Shown here: positions 1 to 64,000 of the stretch, piece after piece | Numbering within the stretch: position 1 is the stretch's first letter | Layout of the letters: the number at the start of each line of letters is the position of its first letter | Origin: Neorhizobium populisoli | GTDB taxonomy: Bacteria > Pseudomonadota > Alphaproteobacteria > Rhizobiales > Rhizobiaceae | NCBI RefSeq assembly: GCF_019430945.1 | Contig: NZ_JAHYCB010000006.1 | Coordinates: 1 to 64,000, forward strand | Direction: 5' to 3' | Length of the DNA stretch: 64,000 bases | Position numbers and translations under genes: made by a program | Notes under the pieces: model-generated | Database searches by the model: none | What the model was told of the DNA's origin: nothing | The model's input: only the letters and a program-made list of their open reading frames with translations

Positions 1-44
1 AAGTCGTAGAAGAGCTGCGCCGGAGCTGCCTGACATCCCATCAT
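1..44 (-). mobile_element. 5' end of an IS transposase gene (IS1182-like), running off the left edge
   Basis: Reading leftwards from an ATG at 44 (second ATG at 41), the reverse strand encodes MMGCQAAPAQLFYDF before the window ends. From memory, this resembles the N-terminus of IS1182-type transposases (consensus about MMG...QLFYDF, followed by a conserved DHVP segment lying outside the window). A GGAGGA ribosome-binding site sits just upstream. Only 15 residues are visible, so the family is a recognition call. The DNA between 45 and about 140, including a GTTGAAAAACTC-like stretch on the reverse strand, could hold the element's terminal sequence; I cannot fix the exact end. Confidence 0.5.
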
Positions 45-158
45 CGTCCAATCCTCCGCAAATCAATGCGGCGATTGAATCATGACAACGCAGCACCGAC
101 AACGCCGAGTTTTTCAACGGAATCGGCGCAAAGCAGACGTCACACCAATACGCCCGTT

Positions 159-359
159 TCAGAGCCTGCGAGCTTCCAGACGCCGCTTATCGCGCGCAAC
201 ATATTCGGAGCCCATTTCCGTCAGACGGAATTGTCGTTTCTGAAATTCCCCGCGGATAAGGATGAAGCCTTGCTCTTCGGCGTCGCTCAGAGTTTTCAGA
301 CTTGTGCCTTTGGGAGGTGACTGCCATTCTGCGCCGGCAGCACTGTGCAGCAATACCAT
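159..359 (-). CDS. Small winged-helix-like hypothetical protein
   Basis: This is a 66-residue ORF if started at the ATG at 359; the frame stays open further upstream to 494, but that part (cysteine-rich, low complexity) does not look like protein. Residues such as TSLKTLSDAEEQGFILIRG followed by RQFRLTEMGSEYV read like the last helix and beta-wing of a winged-helix domain, the pattern seen at the end of MarR/PadR-type and phage-type small proteins. It lies next to the IS edge, so it may be a remnant of a longer gene. No function is assigned. Confidence 0.4.
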   Translation of the reverse strand: MVLLHSAAGAEWQSPPKGTSLKTLSDAEEQGFILIRGEFQKRQFRLTEMGSEYVARDKRRLEARRL

Positions 360-543
360 TATCTTGATAATCTCGTTTCTCCATGGCTGATGCCTATCAG
401 CCGGAACGCATAGCTTTTCACCTGGATCGCTGCAATGGCTGCCATTGGCGCAAAGCTGCTGGCATGCTGCATGTCGTCCTTTTTGCAAGTACAAAGGTCG
501 AAAAGAAGGCCGGCGCGATCTGGCCGACCTTCCCTTCTTCGCT

Positions 544-1332
544 TTACATCGCCGGCAGAATGGCGATGTCGCGCACGTCGTTATCGACGCCGGTGATCAT
601 GCCGACTTCAGTTGCAGCGCCGGTTTCCAGGTTGACCGTGTAGAGCATCTTGCCGGCGGCGAGATAGGCCGTGTTCTTGCCGTCCGCCATGCCCTGGATG
701 TCGAAGGCATAGGTTGCCGGTTTGCTCGCGATGCCGAGCTTGCCGATTGCCTTCAGCGTGCCGTCGTTCGGCTTGGTCTGCTGGATCAGCGCGCCGATCG
801 TTGCGTCGATGTTATACATGGCGGTTTTTTCCGGCTTGCCGACCGAATTGGTATAGGCGGCCGAGACGACATTCGGGGTTTCGCCCTTGTGCATGTCGCC
901 ATCCTCGAAGGCGAGCGTGCCATCGACCGTTACGGCGCCGGTGTCCGGGTGGACGCGGTGGTTGGTCGTGCCGGTCATGAAGCGAAGGCGGTCAGCCATC
1001 GGGTTGAAATCGACGACGACGGGCGCCTGCGTCATGGTCAGCATCTTGTCCATCTTGGCGACGTCGGTGGCAGCACCCGTCTCCAGATTGATCGAGACGA
1101 TGCGGTGATCCGGTGTAACGCCGATCACGGTCTTGTTGCCGGGGCGGAAGTCGATGCCGACGAGTTTGTCGACGCCGGTGACCTCCATCTTCTTGGAAAC
1201 GGCGGGTTTTGCCGTGTCGAACATGACGAGCGTCTTGTCGCCGGTCAGCCCGAGAACCGGGGCGGCGGACACTGCGGCGGCCGAAAGGCCGAGTGCGGCG
1301 GAGGCGATCAGGGCGGTGCGAATGGTGTTCAT
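544..1332 (-). CDS. Secreted DUF4394 domain protein
   Basis: This 262-residue protein has an N-terminal signal peptide (residues 1-23, ending ...SAAAVSAAP) and then a repeated beta-rich body in which blocks like VSINLETGAATDV and YTVNLETGAATEV recur, as expected of a beta-propeller-like DUF4394 protein. The start at 1332 is preceded by GGGAGAAAGAC; an upstream extension to 1407 is ignored because the signal peptide begins here. It is predicted to be exported. The gene is divergent from an ECF sigma/anti-sigma pair, so it is a plausible target of that sigma factor, perhaps a surface or periplasmic stress protein. Its biochemical role is unknown to me. Confidence 0.75.
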   Translation of the reverse strand: MNTIRTALIASAALGLSAAAVSAAPVLGLTGDKTLVMFDTAKPAVSKKMEVTGVDKLVGIDFRPGNKTVIGVTPDHRIVSINLETGAATDVAKMDKMLTMTQAPVVVDFNPMADRLRFMTGTTNHRVHPDTGAVTVDGTLAFEDGDMHKGETPNVVSAAYTNSVGKPEKTAMYNIDATIGALIQQTKPNDGTLKAIGKLGIASKPATYAFDIQGMADGKNTAYLAAGKMLYTVNLETGAATEVGMITGVDNDVRDIAILPAM

Positions 1333-1531
1333 GTCTTTCTCCCGTACGTTGATCCGTTCGGAAGCTATCCGGCGCTCGGCTCTCGATGCTTCCAATGATG
1401 AAGACACGCCGGCAGATGCGTTTGGATGCAGACCTTAAAAATAATTTCTTCGCGCGCATCCATTCGGCCCCTCTCGCGCGTATAGGCATGGAGGGCAGAC
1501 CGGTCCTCGCCTTCAACGGGAGGACGATGCG

Positions 1532-2083
1532 ATGCTGATGAGTTCAAGGCCCGACGAGCTGGATGTGGCGCTTACCGCCTGCGCCTCCGGCGACCGGGCC
1601 GCCTTGCGCCTCATCTTCGATCGGGAAGCGGGCCGCCTCGTCGCCATTGCCGAACGGATCGTGCGGCGGCGCGAGCTTGCCGAAGAGGTCGTGCAGGAAG
1701 CCTTCATCCGCATCTGGACCCATGCCCACCAATATGCCCCGGAGCGCGGATCAGCCCGCGGCTGGATCTATGCGATCGTCCGCAACCGGGCGATCAACAT
1801 GCTGCGCGACGGCCGCCGCGAGCACACGGTCGAGGAAGTGGAAACGCTTCGGGAGACCGAGCAGGCCGACGAGATCATGGCGGCATGGCACCGGCTGGAT
1901 CGGGAAAGCCGCCTGCGCGACTGCCTTGGCGCGCTGGACGAGACGAAACGGCATGGCATCCTGATGGCCTATGTGGGCGGCTACAGCCATGGCGAAATTG
2001 CCGGGCGGCTGCGCATCCCGCTCGGTACCGCCAAATCCTGGATACGCCGCGGACTTTCCGCGCTTCGGGAGTGCATGGCATGA
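1532..2083 (+). CDS. ECF (sigma-70 family) RNA polymerase sigma factor
   Basis: This 183-residue protein has the two domains of an ECF sigma factor. Sigma region 2 spans about residues 25-95, with ELAEEVVQEAFIRIWTHA and the RGWIYAIVRNRAINMLRD segment. Region 4 spans about 130-180, with the helix-turn-helix YSHGEIAGRLRIPLGTAKSWIRRGL. Region 3 is absent, as in all ECF factors. The start has a GGGAGG box upstream. Its stop overlaps the start of the next gene (ATGA), which encodes an RskA-type anti-sigma factor, so the pair is translationally coupled. It would direct RNA polymerase to a small stress regulon that probably includes its own operon and the divergent DUF4394 gene. Confidence 0.9.
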   Translation: MLMSSRPDELDVALTACASGDRAALRLIFDREAGRLVAIAERIVRRRELAEEVVQEAFIRIWTHAHQYAPERGSARGWIYAIVRNRAINMLRDGRREHTVEEVETLRETEQADEIMAAWHRLDRESRLRDCLGALDETKRHGILMAYVGGYSHGEIAGRLRIPLGTAKSWIRRGLSALRECMA

Positions 2084-2775
2084 CCTTTGATCGCAACGAG
2101 ATTGCCGGCATCGCCGACGAACATGTACTGGGCCTGCTGGAGCCTGCGGAAGCGGCGGAAATCGAGGCGGAGATGGAACGCGATGCCGAACTGAAAGCCG
2201 CGATTGCCGCGAGCCGGGACCGGTTCCTGCCGCTTGACGCCGGCGTCGAGCCCGCGACCGTGGACGAGACATTGTGGCGCAAGATCGAAGCCGCCCTGCC
2301 GGCGCAACAGGCCGCCGCGCTGCTGCCCTCCGCCAACGACAACCTGAAAGACGGCTGGCGGCTGACCGCACTTTCCGCGCTTGCCGCTACGCTGCTGCTG
2401 GCGATCGGGCTCGGCTGGAGCCTGATGCGGGTGGTGGAGCCGGTGGTGATCGCCGTGCTGATCAACGATGCGGGTGAGGCGCAGGCAGTGGTCGAGGATT
2501 TCGGCAACGAAACCGCTACGGTGCGGCTGCTGCGCGATTTCGACGTGCCGGCGGACAAAACGATCCAGGTCTGGACGTTACCTTCCCGCGAAATGGGGCC
2601 AATGTCGCTCGGTCTGGTCGACAAGGTTCGTTCGGTCCGGCTGCATGGTCCGACACTGCCGGCGCCGCGCAGCGAACAGCTTTATGAGATCACGCTGGAA
2701 CAGCAGGGCGGCTCGCCGACCGGCCGACCGACAGGGCCGATCCTGGCCAAGGGGTTTGCAAAACCGGCGCATTGA
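2080..2775 (+). CDS. Membrane-bound anti-sigma factor (RskA family)
   Basis: This protein has 231 residues from the ATG at 2080, which overlaps the sigma-factor stop by 4 nt. The N-terminal part (about 1-70: EIAGIADEHVLGLLEPAEAAEIEAEM) matches anti-sigma domains that bind ECF factors. One transmembrane helix follows at about 95-115 (LSALAATLLLAIGLGWSLM). The periplasmic domain has the RskA C-terminal pattern, with KTIQVWTLPSREMGPMSLG and TLPAPRSEQLYEITLEQQGGSPTGRPTGPI. It should hold the sigma factor at the membrane and release it on an envelope signal. No zinc-binding HxxxCxxC motif is present, which is normal for this class. A longer upstream reading frame overlaps the sigma gene and is rejected as a start. 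Confidence 0.88.
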   Translation: MTFDRNEIAGIADEHVLGLLEPAEAAEIEAEMERDAELKAAIAASRDRFLPLDAGVEPATVDETLWRKIEAALPAQQAAALLPSANDNLKDGWRLTALSALAATLLLAIGLGWSLMRVVEPVVIAVLINDAGEAQAVVEDFGNETATVRLLRDFDVPADKTIQVWTLPSREMGPMSLGLVDKVRSVRLHGPTLPAPRSEQLYEITLEQQGGSPTGRPTGPILAKGFAKPAH

Positions 2776-2893
2776 AGCTGCGCGATAAGGAATGCCGTCT
2801 ACGCGGCATTTCCGGTCTGCCTCTCGATTCCGGTTTGCTTCTCGGTGCGGCTGCACTAATTAGGCCGCATTGTCCTGCATTTGCATCGCTCCC

Positions 2894-4690
2894 ATGTTCA
2901 GCCGCATCATTTCCCGCCTGCCCTCGCCCCGCATCCTGCTCGACCCGGGCGCATTGCGCGTCCTCATCCGGCGCAGTGAATTCGGTCTGATTCTTGCTGC
3001 CGCCGTTGTCGGCATGCTTGCCGGCCTGGCGGTGGCGGCGATGAGCTGGGTGTCGCAGGAACTGCACCGGCTGATCTTCAAGATCGAGGTCGGCGAGCGG
3101 CTGAGTTCGGCGCTGGAGCCCGACCGGCTGCTCATCCTGATCGGACCGATCGTCGGCGGCGCTCTGATGGGCCTCGTCCTTCTGATCCTGCGCAAGTGGC
3201 GCAAGAAACCGATGGTCGACCCGATTGAGGCGAACGCGCTGCATGGCGGGCGGCTATCGCTGACGGACAGTATCGTCGTCGCAGTGCAGAACCTGATTTC
3301 CAACGGGTTCGGCGCCTCTGTCGGCCTTGAGGCCGGTTATACCCAGCTTTCCTCCGGCATAGCTTCGAAGCTCGGTTACCTGCTGCAGCTTCGCCGGTCG
3401 GACCTGCGCGTGCTGGTCGGCTGCGGGGCGGCAGGCGCGATCGCGGCCGCCTTTAACGCGCCGCTGACGGGCGCCTTCTACGCTTTCGAGCTGATCATCG
3501 GCACCTATACGATCCTCAGCCTCGCACCGGTCGTTGTCTCGGCGCTGGCGGCCACCATCGTCACACGGCTTTTCGTCGGCGATGCGTTCATGATCGATGT
3601 CGGGCAGTTCGGTGCGGTCGTGCCGGCGGATTACGTGCCGGCGGTGGTGCTCGGCGTGTTCTGCGCCGGCGGCGGCATTCTCATCATGCAGGGCGTTTCG
3701 CGCGTCGAGGAACTGGCGCGCAGAAGTTCGATCTCGCCGATCTTCCGGCCGCTGCTCGGCGGTATCGTCGTCGGCCTGCTGGCGCTGATCGACCAGCAGG
3801 TGCTGGCGGCAGGCCATGGCGCGCTGCATGAAAACCTCAATCAGAGCATGACCATTCCGGCGCTTCTGGCGATCCTCGCCTTGAAATCGGTTGCCTCGGC
3901 GGTGTCGATCGGCTCCGGTTTTCGTGGCGGCCTGTTCTTCGCCTCGTTGTTCATGGGCGCGCTGCTCGGCAAGCTGTTTGCCTATTGCACGCCCTATATC
4001 TTCGCGCATGCGACGCTGACGCCGGTCATCTATGCGGTGGTGGGGATGAGCGCGCTGTCGGTCGCCGTCATCGGCGGGCCACTGACCATGACGTTTCTGG
4101 CGCTGGAAATCACCGGCGACTTTCCGATCACCGTGCTGGCGCTGGCGGCGGTCATCACCTCCTCGGTCACCGTGCGCTCCACCTTCGGTTACTCGTTCGC
4201 GACCTGGCGTTTCCACCTTCGCGGCGAAAGCATTCGCAGCGCCCACGATATCGGCTGGATACGGAACCTCACCGTCGAGCGGATGATGCGCCCCGATGTG
4301 CGCACCGCGTCGATCACCGCAACGCTCGAGGAGTTCCGCAAGGATTTTCCGCTCGGTTCCACCCAGCGCGTCATCCTGCTCGACGAGGGCGAAAAATATG
4401 CCGGCATGGTTCTCCTGCCGGACATCTATGCGGCGCCGACCGAAGATGCGGAAAACAAGGAAAAGCCGACGCTCGCCTCCTTCGTCAAATACAAGAACGA
4501 CGTGCTGCTGCGCTCGATGAATGCCAAGCAGGCGGCGGCGATGTTCGACAAGCTGGAGGCGGAAGCGCTGGCCGTCGTCAACAACCAGATCGAACGCAAG
4601 GTCATCGGCCAGCTCAGCGAGAGCCATACGCTGCGGCGCTATTCGGAAGAGCTGGACCGCAAGCGGCGCGAAATTTCCGGCGAGATCTGA
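2894..4690 (+). CDS. CLC-family chloride channel with C-terminal CBS-like region
   Basis: This protein has 598 residues from the ATG at 2894; a TTG at 2870 would add eight residues. About 420 residues form a multi-helix CLC core. SVGLEAGYTQLSSG (about 142-155) corresponds to the GREGP selectivity/gating loop and keeps the gating glutamate (E146). GSGFRGGLFFASLFMG corresponds to the second pore loop. The C-terminal ~140 residues (from TVERMMRPDVRTASI) resemble a CBS-pair regulatory domain. It should move chloride, or exchange chloride for protons, across the inner membrane. The conserved proton-glutamate position cannot be assigned with confidence, so channel versus antiporter is left open. 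It follows the sigma operon by about 120 bp and is probably independent. Confidence 0.88.
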   Translation: MFSRIISRLPSPRILLDPGALRVLIRRSEFGLILAAAVVGMLAGLAVAAMSWVSQELHRLIFKIEVGERLSSALEPDRLLILIGPIVGGALMGLVLLILRKWRKKPMVDPIEANALHGGRLSLTDSIVVAVQNLISNGFGASVGLEAGYTQLSSGIASKLGYLLQLRRSDLRVLVGCGAAGAIAAAFNAPLTGAFYAFELIIGTYTILSLAPVVVSALAATIVTRLFVGDAFMIDVGQFGAVVPADYVPAVVLGVFCAGGGILIMQGVSRVEELARRSSISPIFRPLLGGIVVGLLALIDQQVLAAGHGALHENLNQSMTIPALLAILALKSVASAVSIGSGFRGGLFFASLFMGALLGKLFAYCTPYIFAHATLTPVIYAVVGMSALSVAVIGGPLTMTFLALEITGDFPITVLALAAVITSSVTVRSTFGYSFATWRFHLRGESIRSAHDIGWIRNLTVERMMRPDVRTASITATLEEFRKDFPLGSTQRVILLDEGEKYAGMVLLPDIYAAPTEDAENKEKPTLASFVKYKNDVLLRSMNAKQAAAMFDKLEAEALAVVNNQIERKVIGQLSESHTLRRYSEELDRKRREISGEI

Positions 4691-4776
4691 CCGGCATTTT
4701 TCGCATGCCAGCCCCTTCTTTCGGATGATTGCGCCGTCTGCCGGCCAAGCTATGGTGCGCGCTGACGGAGGCGGAC

Positions 4777-5724
4777 ATGGCAATCGGCGAAGATCGGTCA
4801 GCGGCGGAAAGTTCTTTGAAGGCCGCGGTTGCGAGGCCTGCCGGCGAGCGGGTCGTGCTGACCTGCCGCGATGGCGTGTTGCTGCACGGGCATTTCTGGC
4901 CGGCTAAAAACCAGGCCATTGCCAGCGTCATCATCAATCCCGCCACCGGCGTTCTTGCCCGCTATTACCATTATTACGCGGATTTCCTCGCCCGCGACGG
5001 TTTCGACGTCCTGACCTACGACTATCGCGGCATCGGTCTTTCGCGGCCGCAAACGTTGAGAGGCTGTGGTTACCGCTGGCGGGAATGGGGCGAGCAGGAT
5101 TTCGATGCGGCACTGCGATATATAGACGAACTGCGCCCGGCTCAGCCGCTGCAGGTCGTCGGCCATAGTATCGGCGGATATCTGCCGGGGCTTTCCCCAC
5201 GTGCCGGCCGCATCGACCGGATGCTGACCATGGGGGCGCAATACGCCTATTGGCGGGATTACGCCGACGGTCACCGGGCGCGGCTGTTCTGGAAATGGCA
5301 TGTGGTAATGCCGGTGCTGACGGCGCTTTACGGATATTTTCCGGGAAGGAGGCTCAGCTGGCTGGAGGACCTGCCGGCCGGCGTCGCCAATGAATGGAGT
5401 TTTCGCGGGCCGCGGATGGAGTTGACGCATCCAGCTGATGAGCGGGACGATGTGCTGCGGCGCTTCGCGGCGGTGACGGCGCCGATCCTGGCGGTTGCCG
5501 TTTCCGACGACGATATCGGCACGCCGGCGGCGATCCGGCGAACGCTTGCCTATTACCGCAATGCCGAGCGGACCGAGGTACTGCTGACGCCGGCTGTCTA
5601 TGGCCTCGAAAACATCGGCCATTTCAGCCTGTTCCATTCCCGGCACAAGGCCGGTTTCTGGCAGGATACGCTCCGCTGGCTTAAGGACGGCGTCAATCCC
5701 TGGGTTGACAACCAACACGGTTGA
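4777..5724 (+). CDS. Alpha/beta hydrolase (serine hydrolase)
   Basis: This is a 315-residue alpha/beta-fold protein. The start at 4777 follows ACGGAGG; the frame is open from 4729 without a better site. The nucleophile elbow is GHSIGG (S131), the oxyanion region is NPATGV, the probable acid lies in AVSDDDIGTP, and the catalytic histidine in ENIGHFSLF. The overall pattern (YYADFLARDGFDVLTYDYRGIGLS) fits the branch of uncharacterised esterase/lipase-like proteins found in many alphaproteobacteria. There is no signal peptide, so it is probably cytosolic. The substrate is not predictable from sequence. Confidence 0.82.
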   Translation: MAIGEDRSAAESSLKAAVARPAGERVVLTCRDGVLLHGHFWPAKNQAIASVIINPATGVLARYYHYYADFLARDGFDVLTYDYRGIGLSRPQTLRGCGYRWREWGEQDFDAALRYIDELRPAQPLQVVGHSIGGYLPGLSPRAGRIDRMLTMGAQYAYWRDYADGHRARLFWKWHVVMPVLTALYGYFPGRRLSWLEDLPAGVANEWSFRGPRMELTHPADERDDVLRRFAAVTAPILAVAVSDDDIGTPAAIRRTLAYYRNAERTEVLLTPAVYGLENIGHFSLFHSRHKAGFWQDTLRWLKDGVNPWVDNQHG

Positions 5725-5788
5725 GCAAGGTCAATGAGGCGAGCGTCCGTATGGCTCACGATGCCTTTGAAAAACCATGGAGGCATTG

Positions 5789-6226
5789 ATGTACAAGCAT
5801 ATCCTGATCCCGACCGACGGCTCGGCGCTTTCGACCCAGGCGCTCGAAAAGGCGCTGGATTTCGCCCATGAGATCGGCGCTGAAGCCACCATCCTCGCCG
5901 TCATGGAGCCGCTGCAGGTATTCACCATGAACCCGTCCGGCATGGAAATCGCCTATGCGGAATACGACCGGCAGAACAACGAGGCCGCCGATGGCATTCT
6001 CGCCGACGCCAAGGAGGCGGCAAAGAAGCGTCTCGTGGCAGCCGATACGGTGAAGATCGAGAGCATCGACCCGGCCGGCGCTATCGTCGAGATCGCGGAA
6101 AAATATGATTGCGACCTGATCGCCATGGCCTCCCACGGCCGCTCCGGTTTCAAGGCCTTCATGCTCGGCAGCGTGACGATGAAAGTGCTGGCGCATTCCA
6201 AGGTGCCGGTGCTGGTATATCGGTGA
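5789..6226 (+). CDS. Universal stress protein, UspA family
   Basis: This 145-residue single-domain protein starts MYKHILIPTDGSALSTQALEKAL, a typical Usp N-terminus. Near its end is the ATP-binding signature HGRSGFKAFMLGSVTMKVLAHSKVPVLVY (G-2x-G-9x-G-S), so it belongs to the ATP-binding class. The start at 5789 has TGGAGG upstream at good spacing. It probably acts as a cytosolic stress-resistance protein. It is followed by a long palindromic repeat and not by a co-transcribed gene. Confidence 0.92.
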   Translation: MYKHILIPTDGSALSTQALEKALDFAHEIGAEATILAVMEPLQVFTMNPSGMEIAYAEYDRQNNEAADGILADAKEAAKKRLVAADTVKIESIDPAGAIVEIAEKYDCDLIAMASHGRSGFKAFMLGSVTMKVLAHSKVPVLVYR

Positions 6227-6292
6227 GTTGGGCTTATGCTCCGGTCTCGACAGGCGGGTGCGCGCCATGGGATCGATGAGCTGGCCGCGATG

Positions 6293-6443
6293 TCCCTTCT
6301 CCCCAGCGGGGAGAAGGTGCCGGCAGGCGGATGAGGGGGCTGCGCGGCAAAACGCCTATTGCTGACTTTGATTATTGAAGCTTCGAGGGCAGAGCCCCCT
6401 CATCCGACCCTTCGGGCCACCTTCTCCCCGCTGGGGAGAAGGG
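6293..6443. repeat. Rhizobial palindromic intergenic repeat (copy A)
   Basis: Two arms face each other across about 50 nt. The left arm (6293-6341) reads CCCTTCTCCCCAGCGGGGAG and continues to GGATGAGGGGGCT. The right arm (6392-6443) is its approximate reverse complement (AGCCCCCTCATCC ... CTTCTCCCCGCTGGGGAGAA). Each arm also contains a small hairpin of its own (CTCCCC/GGGGAG). This matches the style of RIME-type elements of Rhizobiaceae. It lies between convergent genes (UspA and pdeM) and may also act as a terminator. A related copy lies at 36291-36433. Confidence 0.8.
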
Positions 6444-6468
6444 AAAAGCGGCGCCGTTGGAGCCTCAA

Positions 6469-7233
6469 CTACCCAATCAGGCTGCCATACCGTACCGAAT
6501 AAATCCGATCCCGACCCAGAAGATGCGCCACCAGCGTCTCGCGGTTGAACAGACCGTGCATGGCCTGATGGCGCAGGTCCAGGCCACCTGCAAGCACACC
6601 GAAGGCCGGCATGACCAGACGGTTGCCATCGCTCGCAAAACAGGCGCGGCGGACGGATTTTTCGCGGCGGCGGACGGTCGCGGATGGATGAAGGTGGCCG
6701 GCGATTTCGCCCTTGCCGGAAATCAGGCTCGGCTCGTGACGGAAGACGAGGCCGCCGTAGAGGAGTTCGTCGGTGCAGGTGCCGGGCAGGTCGACCGTGC
6801 CATCCGGATCGTGGTTGCCGTTGATCCAGATCCAGTCGCGGCCGCGCGCCATCGCCATGATCATCAGGCGCAGTTCCGTCGACAGATGTTCGGAACCCTT
6901 GCGGTCGTGGAAATTATCGCCGAGCGACACAACGACCTTGGGATCGTAGCGGTCGATGATGGCGGAGAGGATGTTGAGCGTCGCGATCGTATCGTAGGGC
7001 GGCAGCATCATGCCGCGGCGCGCGAAAGCGGCGCCTTTTTCCAGATGCAGGTCGGAGACGATGAGCATCTGGGTTTCCGGCAGATAGAGGCCTCCCATCG
7101 GATCGCAGACGGCGACTGTACCGTGCACGACGATCTCTTCCGCGCCGGTGGCGGCTCCGGTCATCAATGTCGAGCGGGCGGCAAGCCCGAGGCGGTGCAT
7201 CAATTCAACGTCTTCCAATCGGGCGGAGGACAT
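6469..7233 (-). CDS. pdeM: Ligase-associated DNA damage response endonuclease PdeM
   Basis: This 254-residue calcineurin-type metallophosphoesterase shows all the metal motifs in order: SDLHLEKG, SLGDNFHD, INGNHD and AGHLHP. The long insert TCTDELLYGGLVFRHEP and the length match PdeM of the ligase-associated DNA-repair cluster. Its start codon overlaps the helicase stop (TGATG), so it is translated from the same mRNA directly downstream of the Lhr-like helicase. It should act as a metal-dependent phosphoesterase/nuclease on damaged DNA ends. The other two usual partners (ATP-dependent ligase and exonuclease) are not adjacent here. Confidence 0.88.
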   Translation of the reverse strand: MSSARLEDVELMHRLGLAARSTLMTGAATGAEEIVVHGTVAVCDPMGGLYLPETQMLIVSDLHLEKGAAFARRGMMLPPYDTIATLNILSAIIDRYDPKVVVSLGDNFHDRKGSEHLSTELRLMIMAMARGRDWIWINGNHDPDGTVDLPGTCTDELLYGGLVFRHEPSLISGKGEIAGHLHPSATVRRREKSVRRACFASDGNRLVMPAFGVLAGGLDLRHQAMHGLFNRETLVAHLLGRDRIYSVRYGSLIG

Positions 7234-9755
7234 CAGCTCAATGCCTCCGCTATCAATTCCTCGGCAGCCTCCGCCAGCACCGCGTCATGCGCTTCGCCCG
7301 GAACACTTTCCTTGCCGATCTCCAGCATGATGGGAACGGCGAGCGGCGAGACGCGGTCGAGATCGCGGTGGGTGATGTGCCCCCTGATTCGTGCCAGCAT
7401 ATCGCCTAACCGGCTCAAATCCAAAAGACCGGATGCCGCATCTCGCCTCGTCGCCTCCAACAATACGTGGTCCGGTTCGTGGGAACGCAGCACGTCGTAG
7501 ATCAGATCGGTCGAAACGGTCACCTGCCTTCCGGTTTTCTCCTTGCCCGGGTGGCGGCGCTCGATCAAACCGGAAATCACGGCGCAATTGCGGAAAGTGC
7601 GCTTCAGCATGTAACTTTCATCGAGCCAGGCTTCCAGATCGTCGCCCAGCATGTCCTCGTCGAAGAGGTCGGAAAGGCTGAGACGCCCCGCATCGATCAT
7701 CGCGCCGATATCGTTCAGCCCCCAGACTGCCAGCGAATAATCCGTCGCGACGAAACCGAGCGGTCGGGCGCCGGCGCGTTCCAGACGCCGGGTCAGAAGC
7801 ATGCCGAGTGTCTGGTGCGCCAACCGACCTTCGAAACAATAGGCGATCATGAAGAAGCGTTTGCCGCGCGGAAAGGTCTCGATCAGCAGTTCGTCCTGTT
7901 TGGGCAGCATGGAGCGTTCGAGCTGGATGGCCAGCCAGTCGCGTACCTGATCCGGCAGCGCGGTGCGTCGATCGGGATCGGCCAGCATGGCGCGTACCTG
8001 GTCGGCGAGATAGGTGGTCAGCGGAAACTTGCCGCCGGCATAAGCGGGGATCTTTGGGTCGAGCGAATGGGCATTGGAAACGAGGCATTCGTTCTCCCGG
8101 ATGCCTTCGAAACGCAGAACCTTGCCGGCGAAGAGGAAGGTATCGCCCTGCACGAGCTGTTCGAGAAAGTATTCCTCGACCTTGCCGAGCGACATGCCGC
8201 CGCGCCCGATGGTCCCTTTGGCATTGCGCTTCACCAGCCGCACATTGAGCTCTGCAGCCTCGACGATCGTGCCGAGGTTCATGCGGTATTGCTGGGCGAT
8301 CTGCGGATTGGAGACACGCCAGCGGCCATCCGCCATCTTGCGGATCTTCGCGTAACGCTCGTAAGAGCGCAGCGCATAACCGCCGGTCGCGACGAAATCG
8401 ACGATGCGCTCGAACATTTCCCAGGAGAGATCGGCATAGGGCGAAGCCGAGGTGATCTCGTCGTAAAGTTCGACCGGATCGAAGGGTTCGGCGCAGGCCA
8501 TGCCGAGCACATGCTGGGCGAGCACGTCCAAAGCGCCCTCACCGACCGGCGGCGTGTCCTGCGCGCCGAGATAATTGGCATCGAGTGCCGCCTGGCATTC
8601 CATCACCTCGAAGCGGTTGGCGGGCACCAGGATCGCCTTCGACGGCTCGTCCATTCGGTGGTTGGAGCGGCCGATGCGCTGGGCGAGACGTGACGCCCCT
8701 TTCGGCGCGCCGACATGCACGACGAGATCGACATCGCCCCAGTCGATACCCATGTCGAGCGTCGAGGTAGCGACCACGGCGCGCAGTTTATTGGCCGCCA
8801 TCGCCGCTTCCACTTTGCGGCGCTGACCGGCGTCGAGCGAACCGTGATGCAGGGCAATCGGCAGATTATCGTCGTTGATCGTCCACAGGGTCTGGAACAA
8901 CAGCTCCGCCTGGAAGCGGGTGTTGACGAAGATCAGCGTCGTCTGATGGCGCTTGATCTCCTCATAGACCTCGGGGATCGCGTAGGTGGAAACATGGCCA
9001 GACCAGGGAATGCGGTCCTCGGTGTTCATGATGGTGATGTTGGGTGCCGCACCGCCCGTGACATGCACGAGGCCGGCGGGTGGGGCCGGTTCCTCGCCCT
9101 GGGGTACAAGCCAGCGCTGCAGGTCCATCGGGTCGGAGACGGTGGCGGAAAGACCGATCGTGCGGACATCCGGCGCGTGCCGGCGGATGCGCGCCAGACC
9201 CAGCGACAGAAGATGGCCACGTTTGGAGGTTACCAGTGAGTGCAATTCGTCGAGGACCACATATTTCAGGTCCTTGAAGAAACGCTCCGCCTCCTTGTTG
9301 GCGAGGAGCAGGGCCACCTGTTCGGGCGTGGTAAGGAGGATGTCCGGCGGGTTTAGTTTCTGGCGCTGGCGTTTTGCCTGCGGCGTATCGCCAGTGCGGT
9401 TCTCGATGGTGACGGCAAGCCCCATCTCGGTGACCGGCTTCATCAGGTTGCGTTCGATATCGACGGTCAGCGCCTTCAACGGCGAGATGTAGAGCGTGTG
9501 GATGCCGGTAAAGGCCGAGCCCGGCGGAATCTTGCCGCGGCGGGTGAGATCGGTGAGCGACGGCAGGAAGCCGGCCAGCGTTTTGCCGGCGCCGGTCGGG
9601 GCGATCAGCAGCATGTTTTCGCCGGCTGTCGATCGCGCGAGAAGCTCCAGCTGGTGAGCGCGCGGAGACCAGCCCTTTTCGCCGAACCATTTCAGGAAAG
9701 GACGGGGCAGCAGCGCGGCATCACGGCCGGGAGATTGGGCTTCGACGATATTCAC
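7233..9755 (-). CDS. Ligase-associated DNA damage response DEXH-box helicase (Lhr-like)
   Basis: This 840-residue SF2 helicase has Walker A LIAPTGAGKT (about residues 50-59), DELH in VVLDELHSL, motif III SATVSD, and the RecA2 motifs ATSTLDMGIDWGDVDLVVHVG and RLAQRIGRSNHR. The C-terminal half carries the Lhr-type winged-helix and beta-barrel core. It lacks the very long extension of Lhr proper, matching the shorter ligase-associated form of about 800-850 residues. It should unwind DNA 3'-to-5' during repair. It is the first gene of a two-gene operon with pdeM. Confidence 0.9.
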   Translation of the reverse strand: MNIVEAQSPGRDAALLPRPFLKWFGEKGWSPRAHQLELLARSTAGENMLLIAPTGAGKTLAGFLPSLTDLTRRGKIPPGSAFTGIHTLYISPLKALTVDIERNLMKPVTEMGLAVTIENRTGDTPQAKRQRQKLNPPDILLTTPEQVALLLANKEAERFFKDLKYVVLDELHSLVTSKRGHLLSLGLARIRRHAPDVRTIGLSATVSDPMDLQRWLVPQGEEPAPPAGLVHVTGGAAPNITIMNTEDRIPWSGHVSTYAIPEVYEEIKRHQTTLIFVNTRFQAELLFQTLWTINDDNLPIALHHGSLDAGQRRKVEAAMAANKLRAVVATSTLDMGIDWGDVDLVVHVGAPKGASRLAQRIGRSNHRMDEPSKAILVPANRFEVMECQAALDANYLGAQDTPPVGEGALDVLAQHVLGMACAEPFDPVELYDEITSASPYADLSWEMFERIVDFVATGGYALRSYERYAKIRKMADGRWRVSNPQIAQQYRMNLGTIVEAAELNVRLVKRNAKGTIGRGGMSLGKVEEYFLEQLVQGDTFLFAGKVLRFEGIRENECLVSNAHSLDPKIPAYAGGKFPLTTYLADQVRAMLADPDRRTALPDQVRDWLAIQLERSMLPKQDELLIETFPRGKRFFMIAYCFEGRLAHQTLGMLLTRRLERAGARPLGFVATDYSLAVWGLNDIGAMIDAGRLSLSDLFDEDMLGDDLEAWLDESYMLKRTFRNCAVISGLIERRHPGKEKTGRQVTVSTDLIYDVLRSHEPDHVLLEATRRDAASGLLDLSRLGDMLARIRGHITHRDLDRVSPLAVPIMLEIGKESVPGEAHDAVLAEAAEELIAEALS

Positions 9756-9817
9756 CTCGGTAAGATAAGCGGAGGCAACGGAAAATGAAGACTCGGAGTT
9801 TAGGTAAAATCTCCATG

Positions 9818-9844
9818 ATCACGCCCAAGAATGGGTGATTTTTT
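9818..9844 (+). terminator. Terminator-like hairpin in a divergent intergenic region
   Basis: ATCAC-g-CCC pairs with GGGTGAT across a short loop (aagaa), followed directly by TTTTTT. The orientation is rightward. No plus-strand gene ends here: the helicase reads left and the pentapeptide gene starts at 9889. It would therefore be either a leader attenuator or the end of a short transcript. Confidence 0.4.
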
Positions 9845-9888
9845 GTTTGCGATCTCCATATCGATATATGAGATAGGCACACTTATCG

Positions 9889-10689
9889 ATGAGCAGGAAC
9901 ATGGACCGAATGGGCAGGCGGTTTACGGCAATTCCAGCAAAAGTGCTTAGCGGCTTTGCATTCGGAATTGCGTCGAAACAAAACGGAGCATTTCAGGCAC
10001 GTATCCTGCTGGCGCTGGCGGCGCTGGTCTGGTTTGCCGCAGCACCTGCATCCCAGGCGCAGAACTGCCGGTCTGATCCCGGCCCAAGCATCGACTGGCG
10101 CGGCTGCAACAAGAAAACCCTGATGCTGGATGGCAGCGATTTCACGCGCGCCAATCTGACCGGCACCGATTTCAGCTATACGGACCTGCGTCACTCGATC
10201 TTTGCCGGCGCCGACCTCACCAAGGGCAAGATGATACGCGCCCTCCTGAACAACGCTTCGGCCGACAATGCCATTTTCGAACGGGTCGAAGGTTATCGGG
10301 CCACACTTCAGGACGTGCGGGCCAACGGGGCGTCGTTCAAGTCCGGCGAGCTGCAACGGGCCAATTTCACCGGTGCGCAGCTTAGAGGCGCCAATTTCGA
10401 AAAGGCCGATCTCAGCCGTGCGGTATTCGACAAGGCAGTGATAACCGGCGCCAATTTCGTCTACGCCAATCTGTCGCGCGCCTCGCTTTCCAGCGCGGTT
10501 TTCGAGGGAAGCCTCGATTTCAAGAATGCCTTCTTCCTGTTCGTGCGGATCGAAGGCGTCGACCTGTCCCAGGCTGAAAACGTGACCCAACAGCAGCTGG
10601 ATATGGCTTGCGGCGACAATGCCACCAAGCTGCCGGCCGGCCTGACCATGCCGTCACAGTGGCCCTGCCCGGAAGAAGCCAAGGACTGA
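9889..10689 (+). CDS. Secreted pentapeptide-repeat protein
   Basis: This 266-residue protein has a hydrophobic segment ILLALAALVWFAAAPASQAQN (about 39-58) that looks like a signal peptide with a long N-region; later ATGs at 9901 or 9910 are alternative starts. The mature part is a right-handed beta-helix built from A(D/N)LXX repeats, for example GSDFTRANLTGTDFSYTDLRHSIFAGADL and GELQRANFTGAQLRGANFEKADLSRAVF. A short C-terminal tail contains two cysteines (MACGDN, WPCPEE). It is predicted to be periplasmic. Pentapeptide proteins are structural scaffolds; cytosolic relatives mimic DNA, but export argues against that role here. Confidence 0.82.
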   Translation: MSRNMDRMGRRFTAIPAKVLSGFAFGIASKQNGAFQARILLALAALVWFAAAPASQAQNCRSDPGPSIDWRGCNKKTLMLDGSDFTRANLTGTDFSYTDLRHSIFAGADLTKGKMIRALLNNASADNAIFERVEGYRATLQDVRANGASFKSGELQRANFTGAQLRGANFEKADLSRAVFDKAVITGANFVYANLSRASLSSAVFEGSLDFKNAFFLFVRIEGVDLSQAENVTQQQLDMACGDNATKLPAGLTMPSQWPCPEEAKD

Positions 10690-10796
10690 GCAGCCGATTT
10701 TATCGCTGACGGACTGTCTTCTGCCCGCCTGTAGGGCGGCAGGGCGCGATCGATGCCAGTCGGGTTCCCTTCATAAAAGCGCCTAAAACAATCGGC

Positions 10797-10843
10797 TTGA
10801 CGCCCCATCATAATCATGGATATATTTTATCCATAATAGGGAG
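10797..10843 (+). promoter_or_regulatory. Promoter and operator-like dyad of the Rrf2-family gene
   Basis: A -35-like TTGACG (10797-10802) and a TATATT -10-like box (10821-10826), 18 bp apart, precede the gene. A perfect inverted repeat ATGGATA-tattt-TATCCAT (10816-10834) covers the -10 box, an ideal place for autorepression. The ribosome-binding site AGGGAG (10838-10843) sits six bases before the ATG at 10850. Confidence 0.65.
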
Positions 10844-10849
10844 ATGGCA

Positions 10850-11350
10850 ATGAAACTTGGAGACGGCGTCGAACAGGCGATCCACAGCGTCAGCATGCTG
10901 TCCGGTCTCTCGGATGGCGGCGTGCTGTCTGCCGCAGCCCTCGCCGATTTCCACGGGGTTTCGACAAGTTATCTGCTGAAGCACCTGCAGGCGCTTTCCG
11001 GCGCAAAGCTGGTAGAGACGGTGCCGGGGCCGAAGGGCGGTTACCGGCTGGCCAAGAAGCCGGCGGATATCAGCCTGCTCGACATCGTGCTGGCCGTCGA
11101 GGGGCCGGCACCGGCCTTCCGTTGCGCCGAAATCCGCCAGCGCGGGCCAAACCCGCTGCCGGGCCGCTATTTCACCAAACCCTGCGGCATCAACGCCGCA
11201 ATGCTGAAAGCCGAAAAAGCCTATCGCGCCGAACTCGCCAAGGTGACGATCGCCGATATCCTGGCGGACCTGAACGCGACCGACGACGGCGGGATCGCCG
11301 CCCGCGGTTGCGCCTTTCTGGACATCAACGAACGCAAAGCGGCCCGCTAG
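10850..11350 (+). CDS. Rrf2-family transcriptional regulator
   Basis: This 166-residue protein starts at ATG 10850, preferred over 10844 because AGGGAG is correctly spaced from it. The N-terminal winged helix-turn-helix (about 1-75: LADFHGVSTSYLLKHLQALSGAKLVETVPGPKGGYRLAK) is typical of Rrf2 proteins. The three cysteines are widely spaced (FRCAEI, KPCG, RGCAF), unlike the tight cluster that binds [2Fe-2S] in IscR/NsrR. A thiol or electrophile sensor is therefore more likely than an Fe-S protein. It is followed after 47 bp by a carboxymuconolactone-decarboxylase-family gene, which is the likely target, and a dyad in its own promoter suggests autoregulation. Confidence 0.88.
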   Translation: MKLGDGVEQAIHSVSMLSGLSDGGVLSAAALADFHGVSTSYLLKHLQALSGAKLVETVPGPKGGYRLAKKPADISLLDIVLAVEGPAPAFRCAEIRQRGPNPLPGRYFTKPCGINAAMLKAEKAYRAELAKVTIADILADLNATDDGGIAARGCAFLDINERKAAR

Positions 11351-11397
11351 ACGTCGCGAAACCAATCTTCACCGCGAATAACCCAAGGAGAACGTCC

Positions 11398-11862
11398 ATG
11401 CATCAGCCCCGTTTCAATTTCGCCAAGGCTTCGCAGGAGGCCTACAAGGCCGTCGCCGCCCTGGAGCAATATGTCCAGACCTCGGGCCTCGAGCGCCGCT
11501 ACATTGACCTAATCAAGCTGCGCGCTTCGATCATCAACGGCTGCGCCTATTGCGTCGACATGCATTCCAAGGAAAGCCGTCATGACGGCCTTTCCGACCA
11601 GTGGATCAACCTGATGAGCGTCTGGTGGGAATCGCCGGTGTATGACGACAAGGAACGCGCGCTGCTGACCTGGGTCGATTCCGTGACGAAGATTGCTGAG
11701 ACGGGCATTCCGGACAGCGCCTATGACGCGCTCAAGGCGCATTTCTCCGAAGAAGAGATGACCAAGATCACCGTGGCGATCGGCGCGATCAATGTGTGGA
11801 ATCGGCTTGCGGTGGGTTTTCGTGCCCAGCATCCGATCGATAAGCCGGCTCAGGCGGCTTGA
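11398..11862 (+). CDS. Carboxymuconolactone decarboxylase / AhpD-like family protein
   Basis: This 154-residue protein has its start at 11398 after an AAGGAG box. The hallmark INGCAYCVDMHSKESR (CxxC followed by H) is the AhpD-type peroxidase active site; the following segment ALLTWVDSVTKIAETGIPDSAYDAL fits the family. It probably reduces peroxides or handles reactive electrophiles in the cytosol, using a dithiol relay. It is encoded directly behind an Rrf2 regulator, which fits a redox-controlled operon. Confidence 0.88.
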   Translation: MHQPRFNFAKASQEAYKAVAALEQYVQTSGLERRYIDLIKLRASIINGCAYCVDMHSKESRHDGLSDQWINLMSVWWESPVYDDKERALLTWVDSVTKIAETGIPDSAYDALKAHFSEEEMTKITVAIGAINVWNRLAVGFRAQHPIDKPAQAA

Positions 11863-11872
11863 TTGGACGAGC

Positions 11873-11954
11873 CCCTCCCCCTTGTGGGGAGAGGACTTCA
11901 CTCTGGGTAAAAACCCCTCCCGCCTGCCGGCCACCCTCCCCACAAGGGGGAGGG
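11873..11954. repeat. Palindromic intergenic repeat / bidirectional terminator
   Basis: Two 18-bp perfect inverted arms (11873-11890, CCCTCCCCCTTGTGGGGA, and 11937-11954) are separated by 46 nt. They lie between the convergent AhpD-like and YitT genes and could end transcription from both sides. The arms belong to the CCCTCCCC/GGGGAGGG group of repeats common in rhizobial intergenic DNA. Confidence 0.75.
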
Positions 11955-11966
11955 TTAAGAATGACC

Positions 11967-12617
11967 CTACCGCACCACGATATACCGATCCGACCGGTGG
12001 TTCACCGCCAGCAGCAAGTTCAGCACCACAGCGCTGAGCAGCGACCAAGCTACCGTCTCCGGGCTGACGATGAAGAAGGCAGCCATCATGACACAGAGGT
12101 CGAAGGCGAGCTGCACCAGTCCGGCCGGGATCTTGAACCGATCCTGCAGATAGATCGCCAGGATACCGATACCACCGAGCGAGGCGCGGTGACGGTATAG
12201 GCCCAGCAGGCCGTAACCGATCAGGATGCCGCCGAGCAGGGCTGCCCAGAGCGGATGCAGGTACTGGATCAACAGAAACTGTTGCTCGATTTCGGTGATG
12301 ACCGACACCATGACGATCGCCGCGAAGGTCTTCACCGAGAAGGCGAGGCCAAGGCGCTTGAACGACAGGTAATAGAACGGCAGGTTGACAACGAAGAACA
12401 GCACGCCGAACGGCAGGCCGAACTTATAGTGCAGCAGGAAGGCGACGCCCGCCGTGCCGCTGGTGAGCAGGCCGACCTGGTTCAGGAGATAAAGGCCAAG
12501 TGCTGCCGTCATCGCGCCGATGATCATGCCCTGCACATCCTCGACCGGCGTGTGCTGCGACGGATCTGCGCTGTAGAAGCCGAGATTGCGCTTCTGGATC
12601 TGCTTTTCTTCAGCCAA
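11967..12617 (-). CDS. YitT-family membrane protein
   Basis: This 216-residue integral membrane protein has five to six hydrophobic helices (for example MIIGAMTAALGLYLLNQVGLLTSGTAGVAFLLHY and GVLFFVVNLPFYYLSF). The pattern LLTSGTAGVAFLLHYKFGLPFGVLFFVVNLPFY is the YitT (DUF161) signature. It lacks the C-terminal DUF2179 domain of longer YitT proteins. It has been proposed as a transporter-like family, but the substrate is unknown. The gene is convergent with the AhpD-like gene. Confidence 0.82.
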   Translation of the reverse strand: MAEEKQIQKRNLGFYSADPSQHTPVEDVQGMIIGAMTAALGLYLLNQVGLLTSGTAGVAFLLHYKFGLPFGVLFFVVNLPFYYLSFKRLGLAFSVKTFAAIVMVSVITEIEQQFLLIQYLHPLWAALLGGILIGYGLLGLYRHRASLGGIGILAIYLQDRFKIPAGLVQLAFDLCVMMAAFFIVSPETVAWSLLSAVVLNLLLAVNHRSDRYIVVR

Positions 12618-12720
12618 TTCGGTGCCCTTGCTCTCGCGCTATATTGCGCTGCAATATAATTGCTATCAAGAGCGTTCAAGTACTCCTGAGCCGGCAAATG
12701 AAAACGCAAGAAACCTGCAG

Positions 12721-13650
12721 CTAGCCGGGCTTTTTCGACAGAAACAGAATGCCGTTGATCGGTTTTCCGGCATCCATGCGAATGACGGTATTTCGCGTTT
12801 CCAGAAGCTCGAGGCCATAACGGGCAAGCAGGCCACGAATGAAGCTTTCCGAATGGGCGTAGCGCAGGGAATCCCGCAGTACGTAGCCTTCGCCCGCGCC
12901 GGCATCCTCGACCGAAAAGGCAAACAAACCAGCCGGCGCCAGCAGATCCTGAACTAGGGGAAACACGGTTTCTAACGAGCCGAGATACATCAGCACATCG
13001 GCGGCCGAGACGAGGTAGGCACGGTGTTTCGGCAGGTCGGTCGAGAACAGGCCGGAGGCTTCGGCGGAGAGGCTGAGATCGGACTGGCCGAGATGATCGT
13101 AAAGGCCCTTGGCGTCCGCTTTCGCCAGCATGTTGGCAGAGAGGTCGAAACCTTCGAGGCGTTCGGTCCGCTCACGGATTTCCGCGCCGAACAGACCTGT
13201 GCCGCAGCCGAGATCAACCGTGTTGCGGAACGGCGCGAAGAGCGCGACCAGATCGGCGAGCTTGCTGGGGACGGAATATTCGAGTTTTTCGACCAGTGCC
13301 GTATCGAACCGATCCGCGTAGTCGTCGAACAGGCCTTCGACATAACGGCTCGGCGGCTGGTCGGGGATCGCCTCAGCACCGAGCAGCGCCAGCTTCAGGC
13401 GCGCGCCAAAGACATCATCCGGTTCCAGCGCCAAAGCCTGCCGGTAGGCATCGGCTGCCGTATCGAGCGCTGCCTTCTCCCGATATTCGCCAAGCCGGAA
13501 CCAGCCGGCCGCCCAGCCGGGCGTAATCTCCAGCGCCTGCTCGATCAGTTCGGCGGCGGCGGCAAAATCGCCGCCTTCGGCCAGCATGCGGGCGTAATCG
13601 GCGCGGCGGTCGGCGATCACGTCGCCGGAAGAGAACTGGTTGGCTGGCAT
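12721..13650 (-). CDS. TPR-containing class I SAM-dependent methyltransferase
   Basis: This 309-residue protein begins with a TPR segment (about 15-90: GDFAAAAELIEQALEITPGWAAGWFRLGEYREKA... YRQALALEPDD). A Rossmann methyltransferase domain follows, with motif I TVDLGCGTGLFGAEIR and the post-I acidic residue in LEGFDLSANML. It is the type commonly labelled 'class I SAM-dependent DNA methyltransferase' in rhizobia, but no DNA target domain is present. A protein or small-molecule substrate is equally possible. Confidence 0.82.
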   Translation of the reverse strand: MPANQFSSGDVIADRRADYARMLAEGGDFAAAAELIEQALEITPGWAAGWFRLGEYREKAALDTAADAYRQALALEPDDVFGARLKLALLGAEAIPDQPPSRYVEGLFDDYADRFDTALVEKLEYSVPSKLADLVALFAPFRNTVDLGCGTGLFGAEIRERTERLEGFDLSANMLAKADAKGLYDHLGQSDLSLSAEASGLFSTDLPKHRAYLVSAADVLMYLGSLETVFPLVQDLLAPAGLFAFSVEDAGAGEGYVLRDSLRYAHSESFIRGLLARYGLELLETRNTVIRMDAGKPINGILFLSKKPG

Positions 13651-13787
13651 GGATCTTTTCTCAAAAACTCGCCGGTCTTCGCCGAAGCCACAAAAAAACT
13701 CAAGTTCTATCTAAGGGAGCATTGAACGGCTTGCGGCTTCGAGAGTGGCCGACTATCTCTCATTTGCAATTTCGGAGAAGGACAAGA

Positions 13788-14054
13788 ATGGCGGACGGGG
13801 TCAACAGGATACTGGGCGATACGCCGGGTCGCACGATCGTCAAGCTTCTGGTCGTGTGCCTGATCGTTGGCTTCGTGCTGGCCTTTTTCGGCTTCACGCC
13901 GGACAATATCGTCGGCGAGGTCCGCTATTGGTTCCTCGACCTCTGGTATAACGGCTTCCGGGCGCTCGGAAAGGTCGGCAATTACCTGGTACTCGGCGCG
14001 ATCATCGTCATTCCGATCTTCATCATCCTGCGCCTGATGAGCTACCGTCGCTAA
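13788..14054 (+). CDS. Small membrane protein of the DUF6460 type
   Basis: This 88-residue protein has its start at 13788 behind GGAGAAGGAC. It has two transmembrane helices (TIVKLLVVCLIVGFVLAFFGF and YLVLGAIIVIPIFIILRLM) separated by a short loop (TPDNIVGEVRYWFLDLWYNGF). I recall this layout as the DUF6460 family of rhizobial inner-membrane proteins. It ends one base before the next start, so it is probably co-transcribed with the lipoprotein gene. Function unknown. Confidence 0.75.
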   Translation: MADGVNRILGDTPGRTIVKLLVVCLIVGFVLAFFGFTPDNIVGEVRYWFLDLWYNGFRALGKVGNYLVLGAIIVIPIFIILRLMSYRR

Positions 14055-14055
14055 G

Positions 14056-14538
14056 ATGACCGCCATCCTCCACCCTTCCCGACGGCGCTTCCTCGTGTTG
14101 TCGGGCCTCGGCCTGATCGCCGGCTGTTCCACCACCACCGTGCTGACGCCGACACCCGGGGCAGACGACGAGACCGTCCAGGCCCTGCCGATGGTCAACA
14201 AGCTCAGGCAATCGAAAGGCCTTTCGGCCTTGACGCTCGACGTGCCGGCCCGCAAGGCCGCCGTCATCCAGGCGATTCGTATGGCCAAGGCCGACGAGAT
14301 GAAGCACCTGATCGGCCTCGGCGACGATTTCGGCGCGCGCATGAAGCGCAGCGACGTGGCACTGCCGGCCGCCGAAAACATCGCCACCGGCCAGACTTCC
14401 GTAGATGCCGCCGTGCAGGCCTGGATCGATTCTCCGAAACATCTTGAAAACATGCTCGGTACCTATCGCGGCCTCGGCGTCGCCATGGCGCGTGCCAGCG
14501 ACAACCGCCCCTATTGGGCCATGGTGCTTTCCGGCTGA
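14056..14538 (+). CDS. CAP (SCP/PR1)-domain lipoprotein
   Basis: This is a 160-residue protein with a lipoprotein signal: a twin-arginine-rich N-terminus (HPSRRRFLVLSGLGLIAGCS) with the lipobox cysteine at C24. The rest is a CAP domain: MVNKLRQSKGLSALTLD, then AENIATGQ, AVQAWIDSPKHLENMLG and YRGLGVAMA. The second conserved histidine is visible in SPKHLENML. It is probably anchored in the envelope, and the RRRFL motif leaves Tat export possible. CAP proteins are diverse in function and no activity is assigned. It starts one base after the DUF6460 gene and 11 bp before the MATE gene. Confidence 0.85.
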   Translation: MTAILHPSRRRFLVLSGLGLIAGCSTTTVLTPTPGADDETVQALPMVNKLRQSKGLSALTLDVPARKAAVIQAIRMAKADEMKHLIGLGDDFGARMKRSDVALPAAENIATGQTSVDAAVQAWIDSPKHLENMLGTYRGLGVAMARASDNRPYWAMVLSG

Positions 14539-14549
14539 GGGGCTGACGA

Positions 14550-15917
14550 ATGGACGGGCGGGGGCCAGAGGTGGAAGAACAAGCGGGACAGTCCGTCAGG
14601 CCGTTCGAGGTGACGCACCGTCTGGTGCTCGGCATCGCCATTCCCATGACGCTGGGATTCCTGACGACGCCGTTGCTCGGCCTCACCGACACCGCCGTGG
14701 TCGGTCATCTCGGTCAGGCCGAAGCTTTGGCTGGTCTGGCGATCGGCGCGATCATCTTTGACCTGATCTATGGCAGCCTCAGCTTCCTGCGCACCTCCAC
14801 CACCGGGCTTGTGGCGCAGGCCTTCGGCCGCGGCGACCTGCGGGAGCAGCAAGCCGTCTTCTGGCGGGCACTCCTGAGTGCCGCCGGCCTCGGCATCCTC
14901 ATGCTGGCGCTGTCGCCGATCATCCTCGCGTTTGCGCCGGACCTGATGACCAGCGATGCGGGTGTGGCCGCCGTGACGCGGCAATATTTCGGTATTCGAG
15001 TGCTCACCAGCCCGGCGACCTTCGCCAATTTCGCCATCCTCGGCTTCGTGCTCGGCCGCGGCCAGGGCATGCTGGGACTGGTGCTGCAGATCATCCTGAA
15101 CGGCACGAATATCGTGCTCGCCATTCTGCTCGGCCTCGTCCTCGATTACGGCGTTGCGGGCGTTGCGTGGGCGACGGCTATTGCGGAAGTCACGGCAGTC
15201 ATGATCGGACTGGTGATCATCAGCCGCCAATTCTCCGCCGAACACCGTCCGAGCCGCGTCGATATCTTCGATACATCAAAGCTTAAACAGCTCTTCCAGC
15301 TGAATGCCGATATCCTGATCCGCTCGCTGGTCCTCAACGCCTCCTACGCATTGCTAACCCGGATCGGCTCGAGCTTTGGTGCCGTGACGCTGGCGGCCAA
15401 TGCGGTGCTGATGAACATCTTCATGCTGTCATCCTTCTTCCTCGACGGGCTGGCAGGCGCTGCCGAGCAGATCACCGGTCGGGCTGTCGGAGCGCGATAC
15501 CGCCCGTCATTCGACAGGATGCTGAAACTGACCGGCCTCTGGTCCTTCATCATGGCGGGCGCGGTCGGCCTGTTCTTCATCGCCTTCGGAACGCCGCTCA
15601 TCCATCTCCTCACCACATCGGAAGAGGTACGGCAGGAGGCCTATATCTATCTCGGCTGGGCGGCGATAACGGGGCTTACCGGTGCGCTCGCCTTCCAGAT
15701 GGATGGCGTGTTCATCGGCGCCACCTGGTCGCGAGAGATGCGCAACATGATGCTTCTATCCTTCGTCGGATATTGCATCGGGCTCGCCGTGCTCGTGCCG
15801 CTTTTCGGCAATCACGGGCTCTGGCTGGCGCTGAACATGTTTCTGCTGATGCGCGGCTTTTTCCTGGCGGCCATGGTGCCGCGCAAGGCGCGTCAGAGTT
15901 TTCTGTCGGCCCAATAA
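14550..15917 (+). CDS. MATE-family efflux transporter (DinF branch)
   Basis: This 455-residue protein has about 12 transmembrane helices. The N-terminal repeat signature PMTLGFLTTPLLGLTDTAVVGHLGQAEALAGLAIG is diagnostic of MATE transporters, and the mid-protein segment FFLDGLAGAAEQITGRAVGARYR fits the DinF subgroup. It should export drugs or other compounds using an ion gradient. Its 3' end overlaps the 3' end of pyrD, which is encoded on the opposite strand (25 bp convergent overlap). Confidence 0.92.
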   Translation: MDGRGPEVEEQAGQSVRPFEVTHRLVLGIAIPMTLGFLTTPLLGLTDTAVVGHLGQAEALAGLAIGAIIFDLIYGSLSFLRTSTTGLVAQAFGRGDLREQQAVFWRALLSAAGLGILMLALSPIILAFAPDLMTSDAGVAAVTRQYFGIRVLTSPATFANFAILGFVLGRGQGMLGLVLQIILNGTNIVLAILLGLVLDYGVAGVAWATAIAEVTAVMIGLVIISRQFSAEHRPSRVDIFDTSKLKQLFQLNADILIRSLVLNASYALLTRIGSSFGAVTLAANAVLMNIFMLSSFFLDGLAGAAEQITGRAVGARYRPSFDRMLKLTGLWSFIMAGAVGLFFIAFGTPLIHLLTTSEEVRQEAYIYLGWAAITGLTGALAFQMDGVFIGATWSREMRNMMLLSFVGYCIGLAVLVPLFGNHGLWLALNMFLLMRGFFLAAMVPRKARQSFLSAQ

Positions 15918-16984
15918 TCGGTGCGGGTATCGCGCAGCTCACGGATCGACGAGACCTTTTCGCGGTCGATCAGCGACGAGAGACCCTTGACGATAACGGA
16001 AGCCAGTGCCGGGCCTTCATAAACCATGCAGGAATAAAGCTGCACGAGGTCCGCGCCGGCACGGATCTTTTCCAGCGCGTTTTCCCGGGTCGCCACGCCG
16101 CCAACGCCGATGATCGGCAGAGCCGGCCCGACACGCTGGCGCACCTTGGCGAGCACTGAGGTGGCGCGCTCGAAAAGCGGCGCGCCGGAAAGGCCGCCCA
16201 TCTCCTTCGCCTGCACCTGATCCTTCAACCCGTCGCGAGCGAGCGTGGTGTTGGAGACGATCAGACCATTCAGTGCATGCGAAGTTGCCTCGGCGGCAAT
16301 GTCGTCCAGCCCTTCTTCCGTCAGATCCGGAGCGATCTTCAACAGGACCGGCACGGAACGGCCGTGGCGCACAGCCTCTTCGTCGCGAGCCGCGAGTACG
16401 GCTTCGAGCAGCGTCTTCAGGCTGTCGCGCGCCTGCAGGTCGCGCAGGCCGGGCGTGTTCGGCGAGGAAATGTTGACCGTGAAATAGGTGGCGAGCGCAT
16501 AGAACTTGCGGATACCCGCGACATAATCCGCCACACGATCCACCGCATCCTTGTTGGCGCCGATATTGACGCCGACGATGCCCGGCGCATTGTGGCGGGC
16601 CATCAGGCGCGCAAAGGCGGCATCATGGCCTTCGTTGTTGAAGCCGAGGCGGTTGATGACGCCGCGATCCTCGACCAGCCGAAAAATGCGCGGCTTGTCG
16701 TTTCCGGCCTGCGGTTTCGGGGTCACGGTGCCGATTTCGGTAAAACCGAAACCGAGGCGCAGAACGGCGTCCGGCACTTCGGCATTCTTGTCGTAACCGG
16801 CGGCAAGGCCGAGCGGGTTCGGGAATTTTATGCCGGCGATCGTCTGCACCAGCCGCGGATCGGCGGGCAAGCGGCAGGCAGGCAGAAGCCCGCTCTTAAG
16901 CGCCTTGATCGACAGGCCATGCGCCTTTTCCGGATCGAACGCGAAGAGGCTGCGGGAGGCAATGCCTGAAAACTGACCGATCAT
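15893..16984 (-). CDS. pyrD: Dihydroorotate dehydrogenase (quinone), class 2
   Basis: This 363-residue protein catalyses the fourth step of pyrimidine synthesis, oxidising dihydroorotate to orotate with FMN and passing electrons to quinone. Visible motifs are FPNPLGLAAGYDKNAE, GFTEIGTVTPKPQ, GVNIGANKD, the active-site loop NISSPNTPGLR with the catalytic serine of class 2 enzymes, and IIGVGGV near the FMN phosphate. The hydrophobic N-terminus fits membrane association. Its start overlaps the stop of the upstream DUF952 gene (ATGA), a tightly coupled pair. Confidence 0.95.
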   Translation of the reverse strand: MIGQFSGIASRSLFAFDPEKAHGLSIKALKSGLLPACRLPADPRLVQTIAGIKFPNPLGLAAGYDKNAEVPDAVLRLGFGFTEIGTVTPKPQAGNDKPRIFRLVEDRGVINRLGFNNEGHDAAFARLMARHNAPGIVGVNIGANKDAVDRVADYVAGIRKFYALATYFTVNISSPNTPGLRDLQARDSLKTLLEAVLAARDEEAVRHGRSVPVLLKIAPDLTEEGLDDIAAEATSHALNGLIVSNTTLARDGLKDQVQAKEMGGLSGAPLFERATSVLAKVRQRVGPALPIIGVGGVATRENALEKIRAGADLVQLYSCMVYEGPALASVIVKGLSSLIDREKVSSIRELRDTRTDYWADRKL

Positions 16985-17328
16985 GGCATTTTCTCCGGAA
17001 AGGCATGGGCGCCGTCGACGCCGAGCAGAAGCGGCATTTCCCAGAGTACCGCCGAGAAAGGCAGCACGCCATAAAGATGCGGGAAAAGATCGCCGCCGCG
17101 CGATGGCTCGAATTTCAGAGCATCGCCCAGCAGCAGCGCATTGACCGCCACCAGCATCAGGCCCGCGACGCCGGCGAAATAAAGCCGTGCGGTCTCCTTG
17201 GCCTGAGTGCCGGTGGAGAAATGAATATAGCCGTCCTTCAGGTCGATCTCGGCGCCTTCGAAAACGCCTTTTTCCTTCGACTGGCGCCAGAGCGTTTCCG
17301 GCACGATCTTGTACACTATATCCGTCAT
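16981..17328 (-). CDS. DUF952 family protein
   Basis: This 115-residue protein is read from ATG 17328 (ATG 17331 is one codon earlier). It has the DUF952 pattern: IVYKIVPETLWRQSKEKGVFEGAEIDLKDGYIHFSTGTQAKETARLYFAG, then LLLVAVNAL-like strands and GGDLFPHLYGVLP. The family is small, cytosolic and of unknown function, with a conserved FSTGxQ segment. It forms a two-gene operon with pyrD through a 4-nt overlap. Confidence 0.85.
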   Translation of the reverse strand: MTDIVYKIVPETLWRQSKEKGVFEGAEIDLKDGYIHFSTGTQAKETARLYFAGVAGLMLVAVNALLLGDALKFEPSRGGDLFPHLYGVLPFSAVLWEMPLLLGVDGAHAFPEKMP

Positions 17329-17415
17329 CATCAGCTCTCGAAGCTCTGTTATTTTACGGGAGCGTTTGCCGCAAAGCCCGGCACTTGTCCACCCGGACCA
17401 CAGGAGGATCACCTC

Positions 17416-17844
17416 ATGAAAATGCTGACATTGGTTATCCCGGCCGCATTTCTATTCGCAGGCGCAGCATTCGCGCAACAGCCCAAAGCCACAGCCGGCG
17501 ATCCGCAGAACCGCTTCCAGCTGGAACGCACCGAGCACGGCGTCGTCCGGCTGGACCGGCAAACCGGCGAAATGACGCTTTGCCGCGACGAGAACGGCAC
17601 GCTCGCCTGCCGGATGCAGCCCGACGAACGGGCGGCCTATGACGACGAGATCGACCGGCTCGAAAAACGCGTCACCGCGCTTGAGGAGCGGTTGAGCCAG
17701 ACGCCGCCCAATGCATTGCCGACCGATGCCGAGGTCGACCGCTCGCTGTCGATCATGGAGCGTTTCATGCGCACCTTCATGGGGATCGTCGGCGAGTTCG
17801 AGGACCGCAAGAAGCCGGACGAGCCACAGCCCAACCGTACCTGA
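17416..17844 (+). CDS. Secreted coiled-coil hypothetical protein
   Basis: This 142-residue protein starts at 17416 after AGGAGG. A clear signal peptide (MKMLTLVIPAAFLFAGAAFAQQ) is followed by a small domain with two cysteines (EMTLCRDENGTLACRMQPDERAAY). A short coiled coil comes next (DEIDRLEKRVTALEERLSQ), then an acidic, proline-rich tail. It is probably periplasmic. I recognise it as a conserved rhizobial hypothetical but cannot assign a role. It is divergent from the DUF952-pyrD operon. Confidence 0.75.
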   Translation: MKMLTLVIPAAFLFAGAAFAQQPKATAGDPQNRFQLERTEHGVVRLDRQTGEMTLCRDENGTLACRMQPDERAAYDDEIDRLEKRVTALEERLSQTPPNALPTDAEVDRSLSIMERFMRTFMGIVGEFEDRKKPDEPQPNRT

Positions 17845-17931
17845 AATCCCGCACTTGTGTCGGGACGGCGGTCGGTTTACAACTTCTAAACAAGCAATAG
17901 CACGACTATGCTCTTGGGAGGGGGCGTGGGA

Positions 17932-18579
17932 ATGCAGACACTCTCTATCATCATCGCGGACGACCATCCGCTTTTCCGTGGCGCCTTGAGCCAGGCGGTG
18001 CGCGGCATCGCCCAGGAACTCGTGATCATCGAGGCCGGCGATTTCGATGCGGCGCGCCAGGCGGCCGCAAACAATCCGGACGCGGATCTGATGCTGCTCG
18101 ACCTCGCCATGCCAGGTGTCAGCGGCTTTTCCGGACTGATGACGCTTGGGGCGGAATTTTTCGGCCTGCCGATCATCATTGTCTCGGCCACCGACGATTG
18201 CAACACGATCCGTCGGGCGCTGGAGCTCGGCGCTTCCGGCTTCATCTCGAAATCTTCGGGCCTCGACGATATCCGCACTGGCGTACAGACGGTGCTGGAC
18301 GGCGACATCTGGGCGCCTAAGGGCGATCTCAGCATGCCGGAAGAAGATCCGGGCCTCGCCGAACTGATCGACCGGCTGAAGACGCTGACGCCGCAGCAAA
18401 GCCGCGTGCTTGCGATGTTGGGCGAAGGCCTGCTCAACAAGCAGATTGCCTATGAGCTCAGCGTTTCCGAAGCAACGATCAAGGCGCATGTCTCCGCCAT
18501 CCTGCTGAAGCTGAATGTCGACAGCCGCACTCAGGCGGTGATCAAGCTCGGCAAGATCAACATGGCGTTGGTGGCCTGA
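17932..18579 (+). CDS. LuxR-type response regulator (NarL/FixJ family)
   Basis: This 215-residue protein starts at ATG 17932, which follows a GGGAGGGGG box; the ATG at 17908 lies before that box. The receiver domain shows IIADDHP, the phospho-acceptor in LLLDLAMPG, VSAT and ISKSS. The C-terminal LuxR helix-turn-helix is LTPQQSRVLAMLGEGLLNKQIAYELSVSEATIKAHVSAILLKLNV. There is no cognate kinase nearby, so it is an orphan. DNA-binding control by phosphorylation is expected. Confidence 0.92.
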   Translation: MQTLSIIIADDHPLFRGALSQAVRGIAQELVIIEAGDFDAARQAAANNPDADLMLLDLAMPGVSGFSGLMTLGAEFFGLPIIIVSATDDCNTIRRALELGASGFISKSSGLDDIRTGVQTVLDGDIWAPKGDLSMPEEDPGLAELIDRLKTLTPQQSRVLAMLGEGLLNKQIAYELSVSEATIKAHVSAILLKLNVDSRTQAVIKLGKINMALVA

Positions 18580-18868
18580 GGCAAATCCCTGCCGGTGCGA
18601 AGACCCTGTCGTATCCAAGTCTAGGCGCTACCCGGATACCGATGGTTTCCGGGCAGTTTGGCCTATATCAGGCAGGATTTTATTCCTCTTTCATCTTTAC
18701 GAAGTGCCGCAGCTCCGCTAAAATAACGGTGTTCCATACGGCTTGCCGATCTTCGCGGGCCGGGTGAATGGGTTTCGACTGATGGGCGCCGAGCGCCGGC
18801 TTGTCCGGCCCGTCTCGCGCACCGGTCGCGGGTCCGGCATTTCGGTCCGGAAGAGACGGGTAACGGCC

Positions 18869-19534
18869 ATGCTGTCACATGAGACGATCTGGACTGCGAT
18901 CGATACGCTTGCCGAACGTCACCAGATGACGCCATCGGGCCTTGCGCGTCGTGCCGGCCTCGACCCCACCTCCTTCAATAAATCGAAACGGCTTGGTCCG
19001 GACGGCCGTCTGCGCTGGCCCTCGACGGAATCAATCGCCAAGGTTTTGGAAGCAACCGGCGCGTCGGTCGACCAGTTCATGAGCTACCTGCCGTCGCCGG
19101 TCGGTCGCTCCTCTTTTCCCGACGGGAATTTTCCGCCGCAGGGCGGCACGATCCCGCTTCTGGGCTTTGCGCAGGCGGGTGCCGGCGGCTTTTTTGACGA
19201 TGGCGGTTTTCCGGCCGGTCAGGGCTGGGATGTGGTGGAATTCCCGGTCGACCCCTCCCGCAAGGCCGGCGTCTATGCGCTGGAAGTCCAGGGCGAGTCG
19301 ATGATGCCGCTTTATCGCGATGGCGACGTGCTGATCGTCGAGCCCGGTGCGCAGGTGCGCCGCGGCGACCGCGTCGTGCTGAAGACCAAGGAGGGCGAGG
19401 TGATGGCGAAAGTTCTGGCTCGTCAGAGCGCCCGTTCCGTCGAGCTTCTTTCGCTCAACCCGGAACATGCGAACCGCAGTTTCGATATGGCGGACGTGGA
19501 ATGGATGGCGCGTATCATCTGGGCAAGCCAGTAA
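18869..19534 (+). CDS. LexA/S24-like transcriptional repressor with self-cleaving peptidase domain
   Basis: This 221-residue protein is read from ATG 18869. The N-terminal helix-turn-helix (HQMTPSGLARRAGLDPTSFNKSKR) is followed by an S24 peptidase domain. The domain has a possible cleavage Ala-Gly in GFAQAGAGGFF, the nucleophile serine in VQGESMMPLYRDGD, and the catalytic lysine in GEVMAKVL. This is the phage-repressor-like or stress-response branch, not LexA itself, whose N-terminus differs. It is a common chromosomal gene in rhizobia. DNA damage could trigger autocleavage, but that is inference. Confidence 0.88.
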   Translation: MLSHETIWTAIDTLAERHQMTPSGLARRAGLDPTSFNKSKRLGPDGRLRWPSTESIAKVLEATGASVDQFMSYLPSPVGRSSFPDGNFPPQGGTIPLLGFAQAGAGGFFDDGGFPAGQGWDVVEFPVDPSRKAGVYALEVQGESMMPLYRDGDVLIVEPGAQVRRGDRVVLKTKEGEVMAKVLARQSARSVELLSLNPEHANRSFDMADVEWMARIIWASQ

Positions 19535-19582
19535 ACCGATCCCCGACCATTCGATAGGAAAGAATTCTTTGGAAGCCGCCGC

Positions 19583-20461
19583 TCAATAAAGCCCGTTCGG
19601 AAAATAGCGCAGGTAGATATCCTGCAGGCGGCCATTGCGCGAGAGAGCATTGAGCGCCTGATCGAAGGCGGCATTCAAGACAGGATCACCCTTGCGCATC
19701 ATTACCGACAGGCCTTCGCCCAGGAATTTTTCAGACAGATAGGACCCGTCGAAAAGGGCGCAACATTTTGCCGATGCTTCGCCGGCGATCCAGAAGGGCA
19801 GTCGCAGACCATCGGCAAAGACAGCATCCACCTTGCCGGTTTTCAACGCATCCAGCATGGCCTCGAACGTATCGAAAGGCGTTGCCGTCGCCTTTGGGAA
19901 AAAGGCTTTCAGCATCACTTCATGGGCGGTGCCCGCCACGACCCCGACGGTTCTGCCGGCCAACGCTGTGGCCGTATTGCCATTGATCTTTGCAGCATTG
20001 TTGACCGCAAAGCGCGCCGGGACGCTGAGATAGGGACGGGAAAAGGCGAAACGCTTGCGCAGTTCCGGTGTCACGGCGATACCGGCCATGACCGCCTCGC
20101 CCGCGCCGCCTTCCAGCGTCTTTTCGAGATCAGCGAACGGCAGGGCCTGGATCTGGCATTTTGCGGCGATCTGAAGCTCTGTGCAGATTTCGCGGGCAAG
20201 ATCGATGTTGAAACCGGAAAGCCGACCTGTCTGGTCGGCGAAGTTGAAGGGCGGAAAATCGACCGACGTGAGGATCCGGACGCGCAACACGGTTGACAGG
20301 TCCGGACGCGAAAGACGTTCCCTTGCGTCGAATGTCAGCGGCATATCGCTCCCGGCTGCAGAAACAGAGGAGCTGGACGCGAAAACCCCGGCAACAACGA
20401 CGAAAAGCCGCAGCAAGTTGAAAAACCCCCGGATTTTCGGGGATGCAATCATGGGGTGCAT
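19583..20461 (-). CDS. Periplasmic solute-binding protein (SBP_bac_3 type)
   Basis: This 292-residue protein is read from ATG 20461 (20452 is also possible). The signal peptide includes FFNLLRLFVVVAGVFASSSSVSAAG. The body is a family-3 binding fold: LRVRILTSVDFPPFNFADQTGRLSGFNIDLAREICTEL, MAGIAVTPELRKRFAFSRPYL, and the C-terminal LNALSRNGRLQDIYLRYFP. Such proteins bind amino acids or related polar solutes. No ABC permease or ATPase gene lies nearby, so it either works with a distant transporter or serves as a sensor. Confidence 0.85.
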   Translation of the reverse strand: MHPMIASPKIRGFFNLLRLFVVVAGVFASSSSVSAAGSDMPLTFDARERLSRPDLSTVLRVRILTSVDFPPFNFADQTGRLSGFNIDLAREICTELQIAAKCQIQALPFADLEKTLEGGAGEAVMAGIAVTPELRKRFAFSRPYLSVPARFAVNNAAKINGNTATALAGRTVGVVAGTAHEVMLKAFFPKATATPFDTFEAMLDALKTGKVDAVFADGLRLPFWIAGEASAKCCALFDGSYLSEKFLGEGLSVMMRKGDPVLNAAFDQALNALSRNGRLQDIYLRYFPNGLY

Positions 20462-20535
20462 CTCTATGATCCATACTGGAACAGATTGGGGGTGCCTTCG
20501 CAAGACGGGCGCCGGGGTATTGGTGTAACAGAGTC

Positions 20536-22461
20536 ATGCGGTTAGGGGAATATCCACCGGCGGCGATACCGGCGCGCGACGATGTGCGGCCGCGTTTCCT
20601 TCAGGCCATCGAGCCATCATTGGATGACAGAGCCCGGGACGACAACGATCCGGAGCTTGCAGCACTTGCCAGCCTCGGCTTTTCCAAGCCGCTGCTTGCC
20701 ACGCTTTCCGAGCGGGCAAGCCGAAACGGAACCAGTGTCGAAAGCGAGCTGCTTCAAAGCGGACAGGTGGAGGAAACCGCCTATTACGCCGCCATGGCGC
20801 GTTTTCTGCGCCTCGATTTCCTCGAAACCGTAGATCCGGCCTTCGTCGCCGACAGCCCGGTTCTCGATACCCAATTGCATCTGCCCAATTCGATCCGCAT
20901 CGCCTATCGCTACCGCGCGCCGCAGAATGCGATCGTGCCCGATGCGGCGCGGCTTGCCGATCTTGCCGCCACGCTCCAGACGCTGCCGCAGCTCAGGCAT
21001 GGCCTGGCGATCACCACGCCCTCCGCAATCCGGCGCGCGGCCTGGAAGGCCGGGGGCGACCGGCGGGCACGCGACGCCGTCCGCCATCTCTTCGATCGTT
21101 TTCCGCTGTTTTCCGCCCGCATCGTGCTGGCCGGACCGCAGGGGTTTTATGCAGGGCTGGGTTTTGCAATCCTGCTTTCGGCTCTGGTCGTCATCCCGGT
21201 CGAAACGCTCGATTTCCTGCATGTGGGACTGTCGCTCATCTATCTCGCCTCGCTGCTCCTGCGTCTTCTCGCCGTGGCGCTGCAGCGCATCTCGCCGCGG
21301 CCGCATATTCACCTTGCCGATCCTTCCGGCCCGTTGCCGCATTATACGGTCATGGTGGCGCTTTATCGCGAGGCGGCCGTGGCCCGCCAGCTCGTCGACA
21401 GCCTGAGACGGATCGACTGGCCGCATTCGCTGCTCGACATCAAGCTCGTCTGCGAGGAAGACGATCACGCAACGATCGCAGCGCTCAGCGCCCTCGATCT
21501 CGAACCGCATTTCGAAATCGTCGAAGTTCCGGATTTCGGACCGCGCACCAAGCCCAAGGCGCTCACCTATGCGCTGGTCGCTGCCCGTGGCGAATTTCTC
21601 GCCATCTACGACGCGGAAGACCGGCCGCATCCGCAACAATTGCGGGAAGCCTATCGGCGTTTCCGCAACGTAGCGGACAGGATCGCCTGTCTTCAGGCGC
21701 CGCTCGTCATCACCAATGCGCGGGAAAGCTGGATCAGCACACTGTTCTCGATCGAATATTCCGGGCTTTTCCGCGGCCTTCTGCCCGTGCTGGCCCGTTT
21801 TGGCATGCCGCTGCCGCTCGGCGGTACGTCCAATCATTTCAGGACGGCTGCTCTGCGGGCTGCCGGCGGATGGGATCCGTTCAATGTCACGGAAGATGCC
21901 GATCTCGGCCTCAGGCTTTACCGGCTGGGTTACCGGGCCGAAACGCTGGTTCGCCAGACACTGGAGGACGCGCCCACCGAAGCAGGCGTCTGGATGGGCC
22001 AGCGCAGCCGCTGGTTCAAAGGCTGGCTGCAGACCTGGCTGGTGCTGATGCGCTCACCTTTGCGGCTCCGGCGTGAAATGGGGACCGGGGCCTTCTTTGT
22101 CTTCCAGCTGATGATCGGCGGCATGCTGATGTCGTCGCTCATGCACCCGCTGATCCTCGTCTTTGTCGGCATCGGCGCCTATGCAATGATGGAAGCGCCG
22201 GTAGAAGGGGTTTCGGCCCGGGTATTTTCGCTTTTCGTCATCGATCTCACCAATATTCTGGGCAGTTATGCCGTGTTCATGGCACTTGGCATGGGTTCGA
22301 TGATCCCGCATGAGAAACGGATGGTCGGATATCGCTGGGCCGGCCTGCCGCTCTACTGGCTGATGATCTCGGCGGCCGCCTGGCGGGCGGTGCTGGAGCT
22401 GCGCACGAAACCCTTCTACTGGAACAAGACGCCGCACAAGCCTGCGGGAAACCGGCCCTGA
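20536..22461 (+). CDS. Family-2 glycosyltransferase with MshEN-like N-terminal domain
   Basis: This is a 641-residue protein. Residues about 40-110 (LASLGFSKPLLATLSERASRNGTSVESELLQSGQVEETAYYAAMARFLRLDFLETV) resemble the MshEN / GspE N-terminal domain, also present in NfrB-like glycosyltransferases. Two transmembrane helices follow (about 190-240). The GT2 catalytic core then shows ALYREAAVARQLVDSL, KLVCEEDDH, FLAIYDAEDRPHPQQL (DxD-like), NVTEDADLGLRLYRLGY and QRSRWFKGWLQTW (Q-x-x-R-W). Three or more C-terminal membrane helices complete it. This is the architecture of a processive inner-membrane polysaccharide synthase. The sugar and polymer are unknown. Confidence 0.85.
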   Translation: MRLGEYPPAAIPARDDVRPRFLQAIEPSLDDRARDDNDPELAALASLGFSKPLLATLSERASRNGTSVESELLQSGQVEETAYYAAMARFLRLDFLETVDPAFVADSPVLDTQLHLPNSIRIAYRYRAPQNAIVPDAARLADLAATLQTLPQLRHGLAITTPSAIRRAAWKAGGDRRARDAVRHLFDRFPLFSARIVLAGPQGFYAGLGFAILLSALVVIPVETLDFLHVGLSLIYLASLLLRLLAVALQRISPRPHIHLADPSGPLPHYTVMVALYREAAVARQLVDSLRRIDWPHSLLDIKLVCEEDDHATIAALSALDLEPHFEIVEVPDFGPRTKPKALTYALVAARGEFLAIYDAEDRPHPQQLREAYRRFRNVADRIACLQAPLVITNARESWISTLFSIEYSGLFRGLLPVLARFGMPLPLGGTSNHFRTAALRAAGGWDPFNVTEDADLGLRLYRLGYRAETLVRQTLEDAPTEAGVWMGQRSRWFKGWLQTWLVLMRSPLRLRREMGTGAFFVFQLMIGGMLMSSLMHPLILVFVGIGAYAMMEAPVEGVSARVFSLFVIDLTNILGSYAVFMALGMGSMIPHEKRMVGYRWAGLPLYWLMISAAAWRAVLELRTKPFYWNKTPHKPAGNRP

Positions 22462-22648
22462 AGCGTCTGAAAGGGCAAGCTCTTGGCCTCCACCATTAGG
22501 GCAGCATTAAACATTCTCCCTTTTAGTATTGTATGACAAACGGCCAACCGGCCAGACGCATGATGCGGCGTGTCATGCCTCTTCGAGGCGGTTCACAATT
22601 TCATAATCCATTACGGCGACGGACAGGCTCCGGCGCGGGCAGGACTCC

Positions 22649-24643
22649 ATGTTGAAGAATATGAAAATCCGGACGAAGATCCTTTCGGTCGTCGTTCTTC
22701 TTGGCCTCGTTTCGGTCGCCGGTCTCATCTACATCGTCCACGAATTCAAGGGCGCCGACCAGCAATACGCCACGTTCATCGACCATGAGGCGCTGGCGGC
22801 CATGCAGGCCTCGCGCGCCAATGCTTCGGTCCTGTCCTCCGTGCTGCAGGCGAGCTTTTCCTTGAACCTGCCCGCCGGCTCGAAGGAATCGGAAGCAGCC
22901 GCCAAGGCCGCCTCGAAATTCGGCCAGGCTCGCGAACGCCTGCAGTCGGCAGCCGAACTGGTGCCGAGCCGCAAGGCCGCCTCCGACGAACTGATCGCCG
23001 AAGTAACCGCGCTCGAACAGACGACCCTGAAGGCGCTCGACGTGCGTAAATCCGGCGACGAGAAGGCTGCGGCGGAAGCGATCGCCAAGGTCAGCGCCGG
23101 CATTGCCGCGCTGACGCCGAAGATGATCGCCAACAACGACGCGCTGATGAAGCTGCTCGATGATGGCGGTGATGAGCTTTCCGATACCGTCAACAGCCGC
23201 ATCAACCTCTGCTTCGCCATTATCGGTCTCGCCACGCTGGCGCTGATCGGCTTCGGCATCTATGTCGCCCAGGCCGGCATCACCTCGCCGCTCAACATGC
23301 TGCGCGAGCGCATGAAGTCGCTCGCCGACGGTGCCACGGACGCGGAAATCCCCGGCCGCGAACGCCACGACGAAATCGGCTTGATGGCCGAGGCCGTGCA
23401 GATCTTCCGCGGCAACGAGATCGAGCGCGTGCATCTGGAAGCCCGCTCGGCTGCCGACCGCGACCTCAGCGACCGTGAACGCCACGACCGCGACACCCAG
23501 CGCAATTCCGAACAGCGTGAGCTGGAACAGGCGATCAACTCGCTCGGTGATGCGCTGCAGCGGCTTTCCGCCGGTGACCTTGCCTCGCGAATCGATACGA
23601 CGTTTGCCCCGAACCTCGACTCGCTGCGCCACGACTTCAACAATTCGGTCGGCAAGCTGAACGAAACGATGCTTGCCGTCGGCGCCAATACGGCGGCGAT
23701 CAATGCCGGTGCCAACGAAATCCGCTCGTCGGCCGATTCACTATCCAAGCGCACCGAACAGCAGGCAGCTTCCGTCGAAGAGACCGCGGCTGCGCTGGAA
23801 GAAATCACCACGACGGTGAAGGATGCCGCCAAGCGCGCTGCAGAAGTCAGCGCGCTCGTCACCCGCACCCGCAGCGGTGCGGAAAAGTCGAGCGAAGTCG
23901 TCCGCAAGGCGGTCGGCGCCATGCACGAGATCGAAAAGTCTTCGGGCGAGATCTCCAACATCATCGGCGTCATCGACGACATCGCCTTCCAGACCAACCT
24001 TCTCGCTTTGAACGCAGGTGTCGAGGCTGCCCGTGCCGGTGAGGCCGGCAAGGGCTTTGCGGTTGTCGCCCAGGAAGTCCGCGAACTTGCCCAACGCTCC
24101 GCCAATGCGGCGAAGGAGATTAAAGCGTTGATCACCGCATCGGGCGCGCATGTCGAAACCGGCGTCGCTCTCGTCGGCGAGACCGGCAAGGCGCTGGAGA
24201 CGATCCTGCACGAAGTGCTCGAGATCAACGGCCATGTCCACGCCATTGCCGACGCTTCGCGCGAACAGTCGATCGGGTTGCAGGAGATCAACACCTCGGT
24301 CAACGCCATGGACCAGGGCACCCAGCAGAACGCCGCGATGGTGGAAGAATCGACCGCCGCCAGCCACACGCTTGCGACCGAGGCGACCTCGCTTGCCAAC
24401 CTGCTCGGCCAGTTCAAGTTGACGGGTACGGGCGGGTATGTGTCGACCTCGGCACCTGCTACCCATCGCCCGGTCTCTCGCCCTGCGCCGGTTGCTGCAA
24501 AACCAGCCGTACGCGCCGTTACCGGCAACGAAGCTCGCCCGGCCGCATCGCCGGCCCGCGCGCTCAGCCAGAAACTCGCCGGCGCCTTTGGCGGCGGGGC
24601 TTCTGCTGCCGCCAGCGACAAGGCGGAGTGGACGGAATTCTGA
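22649..24643 (+). CDS. Methyl-accepting chemotaxis protein
   Basis: This 664-residue chemoreceptor has a first transmembrane helix at about 10-30 ([20 protein letters not shown]), a periplasmic helical sensor (about 35-190), and a second helix around 190-210 ([23 protein letters not shown]). HAMP follows (about 212-265), then a long cytoplasmic coiled coil. The conserved hairpin tip is [45 protein letters not shown]. The protein ends in EWTEF, which resembles the CheB/CheR-tethering pentapeptide (NWETF in E. coli). The ligand cannot be predicted. Confidence 0.95.
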
Positions 24644-24672
24644 GCTTTAGCCGCATACTCTACCGCTCGAGG

Positions 24673-24705
24673 AATGGCGCCCCGCAAAGGGCGCCATTTT
24701 GTTTT
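24673..24705 (+). terminator. Intrinsic terminator of the chemoreceptor gene
   Basis: A 10-bp perfect stem (AATGGCGCCC / GGGCGCCATT) with loop CGCAAA is followed by TTTTGTTTT. It lies 30 bp after the chemoreceptor stop. Confidence 0.85.
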
Positions 24706-24775
24706 CAGGCACGGTTCTGCGCAATCAGGAAACATCCCGCAATGCGACTGCGTGCAGCCAACGATGATGCGCGTA

Positions 24776-25696
24776 CTATGTCCGGTTGAGGAAGTCGCGG
24801 ATCAGTCCGGAAATCTCTTCCGGCTTATCCTCGAAGCAGTAGTGTCCTGCATCGGGCAAGATTTCGATCGGGGCCTCGGGAAAGAGTTCTGCAAAGAGTG
24901 GCAGGAAGTGTTCCGCGTGAAGTGTCCGGTCCGCCCCGCCCCATATCGCCAAGGCAGGCTTTCCACGGATTTCGCGAATGGCTGCGGCATCGGGCACCTC
25001 AAACCGATGTGTGCCGTTTGCAAATCCCTTCGCCCAGCCGATCGCTCCGAGGCAATCGATCGGCGTTGCAAACGGTGCACCATAGGCGTCGATGAAACTA
25101 TCGTTGATGATCGCATTGTTCTCGAAGCCGTTCAGTTTCAGCGTGCTCAGGATATTGTAGCCGAGCTGCTCGAGAACGGTCTCGAGAGTGCCCTCGCCTT
25201 CAGCTTTGAGAATCCACTGAAACCACGGCGAGATTGCCGTATTTGCCTTGGCGCGATCGAACATGCCCGCCTGGCCGAACGGCGTGGGTCCATTCGCCGG
25301 GATGACGCGGCGGATACGGTCAGGGTAACGGGCGGCGATCCCCATCCCCACCGGCCCGCCAAAATCGTGCATGACAAGCGTAATATCACGCAGATCGAGC
25401 TCCAGAATAAACCTCTCCAGATTGTCGATGTGATCATGGAGCCAATAGCTGCGGTTCGAAGGGGTCTCGCTTTTACCGAATCCCATGTGATCCGGAACGA
25501 TCACCCGATGCGTGGGGCGGAGCGTGGCAATCAGGTGGCGGAATAGATAGCCCCATGTCGGTTCGCCATGCAGGCAAAGAACAACCTCGCCGTCACGCGG
25601 CCCCTCATCGACATAGTGCATTTGAAATCCTGCAGCCGCGGTGAACTGCGGAGCAAAGGGGAAAGTCCCCGAGAAATTGGCATTGGCATGAATCAC
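24776..25696 (-). CDS. Haloalkane dehalogenase-like alpha/beta hydrolase
   Basis: This 306-residue protein resembles haloalkane dehalogenases. The oxyanion region is LCLHGEPTWGYLFRHLI, which is also seen in DhlA-type enzymes. The nucleophile elbow is LVMHDFGGPVGMGIA, with aspartate in place of the serine of esterases. The late acid may lie in AIWGGADRTL and the histidine in PDAGHYCFED. The residue after the nucleophile is Phe and not the halide-binding Trp, so dehalogenase activity is uncertain; other Asp-nucleophile hydrolases remain possible. It is divergent from an HxlR-type regulator, which probably controls it. Confidence 0.8.
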   Translation of the reverse strand: MIHANANFSGTFPFAPQFTAAAGFQMHYVDEGPRDGEVVLCLHGEPTWGYLFRHLIATLRPTHRVIVPDHMGFGKSETPSNRSYWLHDHIDNLERFILELDLRDITLVMHDFGGPVGMGIAARYPDRIRRVIPANGPTPFGQAGMFDRAKANTAISPWFQWILKAEGEGTLETVLEQLGYNILSTLKLNGFENNAIINDSFIDAYGAPFATPIDCLGAIGWAKGFANGTHRFEVPDAAAIREIRGKPALAIWGGADRTLHAEHFLPLFAELFPEAPIEILPDAGHYCFEDKPEEISGLIRDFLNRT

Positions 25697-25710
25697 AATC
25701 GTTCTCCAGA

Positions 25711-25768
25711 TGTGGTTTTAATTTGCAACCGCACGGTTGATAGCTCTTGTGGTTTTAATTTGCAACCG
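25711..25768. promoter_or_regulatory. Tandem direct repeat, operator-like, between the hydrolase and HxlR genes
   Basis: A 21-bp sequence occurs twice (25711-25731 and 25748-25768), 37 bp start to start. The core GGTTTTAATTTGCAACC is itself an imperfect palindrome (GGTT at one end, AACC at the other). The repeats fill the short region between the divergent genes, where an HxlR dimer would be expected to bind. On the reverse strand each copy also carries TTGCAA, which could act as a -35. Confidence 0.7.
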
Positions 25769-25845
25769 ATATATGATCGAAGGGCCGGTCGAGACGCTTA
25801 CGCACACTCCGCCGGATCGAGATGTCCGATGAAAGCGGGTTCGCC

Positions 25846-26295
25846 ATGGCCAAGAGAGTTAGTCACCAAAAGTCCCTTTGCGGTGTGGCCAGACCACTGG
25901 ACGCGATCGGCGACTGGTGGTCGCTGTTGATTATCCGCGATGCATTCGATGGATTGAGCCGCTTCGGAGAATTTCAGAAGAGCTTGGGCCTGGCGAAGAA
26001 CATCCTGTCAGCGCGACTTCGCAATCTGGTATCGCATGGGATCATGGAGACCATCCCGGCGTCCGACGGCGGCCCCTATCAGGAATACGTCCTCACCGCG
26101 AAGGGGCGCAGCCTCTTCCCGGTTCTCGTAGCACTTCGCCAATGGGGAGAGGAATTCTTCTTCGAACCCGACGAACCGCATGTGATGCTGGTGGATAAGC
26201 TCAATGGAATTCCGGTAAAACGCCTGCAGCTTCACGCCGAAGATGGCCGTGTTGTCGATTCAACCGATACCATAATCAGGTTTCCGGTGATCTAA
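25846..26295 (+). CDS. HxlR-family transcriptional regulator
   Basis: This protein has 149 residues from ATG 25846 (ATG 25822 would add eight). The winged helix-turn-helix follows the HxlR pattern: CGVARPLDAIGDWWSLLIIRDAFDGLSRFGEFQKSLGLAKNILSARLRNLVSHGIMETIP... YVLTAKGRSLFPVLVALRQWGEEFF. A single cysteine, CGVARPL near residue 12, lies where family members carry a redox-sensing Cys. It probably regulates the divergent hydrolase through the tandem repeats at 25711-25768. A C-terminal extension of about 35 residues follows the core. Confidence 0.88.
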   Translation: MAKRVSHQKSLCGVARPLDAIGDWWSLLIIRDAFDGLSRFGEFQKSLGLAKNILSARLRNLVSHGIMETIPASDGGPYQEYVLTAKGRSLFPVLVALRQWGEEFFFEPDEPHVMLVDKLNGIPVKRLQLHAEDGRVVDSTDTIIRFPVI

Positions 26296-26369
26296 AGCGA
26301 TCGATCGAAACGGAAGCGACATGATCTGACAGAAGCGACGTGTCGTTGATTTTGAGGTTTTGAAGAAGC

Positions 26370-26443
26370 TGGAGCGGGTGAAGGGAATCGAACCCTCGTA
26401 TTCAGCTTGGGAAGCTGCTGCTCTACCATTGAGCTACACCCGC
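26370..26443 (-). tRNA. tRNA-Gly (anticodon CCC)
   Basis: This is a 74-nt tRNA encoded on the reverse strand. The acceptor stem is GCGGGTG/CACCCGC with discriminator T, and CCA is encoded. The D-loop is TAGCTCAATGGTAGAGC, the anticodon loop TT-CCC-AA, and the T-arm GAGGGTTCGATTCCCTTC. Its length and sequence closely match the known bacterial tRNA-Gly(CCC). Any ORF across it is spurious. Confidence 0.97.
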
Positions 26444-26512
26444 GCGATGGCGCCAGACTTCCAACAGAAGCGGCCGGCTGTCAAGACTATCTCCTTGGCC
26501 GGCCATCTCTCG

Positions 26513-27604
26513 TCAGACGCGAAAATGCTTCGAGAGCTTCAGGCCCTGGGCCTGGTAGTTGGAGCCGACACCGGAGCCGTAGAGGCCTTCGGGGTGTTCC
26601 ATCATGTGCTCGTAGACCAAGCGTCCGACGATCTGGCCGTCTTCGAGGATGAAGGGGACTTCGTGGCTGCGAACTTCAAGCACGGCACGGCTGCCGCGGC
26701 CGCCGGCGGCTTCGTGGCCGAAGCCGGGGTCGAAGAAGCCGGCGTAGTGAACGCGGAATTCGCCGACCAGCGGGTCGAAGGGGGTCATCTCGGCTGCGTA
26801 AAGCGGCGGCACGTGGACGGCCTCGCGGGAGACGAGGATGTAGAACTCGTCCGGATCAAGGATCAGTTCGTTGCGGCCGCGACTGTAAAGCGGCTCCCAG
26901 AAATCGAAGAGATCGTGCTGCGCCTTCTTGTCGACATCGACGACCGCCGTGTGGTGTTTGCCGCGATAACCGATCAGGCCTTCCTTGTCGCCCGACAAGT
27001 CGATGGACAGCGCGATGCCGCCACCGGAAACATTCGGGTTCGAGGCCGCAACCAGCGTCTCGTCATTGTGGAGTTGCTGCAGTTCCGGCTCGCCGAGCAG
27101 CGCATTGCCGATGCGGAAGCGGATCTGCGACAGGCGCGAGCCGCGGCGCACGACGATCGGAAAGGTACGCGGCGAGATTTCGAGATAGAGCGGTCCGGAA
27201 TAACCGGCCGGGATCTTGTCGAATTCCTGGGCGTAATCGGTGATGACGCGCGTGAAGATATCGAGGCGTCCGGTCGAGCTTTTCGGATTGGCGGAGGCCG
27301 ACATGCCGGTCGGCAGGTCAAGCTTTTCCATCAGCGGCACGATATAGACGCAGCCGGTCTCCAGCACCGCGCCTTCCGACAGGTCGATGACGTGCAGCTT
27401 CAGCCGGTCGAGCTTGTCGGAAACGAGATGGTTCGGCCCCGGCATGAAGCTTGCGCGCACGCGAAAAGCCTTGGCACTGAGCCTCAGATCCAAGCTTGCC
27501 GGCTGTATCTGGTCGCGGTCCAGCTCCTTCTCGGAGGAGAGCCTGCCACTGTCGAAAAGCGCCGCGATTGCGCGGTCCGCCAGAATTCCTGTTTCGCGAG
27601 CCAT
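26513..27604 (-). CDS. 2'-deoxycytidine 5'-triphosphate deaminase (tandem DCD form)
   Basis: This protein has 363 residues from ATG 27604 (an ATG one codon earlier and a longer frame exist). It contains two related beta-rich halves. The first has ASANPKSSTGRLDIFTRVITD, ending with IPAGYSGPLYLEISPR and SRLSQIRF. The second has YAGFFDPGFGHEA...AVLEVRSHEVPFILEDGQIVGRLVYE. The length is roughly twice that of E. coli Dcd (~193 residues), typical of the DCD family of rhizobia. It should deaminate dCTP to dUTP for thymidylate synthesis. It sits between tRNA-Gly and the metZ riboswitch, transcribed away from metZ. Confidence 0.85.
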   Translation of the reverse strand: MARETGILADRAIAALFDSGRLSSEKELDRDQIQPASLDLRLSAKAFRVRASFMPGPNHLVSDKLDRLKLHVIDLSEGAVLETGCVYIVPLMEKLDLPTGMSASANPKSSTGRLDIFTRVITDYAQEFDKIPAGYSGPLYLEISPRTFPIVVRRGSRLSQIRFRIGNALLGEPELQQLHNDETLVAASNPNVSGGGIALSIDLSGDKEGLIGYRGKHHTAVVDVDKKAQHDLFDFWEPLYSRGRNELILDPDEFYILVSREAVHVPPLYAAEMTPFDPLVGEFRVHYAGFFDPGFGHEAAGGRGSRAVLEVRSHEVPFILEDGQIVGRLVYEHMMEHPEGLYGSGVGSNYQAQGLKLSKHFRV

Positions 27605-27685
27605 CATGTCTCTTTCATTGTTGAAGGGACAAAACCAAAAGCGGGGCATTGACGCAAGTCGCGCTCAAGCGTATGCCAATCTTAT

Positions 27686-27746
27686 CCCGTGGTGATTTGG
27701 CCGGTCGGCTTGCAGCCACGTTAAATAAGTGGCTAAAAAGACCGGG
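27686..27746 (+). promoter_or_regulatory. SAM-II riboswitch aptamer upstream of metZ
   Basis: The leader contains CGTGGTGATTTGG at 27688, a loop block CCGGTCGGCTTGCAG, CCACG (27716-27720, closing helix P1 with CGTGG 27688-27692), then TTAAATAAGTGGCTAAAAAG and GACCGG (27740-27745). This closely follows the alphaproteobacterial SAM-II consensus, in which an H-type pseudoknot binds S-adenosylmethionine. CCGGTC (27701-27706) can pair with GACCGG (27740-27745) to extend the pseudoknot. The downstream gene metZ is a methionine-synthesis gene, as expected. SAM should reduce metZ expression. Confidence 0.93.
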
Positions 27747-27781
27747 TGCGAAACCGGTCTGCTATTGCGACCGGTTTTTTT
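27739..27781 (+). terminator. Intrinsic terminator/antiterminator module of the SAM-II riboswitch
   Basis: AACCGGTC (27752-27759) and GACCGGTT (27769-27776) form an 8-bp stem with a 9-nt loop, followed by a T-run to 27781. An alternative 7-bp hairpin, AGACCGG (27739-27745) with CCGGTCT (27754-27760), would destroy that stem. Because GACCGG is also the 3' pseudoknot strand of the aptamer, ligand binding should free the terminator to form. Confidence 0.75.
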
Positions 27782-27801
27782 GTTCTGAATGGGGAACACG
27801 C

Positions 27802-28986
27802 ATGACTAAGAATTGGCGCCCGGCAACCCAGCTCGTACATGGCGGCACGTTGCGCTCGCAATATGGCGAAATGTCCGAAGCGATCTACCTGACGCAAGGG
27901 TTCGTCTACGAGAATTCCGAAGCTGCCGAAGCGCGCTTCAAGGGCGAGACGGAAGGTTTCATCTACGCCCGCTATGGCAGCCCCACCAATGACATGTTCG
28001 AAAAGCGCATGTGCATGCTGGAAGGCGCCGAAGACGCCCGCGCCACGGCATCGGGCATGGCCGCCGTTACCGCCGCCATCCTCTGCCAGCTGAAGGCCGG
28101 CGACCATATCGTTGCGGCCCGCGCCCTGTTCGGCTCCTGCCGCTGGGTGGTCGAGACGCTCGCTCCGAAATACGGCATCGACTGCACACTGATCGACGGC
28201 CGCGACCTTGCCAATTGGGAAAAGGCGATCACGCCGAAGACCAAGGTGTTCTTCCTGGAAAGCCCGACCAACCCGACGCTGGAAGTGGTCGATATTGCCG
28301 GCGTCGCCAAGCTCGCCAACCAGATCGGCGCCAAGGTCGTAGTCGATAACGTCTTCGCCACCCCGCTCTTCCAGAAGCCGCTGGAACTCGGCGCGCATAT
28401 CGTCGTCTATTCCGCCACCAAGCATATCGACGGCCAAGGCCGCTGCCTCGGCGGCGTGGTGCTGTCCGACAAGGCCTGGATCGACGAGAACCTGCACGAC
28501 TATTTCCGCCATACCGGCCCCGCCATGTCGCCGTTCAACGCCTGGACGCTCCTGAAGGGCGTCGAGACGCTGCCGCTGCGCGTCAAACAGCAGACGGCCA
28601 ATGCCGCCAAGGTCGCCGACTTCCTGGCCGACCAGAAGCAGGTCGCCAAGGTGATCTATCCGGGCCGCAAGGACCATCCGCAGGCGGATATCATCGCCCG
28701 GCAGATGACGGGCGGCTCGACGCTGATCTGCTTTGAGCTGAAGGGCGGCAAGGAAGCGGCCTTCAAGCTGCAGAATGCGCTCGATATCGTCACCATCTCC
28801 AACAACCTTGGCGACACGCGCAGCCTGATCACCCATCCGGCCACGACGACGCACAAGAACCTGTCGGACGAGGCCCGCGCGGAACTCGGCATCACGCCCG
28901 GCACCGTGCGTCTTTCGGCCGGTATCGAGGACACGGACGATCTCCTGGAAGATTTCGCCAAGGCGCTGGCCGCCGTCGGCGTATAA
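27802..28986 (+). CDS. metZ: O-succinylhomoserine sulfhydrylase
   Basis: This 394-residue PLP enzyme makes homocysteine directly from O-succinylhomoserine and sulfide. Cys/Met-metabolism PLP family motifs are FIYARYGSPTNDMFEKRMCMLEGAEDARATASGMAA, FFLESPTNPTLEVVDI, VVDNVFATP, the PLP lysine in YSATKHIDGQGR, and SLGG-like TISNNLGDTRSLITHPATTTH. The start at 27802 is selected because the riboswitch and terminator lie immediately before it; the upstream frame to 27649 runs through the aptamer. Regulation by SAM-II is the main feature. Confidence 0.94.
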   Translation: MTKNWRPATQLVHGGTLRSQYGEMSEAIYLTQGFVYENSEAAEARFKGETEGFIYARYGSPTNDMFEKRMCMLEGAEDARATASGMAAVTAAILCQLKAGDHIVAARALFGSCRWVVETLAPKYGIDCTLIDGRDLANWEKAITPKTKVFFLESPTNPTLEVVDIAGVAKLANQIGAKVVVDNVFATPLFQKPLELGAHIVVYSATKHIDGQGRCLGGVVLSDKAWIDENLHDYFRHTGPAMSPFNAWTLLKGVETLPLRVKQQTANAAKVADFLADQKQVAKVIYPGRKDHPQADIIARQMTGGSTLICFELKGGKEAAFKLQNALDIVTISNNLGDTRSLITHPATTTHKNLSDEARAELGITPGTVRLSAGIEDTDDLLEDFAKALAAVGV

Positions 28987-29159
28987 TTTCGGCGGTCGGC
29001 CGTATGACTGAGAAATGATGAATCCTTGCGGAAGGATTTACCATTTCAGTTATCCCTAACTTCAAGAAGTGCTCACGCCTGGTTGTTCAAGTCGCGAGAT
29101 TTCTTGACGTTTCCGCTCCCACGTACAATATCGGATACCTGAGTATCGTGAGGGGCAGT

Positions 29160-29552
29160 ATGTACCGCGCCCGGACAAGAGACATCGAAGTGGCTGTCGA
29201 GCCCTTTTATCTGGAGGAGCAATCCAGTCCGGAAGACAGCCGCTATGTCTGGGGTTATCGTATCGTCATCGAAAACCATTCGCTGCTGACGGTGAAGCTC
29301 GTGCATCGCTACTGGCACATTACCGATCAGAATGGTCTCGTCGACGAAGTCGACGGCCCCGGTGTCGTCGGCGATCAGCCTCGGCTCGAGCCGGGTGACA
29401 GCTACGAATATTCATCCGGCTGCCCGCTGGACACGCCTTCCGGCATGATGTTCGGCCATTACGACATGCAGACCGATGAAGGTGAGACCTTCAAGGTAAC
29501 GATCCCGGCCTTTTCGCTGGACAGCCCCGGCCTGATGCGCGTCCTCAACTGA
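29160..29552 (+). CDS. apaG: ApaG protein (Co2+/Mg2+ efflux-associated)
   Basis: This 130-residue protein starts at ATG 29160 after GAGGGG. It shows the full ApaG signature: [91 protein letters not shown]. It has an Ig-like beta-sandwich fold and is a cytosolic protein of incompletely understood role. In rhizobia it often lies near met genes, as here behind metZ (173 bp gap). Confidence 0.95.
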
Positions 29553-29696
29553 CGCTCCTCTCATCAACTCCTCCCTTGGTCATCTGATCATTTCTGAAAA
29601 TCTGAGCTGCGTTTCGTTCGACGCAAGCTTCCAGCACGCTTGCGTCGATATTCCCGATGGGGTTGAGCAGGCGTTGCAGTTGATCAAGGGATTTGA

Positions 29697-31079
29697 ATGA
29701 CAACGAGTGATAAGGGTGAGGCCGCGGGTCTTGTCGGGCGGTCTCTGAACGAAGCGATGCATTTCCATGCTATGGGAGATCTGGATCGCGCCGAAAAACA
29801 ATATGTTCAGGTTCTGTCGAAAGAGTACCGCACCACGGACATCCTGCCGCTTCTGGCAAGCGTCGTGGCCAAGCGGGGCGATGCGGAAGCCGCCATCTAC
29901 TACTGGGACAAGCTGCTCGCCATCGATCCCCGGCATCTGACCGGCTATCTCGAAAAGGCAAATCTGCTGCGCGGCATGGGCAAGACGGCGGAAGCCATCA
30001 CCTGCTACGAGATCGCGCGCACGATCGCGCCGGAAAACCCGCTGATCCGCAACAATCTCGCCGTCACGATGGCGGAATTCGGCCGCAAGGACGACGCGCT
30101 GCAGGAATTCAACCACGTGCTGCGGCTGCAGCCGGGCAATATCAACGCGTATCACCAGATGCGCCGGCTTTCGACCTCGATCGTGCCCTTCTGGCATGTG
30201 GCGATGATGAATGACGTCTCACGCAACGACGCCTTCGAAGCCGCCATCCTGAAGGCGATCGAAATGCGCGGCAAGGATGCCCAGATTCTCGATATCGGCT
30301 CCGGCAGCGGCCTTCTGTCGATGATGGCGGCCCGTGCCGGCGCCACCAATGTCGTCACCTGCGAAAGCGTGCCGGTGATCGCCCGCATGGCGGAAGCCAT
30401 CGTCGCAGACAATGGTTACTCCGAACAGGTGAAGGTGGTGTCGAAACCTTCGACGGGTCTTTCCGTCGGCAAGGAGCTCTCTGCCAAGGCGGAAATCCTG
30501 GTCTCCGAGATCCTGTCGAGCGACCTTCTGGCCGAGCATGTGCTCAGCACGTTCGAGGATGCGCAGAGCCGGCTTTTGACCGACGATGCGATCGTCATCC
30601 CCCAGCGTGCCGCCGCCATCGGCTGCCTCGTCTCCAGCCAGACGCTGACCGACTACAGCCATGTGAAAACTGTTTCCGGCTTCAACGTTCAACGCTTCAA
30701 CGGCCTCGCCCCGATGGCTCTGCCGATCCACGGCACGATGAGCGACTGGACGCGCCTCTCCGACGACTTCGAGATCACTTCGGTCGATCTCACCCGCAAG
30801 ACCTTCGAGGCCGAACTGCGACAGGTGGCGATCCCGGTCACGACCAGCGGCACGGTCGTCGGCGTTGTGCAGTGGATGCATGTCGACCTGCTCGACGACA
30901 TCACCTTCGCCAACCACCCGGACGATTATCACGACGGCGGCTGGCTGCAGATCCTGCACCCCTTCCCCGAGCCGATTGCGGTAGAAGCTGGCTCAAGCCT
31001 TAATCTGCTGGTCGGCCACGACAAGAAGAGCCTGATCGTGCTTCCGGGACCGCAAAAGCGGGCGGCGTCAAAGAACTGA
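29697..31079 (+). CDS. TPR-PRMT protein: arginine N-methyltransferase-like (PRMT9-like)
   Basis: This is a 460-residue protein. The N-terminus (about 15-150) is a TPR array (LNEAMHFHAMGDLDRAEKQYVQVLSKEY; AAIYYWDKLLAIDPRHLTGYLEKANLLRGMGKTAEAI). From about 165 it carries a methyltransferase with protein-arginine methyltransferase hallmarks: WHVAMMNDVSRNDAFEAAI, motif I ILDIGSGSGLLS (197-208), post-I E223 in TCESVP, a double-E loop SEILSSDLLAE (E271, E280), and a later GGWLQILHPFPEP segment resembling the PRMT THW/HWxQ region. This order (TPR then PRMT) mirrors eukaryotic PRMT9. Arginine methylation in the cytosol is the inference; no partner is adjacent. Confidence 0.75.
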   Translation: MTTSDKGEAAGLVGRSLNEAMHFHAMGDLDRAEKQYVQVLSKEYRTTDILPLLASVVAKRGDAEAAIYYWDKLLAIDPRHLTGYLEKANLLRGMGKTAEAITCYEIARTIAPENPLIRNNLAVTMAEFGRKDDALQEFNHVLRLQPGNINAYHQMRRLSTSIVPFWHVAMMNDVSRNDAFEAAILKAIEMRGKDAQILDIGSGSGLLSMMAARAGATNVVTCESVPVIARMAEAIVADNGYSEQVKVVSKPSTGLSVGKELSAKAEILVSEILSSDLLAEHVLSTFEDAQSRLLTDDAIVIPQRAAAIGCLVSSQTLTDYSHVKTVSGFNVQRFNGLAPMALPIHGTMSDWTRLSDDFEITSVDLTRKTFEAELRQVAIPVTTSGTVVGVVQWMHVDLLDDITFANHPDDYHDGGWLQILHPFPEPIAVEAGSSLNLLVGHDKKSLIVLPGPQKRAASKN

Positions 31080-31091
31080 TGACAATGAGAG

Positions 31092-31113
31092 CGGCGGGAA
31101 AATCCCGCCGTTT
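31092..31113 (+). terminator. Intrinsic terminator after the TPR-PRMT gene
   Basis: CGGCGGGA (31092-31099) and TCCCGCCG (31103-31110) form an 8-bp stem with loop AAA, followed by TTT. It lies 12 bp after the stop and overlaps the end of the converging ankyrin gene. Confidence 0.7.
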
Positions 31114-31814
31114 CATTCCTGCGCCGGTAGATTCTCCAAGAGGGCCATCGCATCCCGGCGCCACTCAACTTTCGCATGATCGGCCGCCGTTTGTTCCTTC
31201 TTATCTCTAAGGCCCGGGTCCGCGCCATGCTTCAACAGGCTTATTACAGTAGCTGTGGAGCCATATCCTGCAGCCATCATCAGCGCCGTCTCACTTTTCT
31301 GGTTCTGAAGGTTAGGGTCGGCGCCATGTTTCAGCAGGTTTTCAACGATCGCCATATTCGCGAATCGAACCGCAACCATGAGCGCCGTCTCGCCGGTCTG
31401 AGTCTGACGATTGGGATCCACTCCTTTTGCCAGAAGGAATTCCACGTTGGTTTCGGAACCTTCACCGACAGCCAGCATCAGCAAAGTGTAACCTGATCCG
31501 GTTTCCTGATGCACATCTGCGCCGTGACTGAAAAGAATTTGTCCGAGCGCAGGATCAGCGAACGGTTTTTGGCATCCGGTATTGTCGAAATACTGAAAAA
31601 GCGAAAGTCCATCAAACGACCAGCCCGGCATTCTTGCATTGATGTCCGCCCCGTGAGCAAGAAGGCGATAGACACCAATCGGATTGCCGGAGCAAACTCC
31701 GGCAGCGACAGATTCTGGAAGAATCCAAGGGCGTGTAAAATTCAGGAAGCCCGCCACCCAAAGACCGACGATAACGATAATCAATCGAATAGAAAATCTA
31801 TAGAGCCGCTTCAT
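31113..31814 (-). CDS. Membrane-anchored ankyrin-repeat protein
   Basis: This protein has 233 residues from ATG 31814 (preceded by GGGGGCGA; 31829 is an alternative start). One N-terminal hydrophobic helix (FSIRLIIVIVGLWVAGFL) anchors or exports it. Ankyrin repeats follow: GVYRLLAHGADINARMPG, GQILFSHGADVHQETGSGYTLLMLAVGEG, NVEFLLAKGVDPNRQTQTGETALMVAVRFANMAIVENLLKHGADPNLQNQ, and VISLLKHGADPGLRDKKEQTAADHA. It is probably a periplasmic or membrane protein-binding scaffold. Partners are unknown. Confidence 0.85.
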   Translation of the reverse strand: MKRLYRFSIRLIIVIVGLWVAGFLNFTRPWILPESVAAGVCSGNPIGVYRLLAHGADINARMPGWSFDGLSLFQYFDNTGCQKPFADPALGQILFSHGADVHQETGSGYTLLMLAVGEGSETNVEFLLAKGVDPNRQTQTGETALMVAVRFANMAIVENLLKHGADPNLQNQKSETALMMAAGYGSTATVISLLKHGADPGLRDKKEQTAADHAKVEWRRDAMALLENLPAQE

Positions 31815-31840
31815 TCGCCCCCACGACATGACAGCCACAG

Positions 31841-31867
31841 AAAAGGCGGGAGAAAACCCCGCCTTTT
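31841..31867 (-). terminator. Intrinsic terminator of hslO
   Basis: On the reverse strand AAAAGGCGGG and CCCGCCTTTT form the stem, with CTTTT beyond it. It sits just after the hslO stop (31873). Confidence 0.75.
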
Positions 31868-31872
31868 GAAAT

Positions 31873-32862
31873 TCAAGCCGCAGCGAACTCCGCCACTTCA
31901 TACCGATAGGTGGTCGAGCAGAACTCGCAGGTGACGGCGATCTCGCCGTTTTCCTGGCTGGCTTCGATCTCTTCCGCCGAAAAGCCGGTGAGCACGCCCT
32001 TGATCTTGTCACGCGAGCAGCTGCAGCGGTCGTGGACCTTCTGCGGTTCGTAGACGCGCACGCCGCGCTCGTGGAACAGGCGGTAGAGCAGCCGTTCGAT
32101 CGGCACCTGCGGATCGGTCAGCTCATCCGTATCGATCGTTTCGACCAGCGTGCGGGCTTCCGACCATGCATCGTCTTCCGCCATCTCGAACTCGCGCTCA
32201 TCGCCGTCACCGCCATGCAGATCCGGCTGGCGCATGCGCTCCGGCGCCTGTGGCAGGAACTGGGAGATAAGACCGCCGGCGCGCCAGTTATGACGCGGCT
32301 TGCCGTCAGTACCGCGATCGAACAGTTCGGCAACGCCGAGGCGCACCTTGGTCGGGATCTGTTCCGACTGGCGGAAATAGACGCCGGCAATTTCTTCCAG
32401 CGACGAACCGTCGAGGGGCACGATGCCCTGATAGGGCTGCATTCCACGACCCTGGTCGATGGTGAAGGCAAGGATACCGTTGCCCAACAGGTCGGCCGGC
32501 GAAGTCTGGCCTTCCTTGACGGCAGCAGCCAGCGCTTCCTCGTCGTAACGGGCATAGGCGCGCAGAGAGTCCGGCGACGAAAAATCAGCCACCAGCAGAT
32601 CGACCGGACCGTCGCCCTTGGTCTGTACCGTGAACTTGCCGTCGAACTTCAGCGAGGTGCCGAGCAGCGCCGTCAACACGATCGCCTCGGCGAGCAGGCG
32701 CGCGACTGGCGCCGGATAATCGTGGCGAGCAAGGATCGTGTTCAGGAGCGGTCCGAGCTGCACCGCGCGGCCGCGCACATCGAGCCCTTCCACCTGGAAA
32801 GGCACGACACGGTCGTCGCCGGCAAAATCGAGCTGGTCCAGTTCAACATTCGCTTCGGCCAT
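31873..32862 (-). CDS. hslO: Hsp33 redox-regulated chaperone
   Basis: This protein has 329 residues from ATG 32862; ATG 32865 and an extended frame to 32976 also exist, and AAGGAG supports the 32862/32865 pair. The C-terminal zinc/redox centre has four cysteines in the family pattern C-x-C (DRCSCSRDK) and C-x-x-C (TCEFCSTTY). The N-terminal substrate-binding domain includes LLGTSLKFDGKFTVQTKGDGPVDLLVADF. It is a cytosolic holdase activated by oxidative unfolding. It lies downstream of argD-argF, a common rhizobial order; the gap to argF is 177 bp. Confidence 0.95.
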   Translation of the reverse strand: MAEANVELDQLDFAGDDRVVPFQVEGLDVRGRAVQLGPLLNTILARHDYPAPVARLLAEAIVLTALLGTSLKFDGKFTVQTKGDGPVDLLVADFSSPDSLRAYARYDEEALAAAVKEGQTSPADLLGNGILAFTIDQGRGMQPYQGIVPLDGSSLEEIAGVYFRQSEQIPTKVRLGVAELFDRGTDGKPRHNWRAGGLISQFLPQAPERMRQPDLHGGDGDEREFEMAEDDAWSEARTLVETIDTDELTDPQVPIERLLYRLFHERGVRVYEPQKVHDRCSCSRDKIKGVLTGFSAEEIEASQENGEIAVTCEFCSTTYRYEVAEFAAA

Positions 32863-33039
32863 CATTTCACTCCTTCGCGTCGACATTTCTACACGAGCGC
32901 GCGCCCGAGCGGAACCGCGGGCGGGAGGAAAAGATATCGACGATGTGTGTTGAGGCGTCGTGACACTGCGGAACACAACGCATTCGGGTTTGACCGGTAG
33001 ATGGTCCCGGCCATCCGCAAAATCAAGCCGCCGGGTTCC

Positions 33040-33957
33040 TCAGATGGCGCCGAAGCACCAGGCGAGCACGGACTTCTGGGCGTGAAGCCGGTTTTCCGCC
33101 TCATCGAAGACGACCGATTGCGGGCCGTCGATGACGGCGTCGGTAACTTCCTCGCCGCGATGGGCCGGCAGGCAGTGCATGAAGAGCGCGTCCTTGTCCG
33201 CCTTCTTCATCAGCGCCTCGTTGACCTGATAAGGCTGGAAGATGTTGTGGCCGCGGGCCTTGTGTTCCTGGTTCATCGACACCCAGGTATCCGTGACGAT
33301 CATGTCGACGCCGGCAACCGCGCGATCCGCATCGTGGCAGAGCATAACCTCGCCGCCGTTGTTGCGCGCCCAGTTGAGGAATTTATCGTGCGGCTCGGAG
33401 CCCATCGGCACAGCCATATTCATCTTGTAGCCGAAACGGGCAGCACCCTCGACGAAGGAATGCAGCACATTGTTGCCATCGCCGGTCCAGGCGAAGGTCT
33501 TGCCCTTTACCGGGCCGCGATGCTCTTCGAAGGTCATGATATCGGCCATGATCTGGCAGGGATGCGTATCGTCCGTCAGCGCGTTGATGACCGGCACGGT
33601 GGCGTGCTCGGCAAGCTCCAGCATGCGGGCATGGTCTGTGGTGCGGATCATGATCGCATCCACGTAACGCGACAGGACCTTGGCAGTATCGCCGATCGTC
33701 TCGGCCCGACCGAGCTGCATTTCAGTGCCTGACAGGAACAACGTCTCGCCGCCGAGCTGGCGCATGCCGACATCGAAGGAAACGCGGGTGCGTGTCGAGG
33801 GCTTTTCGAAGATCATCGCCAGTACCTTGCCGGCGAGCGGCTTTTCGGCGGTGCCGGCTTTAGTCGCCTGCTTGCGGACCTTGGCGTCATCCAGAATGGT
33901 GCGCAGGTCCGACGAAGAGACGGCGGAAATATCGAGAAAATGCTTCGGAGATGCCAT
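33040..33957 (-). CDS. argF: Ornithine carbamoyltransferase
   Basis: This 305-residue enzyme of arginine synthesis joins carbamoyl phosphate to ornithine to give citrulline. Motifs are the carbamoyl-phosphate loop [15 protein letters not shown], the HPCQIMADI segment, the ornithine-binding [10 protein letters not shown], and the catalytic Cys loop [13 protein letters not shown]. It is downstream of argD by 53 bp, probably in one operon. Confidence 0.96.
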
Positions 33958-34010
33958 TAGAATGTTCCCTATGAAGAGGGAACCATCAATGGCGCCCCCT
34001 TCCCTGCCCC

Positions 34011-35207
34011 TCAGGCCGATTTCTTCATTTCGACGGCGGCGAGTTTTTCAGCCGCCTTTTCGAGACGGGCGAGGCCTTCGCGGGCCTCTTCGACCGTGAC
34101 CGTCAGCGGCGGGATCAGGCGCACGACATTGTCGCCGGCCGGAATGCCCAGCATCTTTTCGTCGCGCATCGCCAGCATCAGTTCAGCCGCCGGGACCTTG
34201 GCCTTGACGCCGAGCAGCAGGCCTTCGCCGCGAACATCTTCGATAACCTCAGGGAAACGGTCCTTGAGGCTCGCAAGCCCCTGACGGAAGATCAGCGAGA
34301 CGTCGCGGATATTTTCCATGAAGCCGTCGGCCAGCATGACATCGAGCACGGCATTGCCGACGGCCATGCCGAGCGGATTGCCGCCATAGGTCGTGCCGTG
34401 CGTGCCGGCGGTCATGCCCGATGCGGCCTCTGCCGTTGCAAGGCAGGCGCCGAGCGGATAACCACCGCCGATGCCCTTGGCGAGCGCCATGATATCCGGC
34501 GTCACGCCAGCATATTCATGCGCGAAGAGCTTGCCCGTGCGCCCCATGCCGGTCTGGACTTCATCGAAGATCAGCAGCAGGCCGTTATCGTCGCAAAGCT
34601 GGCGCAACGTCTGCATGAATTCCTTCGGCACCGGTCGGATACCGCCTTCACCCTGGATCGGCTCGATCAGGATTGCGGCGGTCTTTTCGGTGATCGCCGC
34701 CTTCAGTGCGTCGAGGTCACCGAACGGCACCTGATCGAAACCTTCGACCTTGGGGCCGAAGCCCTCCAGATATTTCGCCTGGCCGCCGGCGGCGATGGTC
34801 GCCAACGTACGGCCATGGAAGGCGCCTTCGAAGGTGATGATATGGAAGCGTTCCGGGTGACCCTTCACATATTGATAGCGGCGTGCGGTCTTGATCGAGC
34901 ACTCCAGCGCCTCTGCGCCGGAATTGGTGAAAAACACCTTATCCGCGAAAGAGTTGTCGGCGAGACGCCGCGACAGGCTCTCCTGGCCAGGCACTTCATA
35001 AAGGTTCGACACATGCCAGACCTTCTCCGCCTGGCTCTTCAGCGCCTCGACGAGATGCGGATGGGCATGACCGAGAGAATTCACGGCAACGCCCGAGCCG
35101 AAGTCGAGATATCGCTCGCCCTTTTCCGTCACAAGCCATACGCCCTCGCCGCGCTCAAAGCGCAGCGGAGCCCGGGCAAACGTGTCGAAAAGCGCGGCTT
35201 CAGCCAT
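34011..35207 (-). CDS. argD: Acetylornithine aminotransferase
   Basis: This 398-residue class-III PLP aminotransferase has the expected marks: [74 protein letters not shown], the PLP lysine in [15 protein letters not shown], and TTYGGNPL. It converts N-acetylglutamate semialdehyde to N-acetylornithine. It leads the argD-argF unit. The 409-bp region between it and divergent gcrA contains a minus-strand terminator. Confidence 0.95.
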
Positions 35208-35257
35208 GGCGACATCACTCCTCTAGGCAGTACCTGAAAAGCCGGAACAACCGGCCG

Positions 35258-35288
35258 GAAAAATCAAAAATGCCGCCCTCAGGGCGGC
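35258..35288 (-). terminator. Minus-strand intrinsic terminator upstream of argD
   Basis: GCCGCCC and GGGCGGC (35272-35278 / 35282-35288) form a strong stem. On the reverse strand it is followed by ATTTTTGATTTTT. It lies 65 bp upstream of argD in the argD direction, where no annotated gene ends. It would act on transcripts that start between here and gcrA, either as an argD leader attenuator or as the end of a small RNA. Confidence 0.7.
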
Positions 35289-35363
35289 GCGGGCACTATC
35301 GGGGCTTGAGGCCGGAATGTCAACAAAGCTCGGCATTTTCGCCATCTTTCGGCGCTAAAACGA

Positions 35364-35494
35364 CGATCCACAGCCTCTGTGACAAAAATGACTCGCCCGG
35401 ACAGCAAGTTGGGGAAAACCGCGAAATCGATTCACCATGATTCGCCCGACTCTTGCCACGGAGTCAGCCTCACACTAGGTTAATACTCAATTAC
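35364..35494 (+). promoter_or_regulatory. gcrA promoter region: GANTC cluster, CtrA-like box, DnaA-like box
   Basis: Five GANTC (CcrM) sites lie within 76 bp: 35390-35394, 35429-35433, 35439-35443, 35448-35452 and 35461-35465. Just downstream, TTAA-N7-TTAC (35480-35494) is one mismatch from the CtrA full site. CGATCCACA (35364-35372) resembles a weak DnaA box. In Caulobacter, gcrA is controlled by DnaA and CtrA, and GcrA acts at methylated GANTC sites, so such elements fit cell-cycle control. Confidence 0.6.
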
Positions 35495-35616
35495 TAGAAC
35501 GCATGCGGCGGAACTAGTCACCCACATCCCAGATATTGTGTTCGCCTGAAGATGATCTTCGCGGCGAGGGTGAAAGGATTCTGCTTGCCGGCGACGTTCA
35601 AAGGCGGAGAACGGGC

Positions 35617-36159
35617 ATGAACTGGACAGACGAGCGTGTCGAGAAACTGAAACGACTGTGGTCGGAGGGCCTCAGCGCCAGCCAGATCGCAGCACAACTC
35701 GGAGGCGTAAGCCGTAATGCCGTGATCGGCAAGGTGCACCGCCTTAGCCTGCCCGGCCGAGCGAAGGCCGGCGGCACTGTGGCGACGAGCCGTACCAACA
35801 ACACGGCTGCGAAGCGCACCACGTCCGCGCCACGCGCCCCGAACTATGCGTCCCGTGTCACCACCCGCACCGTCGCCCGCGCTGTCGGCGCGACTGTTGT
35901 GAAGGAAGAGATCGAGGTCGAAACCTATCATGAGATGGAATATCGTCCCGCCTCTAACGTGGTCGTGCCGATTTCCCGCCGCCTCGGCCTGACGGAACTC
36001 ACCGAGCGCACCTGCAAGTGGCCGGTCGGCGACCCGCTACAGGAAGACTTCCATTTCTGCGGCTGCGAGTCCCCGGACAGCTCGCCGTATTGCGGTTACC
36101 ACGCCAAGCTGGCCTATCAGCCGGTGCATGAGCGCCGCAGGGCAGCCGTCCGAGCCTGA
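35617..36159 (+). CDS. gcrA: Cell-cycle transcriptional regulator GcrA
   Basis: This protein has 180 residues from ATG 35617 (GGCGGAG upstream); an upstream frame to 35536 is not conserved-looking. The N-terminal DNA-binding segment is MNWTDERVEKLKRLWSEGLSASQIAAQLGGVSRNAVIGKVHRLSLPGRAK. A variable middle is followed by the C-terminal sigma-70-interacting part, ERTCKWPVGDPLQEDFHFCGCESPDSSPYCGYHAKLAYQP. GcrA works with RNA polymerase holoenzyme at CcrM-methylated promoters to drive cell-cycle genes in alphaproteobacteria. Confidence 0.95.
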   Translation: MNWTDERVEKLKRLWSEGLSASQIAAQLGGVSRNAVIGKVHRLSLPGRAKAGGTVATSRTNNTAAKRTTSAPRAPNYASRVTTRTVARAVGATVVKEEIEVETYHEMEYRPASNVVVPISRRLGLTELTERTCKWPVGDPLQEDFHFCGCESPDSSPYCGYHAKLAYQPVHERRRAAVRA

Positions 36160-36196
36160 TCAAGGCTTCCGGCGGCACTCACGAGGACGAGATGGA

Positions 36197-36221
36197 AAGC
36201 GGGCTTACGGCCCGCTTTTTT
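36197..36221 (+). terminator. Intrinsic terminator of gcrA
   Basis: AGCGGGC and GCCCGCT pair around a short loop (TTACG) and are followed by TTTTTT. It lies about 40 bp after the gcrA stop. Confidence 0.85.
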
Positions 36222-36245
36222 GTTGGGTTGCGATCGGCTCCAACC

Positions 36246-36282
36246 GCATCGGGCGATGCATCTCCGGTGGATCGCCCGATGC
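36246..36282. repeat. Perfect 12-bp inverted repeat downstream of gcrA
   Basis: GCATCGGGCGAT (36246-36257) and ATCGCCCGATGC (36271-36282) are exact reverse complements with a 13-nt loop. There is no T-run, so it is not a classic terminator. It leads directly into the palindromic repeat at 36291. Confidence 0.75.
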
Positions 36283-36290
36283 GGAAGGCT

Positions 36291-36433
36291 TTCCCTTCTC
36301 CCCAGCCGGGAGAAGGTGGCCTGAAGGGTCGGATGAGGGGGCCGAGTTCTCCACGTTCAGTAAGGATATTGGGGGTTGTTTCGCGCGGCCCCTTCATCCG
36401 CCTGTCGGCACCTTCCCCCGCTGGGGAGAAGGG
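36291..36433. repeat. Rhizobial palindromic intergenic repeat (copy B)
   Basis: The left arm begins TTCCCTTCTCCCCAGCCGGG and runs to GGTCGGATGAGGGGGCC. The right arm begins GGCCCCTTCATCCG and ends CCCGCTGGGGAGAAGGGA. It is the same element type as 6293-6443. Together with the two preceding hairpins it fills most of the 467-bp gap between gcrA and the PACE gene; the rest (36434-36626) shows no recognisable feature. Confidence 0.8.
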
Positions 36434-36626
36434 AGGCCAACCTCGTCCGTCGCGCAATAACTCGCTGTCCGACAATATGCCTGCCCGCCCGCCGCGCATA
36501 GCAGCCCTGCCCCGCCAGCCCTTGCCCCAGCGCACCCAATCACCTATTTCAAACCAGCGAGGACGACCTCCCCCGTATCGGGCATGAACTCCGGGACGAC
36601 CCGGAACCTACCCACAGGGGTTCACC

Positions 36627-37055
36627 ATGCGCTCGACACGAGACCGCATTCGCCACGCCATCAGCTTCGAGCTTATCGCGCTTCTCATCGTAACGCCGGT
36701 CGGCGCGCTGCTGTTCAGCAAGCCGATCTCGGATATCGGCGTCATCGCCATCGGCGGCGCGACGATCGCGACGGGCTGGAACTATCTCTACAATCTGGGT
36801 TTCGACCACCTGATGCGACGGCAGACGGGCAGCACCCGAAAATCGCCGGCCATTCGCGTGGCGCATGCGATCCTGTTCGAACTTGGATTGCTGGTGGTGC
36901 TGTTGCCGTTCGTGGCCTGGTATCTGCAGATCAGCTTGTGGGAGGCGCTCGTCATGGACGTGGCATTTGCGCTCTTCTACGTCGTCTACGCCTTCGTTTT
37001 CAACTGGGGCTACGACCGGGTCTTCCCGTTGCCGGAATGGCAGATGGAGAGCTAA
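36627..37055 (+). CDS. PACE-family efflux transporter (two BTP domains)
   Basis: This 142-residue protein has four transmembrane helices arranged as two tandem repeats. The first repeat starts RDRIRHAISFELIALLIVTPVGALLF and ends TGWNYLYNLGFDHL; the second starts RVAHAILFELGLLVVLLPFVAWYL and ends FVFNWGYDRVFP. This is the bacterial transmembrane pair pattern of PACE (AceI-like) proteins, which export biocides such as chlorhexidine or, natively, short polyamines. The start at 36627 lacks a strong ribosome-binding site. Confidence 0.88.
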   Translation: MRSTRDRIRHAISFELIALLIVTPVGALLFSKPISDIGVIAIGGATIATGWNYLYNLGFDHLMRRQTGSTRKSPAIRVAHAILFELGLLVVLLPFVAWYLQISLWEALVMDVAFALFYVVYAFVFNWGYDRVFPLPEWQMES

Positions 37056-37286
37056 ACAACCACGCTTGCAAGCAAGATTCGAACACGTCAGGGTTGCCAA
37101 CTAGATAATAAGCTGCGCTTCATCAGCTTGAGTTATTTTCCCTAATCGTTTTTTGCGACTGATGGTGATATCGCGTCGAGTATCTCTCGGTGCCTCTACC
37201 AAGACAAGCGCTTACCGAAGTTTCAAATATCTTGCGACTGAAGGTACATACAATCCTGTTAACGCTCATTTTACCCGGTATGGCCA

Positions 37287-37640
37287 ATGAACCCCAGACT
37301 TAAAAAGCATATCATCTTTTTAAGCCTAGCCGTTTCTTTCGCCTATTGCACTTTCTCACATAACCCGGCGAATTGGGATCAGAGCATCGAGAGTGCAAGT
37401 TTTGAAGATTATGAGAAAATGTTTGGACCAGCCACGTCCAAATGCTTTGAACCCGGAGTATGCTATACATGGGTCTCCGGGATAAAATTTTTTGACGGGT
37501 ATCTTTTCGCAAGTTTGATGAGCGTCGATTACGACTTCGAAACACAAAAGATGGTAAAATCAGTCACTTACTTACCATATAGCGATAGCTTACTTTTGTT
37601 TGTCCGAAATAAAGTTTTTGGATTTGGATTAGCCGGATAA
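37287..37640 (+). CDS. AT-rich orphan: small exported hypothetical protein
   Basis: This 117-residue ORF has an N-terminal hydrophobic segment (KKHIIFLSLAVSFAYCTFS) that looks like a signal peptide, possibly a lipobox (AYC). A short domain follows with two cysteines (SKCFEPGVCYTWVSG) and aromatic strands. I do not recognise the family. The gene and its upstream DNA (from about 37075) are clearly AT-richer than the surrounding genes and use many A/T-ending codons (for example aaa, ttt, tat, agc), suggesting recent acquisition. Being short, it could also be non-coding. Confidence 0.5.
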   Translation: MNPRLKKHIIFLSLAVSFAYCTFSHNPANWDQSIESASFEDYEKMFGPATSKCFEPGVCYTWVSGIKFFDGYLFASLMSVDYDFETQKMVKSVTYLPYSDSLLLFVRNKVFGFGLAG

Positions 37641-37647
37641 AAAATGA

Positions 37648-37688
37648 AAGCCGCTCATCCGCAGGAACAATCCTGGAAAGAGCGGCTT
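37648..37688 (-). terminator. Hairpin at the 3' end of phoB
   Basis: AAGCCGCTC (37648-37656) and GAGCGGCTT (37680-37688) are exact inverted arms. The loop contains a second hairpin (CAGGA/TCCTG). On the reverse strand the stem is followed by TCATTTTTTATCC, suiting termination of the Pho operon. It could also act for the converging orphan gene. Confidence 0.7.
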
Positions 37689-37733
37689 CAAGCGCGTTAT
37701 CTCTGGCCCCTCAGAGCGAGGCTGAGAGAATGA

Positions 37734-38417
37734 TCAAGATTCCATCGAATATCCCGCGCCGCGGACGGTGCGGATGACATCCTGCATGTTGGAGAAGTTC
37801 AAAGCCTTTCGCAGGCGGCCGACATGCACGTCGACGGTGCGTTCGTCGACATAGATGTCGTGACCCCAGACACCATCCAGCAGTTGGGAGCGCGAGAAGA
37901 CGCGACCCGGAGAGGCCATCAGGAATTCCAGAAGGCGGAATTCCGTCGGTCCGAGGCGGACTTCGCGGCTCTTGCGATGCACGCGATGCGTCTCGCGATC
38001 AAGCTCTATGTCGCCGCAGCGCAGGACGCTGGAGAGGACTTCGGGCTTGGCACGGCGGAGCATGGCCTTGACGCGGGCCATCAGTTCCGGCGTCGAGAAG
38101 GGCTTCACCACATAGTCGTCGGCACCGGTGGCGAGACCGCGAACGCGTTCGCTTTCTTCGCCACGGGCGGTCAGCATGATGATCGGCAGGCGCTCGGTTT
38201 CAGGGCGCATGCGCAGCCGGCGGCAGAGTTCGATACCGGAAACGCCGGGCAGCATCCAGTCGAGGATCAGAAGATCCGGTGTCCGCTCCTGAAGTCTGAT
38301 TTCGGCCTCGTCGCCCCTAAGGATCGTCTCGACCTCATAACCTTCAGCTTCAAGATTGTAGCGAAGAAGCACGCTGAGTGCTTCTTCGTCTTCCACAACG
38401 GCGATTTTTGGCAGCAT
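37734..38417 (-). CDS. phoB: Phosphate regulon response regulator PhoB
   Basis: This 227-residue OmpR/PhoB-type regulator has the receiver acidic pair VVEDEEAL, phospho-acceptor LLILDWMLPGVSG, MLTARGEE and VKPFSTPEL. The C-terminal winged helix has RLGPTEFRLLEFLMASPGRVFSRSQLLDGVWGHDIYVDERTVDVHVGRLRKAL. When phosphorylated by PhoR it should bind Pho boxes such as the one before pstS. It is the last gene of the phoR-pstSCAB-phoU-phoB string, 74 bp after phoU. Confidence 0.96.
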   Translation of the reverse strand: MLPKIAVVEDEEALSVLLRYNLEAEGYEVETILRGDEAEIRLQERTPDLLILDWMLPGVSGIELCRRLRMRPETERLPIIMLTARGEESERVRGLATGADDYVVKPFSTPELMARVKAMLRRAKPEVLSSVLRCGDIELDRETHRVHRKSREVRLGPTEFRLLEFLMASPGRVFSRSQLLDGVWGHDIYVDERTVDVHVGRLRKALNFSNMQDVIRTVRGAGYSMES

Positions 38418-38491
38418 TTCAGATATGCTCCGTCACATTCCGTATTTTACGCAGGCCATGTTTACGCAGGCCCTCACTCTTCGGGGCGGCC

Positions 38492-39205
38492 CTATTCGGT
38501 GACCGCGCCGACCGTGTTTGCCGTATCGTCCTTCGGACGATCGCCTTCCGGCTGAGCACCCGTCGTCATGTAGTAGATGGTCTCGGCGATGTTGGTCGCA
38601 TGGTCACCGATACGCTCGATGTTCTTGGCGCAGAACAAGAGGTGCGTGCAGGTGGTGATGTTGCGCGGATCTTCCATCATGTAGGTCAGGAGTTCGCGGA
38701 ACAGCGAGGTGTACATCGCGTCGATCTCTTCGTCGCGGCTACGGATCGCCTCGGCCTTTTCGGCAGAACGCGTCGAGTAGACGTCGAGAACGTCCTTGAG
38801 CTGCACCAGAGCGAGATCCGACAGATGTTCCAGGCCGCGGGCGAGCTTGCGTGGGACGCCGGTGCCCTGAACCGCGATGACGCGCTTGGCAGTGTTCTTG
38901 CCAAGGTCGCCGACGCGCTCGAGATCAGCCGCGATACGCAGCGTGCCGACGATCTCGCGAAGGTCGGACGCCATCGGCTGGCGCTTGGCAATCGTGACGA
39001 TCGCCTTGTCCTGGATTTCGCGCTCAGCGTGATCGAGGATCACGTCGTCGGAAATCACCTTCTGCGCCAGGGCTGCGTCGGAATTGACGAGCGCGCGCAG
39101 AGCGTCCGAGCACATCTGCTCGGCAAGACCGCCCATTTCGGAAATGCGGCGGCGCAGGTATTTCAGTTCATCGTCGTAGGCCGACAGAATATGGGTCGAT
39201 GCCAT
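38492..39205 (-). CDS. phoU: Phosphate signalling regulator PhoU
   Basis: This protein has 237 residues from ATG 39205, preceded by AAGGAT. Two PhoU helical repeats are visible: LKYLRRRISEMGGLAEQMCSDALRALVNSD... and LEHLSDLALVQLKDVLDVYSTRSAEKAEAIRSRDEEIDAMYTSLFRELLTYMMEDPRNI. The conserved metal-site segments are RIAADLERVGDLGKN and CAKNIERIGDHATNIAE. It links the Pst transporter to PhoR and limits phosphate uptake. Confidence 0.96.
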   Translation of the reverse strand: MASTHILSAYDDELKYLRRRISEMGGLAEQMCSDALRALVNSDAALAQKVISDDVILDHAEREIQDKAIVTIAKRQPMASDLREIVGTLRIAADLERVGDLGKNTAKRVIAVQGTGVPRKLARGLEHLSDLALVQLKDVLDVYSTRSAEKAEAIRSRDEEIDAMYTSLFRELLTYMMEDPRNITTCTHLLFCAKNIERIGDHATNIAETIYYMTTGAQPEGDRPKDDTANTVGAVTE

Positions 39206-39252
39206 CTTCTTATCCTTAAATAGGTGAAATTCAGGCGGCACAGTCCGGCATA

Positions 39253-40068
39253 TCAGCCGAAACGACCCATGATGTAGTCCTGGGTGCGCTGGTCGTCCGG
39301 GTTGGTGAACATCTTGTCGGTATCGTTCTCCTCGACGAGGTTGCCGAGATGGAACATGGCGGTGCGCTGCGAGACGCGGGCAGCCTGCTGCATCGAGTGC
39401 GTCACGATGACGATCGTGTAGTTGGCGCGCAGTTCATGGATGAGTTCTTCAACCTTGGCAGTCGCGATCGGGTCGAGAGCCGAGCAGGGCTCGTCCATGA
39501 GGATGACTTCCGGCGAGACGGCGACGGCGCGTGCGATGCACAGGCGCTGCTGCTGACCGCCCGAAAGGCCGGTGCCGCCTTCGTGCAGGCGATCCTTGAC
39601 TTCCGTCCAGAGGCCGGCGCGCTGAAGGCTCGCTTCAACGATCTGGTCCATGTCCGCCTTGTTCTTGGCAAGACCGTGGATGCGCGGACCGTAGGAGACG
39701 TTCTCGTAGATCGACTTCGGGAACGGGTTCGGCTTCTGGAAGACCATGCCGACGCGGGCGCGCAGTTCGACGACGTCGATCTGCTTGTCGTAGATATCGT
39801 CCGTGTCGAGCGTGATCTTGCCGGTGACGCGGCAGTTCTCGATCGTGTCGTTCATGCGGTTGAGCGTCCGCAGGAAGGTGGACTTGCCGCAGCCCGAAGG
39901 GCCGATCAGCGCGGTCACGGTGTTTTCGCGGACGTTGAGGTTGACGTCGAACAGAGCGCGCTTCTCGCCGTAATAGACGGAGACGTCCTTGCCGATCATC
40001 TTGTAGGAAACTTCGCTCATCTTCTGGTCCAGCGCCTTTTCAACTGCTGATTCTGACATCATGTTCAT
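39253..40068 (-). CDS. pstB: Phosphate ABC transporter ATP-binding protein PstB
   Basis: This protein has 271 residues from ATG 40068 (AAGGAGG upstream); the frame to 40128 overlaps pstA. ABC motifs are Walker [14 protein letters not shown]-loop [22 protein letters not shown], signature [14 protein letters not shown], and Walker [14 protein letters not shown]. It powers phosphate uptake through PstC/PstA. It starts 16 bp after the pstA stop. Confidence 0.97.
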
Positions 40069-40084
40069 CTCGAGTTCCCTCCTT

Positions 40085-41404
40085 CTACCAGCGACGTTCG
40101 AAGCGACGCCGCAAGAGAATTGCGCCAACGTTCATTAGGATGAGGAACAGGAGCAGGATGATGATCGCTCCCGAAGTACGTTCGACGAACGCACGTTCCG
40201 CTTCGTTTGCCCACATGTAGATCTGTACCGGCAGGGCCGTCGACGGATCGAGCGGCGTCGTCGGGTAGTTTGCTACGAAGGCGACCATGCCGATCAAGAG
40301 CAGCGGCGCGGTTTCGCCGAGTGCGTGGGCAAGGCCGATGATCGTGCCGGTCAGAATGCCCGGCATGGCGAGCGGCAGGACATGGTGGAAGATGGTCTGC
40401 ATCTTCGAGGCGCCGAGACCGAGAGCCGCAGCGCGGATCGACGGCGGGACGGCTTTCAGCGCGGCACGGGTCGCGATGATGATGGTCGGCAGCGTCATGA
40501 GCGTCAGCACGAAGCCACCGACCATGGAGGCGGAGCGCGGCAGGCCCATGAAGTTGACGAAGACAGCGAGGCCGAGAAGACCGTAAACGATCGACGGAAC
40601 GGCCGCGAGGTTGTTGATGTTCACTTCGATCAGGTCGGTGAACTTGTTCTTCGGCGCGAATTCCTCGAGGTAGATCGAGGCGGCAACGCCGATCGGCAGT
40701 GCCAGCGCCAGAACGATCAGCATCATGTAGAAGGAGCCGATCAGGGCGACGCCGACGCCGGCTGCTTCCGGACGGCTCGATGCGCCGTTGACGAAGATGC
40801 CGCCGTTGAAGTGCTTGCCGAGCGTGCCCGCTTCGGCCATCTGGTTCATCCACTTGACCTGCTGGTCGTTGACCTTGCGGTTTTCCTGGGAGACCTTCAG
40901 GTCAATCTGGCCCTTGAAGGCGGAGTCGATGTCACCGGAGGCGAGCAGCGAAACCGTCTGCGTGGTGCCGATCAGCGCCGGGTTGGCGACGACCATGTCA
41001 CGAAGCTGGGCACGGACACCGTCCGACAGCATCTGGCCGACCGAACGGGCAGCGACGCGGTCGTTGACATCGGCGCCAAGCACCTTGGCGAGCGCATTGC
41101 GGGCGACGATCGGATAGTTGGCCGTCATCAGCTTCTGCGGATTGGTTGTGCGCTCGTTCTGCGGGTCGATGACCTGCTGCGAGAACTCGACCGGGATGGT
41201 GATCATCGTCTGCTGAAAGGCGGTATAGCCCTTGGAGAAGACGGACCAAAGAAGCATCATCAGGAAGATGATGCCGAAGGATAGAGCGGCGATCCCATAG
41301 GCCCGGAAACGACGTTCTGCGGCGTAACGGCCCTTGATGCCGATATCACGGCGTCCTGCCTTGGGCTTGGAGATGCCTGCAATGGGAGAGGTAAGATCGG
41401 TCAT
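40085..41404 (-). CDS. pstA: Phosphate ABC transporter permease PstA
   Basis: This protein has 439 residues from ATG 41404, overlapping the pstC stop (ATGA). It is longer than E. coli PstA (about 296) because of an N-terminal periplasmic insert (about 60-210: [19 protein letters not shown]... [17 protein letters not shown]), a layout typical of alphaproteobacterial PstA. The permease core follows with [45 protein letters not shown], and [15 protein letters not shown]-like ([21 protein letters not shown]) is the ATPase-contact EAA loop. Confidence 0.94.
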
Positions 41405-42888
41405 TCGTACTGCTCCCGGTATTTGCGCACGATGTAAAGCGCGTAGATGTTGAGGCAAAGCGTGATGACGAAGAGCGTGATGCCGAGCGCGAAGGCAACC
41501 AGGGTCTGCGGCGAGGTGAATTCAAGGTCACCCGTCAGCTGGTTGACGATCTTGACGGTCACGGTGGTCATCGGCTCGAAGGGGTTGAGCTGCATGCGGG
41601 CGGCAACGCCTGCTGCAAGAACCACGATCATGGTTTCGCCGACGGCACGCGAAGCGGTCATCAGCAACGCGCCGACGATGCCCGGCAGGGCGGCCGGCAG
41701 AACGACCTTCTTGATCGTTTCCGAACGGGTCGCACCGAGGCCGAGCGAACCGTCACGCAGAGCACGCGGCACGGCGGTGATGATGTCGTCCGACAGCGAG
41801 GAGACGTAAGGGATTAACATGATGCCCATGACGAAACCGGCGGTCAGAACGCTCTGTGCCTGAATGAAGTTCGAATAATCGCCGGTGACGAGGCCGTTGA
41901 GCTGCGAGGAAAGGTCGCGCAGGAACGGGCCGACGGTCGTCAGGGCGAAGAAGCCGTAGACGATGGTCGGAATGCCGGCGAGGACTTCGAGCAGCGGCTT
42001 GGCGATGGAACGCACCTTGGGAGAAGCGTATTCCGCCATGTAAATGGCCGAGAACAACCCGATCGGTACAGCGAAGAGCATCGCTACGAAACCGATATAG
42101 AGCGTACCGAGCAGCAGCGGGATAAGGCCGAACTGGCCTTCCGAACCGCCGGAACCGGCAGCGGCGAAACGCGGATCCCAGACCGTACCAAAGAAGAATT
42201 CCCAAGCCGGGACATGCGTGAAGAAGTGAGTGGCTTCCGTCAGCATCGACAGGACGATGCCCACGGTCGTCAGGATGGCGATCGACGATGCAACAACGAG
42301 GCTGACGAGGATGACCTTCTCGACGCGATTGCGGGCGCGGAAGCGCGGCTCGATCTGGCGATAGGCGAGGAAGCCGCCCGCGACGGCCGCGACCAGCACG
42401 ACGATCGTCATGGTGATCCGGCTGATGTCGGTCATGATGTTCAGGTCGCCGGCAGCCTTGACCATGTAAGGCTTCGGATCGCCGGCAAGCGGAACGCCCT
42501 TGGCGCCGAGCGCTGCGCGCAGATCCACCGGATTGGCGCCGACACGCTCGATTTCCTCGTTGGTCAGCGCGTTCATGCCGCGGGCGATCGAGGAAATCAT
42601 GCCATAGGCAAGACCCTGCTCCGCCTGGGACTGCGCTTTCACGTCATCCGGAAAAGCGCTGCGCACCGACGAGCTGATGTAGAACGGGCTGGCAACCAGC
42701 CACACGAAAAGAATAAGCACGGCCGGAACGACGGCCCATACGGCAACGAAGGAGCCGTAATAGCCAGGCCGCGAATGGAGCTTGGACGAAAGCCCTCCGA
42801 CCAGCGCCATGGCATGACGGCCGCCGGCGACGTAGCCCGCAATGCCGATGATTGCCACAATCAACAATATCAATGATGTACTCATCAT
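41401..42888 (-). CDS. pstC: Phosphate ABC transporter permease PstC
   Basis: This 495-residue protein starts at 42888 or the next codon, with GGGGGATT upstream. It is longer than E. coli PstC because of N-terminal extra helices (LILLIVAIIGIAGYVAGGRHAM, FVAVWAVVPAVLILFVWLVASPFY), as usual in this group. The permease core shows FAVPIGLFSAIYMAEYASPKVRSIAKPLLEVLAGIPTIVYGFFAL and the EAA-type loop SLGLGATRSETIKKVVLPAALPGIVGALLMTASRAVGETM. It is coupled to pstA by a 4-nt overlap. Confidence 0.95.
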   Translation of the reverse strand: MMSTSLILLIVAIIGIAGYVAGGRHAMALVGGLSSKLHSRPGYYGSFVAVWAVVPAVLILFVWLVASPFYISSSVRSAFPDDVKAQSQAEQGLAYGMISSIARGMNALTNEEIERVGANPVDLRAALGAKGVPLAGDPKPYMVKAAGDLNIMTDISRITMTIVVLVAAVAGGFLAYRQIEPRFRARNRVEKVILVSLVVASSIAILTTVGIVLSMLTEATHFFTHVPAWEFFFGTVWDPRFAAAGSGGSEGQFGLIPLLLGTLYIGFVAMLFAVPIGLFSAIYMAEYASPKVRSIAKPLLEVLAGIPTIVYGFFALTTVGPFLRDLSSQLNGLVTGDYSNFIQAQSVLTAGFVMGIMLIPYVSSLSDDIITAVPRALRDGSLGLGATRSETIKKVVLPAALPGIVGALLMTASRAVGETMIVVLAAGVAARMQLNPFEPMTTVTVKIVNQLTGDLEFTSPQTLVAFALGITLFVITLCLNIYALYIVRKYREQYE

Positions 42889-43033
42889 AATCCCCCGGCT
42901 ACCGCCTGCGGCGGCACCTTGACCGCCCAGCTCCGCTCATCGGAGCCGATCGCATTCGCCGTTACGCGAAAAGCGCAACCATCACCGCGTCAAACGCGGC
43001 ACCGACCGGCGCCCCTCTCGACTGCCGATCGAA

Positions 43034-43067
43034 GGAAAATCGGCGCCACCCCGAAAGGCGGCGCCGA
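43034..43067 (-). terminator. Attenuator-like hairpin between pstS and pstC
   Basis: TCGGCGCC (43040-43047) and GGCGCCGA (43060-43067) form an 8-bp perfect stem. On the reverse strand it is followed by TTTTCC. It lies 14 bp after the pstS stop and would reduce read-through, allowing more PstS than permease. Confidence 0.65.
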
Positions 43068-43080
43068 CCCTCAAGACGGA

Positions 43081-44115
43081 TTACATGGTCTTGCCAGCGG
43101 CAAAGTCCTTGCGAGCCTGTTCGCGCTGTGCGTCCGGAGCGGCAACGAGGCCGTATTCGACCAGCGGGGAGTCCGGGCCGACCATGTCGTCGGACTGGAA
43201 GAATTCTACGTATTCCTTCAGGCCCGGAACAACGCCCAAGTGAGCCTTCTTGACGTAGAAGAACAGCGGACGGGAAACCGGGTAGGTGCCGTCAGCGATC
43301 GTAGCGGAGGTCGGCTTGATGCCGCGCATGGTGGCGACCTTCAGCTTGTCCATGTTGTTTTCGAAGAAGGCCAGGCCGAATACGCCGAGGCCGGTCTTGT
43401 TGGCAGCGATACGAGCAAGCGTCTCGGTGTAGTCGCCGTCGATGTCGACTGCGGCGCCGTCCTTACGAACAGCAATGCAAGCCTTGCCCTGAGCAGCCTT
43501 GTCGGCGATTTCCTTGGCGATAACGTCCTTAGCGCCAGCATCCTTGCAGCCTGCGTCCAGAACGTTCAGTTCGAAGACTTCGCGGGTGCCGTGCTTTTCG
43601 CCCGGGATGTAGGCAGCGATCGGGCCCTTCGGCAGGGTCGGGTTGATGTCGGACCAGTTCTTGTACGGGTTGTCGACGAGCTTGCCGTCAACGACAACCT
43701 TGGCGGCCAGAGCCTTGTAGAGGTCCTTCGGCTCAAGCTTCATGTCGCCGTTCGAAGCGTCGGTTGCGAAGACGATACCGTCGTAACCGATGCGGATTTC
43801 CTGGATGTCGGTGACGCCAGCTGCCTTGCAGGCATCGGCTTCAGACTTGTTGATCGGACGCGAAGCGTTTGCAACGTCGATGGTTGCTTCGCCAACGCCC
43901 TTGCAGAATTCCTTCAGGCCAGCGCCGGTGCCGCCGGACTCAACGACCGGGGTCTTGAAGTTCGGGAAGGTTTCGCCGAAGGTCTCAGCAACGATCTTCG
44001 CGTAGGGAAGAACGGTGGACGAACCGGCAACCTGTACCTGGTCGCGTGCGGCGGCAGCGCCGGCAAACGCGACAGAAGCCACCAGGGCAGCTGCGGAAAG
44101 TTTCAGGATGTTCAT
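43081..44115 (-). CDS. pstS: Phosphate-binding periplasmic protein PstS
   Basis: This 344-residue protein has a signal peptide (MNILKLSAAALVASVAFAGAAAARD). The phosphate-binding pattern is visible: QVAGSSTVLPYAKIVAE, ESGGTGAGLKEFCKGVG, IDVANASRPINKSE, and IGYDGIVFATDA. It should capture inorganic phosphate in the periplasm for PstCAB. A Pho box lies 114 bp upstream, at 44229-44246. Confidence 0.96.
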   Translation of the reverse strand: MNILKLSAAALVASVAFAGAAAARDQVQVAGSSTVLPYAKIVAETFGETFPNFKTPVVESGGTGAGLKEFCKGVGEATIDVANASRPINKSEADACKAAGVTDIQEIRIGYDGIVFATDASNGDMKLEPKDLYKALAAKVVVDGKLVDNPYKNWSDINPTLPKGPIAAYIPGEKHGTREVFELNVLDAGCKDAGAKDVIAKEIADKAAQGKACIAVRKDGAAVDIDGDYTETLARIAANKTGLGVFGLAFFENNMDKLKVATMRGIKPTSATIADGTYPVSRPLFFYVKKAHLGVVPGLKEYVEFFQSDDMVGPDSPLVEYGLVAAPDAQREQARKDFAAGKTM

Positions 44116-44228
44116 GAGGTATCTCCCGTCATGGGCTTGTGTGAATGCGGACGTGCGCGGCTCTCGCTCTCGCCGTGCTCGGCCCGCTTGTCTTAGCGGT
44201 TGTAGCCCGCTTCTTTTATGTCACTTCG

Positions 44229-44246
44229 GTGAAACATTTGTGACAA
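44229..44246 (-). promoter_or_regulatory. Pho box upstream of pstS
   Basis: The reverse strand reads TTGTCACAAATGTTTCAC, close to the PhoB consensus of two CTGTCAT-type 7-mers separated by four A/T-rich bases (TTGTCAC-AAAT-GTTTCAC). A further GTGACAT half-site follows after CGAA (44218-44228). It is placed to activate pstS under phosphate starvation. Confidence 0.75.
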
Positions 44247-44308
44247 TTTAAGTATTTGAAATATAACGATAACCCAATTGCACAGCCTTGCAGTACGTCA
44301 GGTTTATG

Positions 44309-45598
44309 TCAAAACCTGACGGTGAACTTGCTGCCCTTGCCGACCTCGGACTTGACGATCAGACGGGCCCGGTGGCGGGTCAGAATATGCTTGACGATGG
44401 CAAGCCCCAGACCGGTCCCTTTCTTGGAGCGGCTGTCGGCGACGCTGACGCGATAGAAGCGCTCTGTCAGGCGCGGAACATGCTCGGCCGGAATGCCCGG
44501 CCCCTGGTCGACGACCGTGACTTCCACGGCGTCGGAGGGCGCGTTCTTGAGATAGACATCGACGAACTTGCCTTCCTGACCGTATTTGCAGGCGTTTTCG
44601 ATGAGATTTTCAAAGACCTGAACCAACTCGTCGCGATCGCCGAGAACTTCCACCTTGCCTTCAGGCAGATGCGTACGGATTTCGACACCGAGATCGTCGG
44701 CCAGCGGCAGAAGTGCATCGCGCACGTGGCCGATCAGTGGCTTCAGGTCGATCGTCTGGTCCGGCGCGATATGCGACTTCAGCTCCAGACGCGAAAGCGA
44801 CATGAGATCGTCCACCAGACGGCTCATGCGCGTCGCCTGGTCGAACATGATGCCGAGAAACCTTTCATGGGCGGCGGCGTCCGATCGGGCCGGCCCCTGC
44901 AGCGTTTCGATGAAACCGCGCAGCGACGCAAGCGGTGTGCGCAGTTCGTGGCTGGCATTGGCGACGAAATCCGAGCGCATGCGGTCAATGCGGCGCAGTT
45001 CGGAAATATCGCGGAAAGAAAGCAGATAGAGCTTTTCCTTCAAGGCCTGGGAACCGTTTATCGCCTGGCTGAGGTCGACCGGCGCGACACGCAGCATATA
45101 GACCCGTTCGGAAGGGAGCCGTTCGGAATGTTCGATCTGGTTCGGCTCTTCGGTAGTAATGGTTTCCCGAACCATGTCGAGAATACCCGGCGAGCGGAGC
45201 CGTGCCGAAAGATGCGAACCGACGGCGAGTGCGCCGAAAGCCCTCTCGGCCGCCTTGTTCTGGAAAAGCACTGTGGCCTCGCTGTTCAGGAGGAAGGCCG
45301 GGATGTCCAGCGCACCGAGCGTGGCGGCGACCTGCGGCAGCGGATCGAAGACAAGCTGCTCCGGCTGCGGAATTGGTGGCTCTTCCACTTCTGGCAGATC
45401 GGTTCGGCGACCGAGCACCGAAAGTGACAGGACCAGCCAGACGACCAGAACCGCCAGCCAGTCCGTATCCGCGACGATGGCGATCAGTGCTACCAAGGCA
45501 AGCAGCAACAACAAGGGGCGCTCCCGGCGCATCCTTGCGGCCATCGCCTTCAGGCGCTCACGCCATTTTCCCTCCACCGGCTCCACGCTTTTACCCAT
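44309..45598 (-). CDS. phoR: Phosphate regulon sensor histidine kinase PhoR
   Basis: This protein has 429 residues from ATG 45598; a TTG three codons earlier is possible. Two hydrophobic N-terminal helices (PLLLLLALVALIAIVAD, WLAVLVVWLVLSLSVLG) precede a PAS-like region (FLLNSEATVLFQNKAAERAFG). The H-box is SDFVANASHELRTPLASLRGFIETL. The ATPase shows the N-box ENLIENACKYG, VVDQGPGIP and GTGLGLAIVKHI. It senses phosphate status through PhoU/Pst and phosphorylates PhoB. It reads towards pstS with a 193-bp gap that holds the Pho box. Confidence 0.94.
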   Translation of the reverse strand: MGKSVEPVEGKWRERLKAMAARMRRERPLLLLLALVALIAIVADTDWLAVLVVWLVLSLSVLGRRTDLPEVEEPPIPQPEQLVFDPLPQVAATLGALDIPAFLLNSEATVLFQNKAAERAFGALAVGSHLSARLRSPGILDMVRETITTEEPNQIEHSERLPSERVYMLRVAPVDLSQAINGSQALKEKLYLLSFRDISELRRIDRMRSDFVANASHELRTPLASLRGFIETLQGPARSDAAAHERFLGIMFDQATRMSRLVDDLMSLSRLELKSHIAPDQTIDLKPLIGHVRDALLPLADDLGVEIRTHLPEGKVEVLGDRDELVQVFENLIENACKYGQEGKFVDVYLKNAPSDAVEVTVVDQGPGIPAEHVPRLTERFYRVSVADSRSKKGTGLGLAIVKHILTRHRARLIVKSEVGKGSKFTVRF

Positions 45599-45776
45599 CG
45601 CTCCCAAGGTTTAAACAGCGGCTCATATATAGGCTTTGTGACAGATGTTCATCGCCTTCGATGAATATCGTAAAAATCCCCAACGGCGGACAGATGGCCG
45701 AACGCTATATTTGCGTTACATAGAACCAGATCGACCGGACGTGCTGGAGCCGGTTGCGCAGGGAGATACCACGATC

Positions 45777-46658
45777 ATGGCAGATGCAGCCGAAAGCCGA
45801 GCAATCAACCTTGAGATCAATGGCAAGTTCAAGCAGTTCGACATCGACAATCCCGAACTGCCGGCCTGGATCGACGAGCATGCGCTGGGTTCAGGCGGTT
45901 ATCCCTATGACGACAAGATGGACAAGGACAAATACGAGAAACAGCTGGAAAAGCTGCAGATCGAGCTCGTCAAGGTGCAGTTCTGGCTGAAGGCCAGCGG
46001 CAAGCGGATGATGGCGCTGTTTGAAGGCCGCGATGCGGCCGGCAAGGGCGGCACGATCTTTTCCATCCGCTCCTATCTCAATCCGCGCTCGGCACGCACT
46101 GTGGCGCTTAGCAAGCCGACAGAAACCGAAGCCGGACAATGGTATTTCCAGCGCTATATCGCGCATTTCCCGACCGCCGGCGAAATCGTGCTGTTCGACC
46201 GCTCCTGGTATAACCGCGCCGGGGTCGAGCCGGTCATGGGTTTCTGCACACAGAAACAATACGAGGATTTCCTGAAAGCCGTGCCGCGCTTCGAGGATAC
46301 GATCCACGATGAAGGGATCATCTTCTTCAAGTTCTGGCTGGATATCGGCCGCGAAATGCAGCTGAAGCGCTTTCACGATCGTCGCCATGATCCGTTGAAG
46401 ATCTGGAAGCTCTCGCCGATGGACATTGCAGCGCTGACCAAGTGGGACGATTACACCAAAAAGCGCGACGCCATGCTGGAGGCGACCCATAAGAAGGAAA
46501 CGCCGTGGACAGTGGCGCTGTCCAACGACAAGCGGCGCGCTCACCTCAACATCATCCGCCATATGCTCCTGTCCCTGGACTACGACGGCAAGGACAAAGA
46601 CGCGATCGGCGAGATCGACGACAAGATTCTCGGGTTCGGGCCAAAGTTCCTGAAGTAG
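45777..46658 (+). CDS. ppk2: Polyphosphate kinase 2 (PPK2 family)
   Basis: This protein has 293 residues from ATG 45777; the frame continues back to 45645 without a convincing start. Key motifs are Walker [18 protein letters not shown], lid [28 protein letters not shown], and Walker [22 protein letters not shown]. The C-terminal segment [26 protein letters not shown] is characteristic of PPK2. It transfers phosphate between polyphosphate and nucleotides. It is divergent from phoR, so phosphate storage and phosphate sensing are side by side. Confidence 0.94.
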
Positions 46659-46680
46659 CGCGGGGAACCCTCGCGCTACT
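46654..46680 (+). terminator. Terminator-like hairpin after ppk2
   Basis: AGTAGCGCG (46654-46662) and CGCGCTACT (46672-46680) form a 9-bp stem that includes the ppk2 stop codon. A TTTTT run follows about 9 nt later. It sits between convergent genes. Confidence 0.55.
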
Positions 46681-46690
46681 TCAGAACTTT

Positions 46691-48043
46691 TTATTGGCCA
46701 GGCAGGACGCGTACCGAATAGACCAGAACCGGCCGGTCCGCGCCGTCGATGCCGCTGTTGAGGATCAGGCGTCCAGGCCGGGTGGGCGCCAGCGACCGAT
46801 CGAAGCTGACCCGGAACAGTGCTTCCAGCTTTTCCTGCGTCGCAGTAAAGCGGTGACGGCTGCATGTGCCAAGGCTGCCGAAATCGCAGCGGACGGAAAG
46901 CTGGGTCAGATTGTTGCCGCCCGATTGCAGGGTCAGCGCCACAGTCGAGCTCTTGCCGGCCATGTCGCGCAGCACTTCCACGGGCACGTCGATCGAGATG
47001 TCACCCCCCTCACCCGAGGTCGCCGACAGGATACGCACAGCCTGGCCCTCCGACGCAGCGACCGCTTCGACACGAGCTTGCGGCCCCGGCTTCATGGCAG
47101 CGACCTTCGACGGCGCGAAGATCTCCCGCCATTCGTCCGAGAAACCGCGACGCGGATCGAAACCGGCGGGGTTTTGTCCTTGCGAGAAAAGACCGCCCGG
47201 CTGATCGGCCGCCTTTTCGGCTTCCTCGATGAAGGACTGCACCATGCCGGACTGATAGAACCACCAGCAGCCGGCTGCGACGATGGCAAGCGTAATCATC
47301 CACGTGAGAAGATGCGACAGGAAACCACGGCGCTTGCGCGGCTTGGCCGACCGCTCCGGTGGAATATTGAGGCCGGTATCCGTCGCCGCGGCGGCCTTGC
47401 CCTTAACCCTTTTCACCTTGACGGGTTTCGGCTGCTTGCCTCCAACCTTGGACTCGCTCCGCTCGAATTCCAAATGCTCGGAGCGATCGACGGCGACATT
47501 ACCGAGATTGCCGGCATCCTGCACGGCCGACTGGCCTTGCTGGGCGCGCATATCCGGAGCGACTTCGGCGGCAATCGGCTGGGCGACAACAGAAGGAGCG
47601 GCGACCGAAGGGTTGGCAGGTGCAGCGGCCGCGACCGGCGGAGCCTGACGCGCGAAGCCCGGCTCGGGCCGCCTATCGCTATCGACGGAAATCTGCGGTT
47701 CGCGCTGGGCAGGTTGCGGCCGTGCGGCCTGGCGAGGCGGATCGACAAAAACCGGGGCAGGCTCGGGCTCAGCCGCATAGGCCAGATCGCCGTCCACATC
47801 GACTTCGATCGGCTCTGCTGCCGGTGCTGCAAGGCGACGTTGCTCTTCCATCTCGATATCGTGGATCTTGCGATCCAGCAATTCGTGCTGCTGCATGATG
47901 ATGAGGCGGTCGGAAACGCCCTGCTTGCGAAGACCGGCTTCCAATGCCTGGCGCGCCGACTGGTAGATGCGCGACCTTGTCTCGCGATCCGCCCGATCCG
48001 AGCGATCGAGCGCGTTCCTGATAGCCGTTTCCAAACCGCTCAC
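46691..48043 (-). CDS. Membrane-anchored hypothetical protein with Pro/Ala-rich linker
   Basis: This protein has 450 residues from a GTG at 48043, supported by AAAGGACC upstream and by the conserved-looking N-terminus VSGLETAIRNALDRSDRADRETRSRIYQSARQALEAGLRKQG. The remainder of the frame upstream (to 48244) is not protein-like. After a helical N-terminus (1-90) comes a low-complexity Pro/Ala/Gln linker (100-240). A basic stretch (KPRKRRGFLS) leads to one transmembrane helix (LLTWMITLAIVAAGCWWFYQSG), and then a periplasmic beta-rich domain (RILSATSGEGGDISIDVPVEVLRDMAGKSS). I recognise it only as a conserved rhizobial hypothetical. Its 3' end faces ppk2. Confidence 0.7.
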   Translation of the reverse strand: MSGLETAIRNALDRSDRADRETRSRIYQSARQALEAGLRKQGVSDRLIIMQQHELLDRKIHDIEMEEQRRLAAPAAEPIEVDVDGDLAYAAEPEPAPVFVDPPRQAARPQPAQREPQISVDSDRRPEPGFARQAPPVAAAAPANPSVAAPSVVAQPIAAEVAPDMRAQQGQSAVQDAGNLGNVAVDRSEHLEFERSESKVGGKQPKPVKVKRVKGKAAAATDTGLNIPPERSAKPRKRRGFLSHLLTWMITLAIVAAGCWWFYQSGMVQSFIEEAEKAADQPGGLFSQGQNPAGFDPRRGFSDEWREIFAPSKVAAMKPGPQARVEAVAASEGQAVRILSATSGEGGDISIDVPVEVLRDMAGKSSTVALTLQSGGNNLTQLSVRCDFGSLGTCSRHRFTATQEKLEALFRVSFDRSLAPTRPGRLILNSGIDGADRPVLVYSVRVLPGQ

Positions 48044-48296
48044 TGCCGGTCCTTTTGCTTCTCGATCCCACAATGCAGGAAATTTACGTTTCGGTAACCG
48101 CTCCGGGCCGGAACTGCAAGCACTGCATGACCGGCGAACGATCAGGAAAAATAAGGAAAGGTTATGTCCAAGCCCCAGGACATGTGCCTTCCGGCACGTT
48201 CGCCAGGTCCACGTCGGGAGGTTTTCCACCGGCTTTTGACGCAATCTTTTCCGCGGAGGACAGCTTTTCGGTGACGGCGGCTTCTGCTAGACAGAC

Positions 48297-48310
48297 TTAC
48301 GTTTGCGTAA
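48297..48310. promoter_or_regulatory. MerR-type dyad upstream of the nitronate monooxygenase-like gene
   Basis: TTACG-tttg-CGTAA is a perfect inverted repeat 26 bp before the ATG at 48336. It shares the ACG-TTT(A/G)-CGT core with the dyad at 62711-62726. Such ACGT-N-ACGT palindromes are typical of MerR-family regulators of acyl-CoA and branched-chain catabolism (LiuR type). Confidence 0.5.
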
Positions 48311-48335
48311 AGGTAAATCGGGAGGATTTCCGTCT

Positions 48336-49292
48336 ATGCTTCCAGCCGTCCTGAAAGACAGGCTCCGCCTGCCCGTGGTCGCTTCGCCGCTTTTCATTAT
48401 CTCCCATCCGGAACTGACGCTGGCGCAATGCAAGGCCGGCGTGGTCGGCGCGTTTCCGGCACTCAACGCGAGGCCGGAAGCCCAGCTCGACGAGTGGCTG
48501 GCGATGATCACCGAAGAGCTTGCAGCCCACAATGCCGCAAACCCGGAAAAACCTGCTGCACCCTTCGCCGTCAACCAGATCGTCCACACGTCCAACAAGC
48601 GGTTGGAACACGACCTGATGATGTGCGTGAAATATAAAGTGCCGATCGTCATCTCGTCGCTCGGCGCCGTGCCGGAGGTGAATGCCGCCGTACATTCCTA
48701 TGGCGGCATCGTGCTGCATGACGTGATCAACAACCGCCATGCCAATTCGGCGATCCGCAAGGGCGCCGACGGGTTGATCGCGGTTGCGACCGGTGCCGGT
48801 GGCCATGCGGGCACGCTCTCCCCGTTCGCGCTGGTGCAGGAAATCCGCCAGTGGTTCGACGGCCCGCTGCTGCTGGCCGGCGCAATCGCCACCGGCGGCG
48901 GCATACTCGCCGCCCAGGCGATGGGTGCCGACATGGCCTATATCGGCTCTCCCTTCATCGCCACGCACGAGGCACGTGCCGCCGAAGGCTACAAGCAGAT
49001 GATCGTCGATTCGAACGCCGCAGACATCGTCTATTCCAACTATTTCACCGGCGTACACGGCAACTACCTGAAGGGCTCGATCACTGCCATGGGCATGGAT
49101 CCGGACGCGCTTCCGATCGCCGATCTTTCGAAGATGGATTTCGACCAAGCCGTCAGCGGCCCGAAAGCCTGGAAGGAAATCTGGGGCGCCGGCCAGGGCG
49201 TCGGCGCTGTAAAATCAGTGACATCCGTCGCCGAACTGGTCGACCGGCTGGATGGCGAATACCGGGATGCGCGGACGCGGCTCGCGCTTTGA
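48336..49292 (+). CDS. Nitronate monooxygenase-like FMN oxidoreductase
   Basis: This protein has 318 residues from ATG 48336 (GGGAGG upstream). It is a TIM-barrel FMN enzyme of the NPD/2-nitropropane dioxygenase family: LRLPVVASPLFIISHPELTLAQCKAGVVGAFPALN, then VISSLGAVPEV, the glycine-rich FMN loop VATGAGGHAGTLSPF, and LLAGAIATGGGILAAQAMGADMAYIGSPF. Members oxidise alkyl nitronates or act as NAD(P)H:quinone reductases. A MerR-type dyad in the promoter hints at a link to fatty-acid or branched-chain catabolism. Confidence 0.85.
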   Translation: MLPAVLKDRLRLPVVASPLFIISHPELTLAQCKAGVVGAFPALNARPEAQLDEWLAMITEELAAHNAANPEKPAAPFAVNQIVHTSNKRLEHDLMMCVKYKVPIVISSLGAVPEVNAAVHSYGGIVLHDVINNRHANSAIRKGADGLIAVATGAGGHAGTLSPFALVQEIRQWFDGPLLLAGAIATGGGILAAQAMGADMAYIGSPFIATHEARAAEGYKQMIVDSNAADIVYSNYFTGVHGNYLKGSITAMGMDPDALPIADLSKMDFDQAVSGPKAWKEIWGAGQGVGAVKSVTSVAELVDRLDGEYRDARTRLAL

Positions 49293-49422
49293 CACGCACC
49301 CAGTATCCCGCGCTCTTTTCAGGAAAAATGACGGAGAAGCAAAAACCCGGCTTGAAATCGGAGTTCATTGCCTGTATCAGCGCCCTCACCTGCAGCCCGG
49401 CCTTGCGCCGCGCGTTGCCCGT

Positions 49423-49498
49423 GCCGCTTTAGCTCAGTTGGTAGAGCACGTCATTCGTAATGACGGGGTCACGTGTTCGAGTCACGTAAGCGGCACCA
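49423..49498 (+). tRNA. tRNA-Thr (anticodon CGT)
   Basis: This is a 76-nt tRNA with acceptor stem GCCGCTT/AAGCGGC, discriminator A and encoded CCA. The D-arm contains AGCTCAGTTGGTAGAGC. The anticodon stem CGTCA/TGACG has loop TT-CGT-AA. The T-arm includes GTGTTCGAGTCAC. The region 49499-49676 that follows shows no recognisable feature. Confidence 0.97.
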
Positions 49499-49676
49499 TT
49501 TCTCTTTCCCGATACTCAATAGCTTGCAAAGCAGGCCATCATTTCTGCCGGCGGAAGCGCCGCGGCTGTCCGTTTGGCTCGATGCCGAGCTTTCGAGGAT
49601 CGAAGAACAAGCTGGCGGTTCACAGGATAGCTCATCTTCGCGTCAGCCTGATATCGCTTGGCAAGCTATCGCGGGC

Positions 49677-50495
49677 TCATCGGGCTTTCCGATACCGCCG
49701 CGCCACATAGACCACGCTTCCACTCTTCAGCCCCTTGTAAAGCACTGAGCCCTTGGAGCCGGAAAACTCGCTCATGAAGCGGCGCAGCAGGCGGGATTTG
49801 CCGATGCGTTCGCTTTTGCGGGTTTCGGCGGCGTCCAAGGCAGCGATGACGCGAGGGGTGATGTTGCGGTGCTCGACAAGTTCAAGACCGGGAGCGCCGA
49901 GCTGGACGTCGAGGCTGTTCAGCTGGCTCTTCGGCCGCATGTCGGCGAAGGTGAACCAGCCGCCGGATTTCAGGACGCGGGAGACCTCGCGGGAAAAGGC
50001 CGGCACGTCGCCATAACAGTGCGAGGACTCGATATTGACGATTATGTCGAAGGAGCCGTCGGCGAAAGGCATATTTTCGGCATCACCGTTTTCGAAGGAG
50101 AGCACCGGAGTATCGTCATTAAGACGGCGCGCGCGACGGACGGTTTCTGGCGAATAATCCATGCCGGTGACGGCGGCCGGGGCATAATAACGAGCGATAT
50201 AACGCGATCCGCCGCCGCGGCCGGAGCCGACTTCCAGAACATGCTTGCCTTCCAGTTCCAGACCGGCGACCGCCTGCTGATAGAGACCGATGAAGACGCG
50301 TTCCGGCTCGTCCTCAGGCTTCAGCGGAAAAGGCTCGCCCTCCGGCAAATAACCGTAGTTCATGAAACGCCAGTCGGCATCGCTCCAGAACAGGGAGAGG
50401 ATGTTGTAGACCCGTCGCCAGACCCATTTCTGGGTGCGCGGAAACCTGCCGGGCGTGGCGATGTCGAGAACACTGGAAAACAGGCGGCTGCTCAT
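49677..50495 (-). CDS. Class I SAM-dependent methyltransferase
   Basis: This protein has 272 residues from ATG 50495. Motif I is HVLEVGSGRGGGSRYIARYY, the acidic residue after strand 2 lies in VTGMDYSPETV, and NGDAENMPFADGSFDIIVNIESSHCYGDVPAFSREVSRVLKSGGWFTFADMRP follows the small-molecule/lipid methyltransferase pattern (similar to phthiotriolone methyltransferase). It is the second gene of a pair with a diiron-type protein, 14 bp downstream of its stop. A lipid or small-molecule substrate is the inference. Confidence 0.85.
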   Translation of the reverse strand: MSSRLFSSVLDIATPGRFPRTQKWVWRRVYNILSLFWSDADWRFMNYGYLPEGEPFPLKPEDEPERVFIGLYQQAVAGLELEGKHVLEVGSGRGGGSRYIARYYAPAAVTGMDYSPETVRRARRLNDDTPVLSFENGDAENMPFADGSFDIIVNIESSHCYGDVPAFSREVSRVLKSGGWFTFADMRPKSQLNSLDVQLGAPGLELVEHRNITPRVIAALDAAETRKSERIGKSRLLRRFMSEFSGSKGSVLYKGLKSGSVVYVARRYRKAR

Positions 50496-50509
50496 GGGAG
50501 AAATGACCC

Positions 50510-51427
50510 TCAACCGGCCTGCGGGGGGGCTTCCTGCGCCTTAAGCGCCGAAAACTCCTTGTAGAGCCAGTCGCGCCCCTTGCGGACCAGTTCGTCGTCG
50601 TCTTTGTTCAACGGATTGAAGTACGGCATGTAATACTTCATCACCAGCGGCGCGCATTTGCGCCAGTAACCGGGATAGATGAAAACCACCTTGAGGAAAC
50701 GTAGCCAGAAGGCAGGCCCGGTTTTCAGTCCATCGGCCTTGGCGAAGAGTTTCATATTGCGCAGCGTGATGATGAGGAAGTTGAACGCGACGCCGTTGAA
50801 GGCCATGGTGCGGAGCAAATAACGCTTCCAGCCGGAGACGCCCTTGGTCGCCGACTCCAGGACATCGAGCGCCACCGCCTTGTGCTCCAGCTCCTCCAGC
50901 GCATGCCACATCCAGAGGCGGCGATAGGCGGGCGCAGCATTGTCCAGGATTTCCGGATGACGCAGCGTCACCGTGGAAAGCGTTGCCGTCAGATGCTCGA
51001 TGGCGCAGGTCACCGCCAGCCGCAGGACCGGATTCTTGTCGGCGCGCAACACCCGCTTGACCGGCTCTTCCATCCTGTCGACATCGTAGCCGAGTTTGGC
51101 GAGGCCGCGATTGTAGTCTTCGTGCTCGCGCGTGTGGAAGGCTTCCTGCACCGCATAACCATTGATCTCGGCGGCAAGCTGCTTGTCGTTCAGCTTGCCC
51201 GCATAGTGCTTCAGCGCACGGATAAAGTAACGCTCGCCTTCAGGAAGGAAGATCGAGAGACCGTCGATTAGGACCGTCTTGTGGAAGTCGCCGTCCAGCC
51301 AGTGGCGGACAGGATTGGCCAGAATGCCGAAGCGAATGTCGCGCGGGATGATGTCCTCGTCGTCATTGCCGGGGGATGCGCCATCCCATTTCGCGCCGCT
51401 GCCGGAAACCGCTGCCATAGTCGTCAC
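50510..51427 (-). CDS. Ferritin-like diiron 'metal-dependent hydrolase' family protein
   Basis: This 305-residue all-helical protein has two carboxylate/histidine motifs that could bind a metal pair: NGYAVQEAFHTREHEDYNRGL and WHALEELEHKAVALDVLE. CAIEHLTATLSTV sits between them. This is the PF10118-type 'metal-dependent hydrolase' family, which in practice looks like a membrane-associated ferritin-like enzyme. A helix near FNGVAFNFLIITL is hydrophobic. It is encoded 14 bp before a methyltransferase in one operon, so the two may modify the same lipid-like substrate. Confidence 0.8.
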   Translation of the reverse strand: MTTMAAVSGSGAKWDGASPGNDDEDIIPRDIRFGILANPVRHWLDGDFHKTVLIDGLSIFLPEGERYFIRALKHYAGKLNDKQLAAEINGYAVQEAFHTREHEDYNRGLAKLGYDVDRMEEPVKRVLRADKNPVLRLAVTCAIEHLTATLSTVTLRHPEILDNAAPAYRRLWMWHALEELEHKAVALDVLESATKGVSGWKRYLLRTMAFNGVAFNFLIITLRNMKLFAKADGLKTGPAFWLRFLKVVFIYPGYWRKCAPLVMKYYMPYFNPLNKDDDELVRKGRDWLYKEFSALKAQEAPPQAG

Positions 51428-51612
51428 CCGATGTTCTGGCCCAAATCTTCTAGGCCGTCTTGTGGGGGCTAATACCCCATCTCAATCAGAGGGGACAATA
51501 GCCAATACGGCAGACGCGGGCAACATGAGGGAACAAGTACAGATATCCCAGCCGTGCCGGCTCCCCGACGGGAAAGCCGGCAACGACATCCGAATTCGAC
51601 GTCGGAAAGGCC

Positions 51613-52644
51613 TCAAGCCGCGCCGTCGAATTCGCGCCGCATGATCTTGGCGCCTTCCACCATGGCCCGCATCTTGCCGAAAGCGACTTCGCGCGGCAGA
51701 TATTTCATGCCGCAATCGGGCGCCACGATGATGTTTTTCGCCTCGACATAGGGAAGCGCACGGCGGATGCGGTTGGCGACCAGTTCCGGGGTTTCGATAT
51801 TCATGTCGGACAGGTCGATGACGCCGAGCATCAGCGTCTTGCCGGAAAGGCCGGTCAGCGTCGAGCAATCGAGGTTCGATTGTGCGGTTTCCAGCGACAC
51901 CTGATGGCAGGAGCAACCGGAAAGCTGGTTCAGGAACGAATACCCCGTCGGGCGCTCGTGAATGATCGCCGCGTAACCGAAGCAGATGTGAACGGCCGTC
52001 GTCCCCGTGACACCGTCCAGCGCCCGGTTCAGCGCGTTGAGGCCATATTGCTCGGCCTTTTGCGGGCGGGCCTGCATATAGGGTTCGTCGATCTGCACAA
52101 CATCGGCGCCGGCGGCGAAAAGATCCTTGATTTCCGCATTGACCGCGTCGGCATAATCATAGGCCGCCTCTTCCTCGGTCTTGTAGAAATCGTTCTGGGC
52201 CTGCTGCGACATGGTGAAGGGGCCGGGAACCGTAATCTTGATCTTGCGGTTCGTGTGGCTGCGCAGGAATTTTACGTCATCCACTTCCACCGCATGCTTG
52301 CGACGGATCTTGCCGGTGATGCGCGGCACCGGGTTCGGATGACCAGAACGGTCAAGCGCCGAGCCGGGATTGTCCAGATCGACGCCTTCGAGCGCGGTGG
52401 CAAATCGGTTGGAATAGCTCTCGCGGCGGATTTCACCATCGGTGATGATGTCGAGGCCGGCTTCTTCCTGCGCCTTGATCGCCATCAGCGTCGCATCATT
52501 CTGGGCTTCGGCCAGATATTCCTGCGGAATGCGCCAGAGTTCGCGGGCGCGGACACGCGGCGGAAAACGGCCGGCAAGTTTTGCACGGTCGATCAGCCAT
52601 TCGGGCTGCGGATAGCTGCCCACCAAAGTCGTCGGAAATAACAT
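51613..52644 (-). CDS. Cobalamin-independent methionine synthase (MetE C-terminal)-like protein
   Basis: This protein has 343 residues from ATG 52644 (GGGAGG at good spacing). It corresponds to the catalytic C-terminal barrel of MetE, including VGSYPQPEWL, GLDIITDGEIRRESYSNRF, ADVVQIDEPYMQARP, HICFGYAAI and GVIDLSDMNIETPELVANRIRRAL, with a metal-ligand-like Cys in VAPDCGMKYLP. It lacks the N-terminal half of MetE. Short forms like this use varied thiols, for example in epoxyalkane-CoM-type reactions or methyl transfer, so methionine synthesis itself is not certain. It is divergent from the RraA-like gene. Confidence 0.82.
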   Translation of the reverse strand: MLFPTTLVGSYPQPEWLIDRAKLAGRFPPRVRARELWRIPQEYLAEAQNDATLMAIKAQEEAGLDIITDGEIRRESYSNRFATALEGVDLDNPGSALDRSGHPNPVPRITGKIRRKHAVEVDDVKFLRSHTNRKIKITVPGPFTMSQQAQNDFYKTEEEAAYDYADAVNAEIKDLFAAGADVVQIDEPYMQARPQKAEQYGLNALNRALDGVTGTTAVHICFGYAAIIHERPTGYSFLNQLSGCSCHQVSLETAQSNLDCSTLTGLSGKTLMLGVIDLSDMNIETPELVANRIRRALPYVEAKNIIVAPDCGMKYLPREVAFGKMRAMVEGAKIMRREFDGAA

Positions 52645-52808
52645 CGTCATCCTCCCATCTGCCAATGTTGAAAGACGTTATACGACGATCAAGCCGTGCC
52701 GTGTCAACAAAAACGGCGACATAGTTTTCTTGACGAATTGGAGCATGCGAACGAATATCCGGCCGCTGCCGGTTCATGGCGGGCCAGAAAATTTCCCGAG
52801 GAGAATAC

Positions 52809-53516
52809 ATGTCGCTCGATCCGCACGTCGTCGAAACCCTGAAAGGCGTCTCGACCGCCACGCTGACCACGGTGCTTTTGAAGAAAGGCCTCCGAAACGT
52901 CTGGATGCGCGGCACCAAGCCGATCAAGCCCGGTCAGGGCCGTGTCGTCGGCAAGGCCTTCACGCTACGCTTCGTGCCGGCCCGCGAAGACCTCGCAACG
53001 CCCGCAAGCTGGGCATCACCGATCTCGACCCGTGCGGCGATCGAAGCCATGCCGGAAGGTTGCATTGCCGTGGCCGATGCAATGGGCGTCAGCGATGCCG
53101 GCATTTTCGGCGACATCCTTTGCGCCCGCATGGTCAAGCGCGGCGTGGCCGGCTTGATCACCGATGGCGTCGTGCGTGACGCGGAAGGCGTGCTCGGCAC
53201 CGGTATGAATGTCTGGTGCAATGGCGTCGCCGCCCCGCCGTCGGTCGCGGGCCTGACCTTTGTCGGCTGGCAGGAGCCGATCAATTGCGGCGGTGTCGCA
53301 GTTTTCCCGGACGATATCGTCGTGGTCGATGAAGACGGCGCCGTGCTGATACCGGCCGCCTTCCTCGACGAGGTTCTGGCCGAAGCGCCTGAGCAGGAGC
53401 AGATGGAAGCCTGGATCATGACCGAGGTGGATCGCGGCGTGCCGCTGCCGGGCCTCTACCCGATGAATGCAGAAACCAAGGCCCGTTACCAGGCCTGGAA
53501 GGACGGCCAGAAATGA
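52809..53516 (+). CDS. RraA-like / 4-hydroxy-4-methyl-2-oxoglutarate aldolase family protein
   Basis: This protein has 235 residues from ATG 52809 (GAGGAG upstream). The length fits HMG/CHA aldolases (about 230) better than RraA proper (about 160). The catalytic-site motif GVAGLITDGVVRDAEG keeps the D-G-x-x-R-D pattern of the aldolases. It should cleave a 4-hydroxy-2-oxo acid to pyruvate plus a second carbonyl compound. Its stop overlaps the start of a DapA-like aldolase (ATGA), suggesting that both act in one catabolic pathway. Confidence 0.82.
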   Translation: MSLDPHVVETLKGVSTATLTTVLLKKGLRNVWMRGTKPIKPGQGRVVGKAFTLRFVPAREDLATPASWASPISTRAAIEAMPEGCIAVADAMGVSDAGIFGDILCARMVKRGVAGLITDGVVRDAEGVLGTGMNVWCNGVAAPPSVAGLTFVGWQEPINCGGVAVFPDDIVVVDEDGAVLIPAAFLDEVLAEAPEQEQMEAWIMTEVDRGVPLPGLYPMNAETKARYQAWKDGQK

Positions 53517-54439
53517 CATTCGGCATCAATTCGAAAGGCGTTTACGCCATCGCCACCACGCCGTTTTTCGAAGACGGCTCGATCGATTTCAACTCGATCG
53601 ACAGACTGACCGATTTCTACGAGGAAAGCGGCTGCACCGGCATCACCATTCTCGGCATCATGGGCGAGGCGCCAAAGATGGAGCCGGACGAAAGCCGGGC
53701 GATCGTCAAGCGCGTTGTCTCGCGAGCAAAAGTGCCGATCATCGTCGGCGTCTCAGCACCGGGTTTTGCCGGCATGCGCTCGCTGGCGCGAGAATCGATG
53801 GAGATGGGGGCCGCCGGCGTGATGATCGCCCCGCCGCCGGCACTCCGCACCGACGACCAGATCGTCAACTACTTTGCCGGCGCCGTGGAAGCGGTCGGCG
53901 AGGATGTGCCCTGGGTGCTGCAGGATTATCCGCTAACGCTGACCGTCGTGATGACGCCGGGCGTCATCGCCAGGATCATCACCAATCATCCGTCCTGCCT
54001 GATGCTGAAACATGAGGACTGGCCGGGTCTGGAGAAGATCACCAAGCTGCGTTCGCTGCAGAAATCGGGCGATCTGCGCGACTTCTCGATCCTGTGCGGC
54101 AATGGCGGCATGTTCCTCGACTTCGAGCCGGAACGCGGCGCCGACGGCGCGATGACGGGCTACGGTTTCCCGGACATGCTGACGGAACTGGTGCAGCTGT
54201 TTGCGGACGGCAAGCGGGATGAGGCGCATGACCTGTTCGACGTACATCTGCCGCTGATCCGGTATGAACAGCAGCTGGGTGTGGGTCTTGCGATCCGCAA
54301 GCATGTGCTGAAGCGGCGCGGGGTGATAGCCACCGATGCGCAACGCAAGCCGGCGCAGATGCTGACGCCGACCGCCAAGGCGGAGGTGGATTATCTGCTG
54401 GCGAGGATGGCGAGGAAGGATAAGCGCGCGGCGTTTTGA
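53513..54439 (+). CDS. Dihydrodipicolinate synthase family (DapA-like) aldolase
   Basis: This 308-residue TIM barrel shows the family marks: GVYAIATTPFFEDGSIDFNSIDRLTDFYEESGCTGITILGIMGEAPKM, the VLQDYP tyrosine region, and a Schiff-base lysine in CLMLKHEDWPG. It differs from DapA for lysine synthesis in its substrate loop, so a 2-keto-acid lyase role is likely. It is translationally coupled to the RraA-like aldolase. Confidence 0.85.
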   Translation: MTFGINSKGVYAIATTPFFEDGSIDFNSIDRLTDFYEESGCTGITILGIMGEAPKMEPDESRAIVKRVVSRAKVPIIVGVSAPGFAGMRSLARESMEMGAAGVMIAPPPALRTDDQIVNYFAGAVEAVGEDVPWVLQDYPLTLTVVMTPGVIARIITNHPSCLMLKHEDWPGLEKITKLRSLQKSGDLRDFSILCGNGGMFLDFEPERGADGAMTGYGFPDMLTELVQLFADGKRDEAHDLFDVHLPLIRYEQQLGVGLAIRKHVLKRRGVIATDAQRKPAQMLTPTAKAEVDYLLARMARKDKRAAF

Positions 54440-54497
54440 GGTTGGATCGGTTGCGATGTGGGGCGGCTTCAGATCGGCTCAGGCCGAACCCGGAGCC

Positions 54498-54742
54498 CCC
54501 TCACCCGGCCTCCGCTACCGCTCGGCCACCAACCGGGGACGGGTCGCTTGCCCGTTCCGTCCTTCGCCCCCTAAGGGGAGAGGGGAAACGGCAGCGTTGC
54601 GGCACTCTCCTTTCTCCCCCCTTGCGGGGGAGATGTCGCCGGCGGCGACAGAGGGGGGTGGTTCAGCGCATTCTACCGTCGGGTTCGTGGCACCACCCCC
54701 ATCTGTCAGCTCCGCTGACATCTTCCCCGCAAGGGGGGAAGA
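54498..54742. repeat. Compound palindromic intergenic repeats
   Basis: Two repeat types lie in the 327-bp gap between genes. One has CCCTCACCCGGCC at 54503 and CCCCCTAAGGGGAGAGGGG at about 54567. A longer imperfect inverted repeat runs from 54608-54659 (CTTTCTCCCCCCTTGCGGGG ... GACAGAGGGGGGTGG) to 54693-54742 (CACCCCCATCTGTC ... CCCCGCAAGGGGGGAAG). This leaves no room for a gene here. The hairpins could also stop converging transcripts. Confidence 0.75.
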
Positions 54743-54766
54743 TGGGAGCTTGCGGCACTGCCGAAG

Positions 54767-55879
54767 CTACAAAACCAACCCCCGCACCCTGTGTGCAATT
54801 GCCATCGACGCCGTCAGCCCTGGGCTCTCGATCCCATAGAGCGCCACATAACCCGGATGCCCTGTTACCTCCGGCCCCTGAATGACGAAATCCCCTCCCC
54901 CGCCGGCATCAGGACCCGCCACTTTCGGCCGCATCCCTGCGTAAGCCGGCTGCAGCGCTCCGTCCGGCAGATCCGGCCAATACCGACGGATCGCGGCATA
55001 AAACTTGTCCGCCCGGCGCGGATCGACGTCGTAGTCGATCGTTTCCACCCATTCGACATCCGGACCGAAGCGCGCCTGGCCGGCGAGGTCGAGCGTCAGA
55101 TGGACGCCGAGGCCGCCCGGTTCCGGCACGGGGTAGATCAACCGTTCCGCCGGAGCGCGGGAAGCGAGCGAGAAATAGCAGCCCTTGGCATAATGCCGGG
55201 CGGGGATGGTGGCGCGGTCTAGGCCCGCAACGGATTCGGAAACCGCCCACGCATTCAACCCTGCAGCATTCACCACCAGCTTCGCTTCGATCTCGACCGG
55301 GTCACGCCCACCGACCGAAAGCCGCACCGTGTCATTCAGCAATTCGCCCGACAGAACCGGCGAATTCAGGGCGATTGCGCCACCGCGGCTCTCGATATCG
55401 GCGATATAAGCCTCCATCAGGCCATGGCTGTCGATGATGCCCGTCGAGGGAGAAACGAGCGCGGCAAAACCTCTGATCCGCGGTTCCAACCGGGCGAGCT
55501 CGACGCCGTCGATCAGACGGCAATCATCGACGCCGTTCGCTTCGGCCTGTTTCAGCAGCTTTTCGAGATAGGCGACTTCCGCCTCGTTCGACGCCACGAC
55601 CAGCTTGCCGCAGCGCCTGTGCGGAATGTGCCGCTCGCGGCAATAGTCATAAAGCTTGTGCTTGCCGGCGACACAGAGCTCTGCCTTCAGGCTGCCGGTT
55701 GGGTAGTAGAGACCCGCATGGATGACCTCGCTGTTGCGGGACGAGGTGATGCTGCCGGTCATCGCTTCGCCTTCGAGCAACACGACCTCGCGGCCCGCCA
55801 TCGCCAGTTCGCGCGCGATCGCCAGTCCCACCACGCCGCCGCCGATCACGACGCAATCGAGCTGCAGCACTTCCGTCAT
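54767..55879 (-). CDS. FAD-dependent oxidoreductase (L-2-hydroxyglutarate oxidase-like)
   Basis: This 370-residue DAO-family flavoprotein has the dinucleotide fold VVIGGGVVGLAIARELAMAGREVVLLEGE. SSRNSEVIHAGLYYPTGSLKAELCVAGKHKLYDYCRERHIPHRRCGKLVVA is the LhgO signature. VVNAAGLNAWAV and the C-terminal GHPGYVALYGIESPGLTASMAIA complete the family pattern. It probably oxidises an L-2-hydroxy acid to a 2-oxo acid. It is divergent from a D-2-hydroxyacid dehydrogenase. Confidence 0.85.
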   Translation of the reverse strand: MTEVLQLDCVVIGGGVVGLAIARELAMAGREVVLLEGEAMTGSITSSRNSEVIHAGLYYPTGSLKAELCVAGKHKLYDYCRERHIPHRRCGKLVVASNEAEVAYLEKLLKQAEANGVDDCRLIDGVELARLEPRIRGFAALVSPSTGIIDSHGLMEAYIADIESRGGAIALNSPVLSGELLNDTVRLSVGGRDPVEIEAKLVVNAAGLNAWAVSESVAGLDRATIPARHYAKGCYFSLASRAPAERLIYPVPEPGGLGVHLTLDLAGQARFGPDVEWVETIDYDVDPRRADKFYAAIRRYWPDLPDGALQPAYAGMRPKVAGPDAGGGGDFVIQGPEVTGHPGYVALYGIESPGLTASMAIAHRVRGLVL

Positions 55880-56006
55880 TCCATTCCCCGCGTTTTTGCC
55901 TTCCGGATCGCAGGCGGGATGATATACGAGAAAACCATGGCGGCCAGCACTTCGGCCGGGACGGATTCGGTTTGGGAGGAATTTGAATCATGCAGGAATT
56001 TTCGCG

Positions 56007-56957
56007 ATGAAGGTGGTGCTTCTCGACCGCGACACGATCGGCCCCTCGGTGACGATCACAAAGCCGGCCTTTGCGCATGAATGGGTGGAATACGGCAAGA
56101 CGCCGGCGGAAGAGGTCGCCGCGCGCATCGCCGATGCCGATATCGTCATCACCAACAAGGCGCCGGTGCGCGAAGCCTCAATATCAGATGCACCGAAGCT
56201 GAAGATGATTACGGTGGCCGCCACCGGCTATGACGTGATTGATCTCGCCTTCGCCAAAGAGCGCGGTATCACCGTGTCCAACGTACGCGGTTATGCGGTC
56301 AACACCGTACCGGAACACACATTTGCGCTGATCTTCGCGCTGCGTCGTTCCATCGTCGGCTTCCGTCAGGATGTCATCGGCGGCGAATGGCAGCGGGCCA
56401 ACCAGTTCTGCTTCTTCAACCATCCGATCAAGGATCTCGCCGGTTCGACGCTCGGCATTTTCGGCCGCGGCACGCTCGGCAAGTCGGTAGCGAAGATCGC
56501 CGAAGCCTTCGGCATGAAGGTGATCTTTGCGGCCCGCAAGGGCGCTGACAAGGTCGAGCCCGGCTACACGTCCTTCGACGAGGTTCTGGAAACCTCCGAC
56601 ATCATCACCTTCCACATGCCGCTAACGCCGGCGACGCGCGACATGATCAGCTTGGCTGAATTCCAGAAGATGAAGCGGCATCCGCTGATCATCAACACGG
56701 CACGTGGCGGTCTGGTGAACGAGGCCGATCTCGTAACGGCGCTCGACGAAGGCCTGATCGGCGGCGCCGGTTTCGACGTGCTGACCAAGGAACCGCCGGC
56801 ACCGGATAACCCGCTGCTGACCATTCTGGAACGGCCAAACGTCATCGTCACGCCGCATGTGGCCTGGGCCAGCGACGAGGCGATGCAGACGCTCTGGGCG
56901 CAGGTCATCAGCCATGTCGAGAATTTCCAGAAGGGCGCACCCACCAACGTGCTCTGA
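56007..56957 (+). CDS. D-2-hydroxyacid dehydrogenase (NAD-binding)
   Basis: This protein has 316 residues from ATG 56007; a TTG at 55983 sits only 3 nt from GGGAGG, so the true start is uncertain. It contains the NAD motif GIFGRGTLGKSVAKIAEAFGMKVIFAAR. The catalytic triad segments are INTARGGLVNEADLV (Arg), GAGFDVLTKEPPAPDNPLL (Glu) and VIVTPHVAWAS (His). It probably reduces hydroxypyruvate or glyoxylate-type keto acids. It is divergent from the LhgO-like oxidase, so D- and L-hydroxy acid handling are adjacent. Confidence 0.9.
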   Translation: MKVVLLDRDTIGPSVTITKPAFAHEWVEYGKTPAEEVAARIADADIVITNKAPVREASISDAPKLKMITVAATGYDVIDLAFAKERGITVSNVRGYAVNTVPEHTFALIFALRRSIVGFRQDVIGGEWQRANQFCFFNHPIKDLAGSTLGIFGRGTLGKSVAKIAEAFGMKVIFAARKGADKVEPGYTSFDEVLETSDIITFHMPLTPATRDMISLAEFQKMKRHPLIINTARGGLVNEADLVTALDEGLIGGAGFDVLTKEPPAPDNPLLTILERPNVIVTPHVAWASDEAMQTLWAQVISHVENFQKGAPTNVL

Positions 56958-56978
56958 CCGCCGATCCGGGGATTTCCG

Positions 56979-57812
56979 ATGACCGTCCTGCGCCGCAGAC
57001 TGTCCGAATGCAGCCTGGAAGATGCCGCCGCCGGTTTTACCGAGGGCTTTTCCGGCTATGTCATGCCGATGAACGTGACGCCGCACTCGATCGAGCTTCG
57101 AATCGAGCGTGACCATGTCGATCTCGACGAAAGCCTCGTCTTTTTCGACGGCGATAAGCCGGCCGGCATCCTGATGATCAACCGGCGCGGTGCAACGACC
57201 CGCATCGGCGCCATCGGCGTCGGCCCGACGATACGCGGCCAGGGTTTCGGACGAAGCGTCATGCTGGAGACGATCGAAAAGGCCCGGGCACGCGGCGATG
57301 AAAAGCTGATCCTCGAAGTGATCAACTCCAATATCCGGGCACGCGATCTCTATCTGTCGCTCGGATTCGAGATCAGCAAGAAGCTGGTCGGTTTCGGCCG
57401 CAGTCGCAAGCGGCCTGTGCCGTATGTGGCGCCTCCGCCCGAATGCGATCTGGCCGAAGCGGCAAGAATGGCCCGGGTTTTCTCCGACACCGGCCTATCC
57501 TGGCAGACCGATCCGCGAAGCTTTGAGCGCGTCGGCCCGACGCTCAAGGGTTTTGCGATCGATGGCAAGGCCGTCGCCATCCTTGACGATACCGGCAAGG
57601 GCGTGCGCCTTTTCAGCCTTGCCGTCGATCCGGCCCATCGCCGCAAGGGGCTGGGCCGTGCGATGGCGGATGGTCTTGCGGCGCGGTACCCCGGGCAGAA
57701 GCTGTTCTTTGTCGCAAACGTGCCGGCGGGATTGCTTGATCGTTTCATGCGGCGCCTCGACTGGCGCAAGGAAAAGATCACGCAATCGGAAATGGTTTTC
57801 ACTTTTCGATAA
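56979..57812 (+). CDS. Protein with two GNAT acetyltransferase domains
   Basis: This is a 277-residue protein. The first GNAT domain has IGAIGVGPTIRGQGFGRSVMLETIEKARARGDEKLILEVINSNIRARDLYLSLGFE (acetyl-CoA loop R-G-Q-G-F-G). The second has LFSLAVDPAHRRKGLGRAMADGLAARYPGQKLFFVANV (R-R-K-G-L-G). Both loops look intact. It starts 21 bp after the dehydrogenase and could be in the same operon. The acetylated substrate is unknown. Confidence 0.85.
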   Translation: MTVLRRRLSECSLEDAAAGFTEGFSGYVMPMNVTPHSIELRIERDHVDLDESLVFFDGDKPAGILMINRRGATTRIGAIGVGPTIRGQGFGRSVMLETIEKARARGDEKLILEVINSNIRARDLYLSLGFEISKKLVGFGRSRKRPVPYVAPPPECDLAEAARMARVFSDTGLSWQTDPRSFERVGPTLKGFAIDGKAVAILDDTGKGVRLFSLAVDPAHRRKGLGRAMADGLAARYPGQKLFFVANVPAGLLDRFMRRLDWRKEKITQSEMVFTFR

Positions 57813-58056
57813 AATATCGCAGTGCCCCTAGTATTGATGGCGCAGCTTGACTTCAGACCGGCCATTTTTCTGCTTGAAAAACAACGACCGGCACAGTCGA
57901 TGCCATGCAAAATCGGGAATGATTAAAATCTAAATTAGTGGCTTAGCGAAAGATTTAGGGTTCTCGGCAAGGATGCGGATAGTCGTTCCGCGCATGTCTT
58001 CGGTCTGCCCAAAGACCGCATGAAGCGCGGACAAGCTTTTTATAGAGGACGGTTCG

Positions 58057-58314
58057 ATGACTGAACGTTTCGAAAGCACTGTGCGCGAGTTTATTGCAGA
58101 AAACTTCCTGTTTCGCGCCGATGTCGAGGTCTCCAACAGCCAGTCGCTCTTGGAAACCGGTGTGATGGATTCCACCGGCGTGCTTGAGCTGATCGCGTTT
58201 CTCGAACAGACCTACGGCATTACCGTTGCCGATAACGAGATCATCCCGGAAAATCTCGACAGCATCGACAACATGACGCGCTATCTCGCTTCCAAGGTTC
58301 CCATGGCCGCCTGA
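58057..58314 (+). CDS. Acyl carrier protein (dedicated, non-AcpP)
   Basis: This 85-residue protein has the phosphopantetheine serine in LLETGVMDSTGVLELIAFLEQTYGI (S39). The segment D-S-T-G replaces the D-S-L of housekeeping AcpP, and IIPENLDSIDNMTRYL forms the last helices. It begins an operon with an AMP-forming ligase and an NadE-like enzyme, so it should carry an acyl or amino-acyl intermediate for these. The AT-rich 57813-58056 region in front of it probably holds the promoter. Confidence 0.88.
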   Translation: MTERFESTVREFIAENFLFRADVEVSNSQSLLETGVMDSTGVLELIAFLEQTYGITVADNEIIPENLDSIDNMTRYLASKVPMAA

Positions 58315-58336
58315 TCAGGCGAGAGGAGCCGGACCG

Positions 58337-59911
58337 ATGCGCCTCGAAGCAAGGCTGAGCGAAGCTGTTTTACGGTTCGGTCCGAAGACCGCGCTGGTCG
58401 CCGGCGATATGCGGCTGACCTATGCCGAGCTCGATGCATCGGCGACCCGGCTGGCTTCCTCGCTTGCCCGCGCCGGCGTGGTTGCCGGCGACCGGGTGCT
58501 GATGGTGCTCGACAACGGCCATGAGGCGGTGATCGGCTTTTTCGGCACCTGGAAACTCGGCGCCACCGCTTGTCCCGTTCATCCGTCCATCAAGTCAGAT
58601 AAACTTGCGGGCATCATGAGCAGTATCGAAGCTGCGGTGATCATCACGCATCCGCGGATGCGCACCACCGTCGAGGCGGCGCTTGCGACTGCCAGGCTGA
58701 AGCCGCTGCTGGTCGTCATCCAGGCTGGCGACGATCTGGGCACTGCCCTTCGTTTCGAGGACCTGATTGCCGCACAGGCCGACGAATTGCCGCCCGCGCC
58801 GCTGGACGAAGAAGGTCTGGCGCTGGTCATCCACACATCCGGTTCCACCGGGCGCCCCAAGGGCGTGATGCTGACCCATGCGAATGTGACCGCTGCCTGC
58901 GAGGCGATCGTTTCCTATCTCGGCAATACGCCCGATGACACCGTGCTCAGCGTCCTGCCGCTGTCCTTCGGTTACGGCATCACCCAGGTCGTCACCATGG
59001 TGATGGCCGGCGGCACGCTGGTGCTGGAAAAAAGCTTTGCTTTCCCGCGCAAGATCATCGAGCGGCTAGCCGAGGAGAAGGCGACGGGCTTCCCGCTCGT
59101 CCCGCCGATGGCGGCACTGATCACCGGCATGAAGGATCTGGCGCCGGGTTTTCTGCCGTCGCTGCGTTATATTACCAGCGCGGCCGCGGCCCTCCCGCCT
59201 GCCTTTACCGAGCGGCTGCAGCATCTGCTGCCGGATACGCAGCTTTTCATCATGTACGGCCAGACCGAATGCATCCGCGCCACTTACCTTTCGCCGGAAG
59301 AAGCGATGCGCCGTCCGCTTTCCGCTGGCCACGCCATTCCCGGCACGCGGGCTTTCGTGGTCGATGACAATGGCGAACCCGTTCCGCCCGGCGTGATCGG
59401 CGAACTCGTCATCGAAGGCCCGCATGTGATGCGCGGCTACTGGGACGACCAGCTTTCGACAGCACGGACACTGTCACCGGCGCTTGGGCCTCGCCGCCTC
59501 AATACCGGCGACCTGTTCCGCGCCGATGAGGACGGTTTCCTCTATTTCATTAGCCGGCGCGACGACATCATCAAGACGCGCGGCGAGAAGGTTAGTCCGC
59601 AGGAAGTCGAGCGGGCGATCTACGCGCTGCCCGGCATCAAGGAAGCAGCGGTCGGCGGGGTCGAAGACGCCGTCTTCGGCCAGGTCGTGCGGGCCTATGT
59701 GGTGCTGGAAGAGGGCGTGACGCTCACCGAGCGTGAGATCATCCGCCACTGCGCCGGGCTGCTGGAAGACTACATGGTGCCGAAGGGCGTGGAGTTCATG
59801 ACGGCGCTGCCGCGTACGGTGACGGGCAAAATCCGCCTTGGCGCGGAACAGCAGGCCGAACAGGCTCCGATCGAACAAAAGAACGAAGTGATACAAGGAA
59901 ACGTAGCATGA
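58337..59911 (+). CDS. AMP-forming acyl/aryl-CoA or acyl-ACP ligase
   Basis: This 524-residue adenylate-forming enzyme has the P-loop LVIHTSGSTGRPKGVMLTH, motif MYGQTECIRATY, GDLFRADEDGFLYFISRRDDIIKTRGEKVSP and the C-terminal lysine region PRTVTGKIRLG. It starts 22 bp after an acyl carrier protein gene (GAGGAG upstream). By analogy with stand-alone adenylation domains, it probably activates a carboxylic acid and loads it on that ACP. Its stop overlaps the next start by 4 nt. A generic acyl-CoA synthetase remains possible. Confidence 0.85.
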   Translation: MRLEARLSEAVLRFGPKTALVAGDMRLTYAELDASATRLASSLARAGVVAGDRVLMVLDNGHEAVIGFFGTWKLGATACPVHPSIKSDKLAGIMSSIEAAVIITHPRMRTTVEAALATARLKPLLVVIQAGDDLGTALRFEDLIAAQADELPPAPLDEEGLALVIHTSGSTGRPKGVMLTHANVTAACEAIVSYLGNTPDDTVLSVLPLSFGYGITQVVTMVMAGGTLVLEKSFAFPRKIIERLAEEKATGFPLVPPMAALITGMKDLAPGFLPSLRYITSAAAALPPAFTERLQHLLPDTQLFIMYGQTECIRATYLSPEEAMRRPLSAGHAIPGTRAFVVDDNGEPVPPGVIGELVIEGPHVMRGYWDDQLSTARTLSPALGPRRLNTGDLFRADEDGFLYFISRRDDIIKTRGEKVSPQEVERAIYALPGIKEAAVGGVEDAVFGQVVRAYVVLEEGVTLTEREIIRHCAGLLEDYMVPKGVEFMTALPRTVTGKIRLGAEQQAEQAPIEQKNEVIQGNVA

Positions 59912-60906
59912 TCCAGACTGCGCAGCGCCTTCCCCTAACCGAGCGGTTTTCCGCCGAAACGCTGAAGCTCGATGCGCAGGCCGAGATCGAGCGCATCTGC
60001 GACTGGATCCGCCAAGTGGTGGCTAAGGACCTGCGCAAACGCGGTGCGGTGCTCGGACTGTCCGGCGGCATCGATTCCAGCGTCACGGCGGCGCTTGCGG
60101 CGCGCGCGCTCGGCCAGGGCAAGGTCACCGGCATCTTCATGCCGGAGCACGATTCCGACCCGGAAAGCCTGCGGCTCGGCAAGGCGCTGGCGGAAGCCGT
60201 GGTCGTCGAGACGGTGCTGGAGGATATCGGCCCGTCGCTTGCCGCAGCCGGCTGCTATACGCGTCGTGACGGCTTCATCCGTCAGGTTGTGCCGGAATTC
60301 GGTGAGGGCTGGGGTTGCAAGGTGGTGCTGGAAGATGCGCTGACCGGCCGCGGCTACAACATCTCCTGGCTGGTCGTCGCCAATCCGGCCGGAGAACAGA
60401 GCCGCCACCGCATGCCGCTCGATGTCTACCTCGGCATGATCGCCGCCGCCAACATGAAGCAGCGCACCCGCAAGCAGATCGAATATTACCATGCCGACCG
60501 GCTGAATTTCGCCGTTGCCGGCACGCCGAACAGGCTGGAATACGACCAGGGCTTTTTCGTCAAGAATGGCGACGGTGCAGCCGATTTCAAGCCGATTGCG
60601 CATCTCTACAAGAGCCAGGTCTACCAGCTGGCTGAAGCGCTCGGCGTGCCCGCCGAGATTCGCAGCCGCCCGCCGACCACCGATACGTGGTCGCTGCCGC
60701 AGGGCCAGGACGAGTATTATTTCTCGCTGCCCTATGGCCGGATGGATCTATGCCTTTACGGACTGGATAACGGGATTGCTCGGGAAGAGGTCGCGGAAGC
60801 GGTTTCGCTGACGCCGGATCAGGTCGATGCCGTGTGGCGCAATATCGCCTCGAAGCGAAAGGTGGCGGACTATCTGCATGCGCAGCCGCTGACGATGCTG
60901 AGATGA
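59908..60906 (+). CDS. NadE-like ATP-dependent synthetase (NAD+ synthase family)
   Basis: This 332-residue protein has the ATP-pyrophosphatase P-loop GLSGGIDSSVTAAL (52-57 SGGIDS) and the family segments KQRTRKQIEYYHADRLNFAVAGTPNRLEYDQGFFVKNGDGAADFKPIAHLYKSQVYQLAEALGVP and RPPTTDTWSLPQGQDEYYF. There is no N-terminal glutaminase domain, so it would use free ammonia. As the third gene of an ACP operon with an ATGA overlap, it may amidate the ACP-bound acid and not make NAD. Housekeeping NAD+ synthase in rhizobia is usually the long glutaminase-fused form; both readings remain open. Confidence 0.82.
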   Translation: MIQTAQRLPLTERFSAETLKLDAQAEIERICDWIRQVVAKDLRKRGAVLGLSGGIDSSVTAALAARALGQGKVTGIFMPEHDSDPESLRLGKALAEAVVVETVLEDIGPSLAAAGCYTRRDGFIRQVVPEFGEGWGCKVVLEDALTGRGYNISWLVVANPAGEQSRHRMPLDVYLGMIAAANMKQRTRKQIEYYHADRLNFAVAGTPNRLEYDQGFFVKNGDGAADFKPIAHLYKSQVYQLAEALGVPAEIRSRPPTTDTWSLPQGQDEYYFSLPYGRMDLCLYGLDNGIAREEVAEAVSLTPDQVDAVWRNIASKRKVADYLHAQPLTMLR

Positions 60907-60940
60907 GCCGCTGATCCCAGACATTTATTCGGAAATCTCA

Positions 60941-60972
60941 CCCTTCAGGTCAGAACCGGCCTGAAGGGTTTT
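60941..60972 (+). terminator. Intrinsic terminator of the ACP-ligase-NadE operon
   Basis: CCCTTCAGG (60941-60949) and CCTGAAGGG (60960-60968) form a 9-bp stem with a 10-nt loop, followed by TTTT. Confidence 0.85.
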
Positions 60973-60977
60973 GCATT

Positions 60978-62099
60978 TCAATCGAAACGATCCCCGATCA
61001 GCCGCATCCAGCCCTCGCCGGCAATGCCGCTGACCAGCGCCTGACCTGAGCGTATCGGCTCCAGTAGGCTCTTGTCACGCGCAGCCGCGACATAAAACGA
61101 GCGGCTGTGGAAGAAGCTGCGCCGTGTCATCAGCGCGGGGATGAGCCATGGATGAGCTGCGCCGCGGAGCGCTGCCGTTCCCATCTCGTAGGCATGGGCG
61201 AAAAGATCATCAACGAGATCGCCGGTCAGGGCGGGTGTCGACAGCGCCTGCAGAACCCAGCCGATACCGCCGGGGTTGGTGAAATAGGCGTAAGCCGCAA
61301 GTGGGCGATTATCGGCGGAATAACCCACCCGCCATTCCGGATAACCGAAATTGCGCTTCTGTTCGGCCTGTTCGATAAACCAGCGAATGCTTGCTTCGTC
61401 CCAACGAGGCCGAAGTGGGTATAGGTCTTTCAGAGAAAGAAGCGCATTGCCGAAAACATCCGGCGTGACGTCTTTGAATTTGATCTTGCTGTTCTCTCCG
61501 GAGCTGAACGGCACTTTTCGACCGAAATACATCAGACGATCGGCAACCCGGCCGAAGGGGCGGAGAATGCGCGCGGCGCCGACGCGTCGCTCGGCCAACT
61601 GGACCGCGGTCGAAGCCGGCCGCAACACGCGCAACCAATTCAGGCTGTAAGCCGGATCGAGCGGATTGCCGGACTTCTGCAAAAGGTTCATCGCCGTCTG
61701 GTTGGCGGTCTCCGTCAGGGAAATATCCTGCGGGCCGTTCAGGAAGGCACGTACCAGCCGCGCGCCGGCCAGCGGATTTTCCTTCGGGTTTTCCACCATC
61801 AGCGAACTGGCAAAGGCTGCCCTGAGCGGGCGGCCTTCAAGTTCCAGCCGGGAGGAAAATATGCCGACAAAACCGGTGATCGCGCCATTTGCTTCGACGA
61901 AGACCTTGGATCGGATATCCGGCTCGTTCCAAGGATGATCGAAGAATACATCCGCCAGATGCGCCATTAGCGCCGGAGACTGGGTTTTCGAGCCGCGAAA
62001 GGTTTTCTGGAAAAGCCGCGCCACGGCTTCGATATCATTCCGCTCGAAATCGCGGACCGTTGCCGCTTCGGTTTTGCCCGTCCCAATTTTGCCTGTCAT
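60978..62099 (-). CDS. GNAT-type acyltransferase-like protein
   Basis: This protein has 373 residues from ATG 62099 (AGGAG upstream). The N-terminal segment TVRDFERNDIEAVARLFQKTFRG and ANGAITGFVGIFSSRLELEGRPLRAAFASSLMVENPKENPLAGARLVRAFL follow a GNAT pattern. A second half with similar folds (RWFIEQAEQ...GYPEWRVGYSADNRPLAAYAYF) suggests a tandem arrangement. It is convergent with the ACP-ligase-NadE operon, so a role in acyl transfer from that ACP is plausible but unproven. No close family name is recognised. Confidence 0.7.
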   Translation of the reverse strand: MTGKIGTGKTEAATVRDFERNDIEAVARLFQKTFRGSKTQSPALMAHLADVFFDHPWNEPDIRSKVFVEANGAITGFVGIFSSRLELEGRPLRAAFASSLMVENPKENPLAGARLVRAFLNGPQDISLTETANQTAMNLLQKSGNPLDPAYSLNWLRVLRPASTAVQLAERRVGAARILRPFGRVADRLMYFGRKVPFSSGENSKIKFKDVTPDVFGNALLSLKDLYPLRPRWDEASIRWFIEQAEQKRNFGYPEWRVGYSADNRPLAAYAYFTNPGGIGWVLQALSTPALTGDLVDDLFAHAYEMGTAALRGAAHPWLIPALMTRRSFFHSRSFYVAAARDKSLLEPIRSGQALVSGIAGEGWMRLIGDRFD

Positions 62100-62151
62100 G
62101 GGCAATCTCCTGCTGTTGAGCTGGAACTTGCATGAGGAGAATTAAAATAAA

Positions 62152-62180
62152 CGAAAAGGCCCCGCGAAATGCGGGGCCTT
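62152..62180 (-). terminator. Intrinsic terminator of the PRC-barrel gene
   Basis: AAGGCCCCGC (62156-62165) and GCGGGGCCTT (62171-62180) form a 10-bp stem. On the reverse strand it is followed by TTCGTTTATTTT. Confidence 0.85.
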
Positions 62181-62205
62181 GAATGGGATTTTCCGGCTGT
62201 AGACG

Positions 62206-62598
62206 TTACATCCAATACGGCGGAACGCCGTAATAATCGTAGATCGTCCGGCCCTTGTCGTTATACCAGGTATCGTCGTCGAGATCCTTGTAGCGCGGGG
62301 CGCCGGTGATCTGGTCCTTGGTCAGGTCGATGCGGTAGCCGTCGAGCTGTTCGTCATAGTGGAGCTTTTCCCACGGCAGCGGATAATAGTCGTCGCCGAT
62401 GCCAAAAAAGCCACCGAAGCTCAAGACCGCATAACCGACGCGGCCGCCGCGCTTTTCGAGAAGCACGCGAGCGATGGAGCCAATATGCTTGCCGTCTGCG
62501 CCATAGACCTTGGTGCCTTCCACCTTGTCGCTGGCGATCAGCGACGGGGTGTCCTTGACGTAAGGGTTCTGGCCAGCTCGTGTTTCCTGATGCAGCAT
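62206..62598 (-). CDS. PRC-barrel domain protein
   Basis: This protein has 130 residues from ATG 62598 (GGAGG upstream). The PRC-barrel signature is visible: TPSLIASDKVEGTKVYGADGKHIGSIARVLLEKRGGRVGYAVLSFGGFFGIGDDYYPLPWEKLHYDE. A C-terminal tail rich in aromatic and acidic residues follows (YKDLDDDTWYNDKGRTIYDYYGVPPYWM). Such short proteins are common stress-related cytosolic proteins in rhizobia. It is divergent from fadD. Confidence 0.88.
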   Translation of the reverse strand: MLHQETRAGQNPYVKDTPSLIASDKVEGTKVYGADGKHIGSIARVLLEKRGGRVGYAVLSFGGFFGIGDDYYPLPWEKLHYDEQLDGYRIDLTKDQITGAPRYKDLDDDTWYNDKGRTIYDYYGVPPYWM

Positions 62599-62710
62599 GA
62601 TGCACCTCCATGTTTTTCTTGATTTATTGTCACAGCAGGAGAACGTGTGCCCGCAGCGGAGGTTCCGAGAATTCCGCTTTAGCCGAGCCTTTGTCGGCAA
62701 TCACACAACA

Positions 62711-62726
62711 TTGACGTTTACGTCAA
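62711..62726. promoter_or_regulatory. MerR-type dyad between the PRC-barrel gene and fadD
   Basis: TTGACG-ttta-CGTCAA is a perfect inverted repeat with a 4-nt spacer. It shares the ACG-TTT(A/G)-CGT core with the dyad at 48297-48310. It lies 145 bp upstream of fadD and 113 bp upstream of the PRC-barrel gene; fadD is the more likely target because fatty-acid genes are often under such regulators. Confidence 0.5.
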
Positions 62727-62870
62727 AGTTATTTAGCTGTCACATCATGCCTCTGGCTTGAAGCCATCACGTCGTGGCATAATCTGTTTCTCGCGGCAAA
62801 GTGGAGGACTTTGCCGCTGGCGCGCTTGGGAAGGCGTGAGATAACAAGAAGAACGAACGAGGAGGTCAGC

Positions 62871-64000
62871 ATGAACGAAGTCACCGCCCGCACCGAGGCC
62901 CATCCCGGCAGGACATGGCTCGCCTCTTATCCGCCCACCGTGCCGGCGGAGATCCCGCCGCTGAAGCACAGGTCGCTCGGCGAGCTCTTCGAGGAAAGCT
63001 GCGCGCTTTATGCCGACCGGCCGGCTTTCTCCAGCATGGGCAAATCGCTGACCTTCCGGCAGCTCGAAGCCGAAAGCCGCAAGATTGCCGCCTGGCTGCA
63101 GGCGCAGGGCCTCGTCAAGGGTGACCGCGTTGCGGTCATGCTGCCAAACATCCTGCAGAACCCCGTCATTGTTTACGGCATCCTGCGCATCGGCCTCGTG
63201 GTGGTGAACGTCAACCCGCTCTATACGCCCCGCGAACTGCAGCATCAGCTGAAGGATGCCGGCGCCAAAGCGCTGTTCACGCTGGAGAATTTTGCCCATA
63301 CGGTGCAGCAGGCACTGCCGAACACAGACGTCAAGCATGTGGTCGTCGCGACCATGGGCGACATGCTCGGCCTCAAGGGTCATATCGTCAATCTCGTCGT
63401 GCGCCGGGTGAAGAAGCTGGTGCCGGAATGGTCTTTGCCTTCGGCAAAAAGCTTTAAGCAGGTTCTGGCCGAGGGCGCGGCCAAGGCCATGAAACCCGTC
63501 GAGGTTTCCGGCCCGGACATCGCCTTCCTGCAATATACCGGCGGCACGACCGGCGTTTCCAAGGGAGCGATCCTGACCCACGCCAACCTGCTGGCCAACA
63601 AGGAGCAGATGGGCTTCTGGCTGGATACGGCTTTCCTGAACAAGCCGCGCCCGGAGCAGATCCAGTTCCTGTGCGCGCTGCCGCTCTACCACATCTTCGC
63701 GCTGACGGTGAATTCGCTGATGGGCATCGCCACCGGCGGCCACAATATCCTGATCGCCAACCCGCGCGACATCCCGGCCTTCGTCAAGGAGCTGCAGAAG
63801 TACAAGATCCACGTCTTCCCGGGCCTCAATACGCTGTTCAACGCGCTGATGAACAATGCCGAGTTCCAGAAACTCGACCAGTCTTCGCTCATCCTCGTCT
63901 TCGGCGGTGGCATGGCGGTGCAGCGGCCGGTGGCGGAACGCTGGATGAAGATGACCGGCTGCCCGATCACCGAGGGTTACGGCCTGTCGGAAACCTCGCC
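62871..64000 (+). CDS. fadD: Long-chain fatty-acid-CoA ligase FadD (cut by the right edge)
   Basis: An ATG at 62871 (GAGGAGG upstream) opens a frame that is still coding at the end of the window (376 complete codons). Read by eye, it includes TWLASYPPTVPAEIPP near the start, GDRVAVMLPNILQNPV, VVNVNPLYTPRELQHQLKDAGAKAL, the AMP-binding P-loop FLQYTGGTTGVSKGA, ALPLYHIFALT, and TEGYGLSETS at the very end. This is the FadD pattern; the C-terminal domain lies beyond the window. It activates long-chain fatty acids for beta-oxidation at the inner membrane. Confidence 0.93.
   Translation, partial: MNEVTARTEAHPGRTWLASYPPTVPAEIPPLKHRSLGELFEESCALYADRPAFSSMGKSLTFRQLEAESRKIAAWLQAQGLVKGDRVAVMLPNILQNPVIVYGILRIGLVVVNVNPLYTPRELQHQLKDAGAKALFTLENFAHTVQQALPNTDVKHVVVATMGDMLGLKGHIVNLVVRRVKKLVPEWSLPSAKSFKQVLAEGAAKAMKPVEVSGPDIAFLQYTGGTTGVSKGAILTHANLLANKEQMGFWLDTAFLNKPRPEQIQFLCALPLYHIFALTVNSLMGIATGGHNILIANPRDIPAFVKELQKYKIHVFPGLNTLFNALMNNAEFQKLDQSSLILVFGGGMAVQRPVAERWMKMTGCPITEGYGLSETS

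Follow-up and report, generated by a model that had tools for sequence, protein, structure and literature searches.

Protein arginine methylation has mostly been studied as a eukaryotic trait. The described systems closest to the enzyme presented here are the protein arginine methyltransferases (PRMTs) PRMT9 and PRMT7 and, among bacterial enzymes, SznE/StzE. Mouse PRMT7 is built of two modules according to PMC8399567, against one in the protein described below; SznE/StzE is bacterial and methylates a guanidino nitrogen of arginine, as stated in PMC11705231. Among the matches listed from the open-access PMC literature, which leaves most subscription papers and preprints outside its scope, there was no account of a bacterial TPR-PRMT or of a bacterial PRMT9 homologue.

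The gene considered here lies in a stretch of 64,000 nucleotides from Neorhizobium populisoli, called the window. Its product would belong to the PRMT7/PRMT9 branch and methylate arginine in proteins; taken jointly, enzyme class and protein substrate have a probability of about 0.7. The initial annotation had described a PRMT9-like protein; what it observed is confirmed, and the present data support its interpretation as mostly right.

Domain architecture and conserved residues

The gene is a single uninterrupted ORF, ATG to TGA, lying exactly at 29697-31079. Its features, in window coordinates, are the following:

29697..31079, plus strand, TPR-PRMT gene, 460 aa
29712..30182, plus strand, TPR region, residues 6-162, nine helices (Pfam TPR families; helices in the predicted model)
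30183..30596, plus strand, SAM-binding Rossmann-type domain, residues 163-300 (predicted model, PDB fold matches)
30192..30227, plus strand, WHxxMMNDxxRN entry motif, residues 166-177 (H167, D173, R176 and N177 in 39/39 rows)
30285..30314, plus strand, motif I ILDIGSGSGL, residues 197-206 (G201 and G203 in 39/39 rows)
30504..30536, plus strand, double-E loop SEILSSDLLAE with E271 and E280, residues 270-280 (E271 39/39, E280 31/39)
30597..31046, plus strand, C-terminal PRMT beta-barrel, residues 301-450 (predicted model; PRMT_C, PF22528, in the family)
30936..30950, plus strand, THW-loop equivalent GGWLQ, residues 414-418 (W416 39/39; His at 415 in 26/39)

As had been proposed, a TPR array and an arginine-methyltransferase-like domain share one ORF: nine TPR helices directly precede the first PRMT module, as in PRMT9. 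This module is complete, and it is the only one, since the ORF stops at residue 460, whereas two tandem modules are found in PRMT9. The AlphaFold model of the protein (pLDDT 93.4) has TPR helices at residues 6-162, followed by alternating helices and strands (174-300), and its C-terminal part up to residue 450 consists mainly of beta strands; the predicted helices 315-321 and 332-337 are possible arm helices. In the suggested structure comparison, the best PDB fold match of the model is Bos taurus PRMT9 over nearly the whole length, followed by PRMT7, and the PDB fold matches cover residues 158-456, with the C-terminal beta-barrel included. Departures from PRMT9 are the number of modules, one versus two, and the THW loop, which reads GGW.

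Pfam TPRs of several families score above their cut-offs between residues 27 and 156, and TPR families are present in up to 32 of 39 aligned family members. The suggested search with PRMT profiles gave a divided result, PRMT_C (PF22528) remaining at 19.9 bits, below its cut-off of 27, in the Neorhizobium protein, but being found at E<=0.01 in 30/39 family members. None of the NCBIfam matches listed (best 25 of 43) reaches its curated cut-off, perhaps the reason why the relatives bear uninformative names; where annotation was seen, these are called 'TPR protein' or 'L11 methyltransferase', much as had been anticipated.

Conservation was followed in an alignment of 39 rows, the Neorhizobium protein included, in which H167, D173, R176, N177, G201, G203, E223, E271, P302 and W416 are invariant. 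The PRMT-like entry helix of the initial annotation is found as WHVAMMNDVSRNDAFE (residues 166-181 of the 460-aa protein) and contains the invariant H167, D173, R176 and N177. Motif I and the GGWLQ segment are likewise in place at 197-206 and 414-418, with G201, G203 and W416 unchanged throughout, and SAM-binding motif I is accompanied by the acidic post-I residue in every row (G201, G203, E223). The double-E loop was located at residues 270-280 with the predicted E271/E280 pair; the first Glu is constant, while the second is Glu in 31, Pro in seven and Gln in one of the 39 rows. In some relatives this loop reads TEIFDAGLLGE, close to TETVDAGLFGE of PRMT9. The seven Pro-bearing members (L087, L088, L089, L090, L093, L100 and L105), in which the loop follows SEL[IL]N[VI]G[ML]LAP and the remainder is kept, may have a changed substrate. 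At the position of M170, the same Met is found in PRMT7 and PRMT9; we take it to be equivalent to M48 of PRMT1, in the numbering presumed for that enzyme.

The THW-loop His is present in 26/39 rows and the exact THW in 6/39, with Gly replacing His in the Neorhizobium protein and its clade. Thirteen rows lack this His and 13 have Asp at position 276, 12 of them being the same; the union of both sets (n=14) is exactly one clade (100/98 in the smaller of the two trees described below), and the combination is thus the trait of a single lineage rather than a repeated co-change. All six aligned proteins of the Neorhizobium protein's clade (this protein itself, three from Bradyrhizobium, one from Sphingobium and one from genome G688) retain both glutamates, R176, E223 and W416.

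Kinship to PRMT7 and PRMT9

When the whole protein was searched against the PDB, the top row was an engineered TPR protein and the best natural match was 8rbk (E 1.2e-39), whose best stretch spans residues 90-294, from the TPRs into the methyltransferase domain; next among the rows that are not TPR-only were PRMT7 and human PRMT9. With the TPRs removed, all matches listed (best 60 of 61, E<=1e-3) were PRMTs, and PRMT7 took the top sequence score for the catalytic half. A profile built from 18 bacterial relatives scored mouse PRMT7 with 305 bits, PRMT9 with 278-283, T. brucei PRMT7 with 218 and C. elegans PRMT7 with 202, against 151-157 for PRMT6 and less than 149 for the other PRMTs listed, which places the family with PRMT7/9 rather than with the type I enzymes. 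By themselves, the TPRs are not specific for PRMT9, as OGT scores higher: with TPRs and linker as query, the repeats of OGT added up to 81.9 bits (22.1 for the best single one of its stretches), and PRMT9, with 24.1 bits (E 3.5e-4), was 57th among the 60 matches listed. Identity to 8rbk is 16/62 in the TPR part and 2/13 in the linker. The TPR-to-catalytic spacing is 22 residues in 36/39 rows; this constancy, together with the gapless PRMT9 alignment, would be compatible with one ancestral fusion.

In a tree of 57 rows, 51 fall into a single group (100/99) that unites eukaryotic PRMT7/PRMT9 with the bacterial family; of the six rows outside it, three are type I PRMT chains and the others bacterial PRMT-like proteins of a single domain. 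A smaller tree of 53 rows gives the same split. The 53-row tree left out L041, L045 and L046, which take the same places as L087, L096 and L091, and also L097, L101, L111 and L114, while the C-terminal modules of PRMT7/PRMT9 and L034 were additionally left out of the 57-row tree as long branches. In both trees, the eukaryotic rows are fragments, and the label 'bacTPR' also covers certain short proteins in which TPRs are few or absent. Inside the group of PRMT7/9 and bacterial proteins, the branching order is without resolution and several branches are long. In AU tests, all seven eukaryotic chains as one clade were rejected (p 0.0013), eukaryotic PRMT7 plus PRMT9 as one clade was not rejected (p 0.216), and the bacterial family as one clade narrowly escaped rejection (p 0.058). 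Within the small sample used, these bacterial enzymes are therefore closer to the PRMT7/9 lineage than the type I PRMTs are.

The Neorhizobium protein belongs to a TPR-bearing clade of nine rows (100/100, 57-row tree), beside which stand six rows of shorter proteins, about 340-410 aa in open frames. TPR-less relatives encoded on plasmids of Pantoea dispersa and Methylobacterium indicum form a clade of their own with L003 (99/98). This clade is nested in the bacterial family, where its sister is a group of 27 rows containing the Neorhizobium protein (92/89). It is conceivable, if somewhat doubtful, that the PRMT9-type TPR-PRMT fusion did not arise in eukaryotes but belongs to an old and mobile system of protein arginine methylation in bacteria, and that PRMT7 and PRMT9 were drawn from this family separately from the type I enzymes, with their modules duplicated later.

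The apaG-hslO locus and distribution of the family

The genes that we take to be apaG, hslO, metZ, argF and argD were named by eye from their ORF translations. Homology of the flanks to same-genus genomes ends near 29550-29558 and restarts at about 31871-31904, which delimits the following feature:

29556..31870, no strand, inserted segment between apaG and hslO, occupied by the PRMT gene and an ankyrin ORF (limits set by the flank homology)

The distance from apaG to hslO was compared in 29 other genomes of the genus: in 18 it is at most about 120 bases, in three it is 0.45-1.4 kb, and in eight no hslO was seen in the 1.5 kb after apaG; the PRMT gene is absent from this stretch in all 29. The apaG-hslO junction thus varies within the genus, and the PRMT gene is an insert there together with the ankyrin ORF. 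The latter adjoins the PRMT gene on the minus strand, from 31113 to about 31829, its start being estimated by eye. Against PADLOC, it matches PDC-M72A with E 2.3e-25 over residues 111-241 (255 aa were scanned), perhaps only due to the ankyrin repeats.

A neighbourhood test covered 27 loci with 381 script-called ORFs. The PRMT gene clustered in 20 loci, and in the other seven the crude gene-caller chose antisense ORFs over it, so that shared neighbours may have been missed. The widest other neighbour clusters were two of five loci each, GST and SDRs according to the annotation of L136. No family-wide conserved neighbour emerged from this crude test of 27 loci, and the enzyme accordingly looks free-standing. 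On three Rhizobium plasmids (L136, L137, L138), the same two genes follow the TPR-PRMT gene; the annotation of one plasmid gives them as a type II haloacid dehalogenase and a CopD family protein. In Bradyrhizobium sp. OK095 (L054, 7359-8762), there is an overlap between the PRMT gene and another gene whose translation, judged by eye, is TPR-like and has a further methyltransferase-like domain. Two plasmid gene clusters, on Pantoea dispersa pAHKW2b.3 (L140, 4265-9483) and Methylobacterium indicum pVL1_1 (L149, 6932-10989), combine a TPR-less PRMT-like gene with genes for a small Rieske protein, an 'iron-containing redox enzyme' and an ATP-grasp enzyme that is DdaF-like below the cut-off. In both, ada is no more than a few kb away, as is an AlkA-type gene in the case of Methylobacterium. 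The two clusters appear to be candidates for making a natural product derived from N-methylarginine, which might alkylate DNA.

The N. populisoli genome has one copy of the TPR-PRMT gene. Its methyltransferase half was matched in none of 35 same-genus genomes at E<=1e-5, TPR-only matches being seen in nine. The family, phylum and class counts that follow are lower bounds, since only the best 4-6 candidates per genome were scored. Among 297 family genomes, the own genome included, two others (G124, G290) match the methyltransferase half at E<=1e-12 and two show TPR-only matches; among 398 phylum genomes, at least 16, again including the own, match at E<=1e-14 and one is TPR-only. A profile of the methyltransferase half finds at least 55 of 385 alphaproteobacterial genomes, the own among them, at E<=1e-15 and at least 48 at E<=1e-50; the seven in between may contain other PRMT-like or multidomain proteins. 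The family is thus scattered through the alphaproteobacteria under uninformative names. Searches were conducted within Pseudomonadota, plus one close-relative scan of genome contigs (4 loci). The closest relatives come from Bradyrhizobium (62-65% identity), genome G688 (56%) and Sphingobium (55%), and the three Rhizobium plasmids reach about 60% in the methyltransferase half. Plasmid matches amount to eight records at E<=1e-10, all from Pseudomonadota; the phage collection gave no match at E<=1e-5, and of 25 pattern matches in viral contigs none was confirmed. In the 57-row tree, the Bradyrhizobium proteins are closer to the Neorhizobium protein than the copies on Rhizobium plasmids are, an indication of horizontal transfer of the gene. 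Two other stretches of the same genome match plasmids mostly from Rhizobiaceae (Rhizobium, Neorhizobium, Shinella and Sinorhizobium), the matches of best coverage having about 79-82% identity and extending over under half of the stretch.

Proposed function and comparison with known systems

With residue roles assigned from the positions in known PRMTs, SAM would be seated in the Rossmann pocket by motif I, E223 and R176, the guanidinium group of the arginine would be clamped by E271 and E280, and W416 of the GGW loop would line the acceptor pocket. One methyl group would be passed to a guanidino nitrogen; by kinship only, the likeliest product would be mono- or symmetric dimethylarginine on protein. 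Because a single PRMT module is present, a homodimer is expected, which would take the place of the fused module pair of PRMT9. A protein partner or substrate would be recruited by the TPR superhelix, the TPR domain arguing for protein partners. The data show the sequence, its conserved residues, the predicted fold and the kinship, from which we infer residue roles, activity, dimer, protein substrate and product.

The main rival is methylation of free L-arginine or of a small guanidino compound, as by SznE/StzE of streptozotocin biosynthesis, with the TPRs serving only for complex assembly. We regard it as unlikely, albeit to be taken seriously: free-arginine guanidino methyltransferases are described in bacteria (PMC11705231, PMC12637814), and the TPR-less relatives, nested inside the bacterial family on the Neorhizobium protein's side of it, lie in pathway-like plasmid operons, apparently for natural products. 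Those relatives nevertheless clade with L003, apart from the nine-row TPR-bearing clade, and the gene under study is flanked by apaG, the ankyrin ORF and hslO, as read by eye, not by pathway genes; no SznF-type N-oxygenase was recognised by eye among the ORF translations at 22649-37108. Further points against the main reading are the Pro or Gln that replaces the second Glu in 7/39 and 1/39 rows, the Gly in place of the THW His, the single module, TPRs that alone are unspecific, linker residues that are hardly alike and the six rows of shorter proteins beside the clade.

A degenerate, inactive PRMT serving as a TPR scaffold would agree with the loss of the THW-loop His in this clade and with the absence of the insert from the 35 same-genus genomes. 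Retention of both glutamates, R176, E223 and W416 in the six aligned clade members makes it improbable, and the THW loop departs in known enzymes too (TCW in PRMT9, MQW in T. brucei PRMT7). Least of all do we expect a non-arginine methyltransferase, PrmA-like or other, that has only the Rossmann fold in common with PRMTs. Pfam PrmA does score above its cut-off (34.5 bits versus 22) and matches 39/39 family members at E<=0.01, but in the Neorhizobium protein it is confined to residues 185-277; the NCBIfam L11-methyltransferase models give 18.9-26 bits against cut-offs of at least 183, with TIGR00406 at 25.2 bits (cut-off 183.15) speaking against a full-length PrmA, and PRMT barrel and double-E loop are both present. 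A best match to PrmA without the barrel had been named as the contrary outcome, and it did not occur, PRMT9 being the PDB fold match. PrmA and other small methyltransferase families were ruled out by coverage, barrel and NCBIfam scores. For a role in anti-phage defence, PADLOC was run on two proteins, the ankyrin ORF, with the PDC-M72A match given above, and the Neorhizobium protein, whose single local hit, to mad2, is weak (26.5 bits; residues 179-248).

If the assignment is true, about one of eight sampled alphaproteobacterial genomes (at least 48/385) contains an intact enzyme of the PRMT7/9 type, and bacterial protein arginine methylation becomes directly testable. A natural one-module TPR-PRMT would also be a means to study the role of the TPRs of PRMT9, and the family bears on the origin of PRMT7 and PRMT9.

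Summarizing, the protein has the SAM-binding core in common with PrmA, the L11 methyltransferase, which it matches partially; this core is the probable source of the usual annotation. SznE/StzE, set beside it by description only, acts on free arginine within a gene cluster. PRMT7 (mouse, C. elegans, T. brucei; PDB 4c4a, 3wst, 4m38) is alike in the catalytic half, with the highest score, and the T. brucei chain is, like the Neorhizobium protein, about one module long (334-343 residues), although it reads MQW where the latter reads GGW and the PRMT7 chains have no TPR match. PRMT9 (human, bovine; PDB 6pdm, 8rbk) differs in its second methyltransferase module, in its TCW and in an identity of about 24%, but has the N-terminal TPRs and a PRMT module with double-E loop, aligns without a gap from the TPRs to the catalytic domain and is the best fold match.
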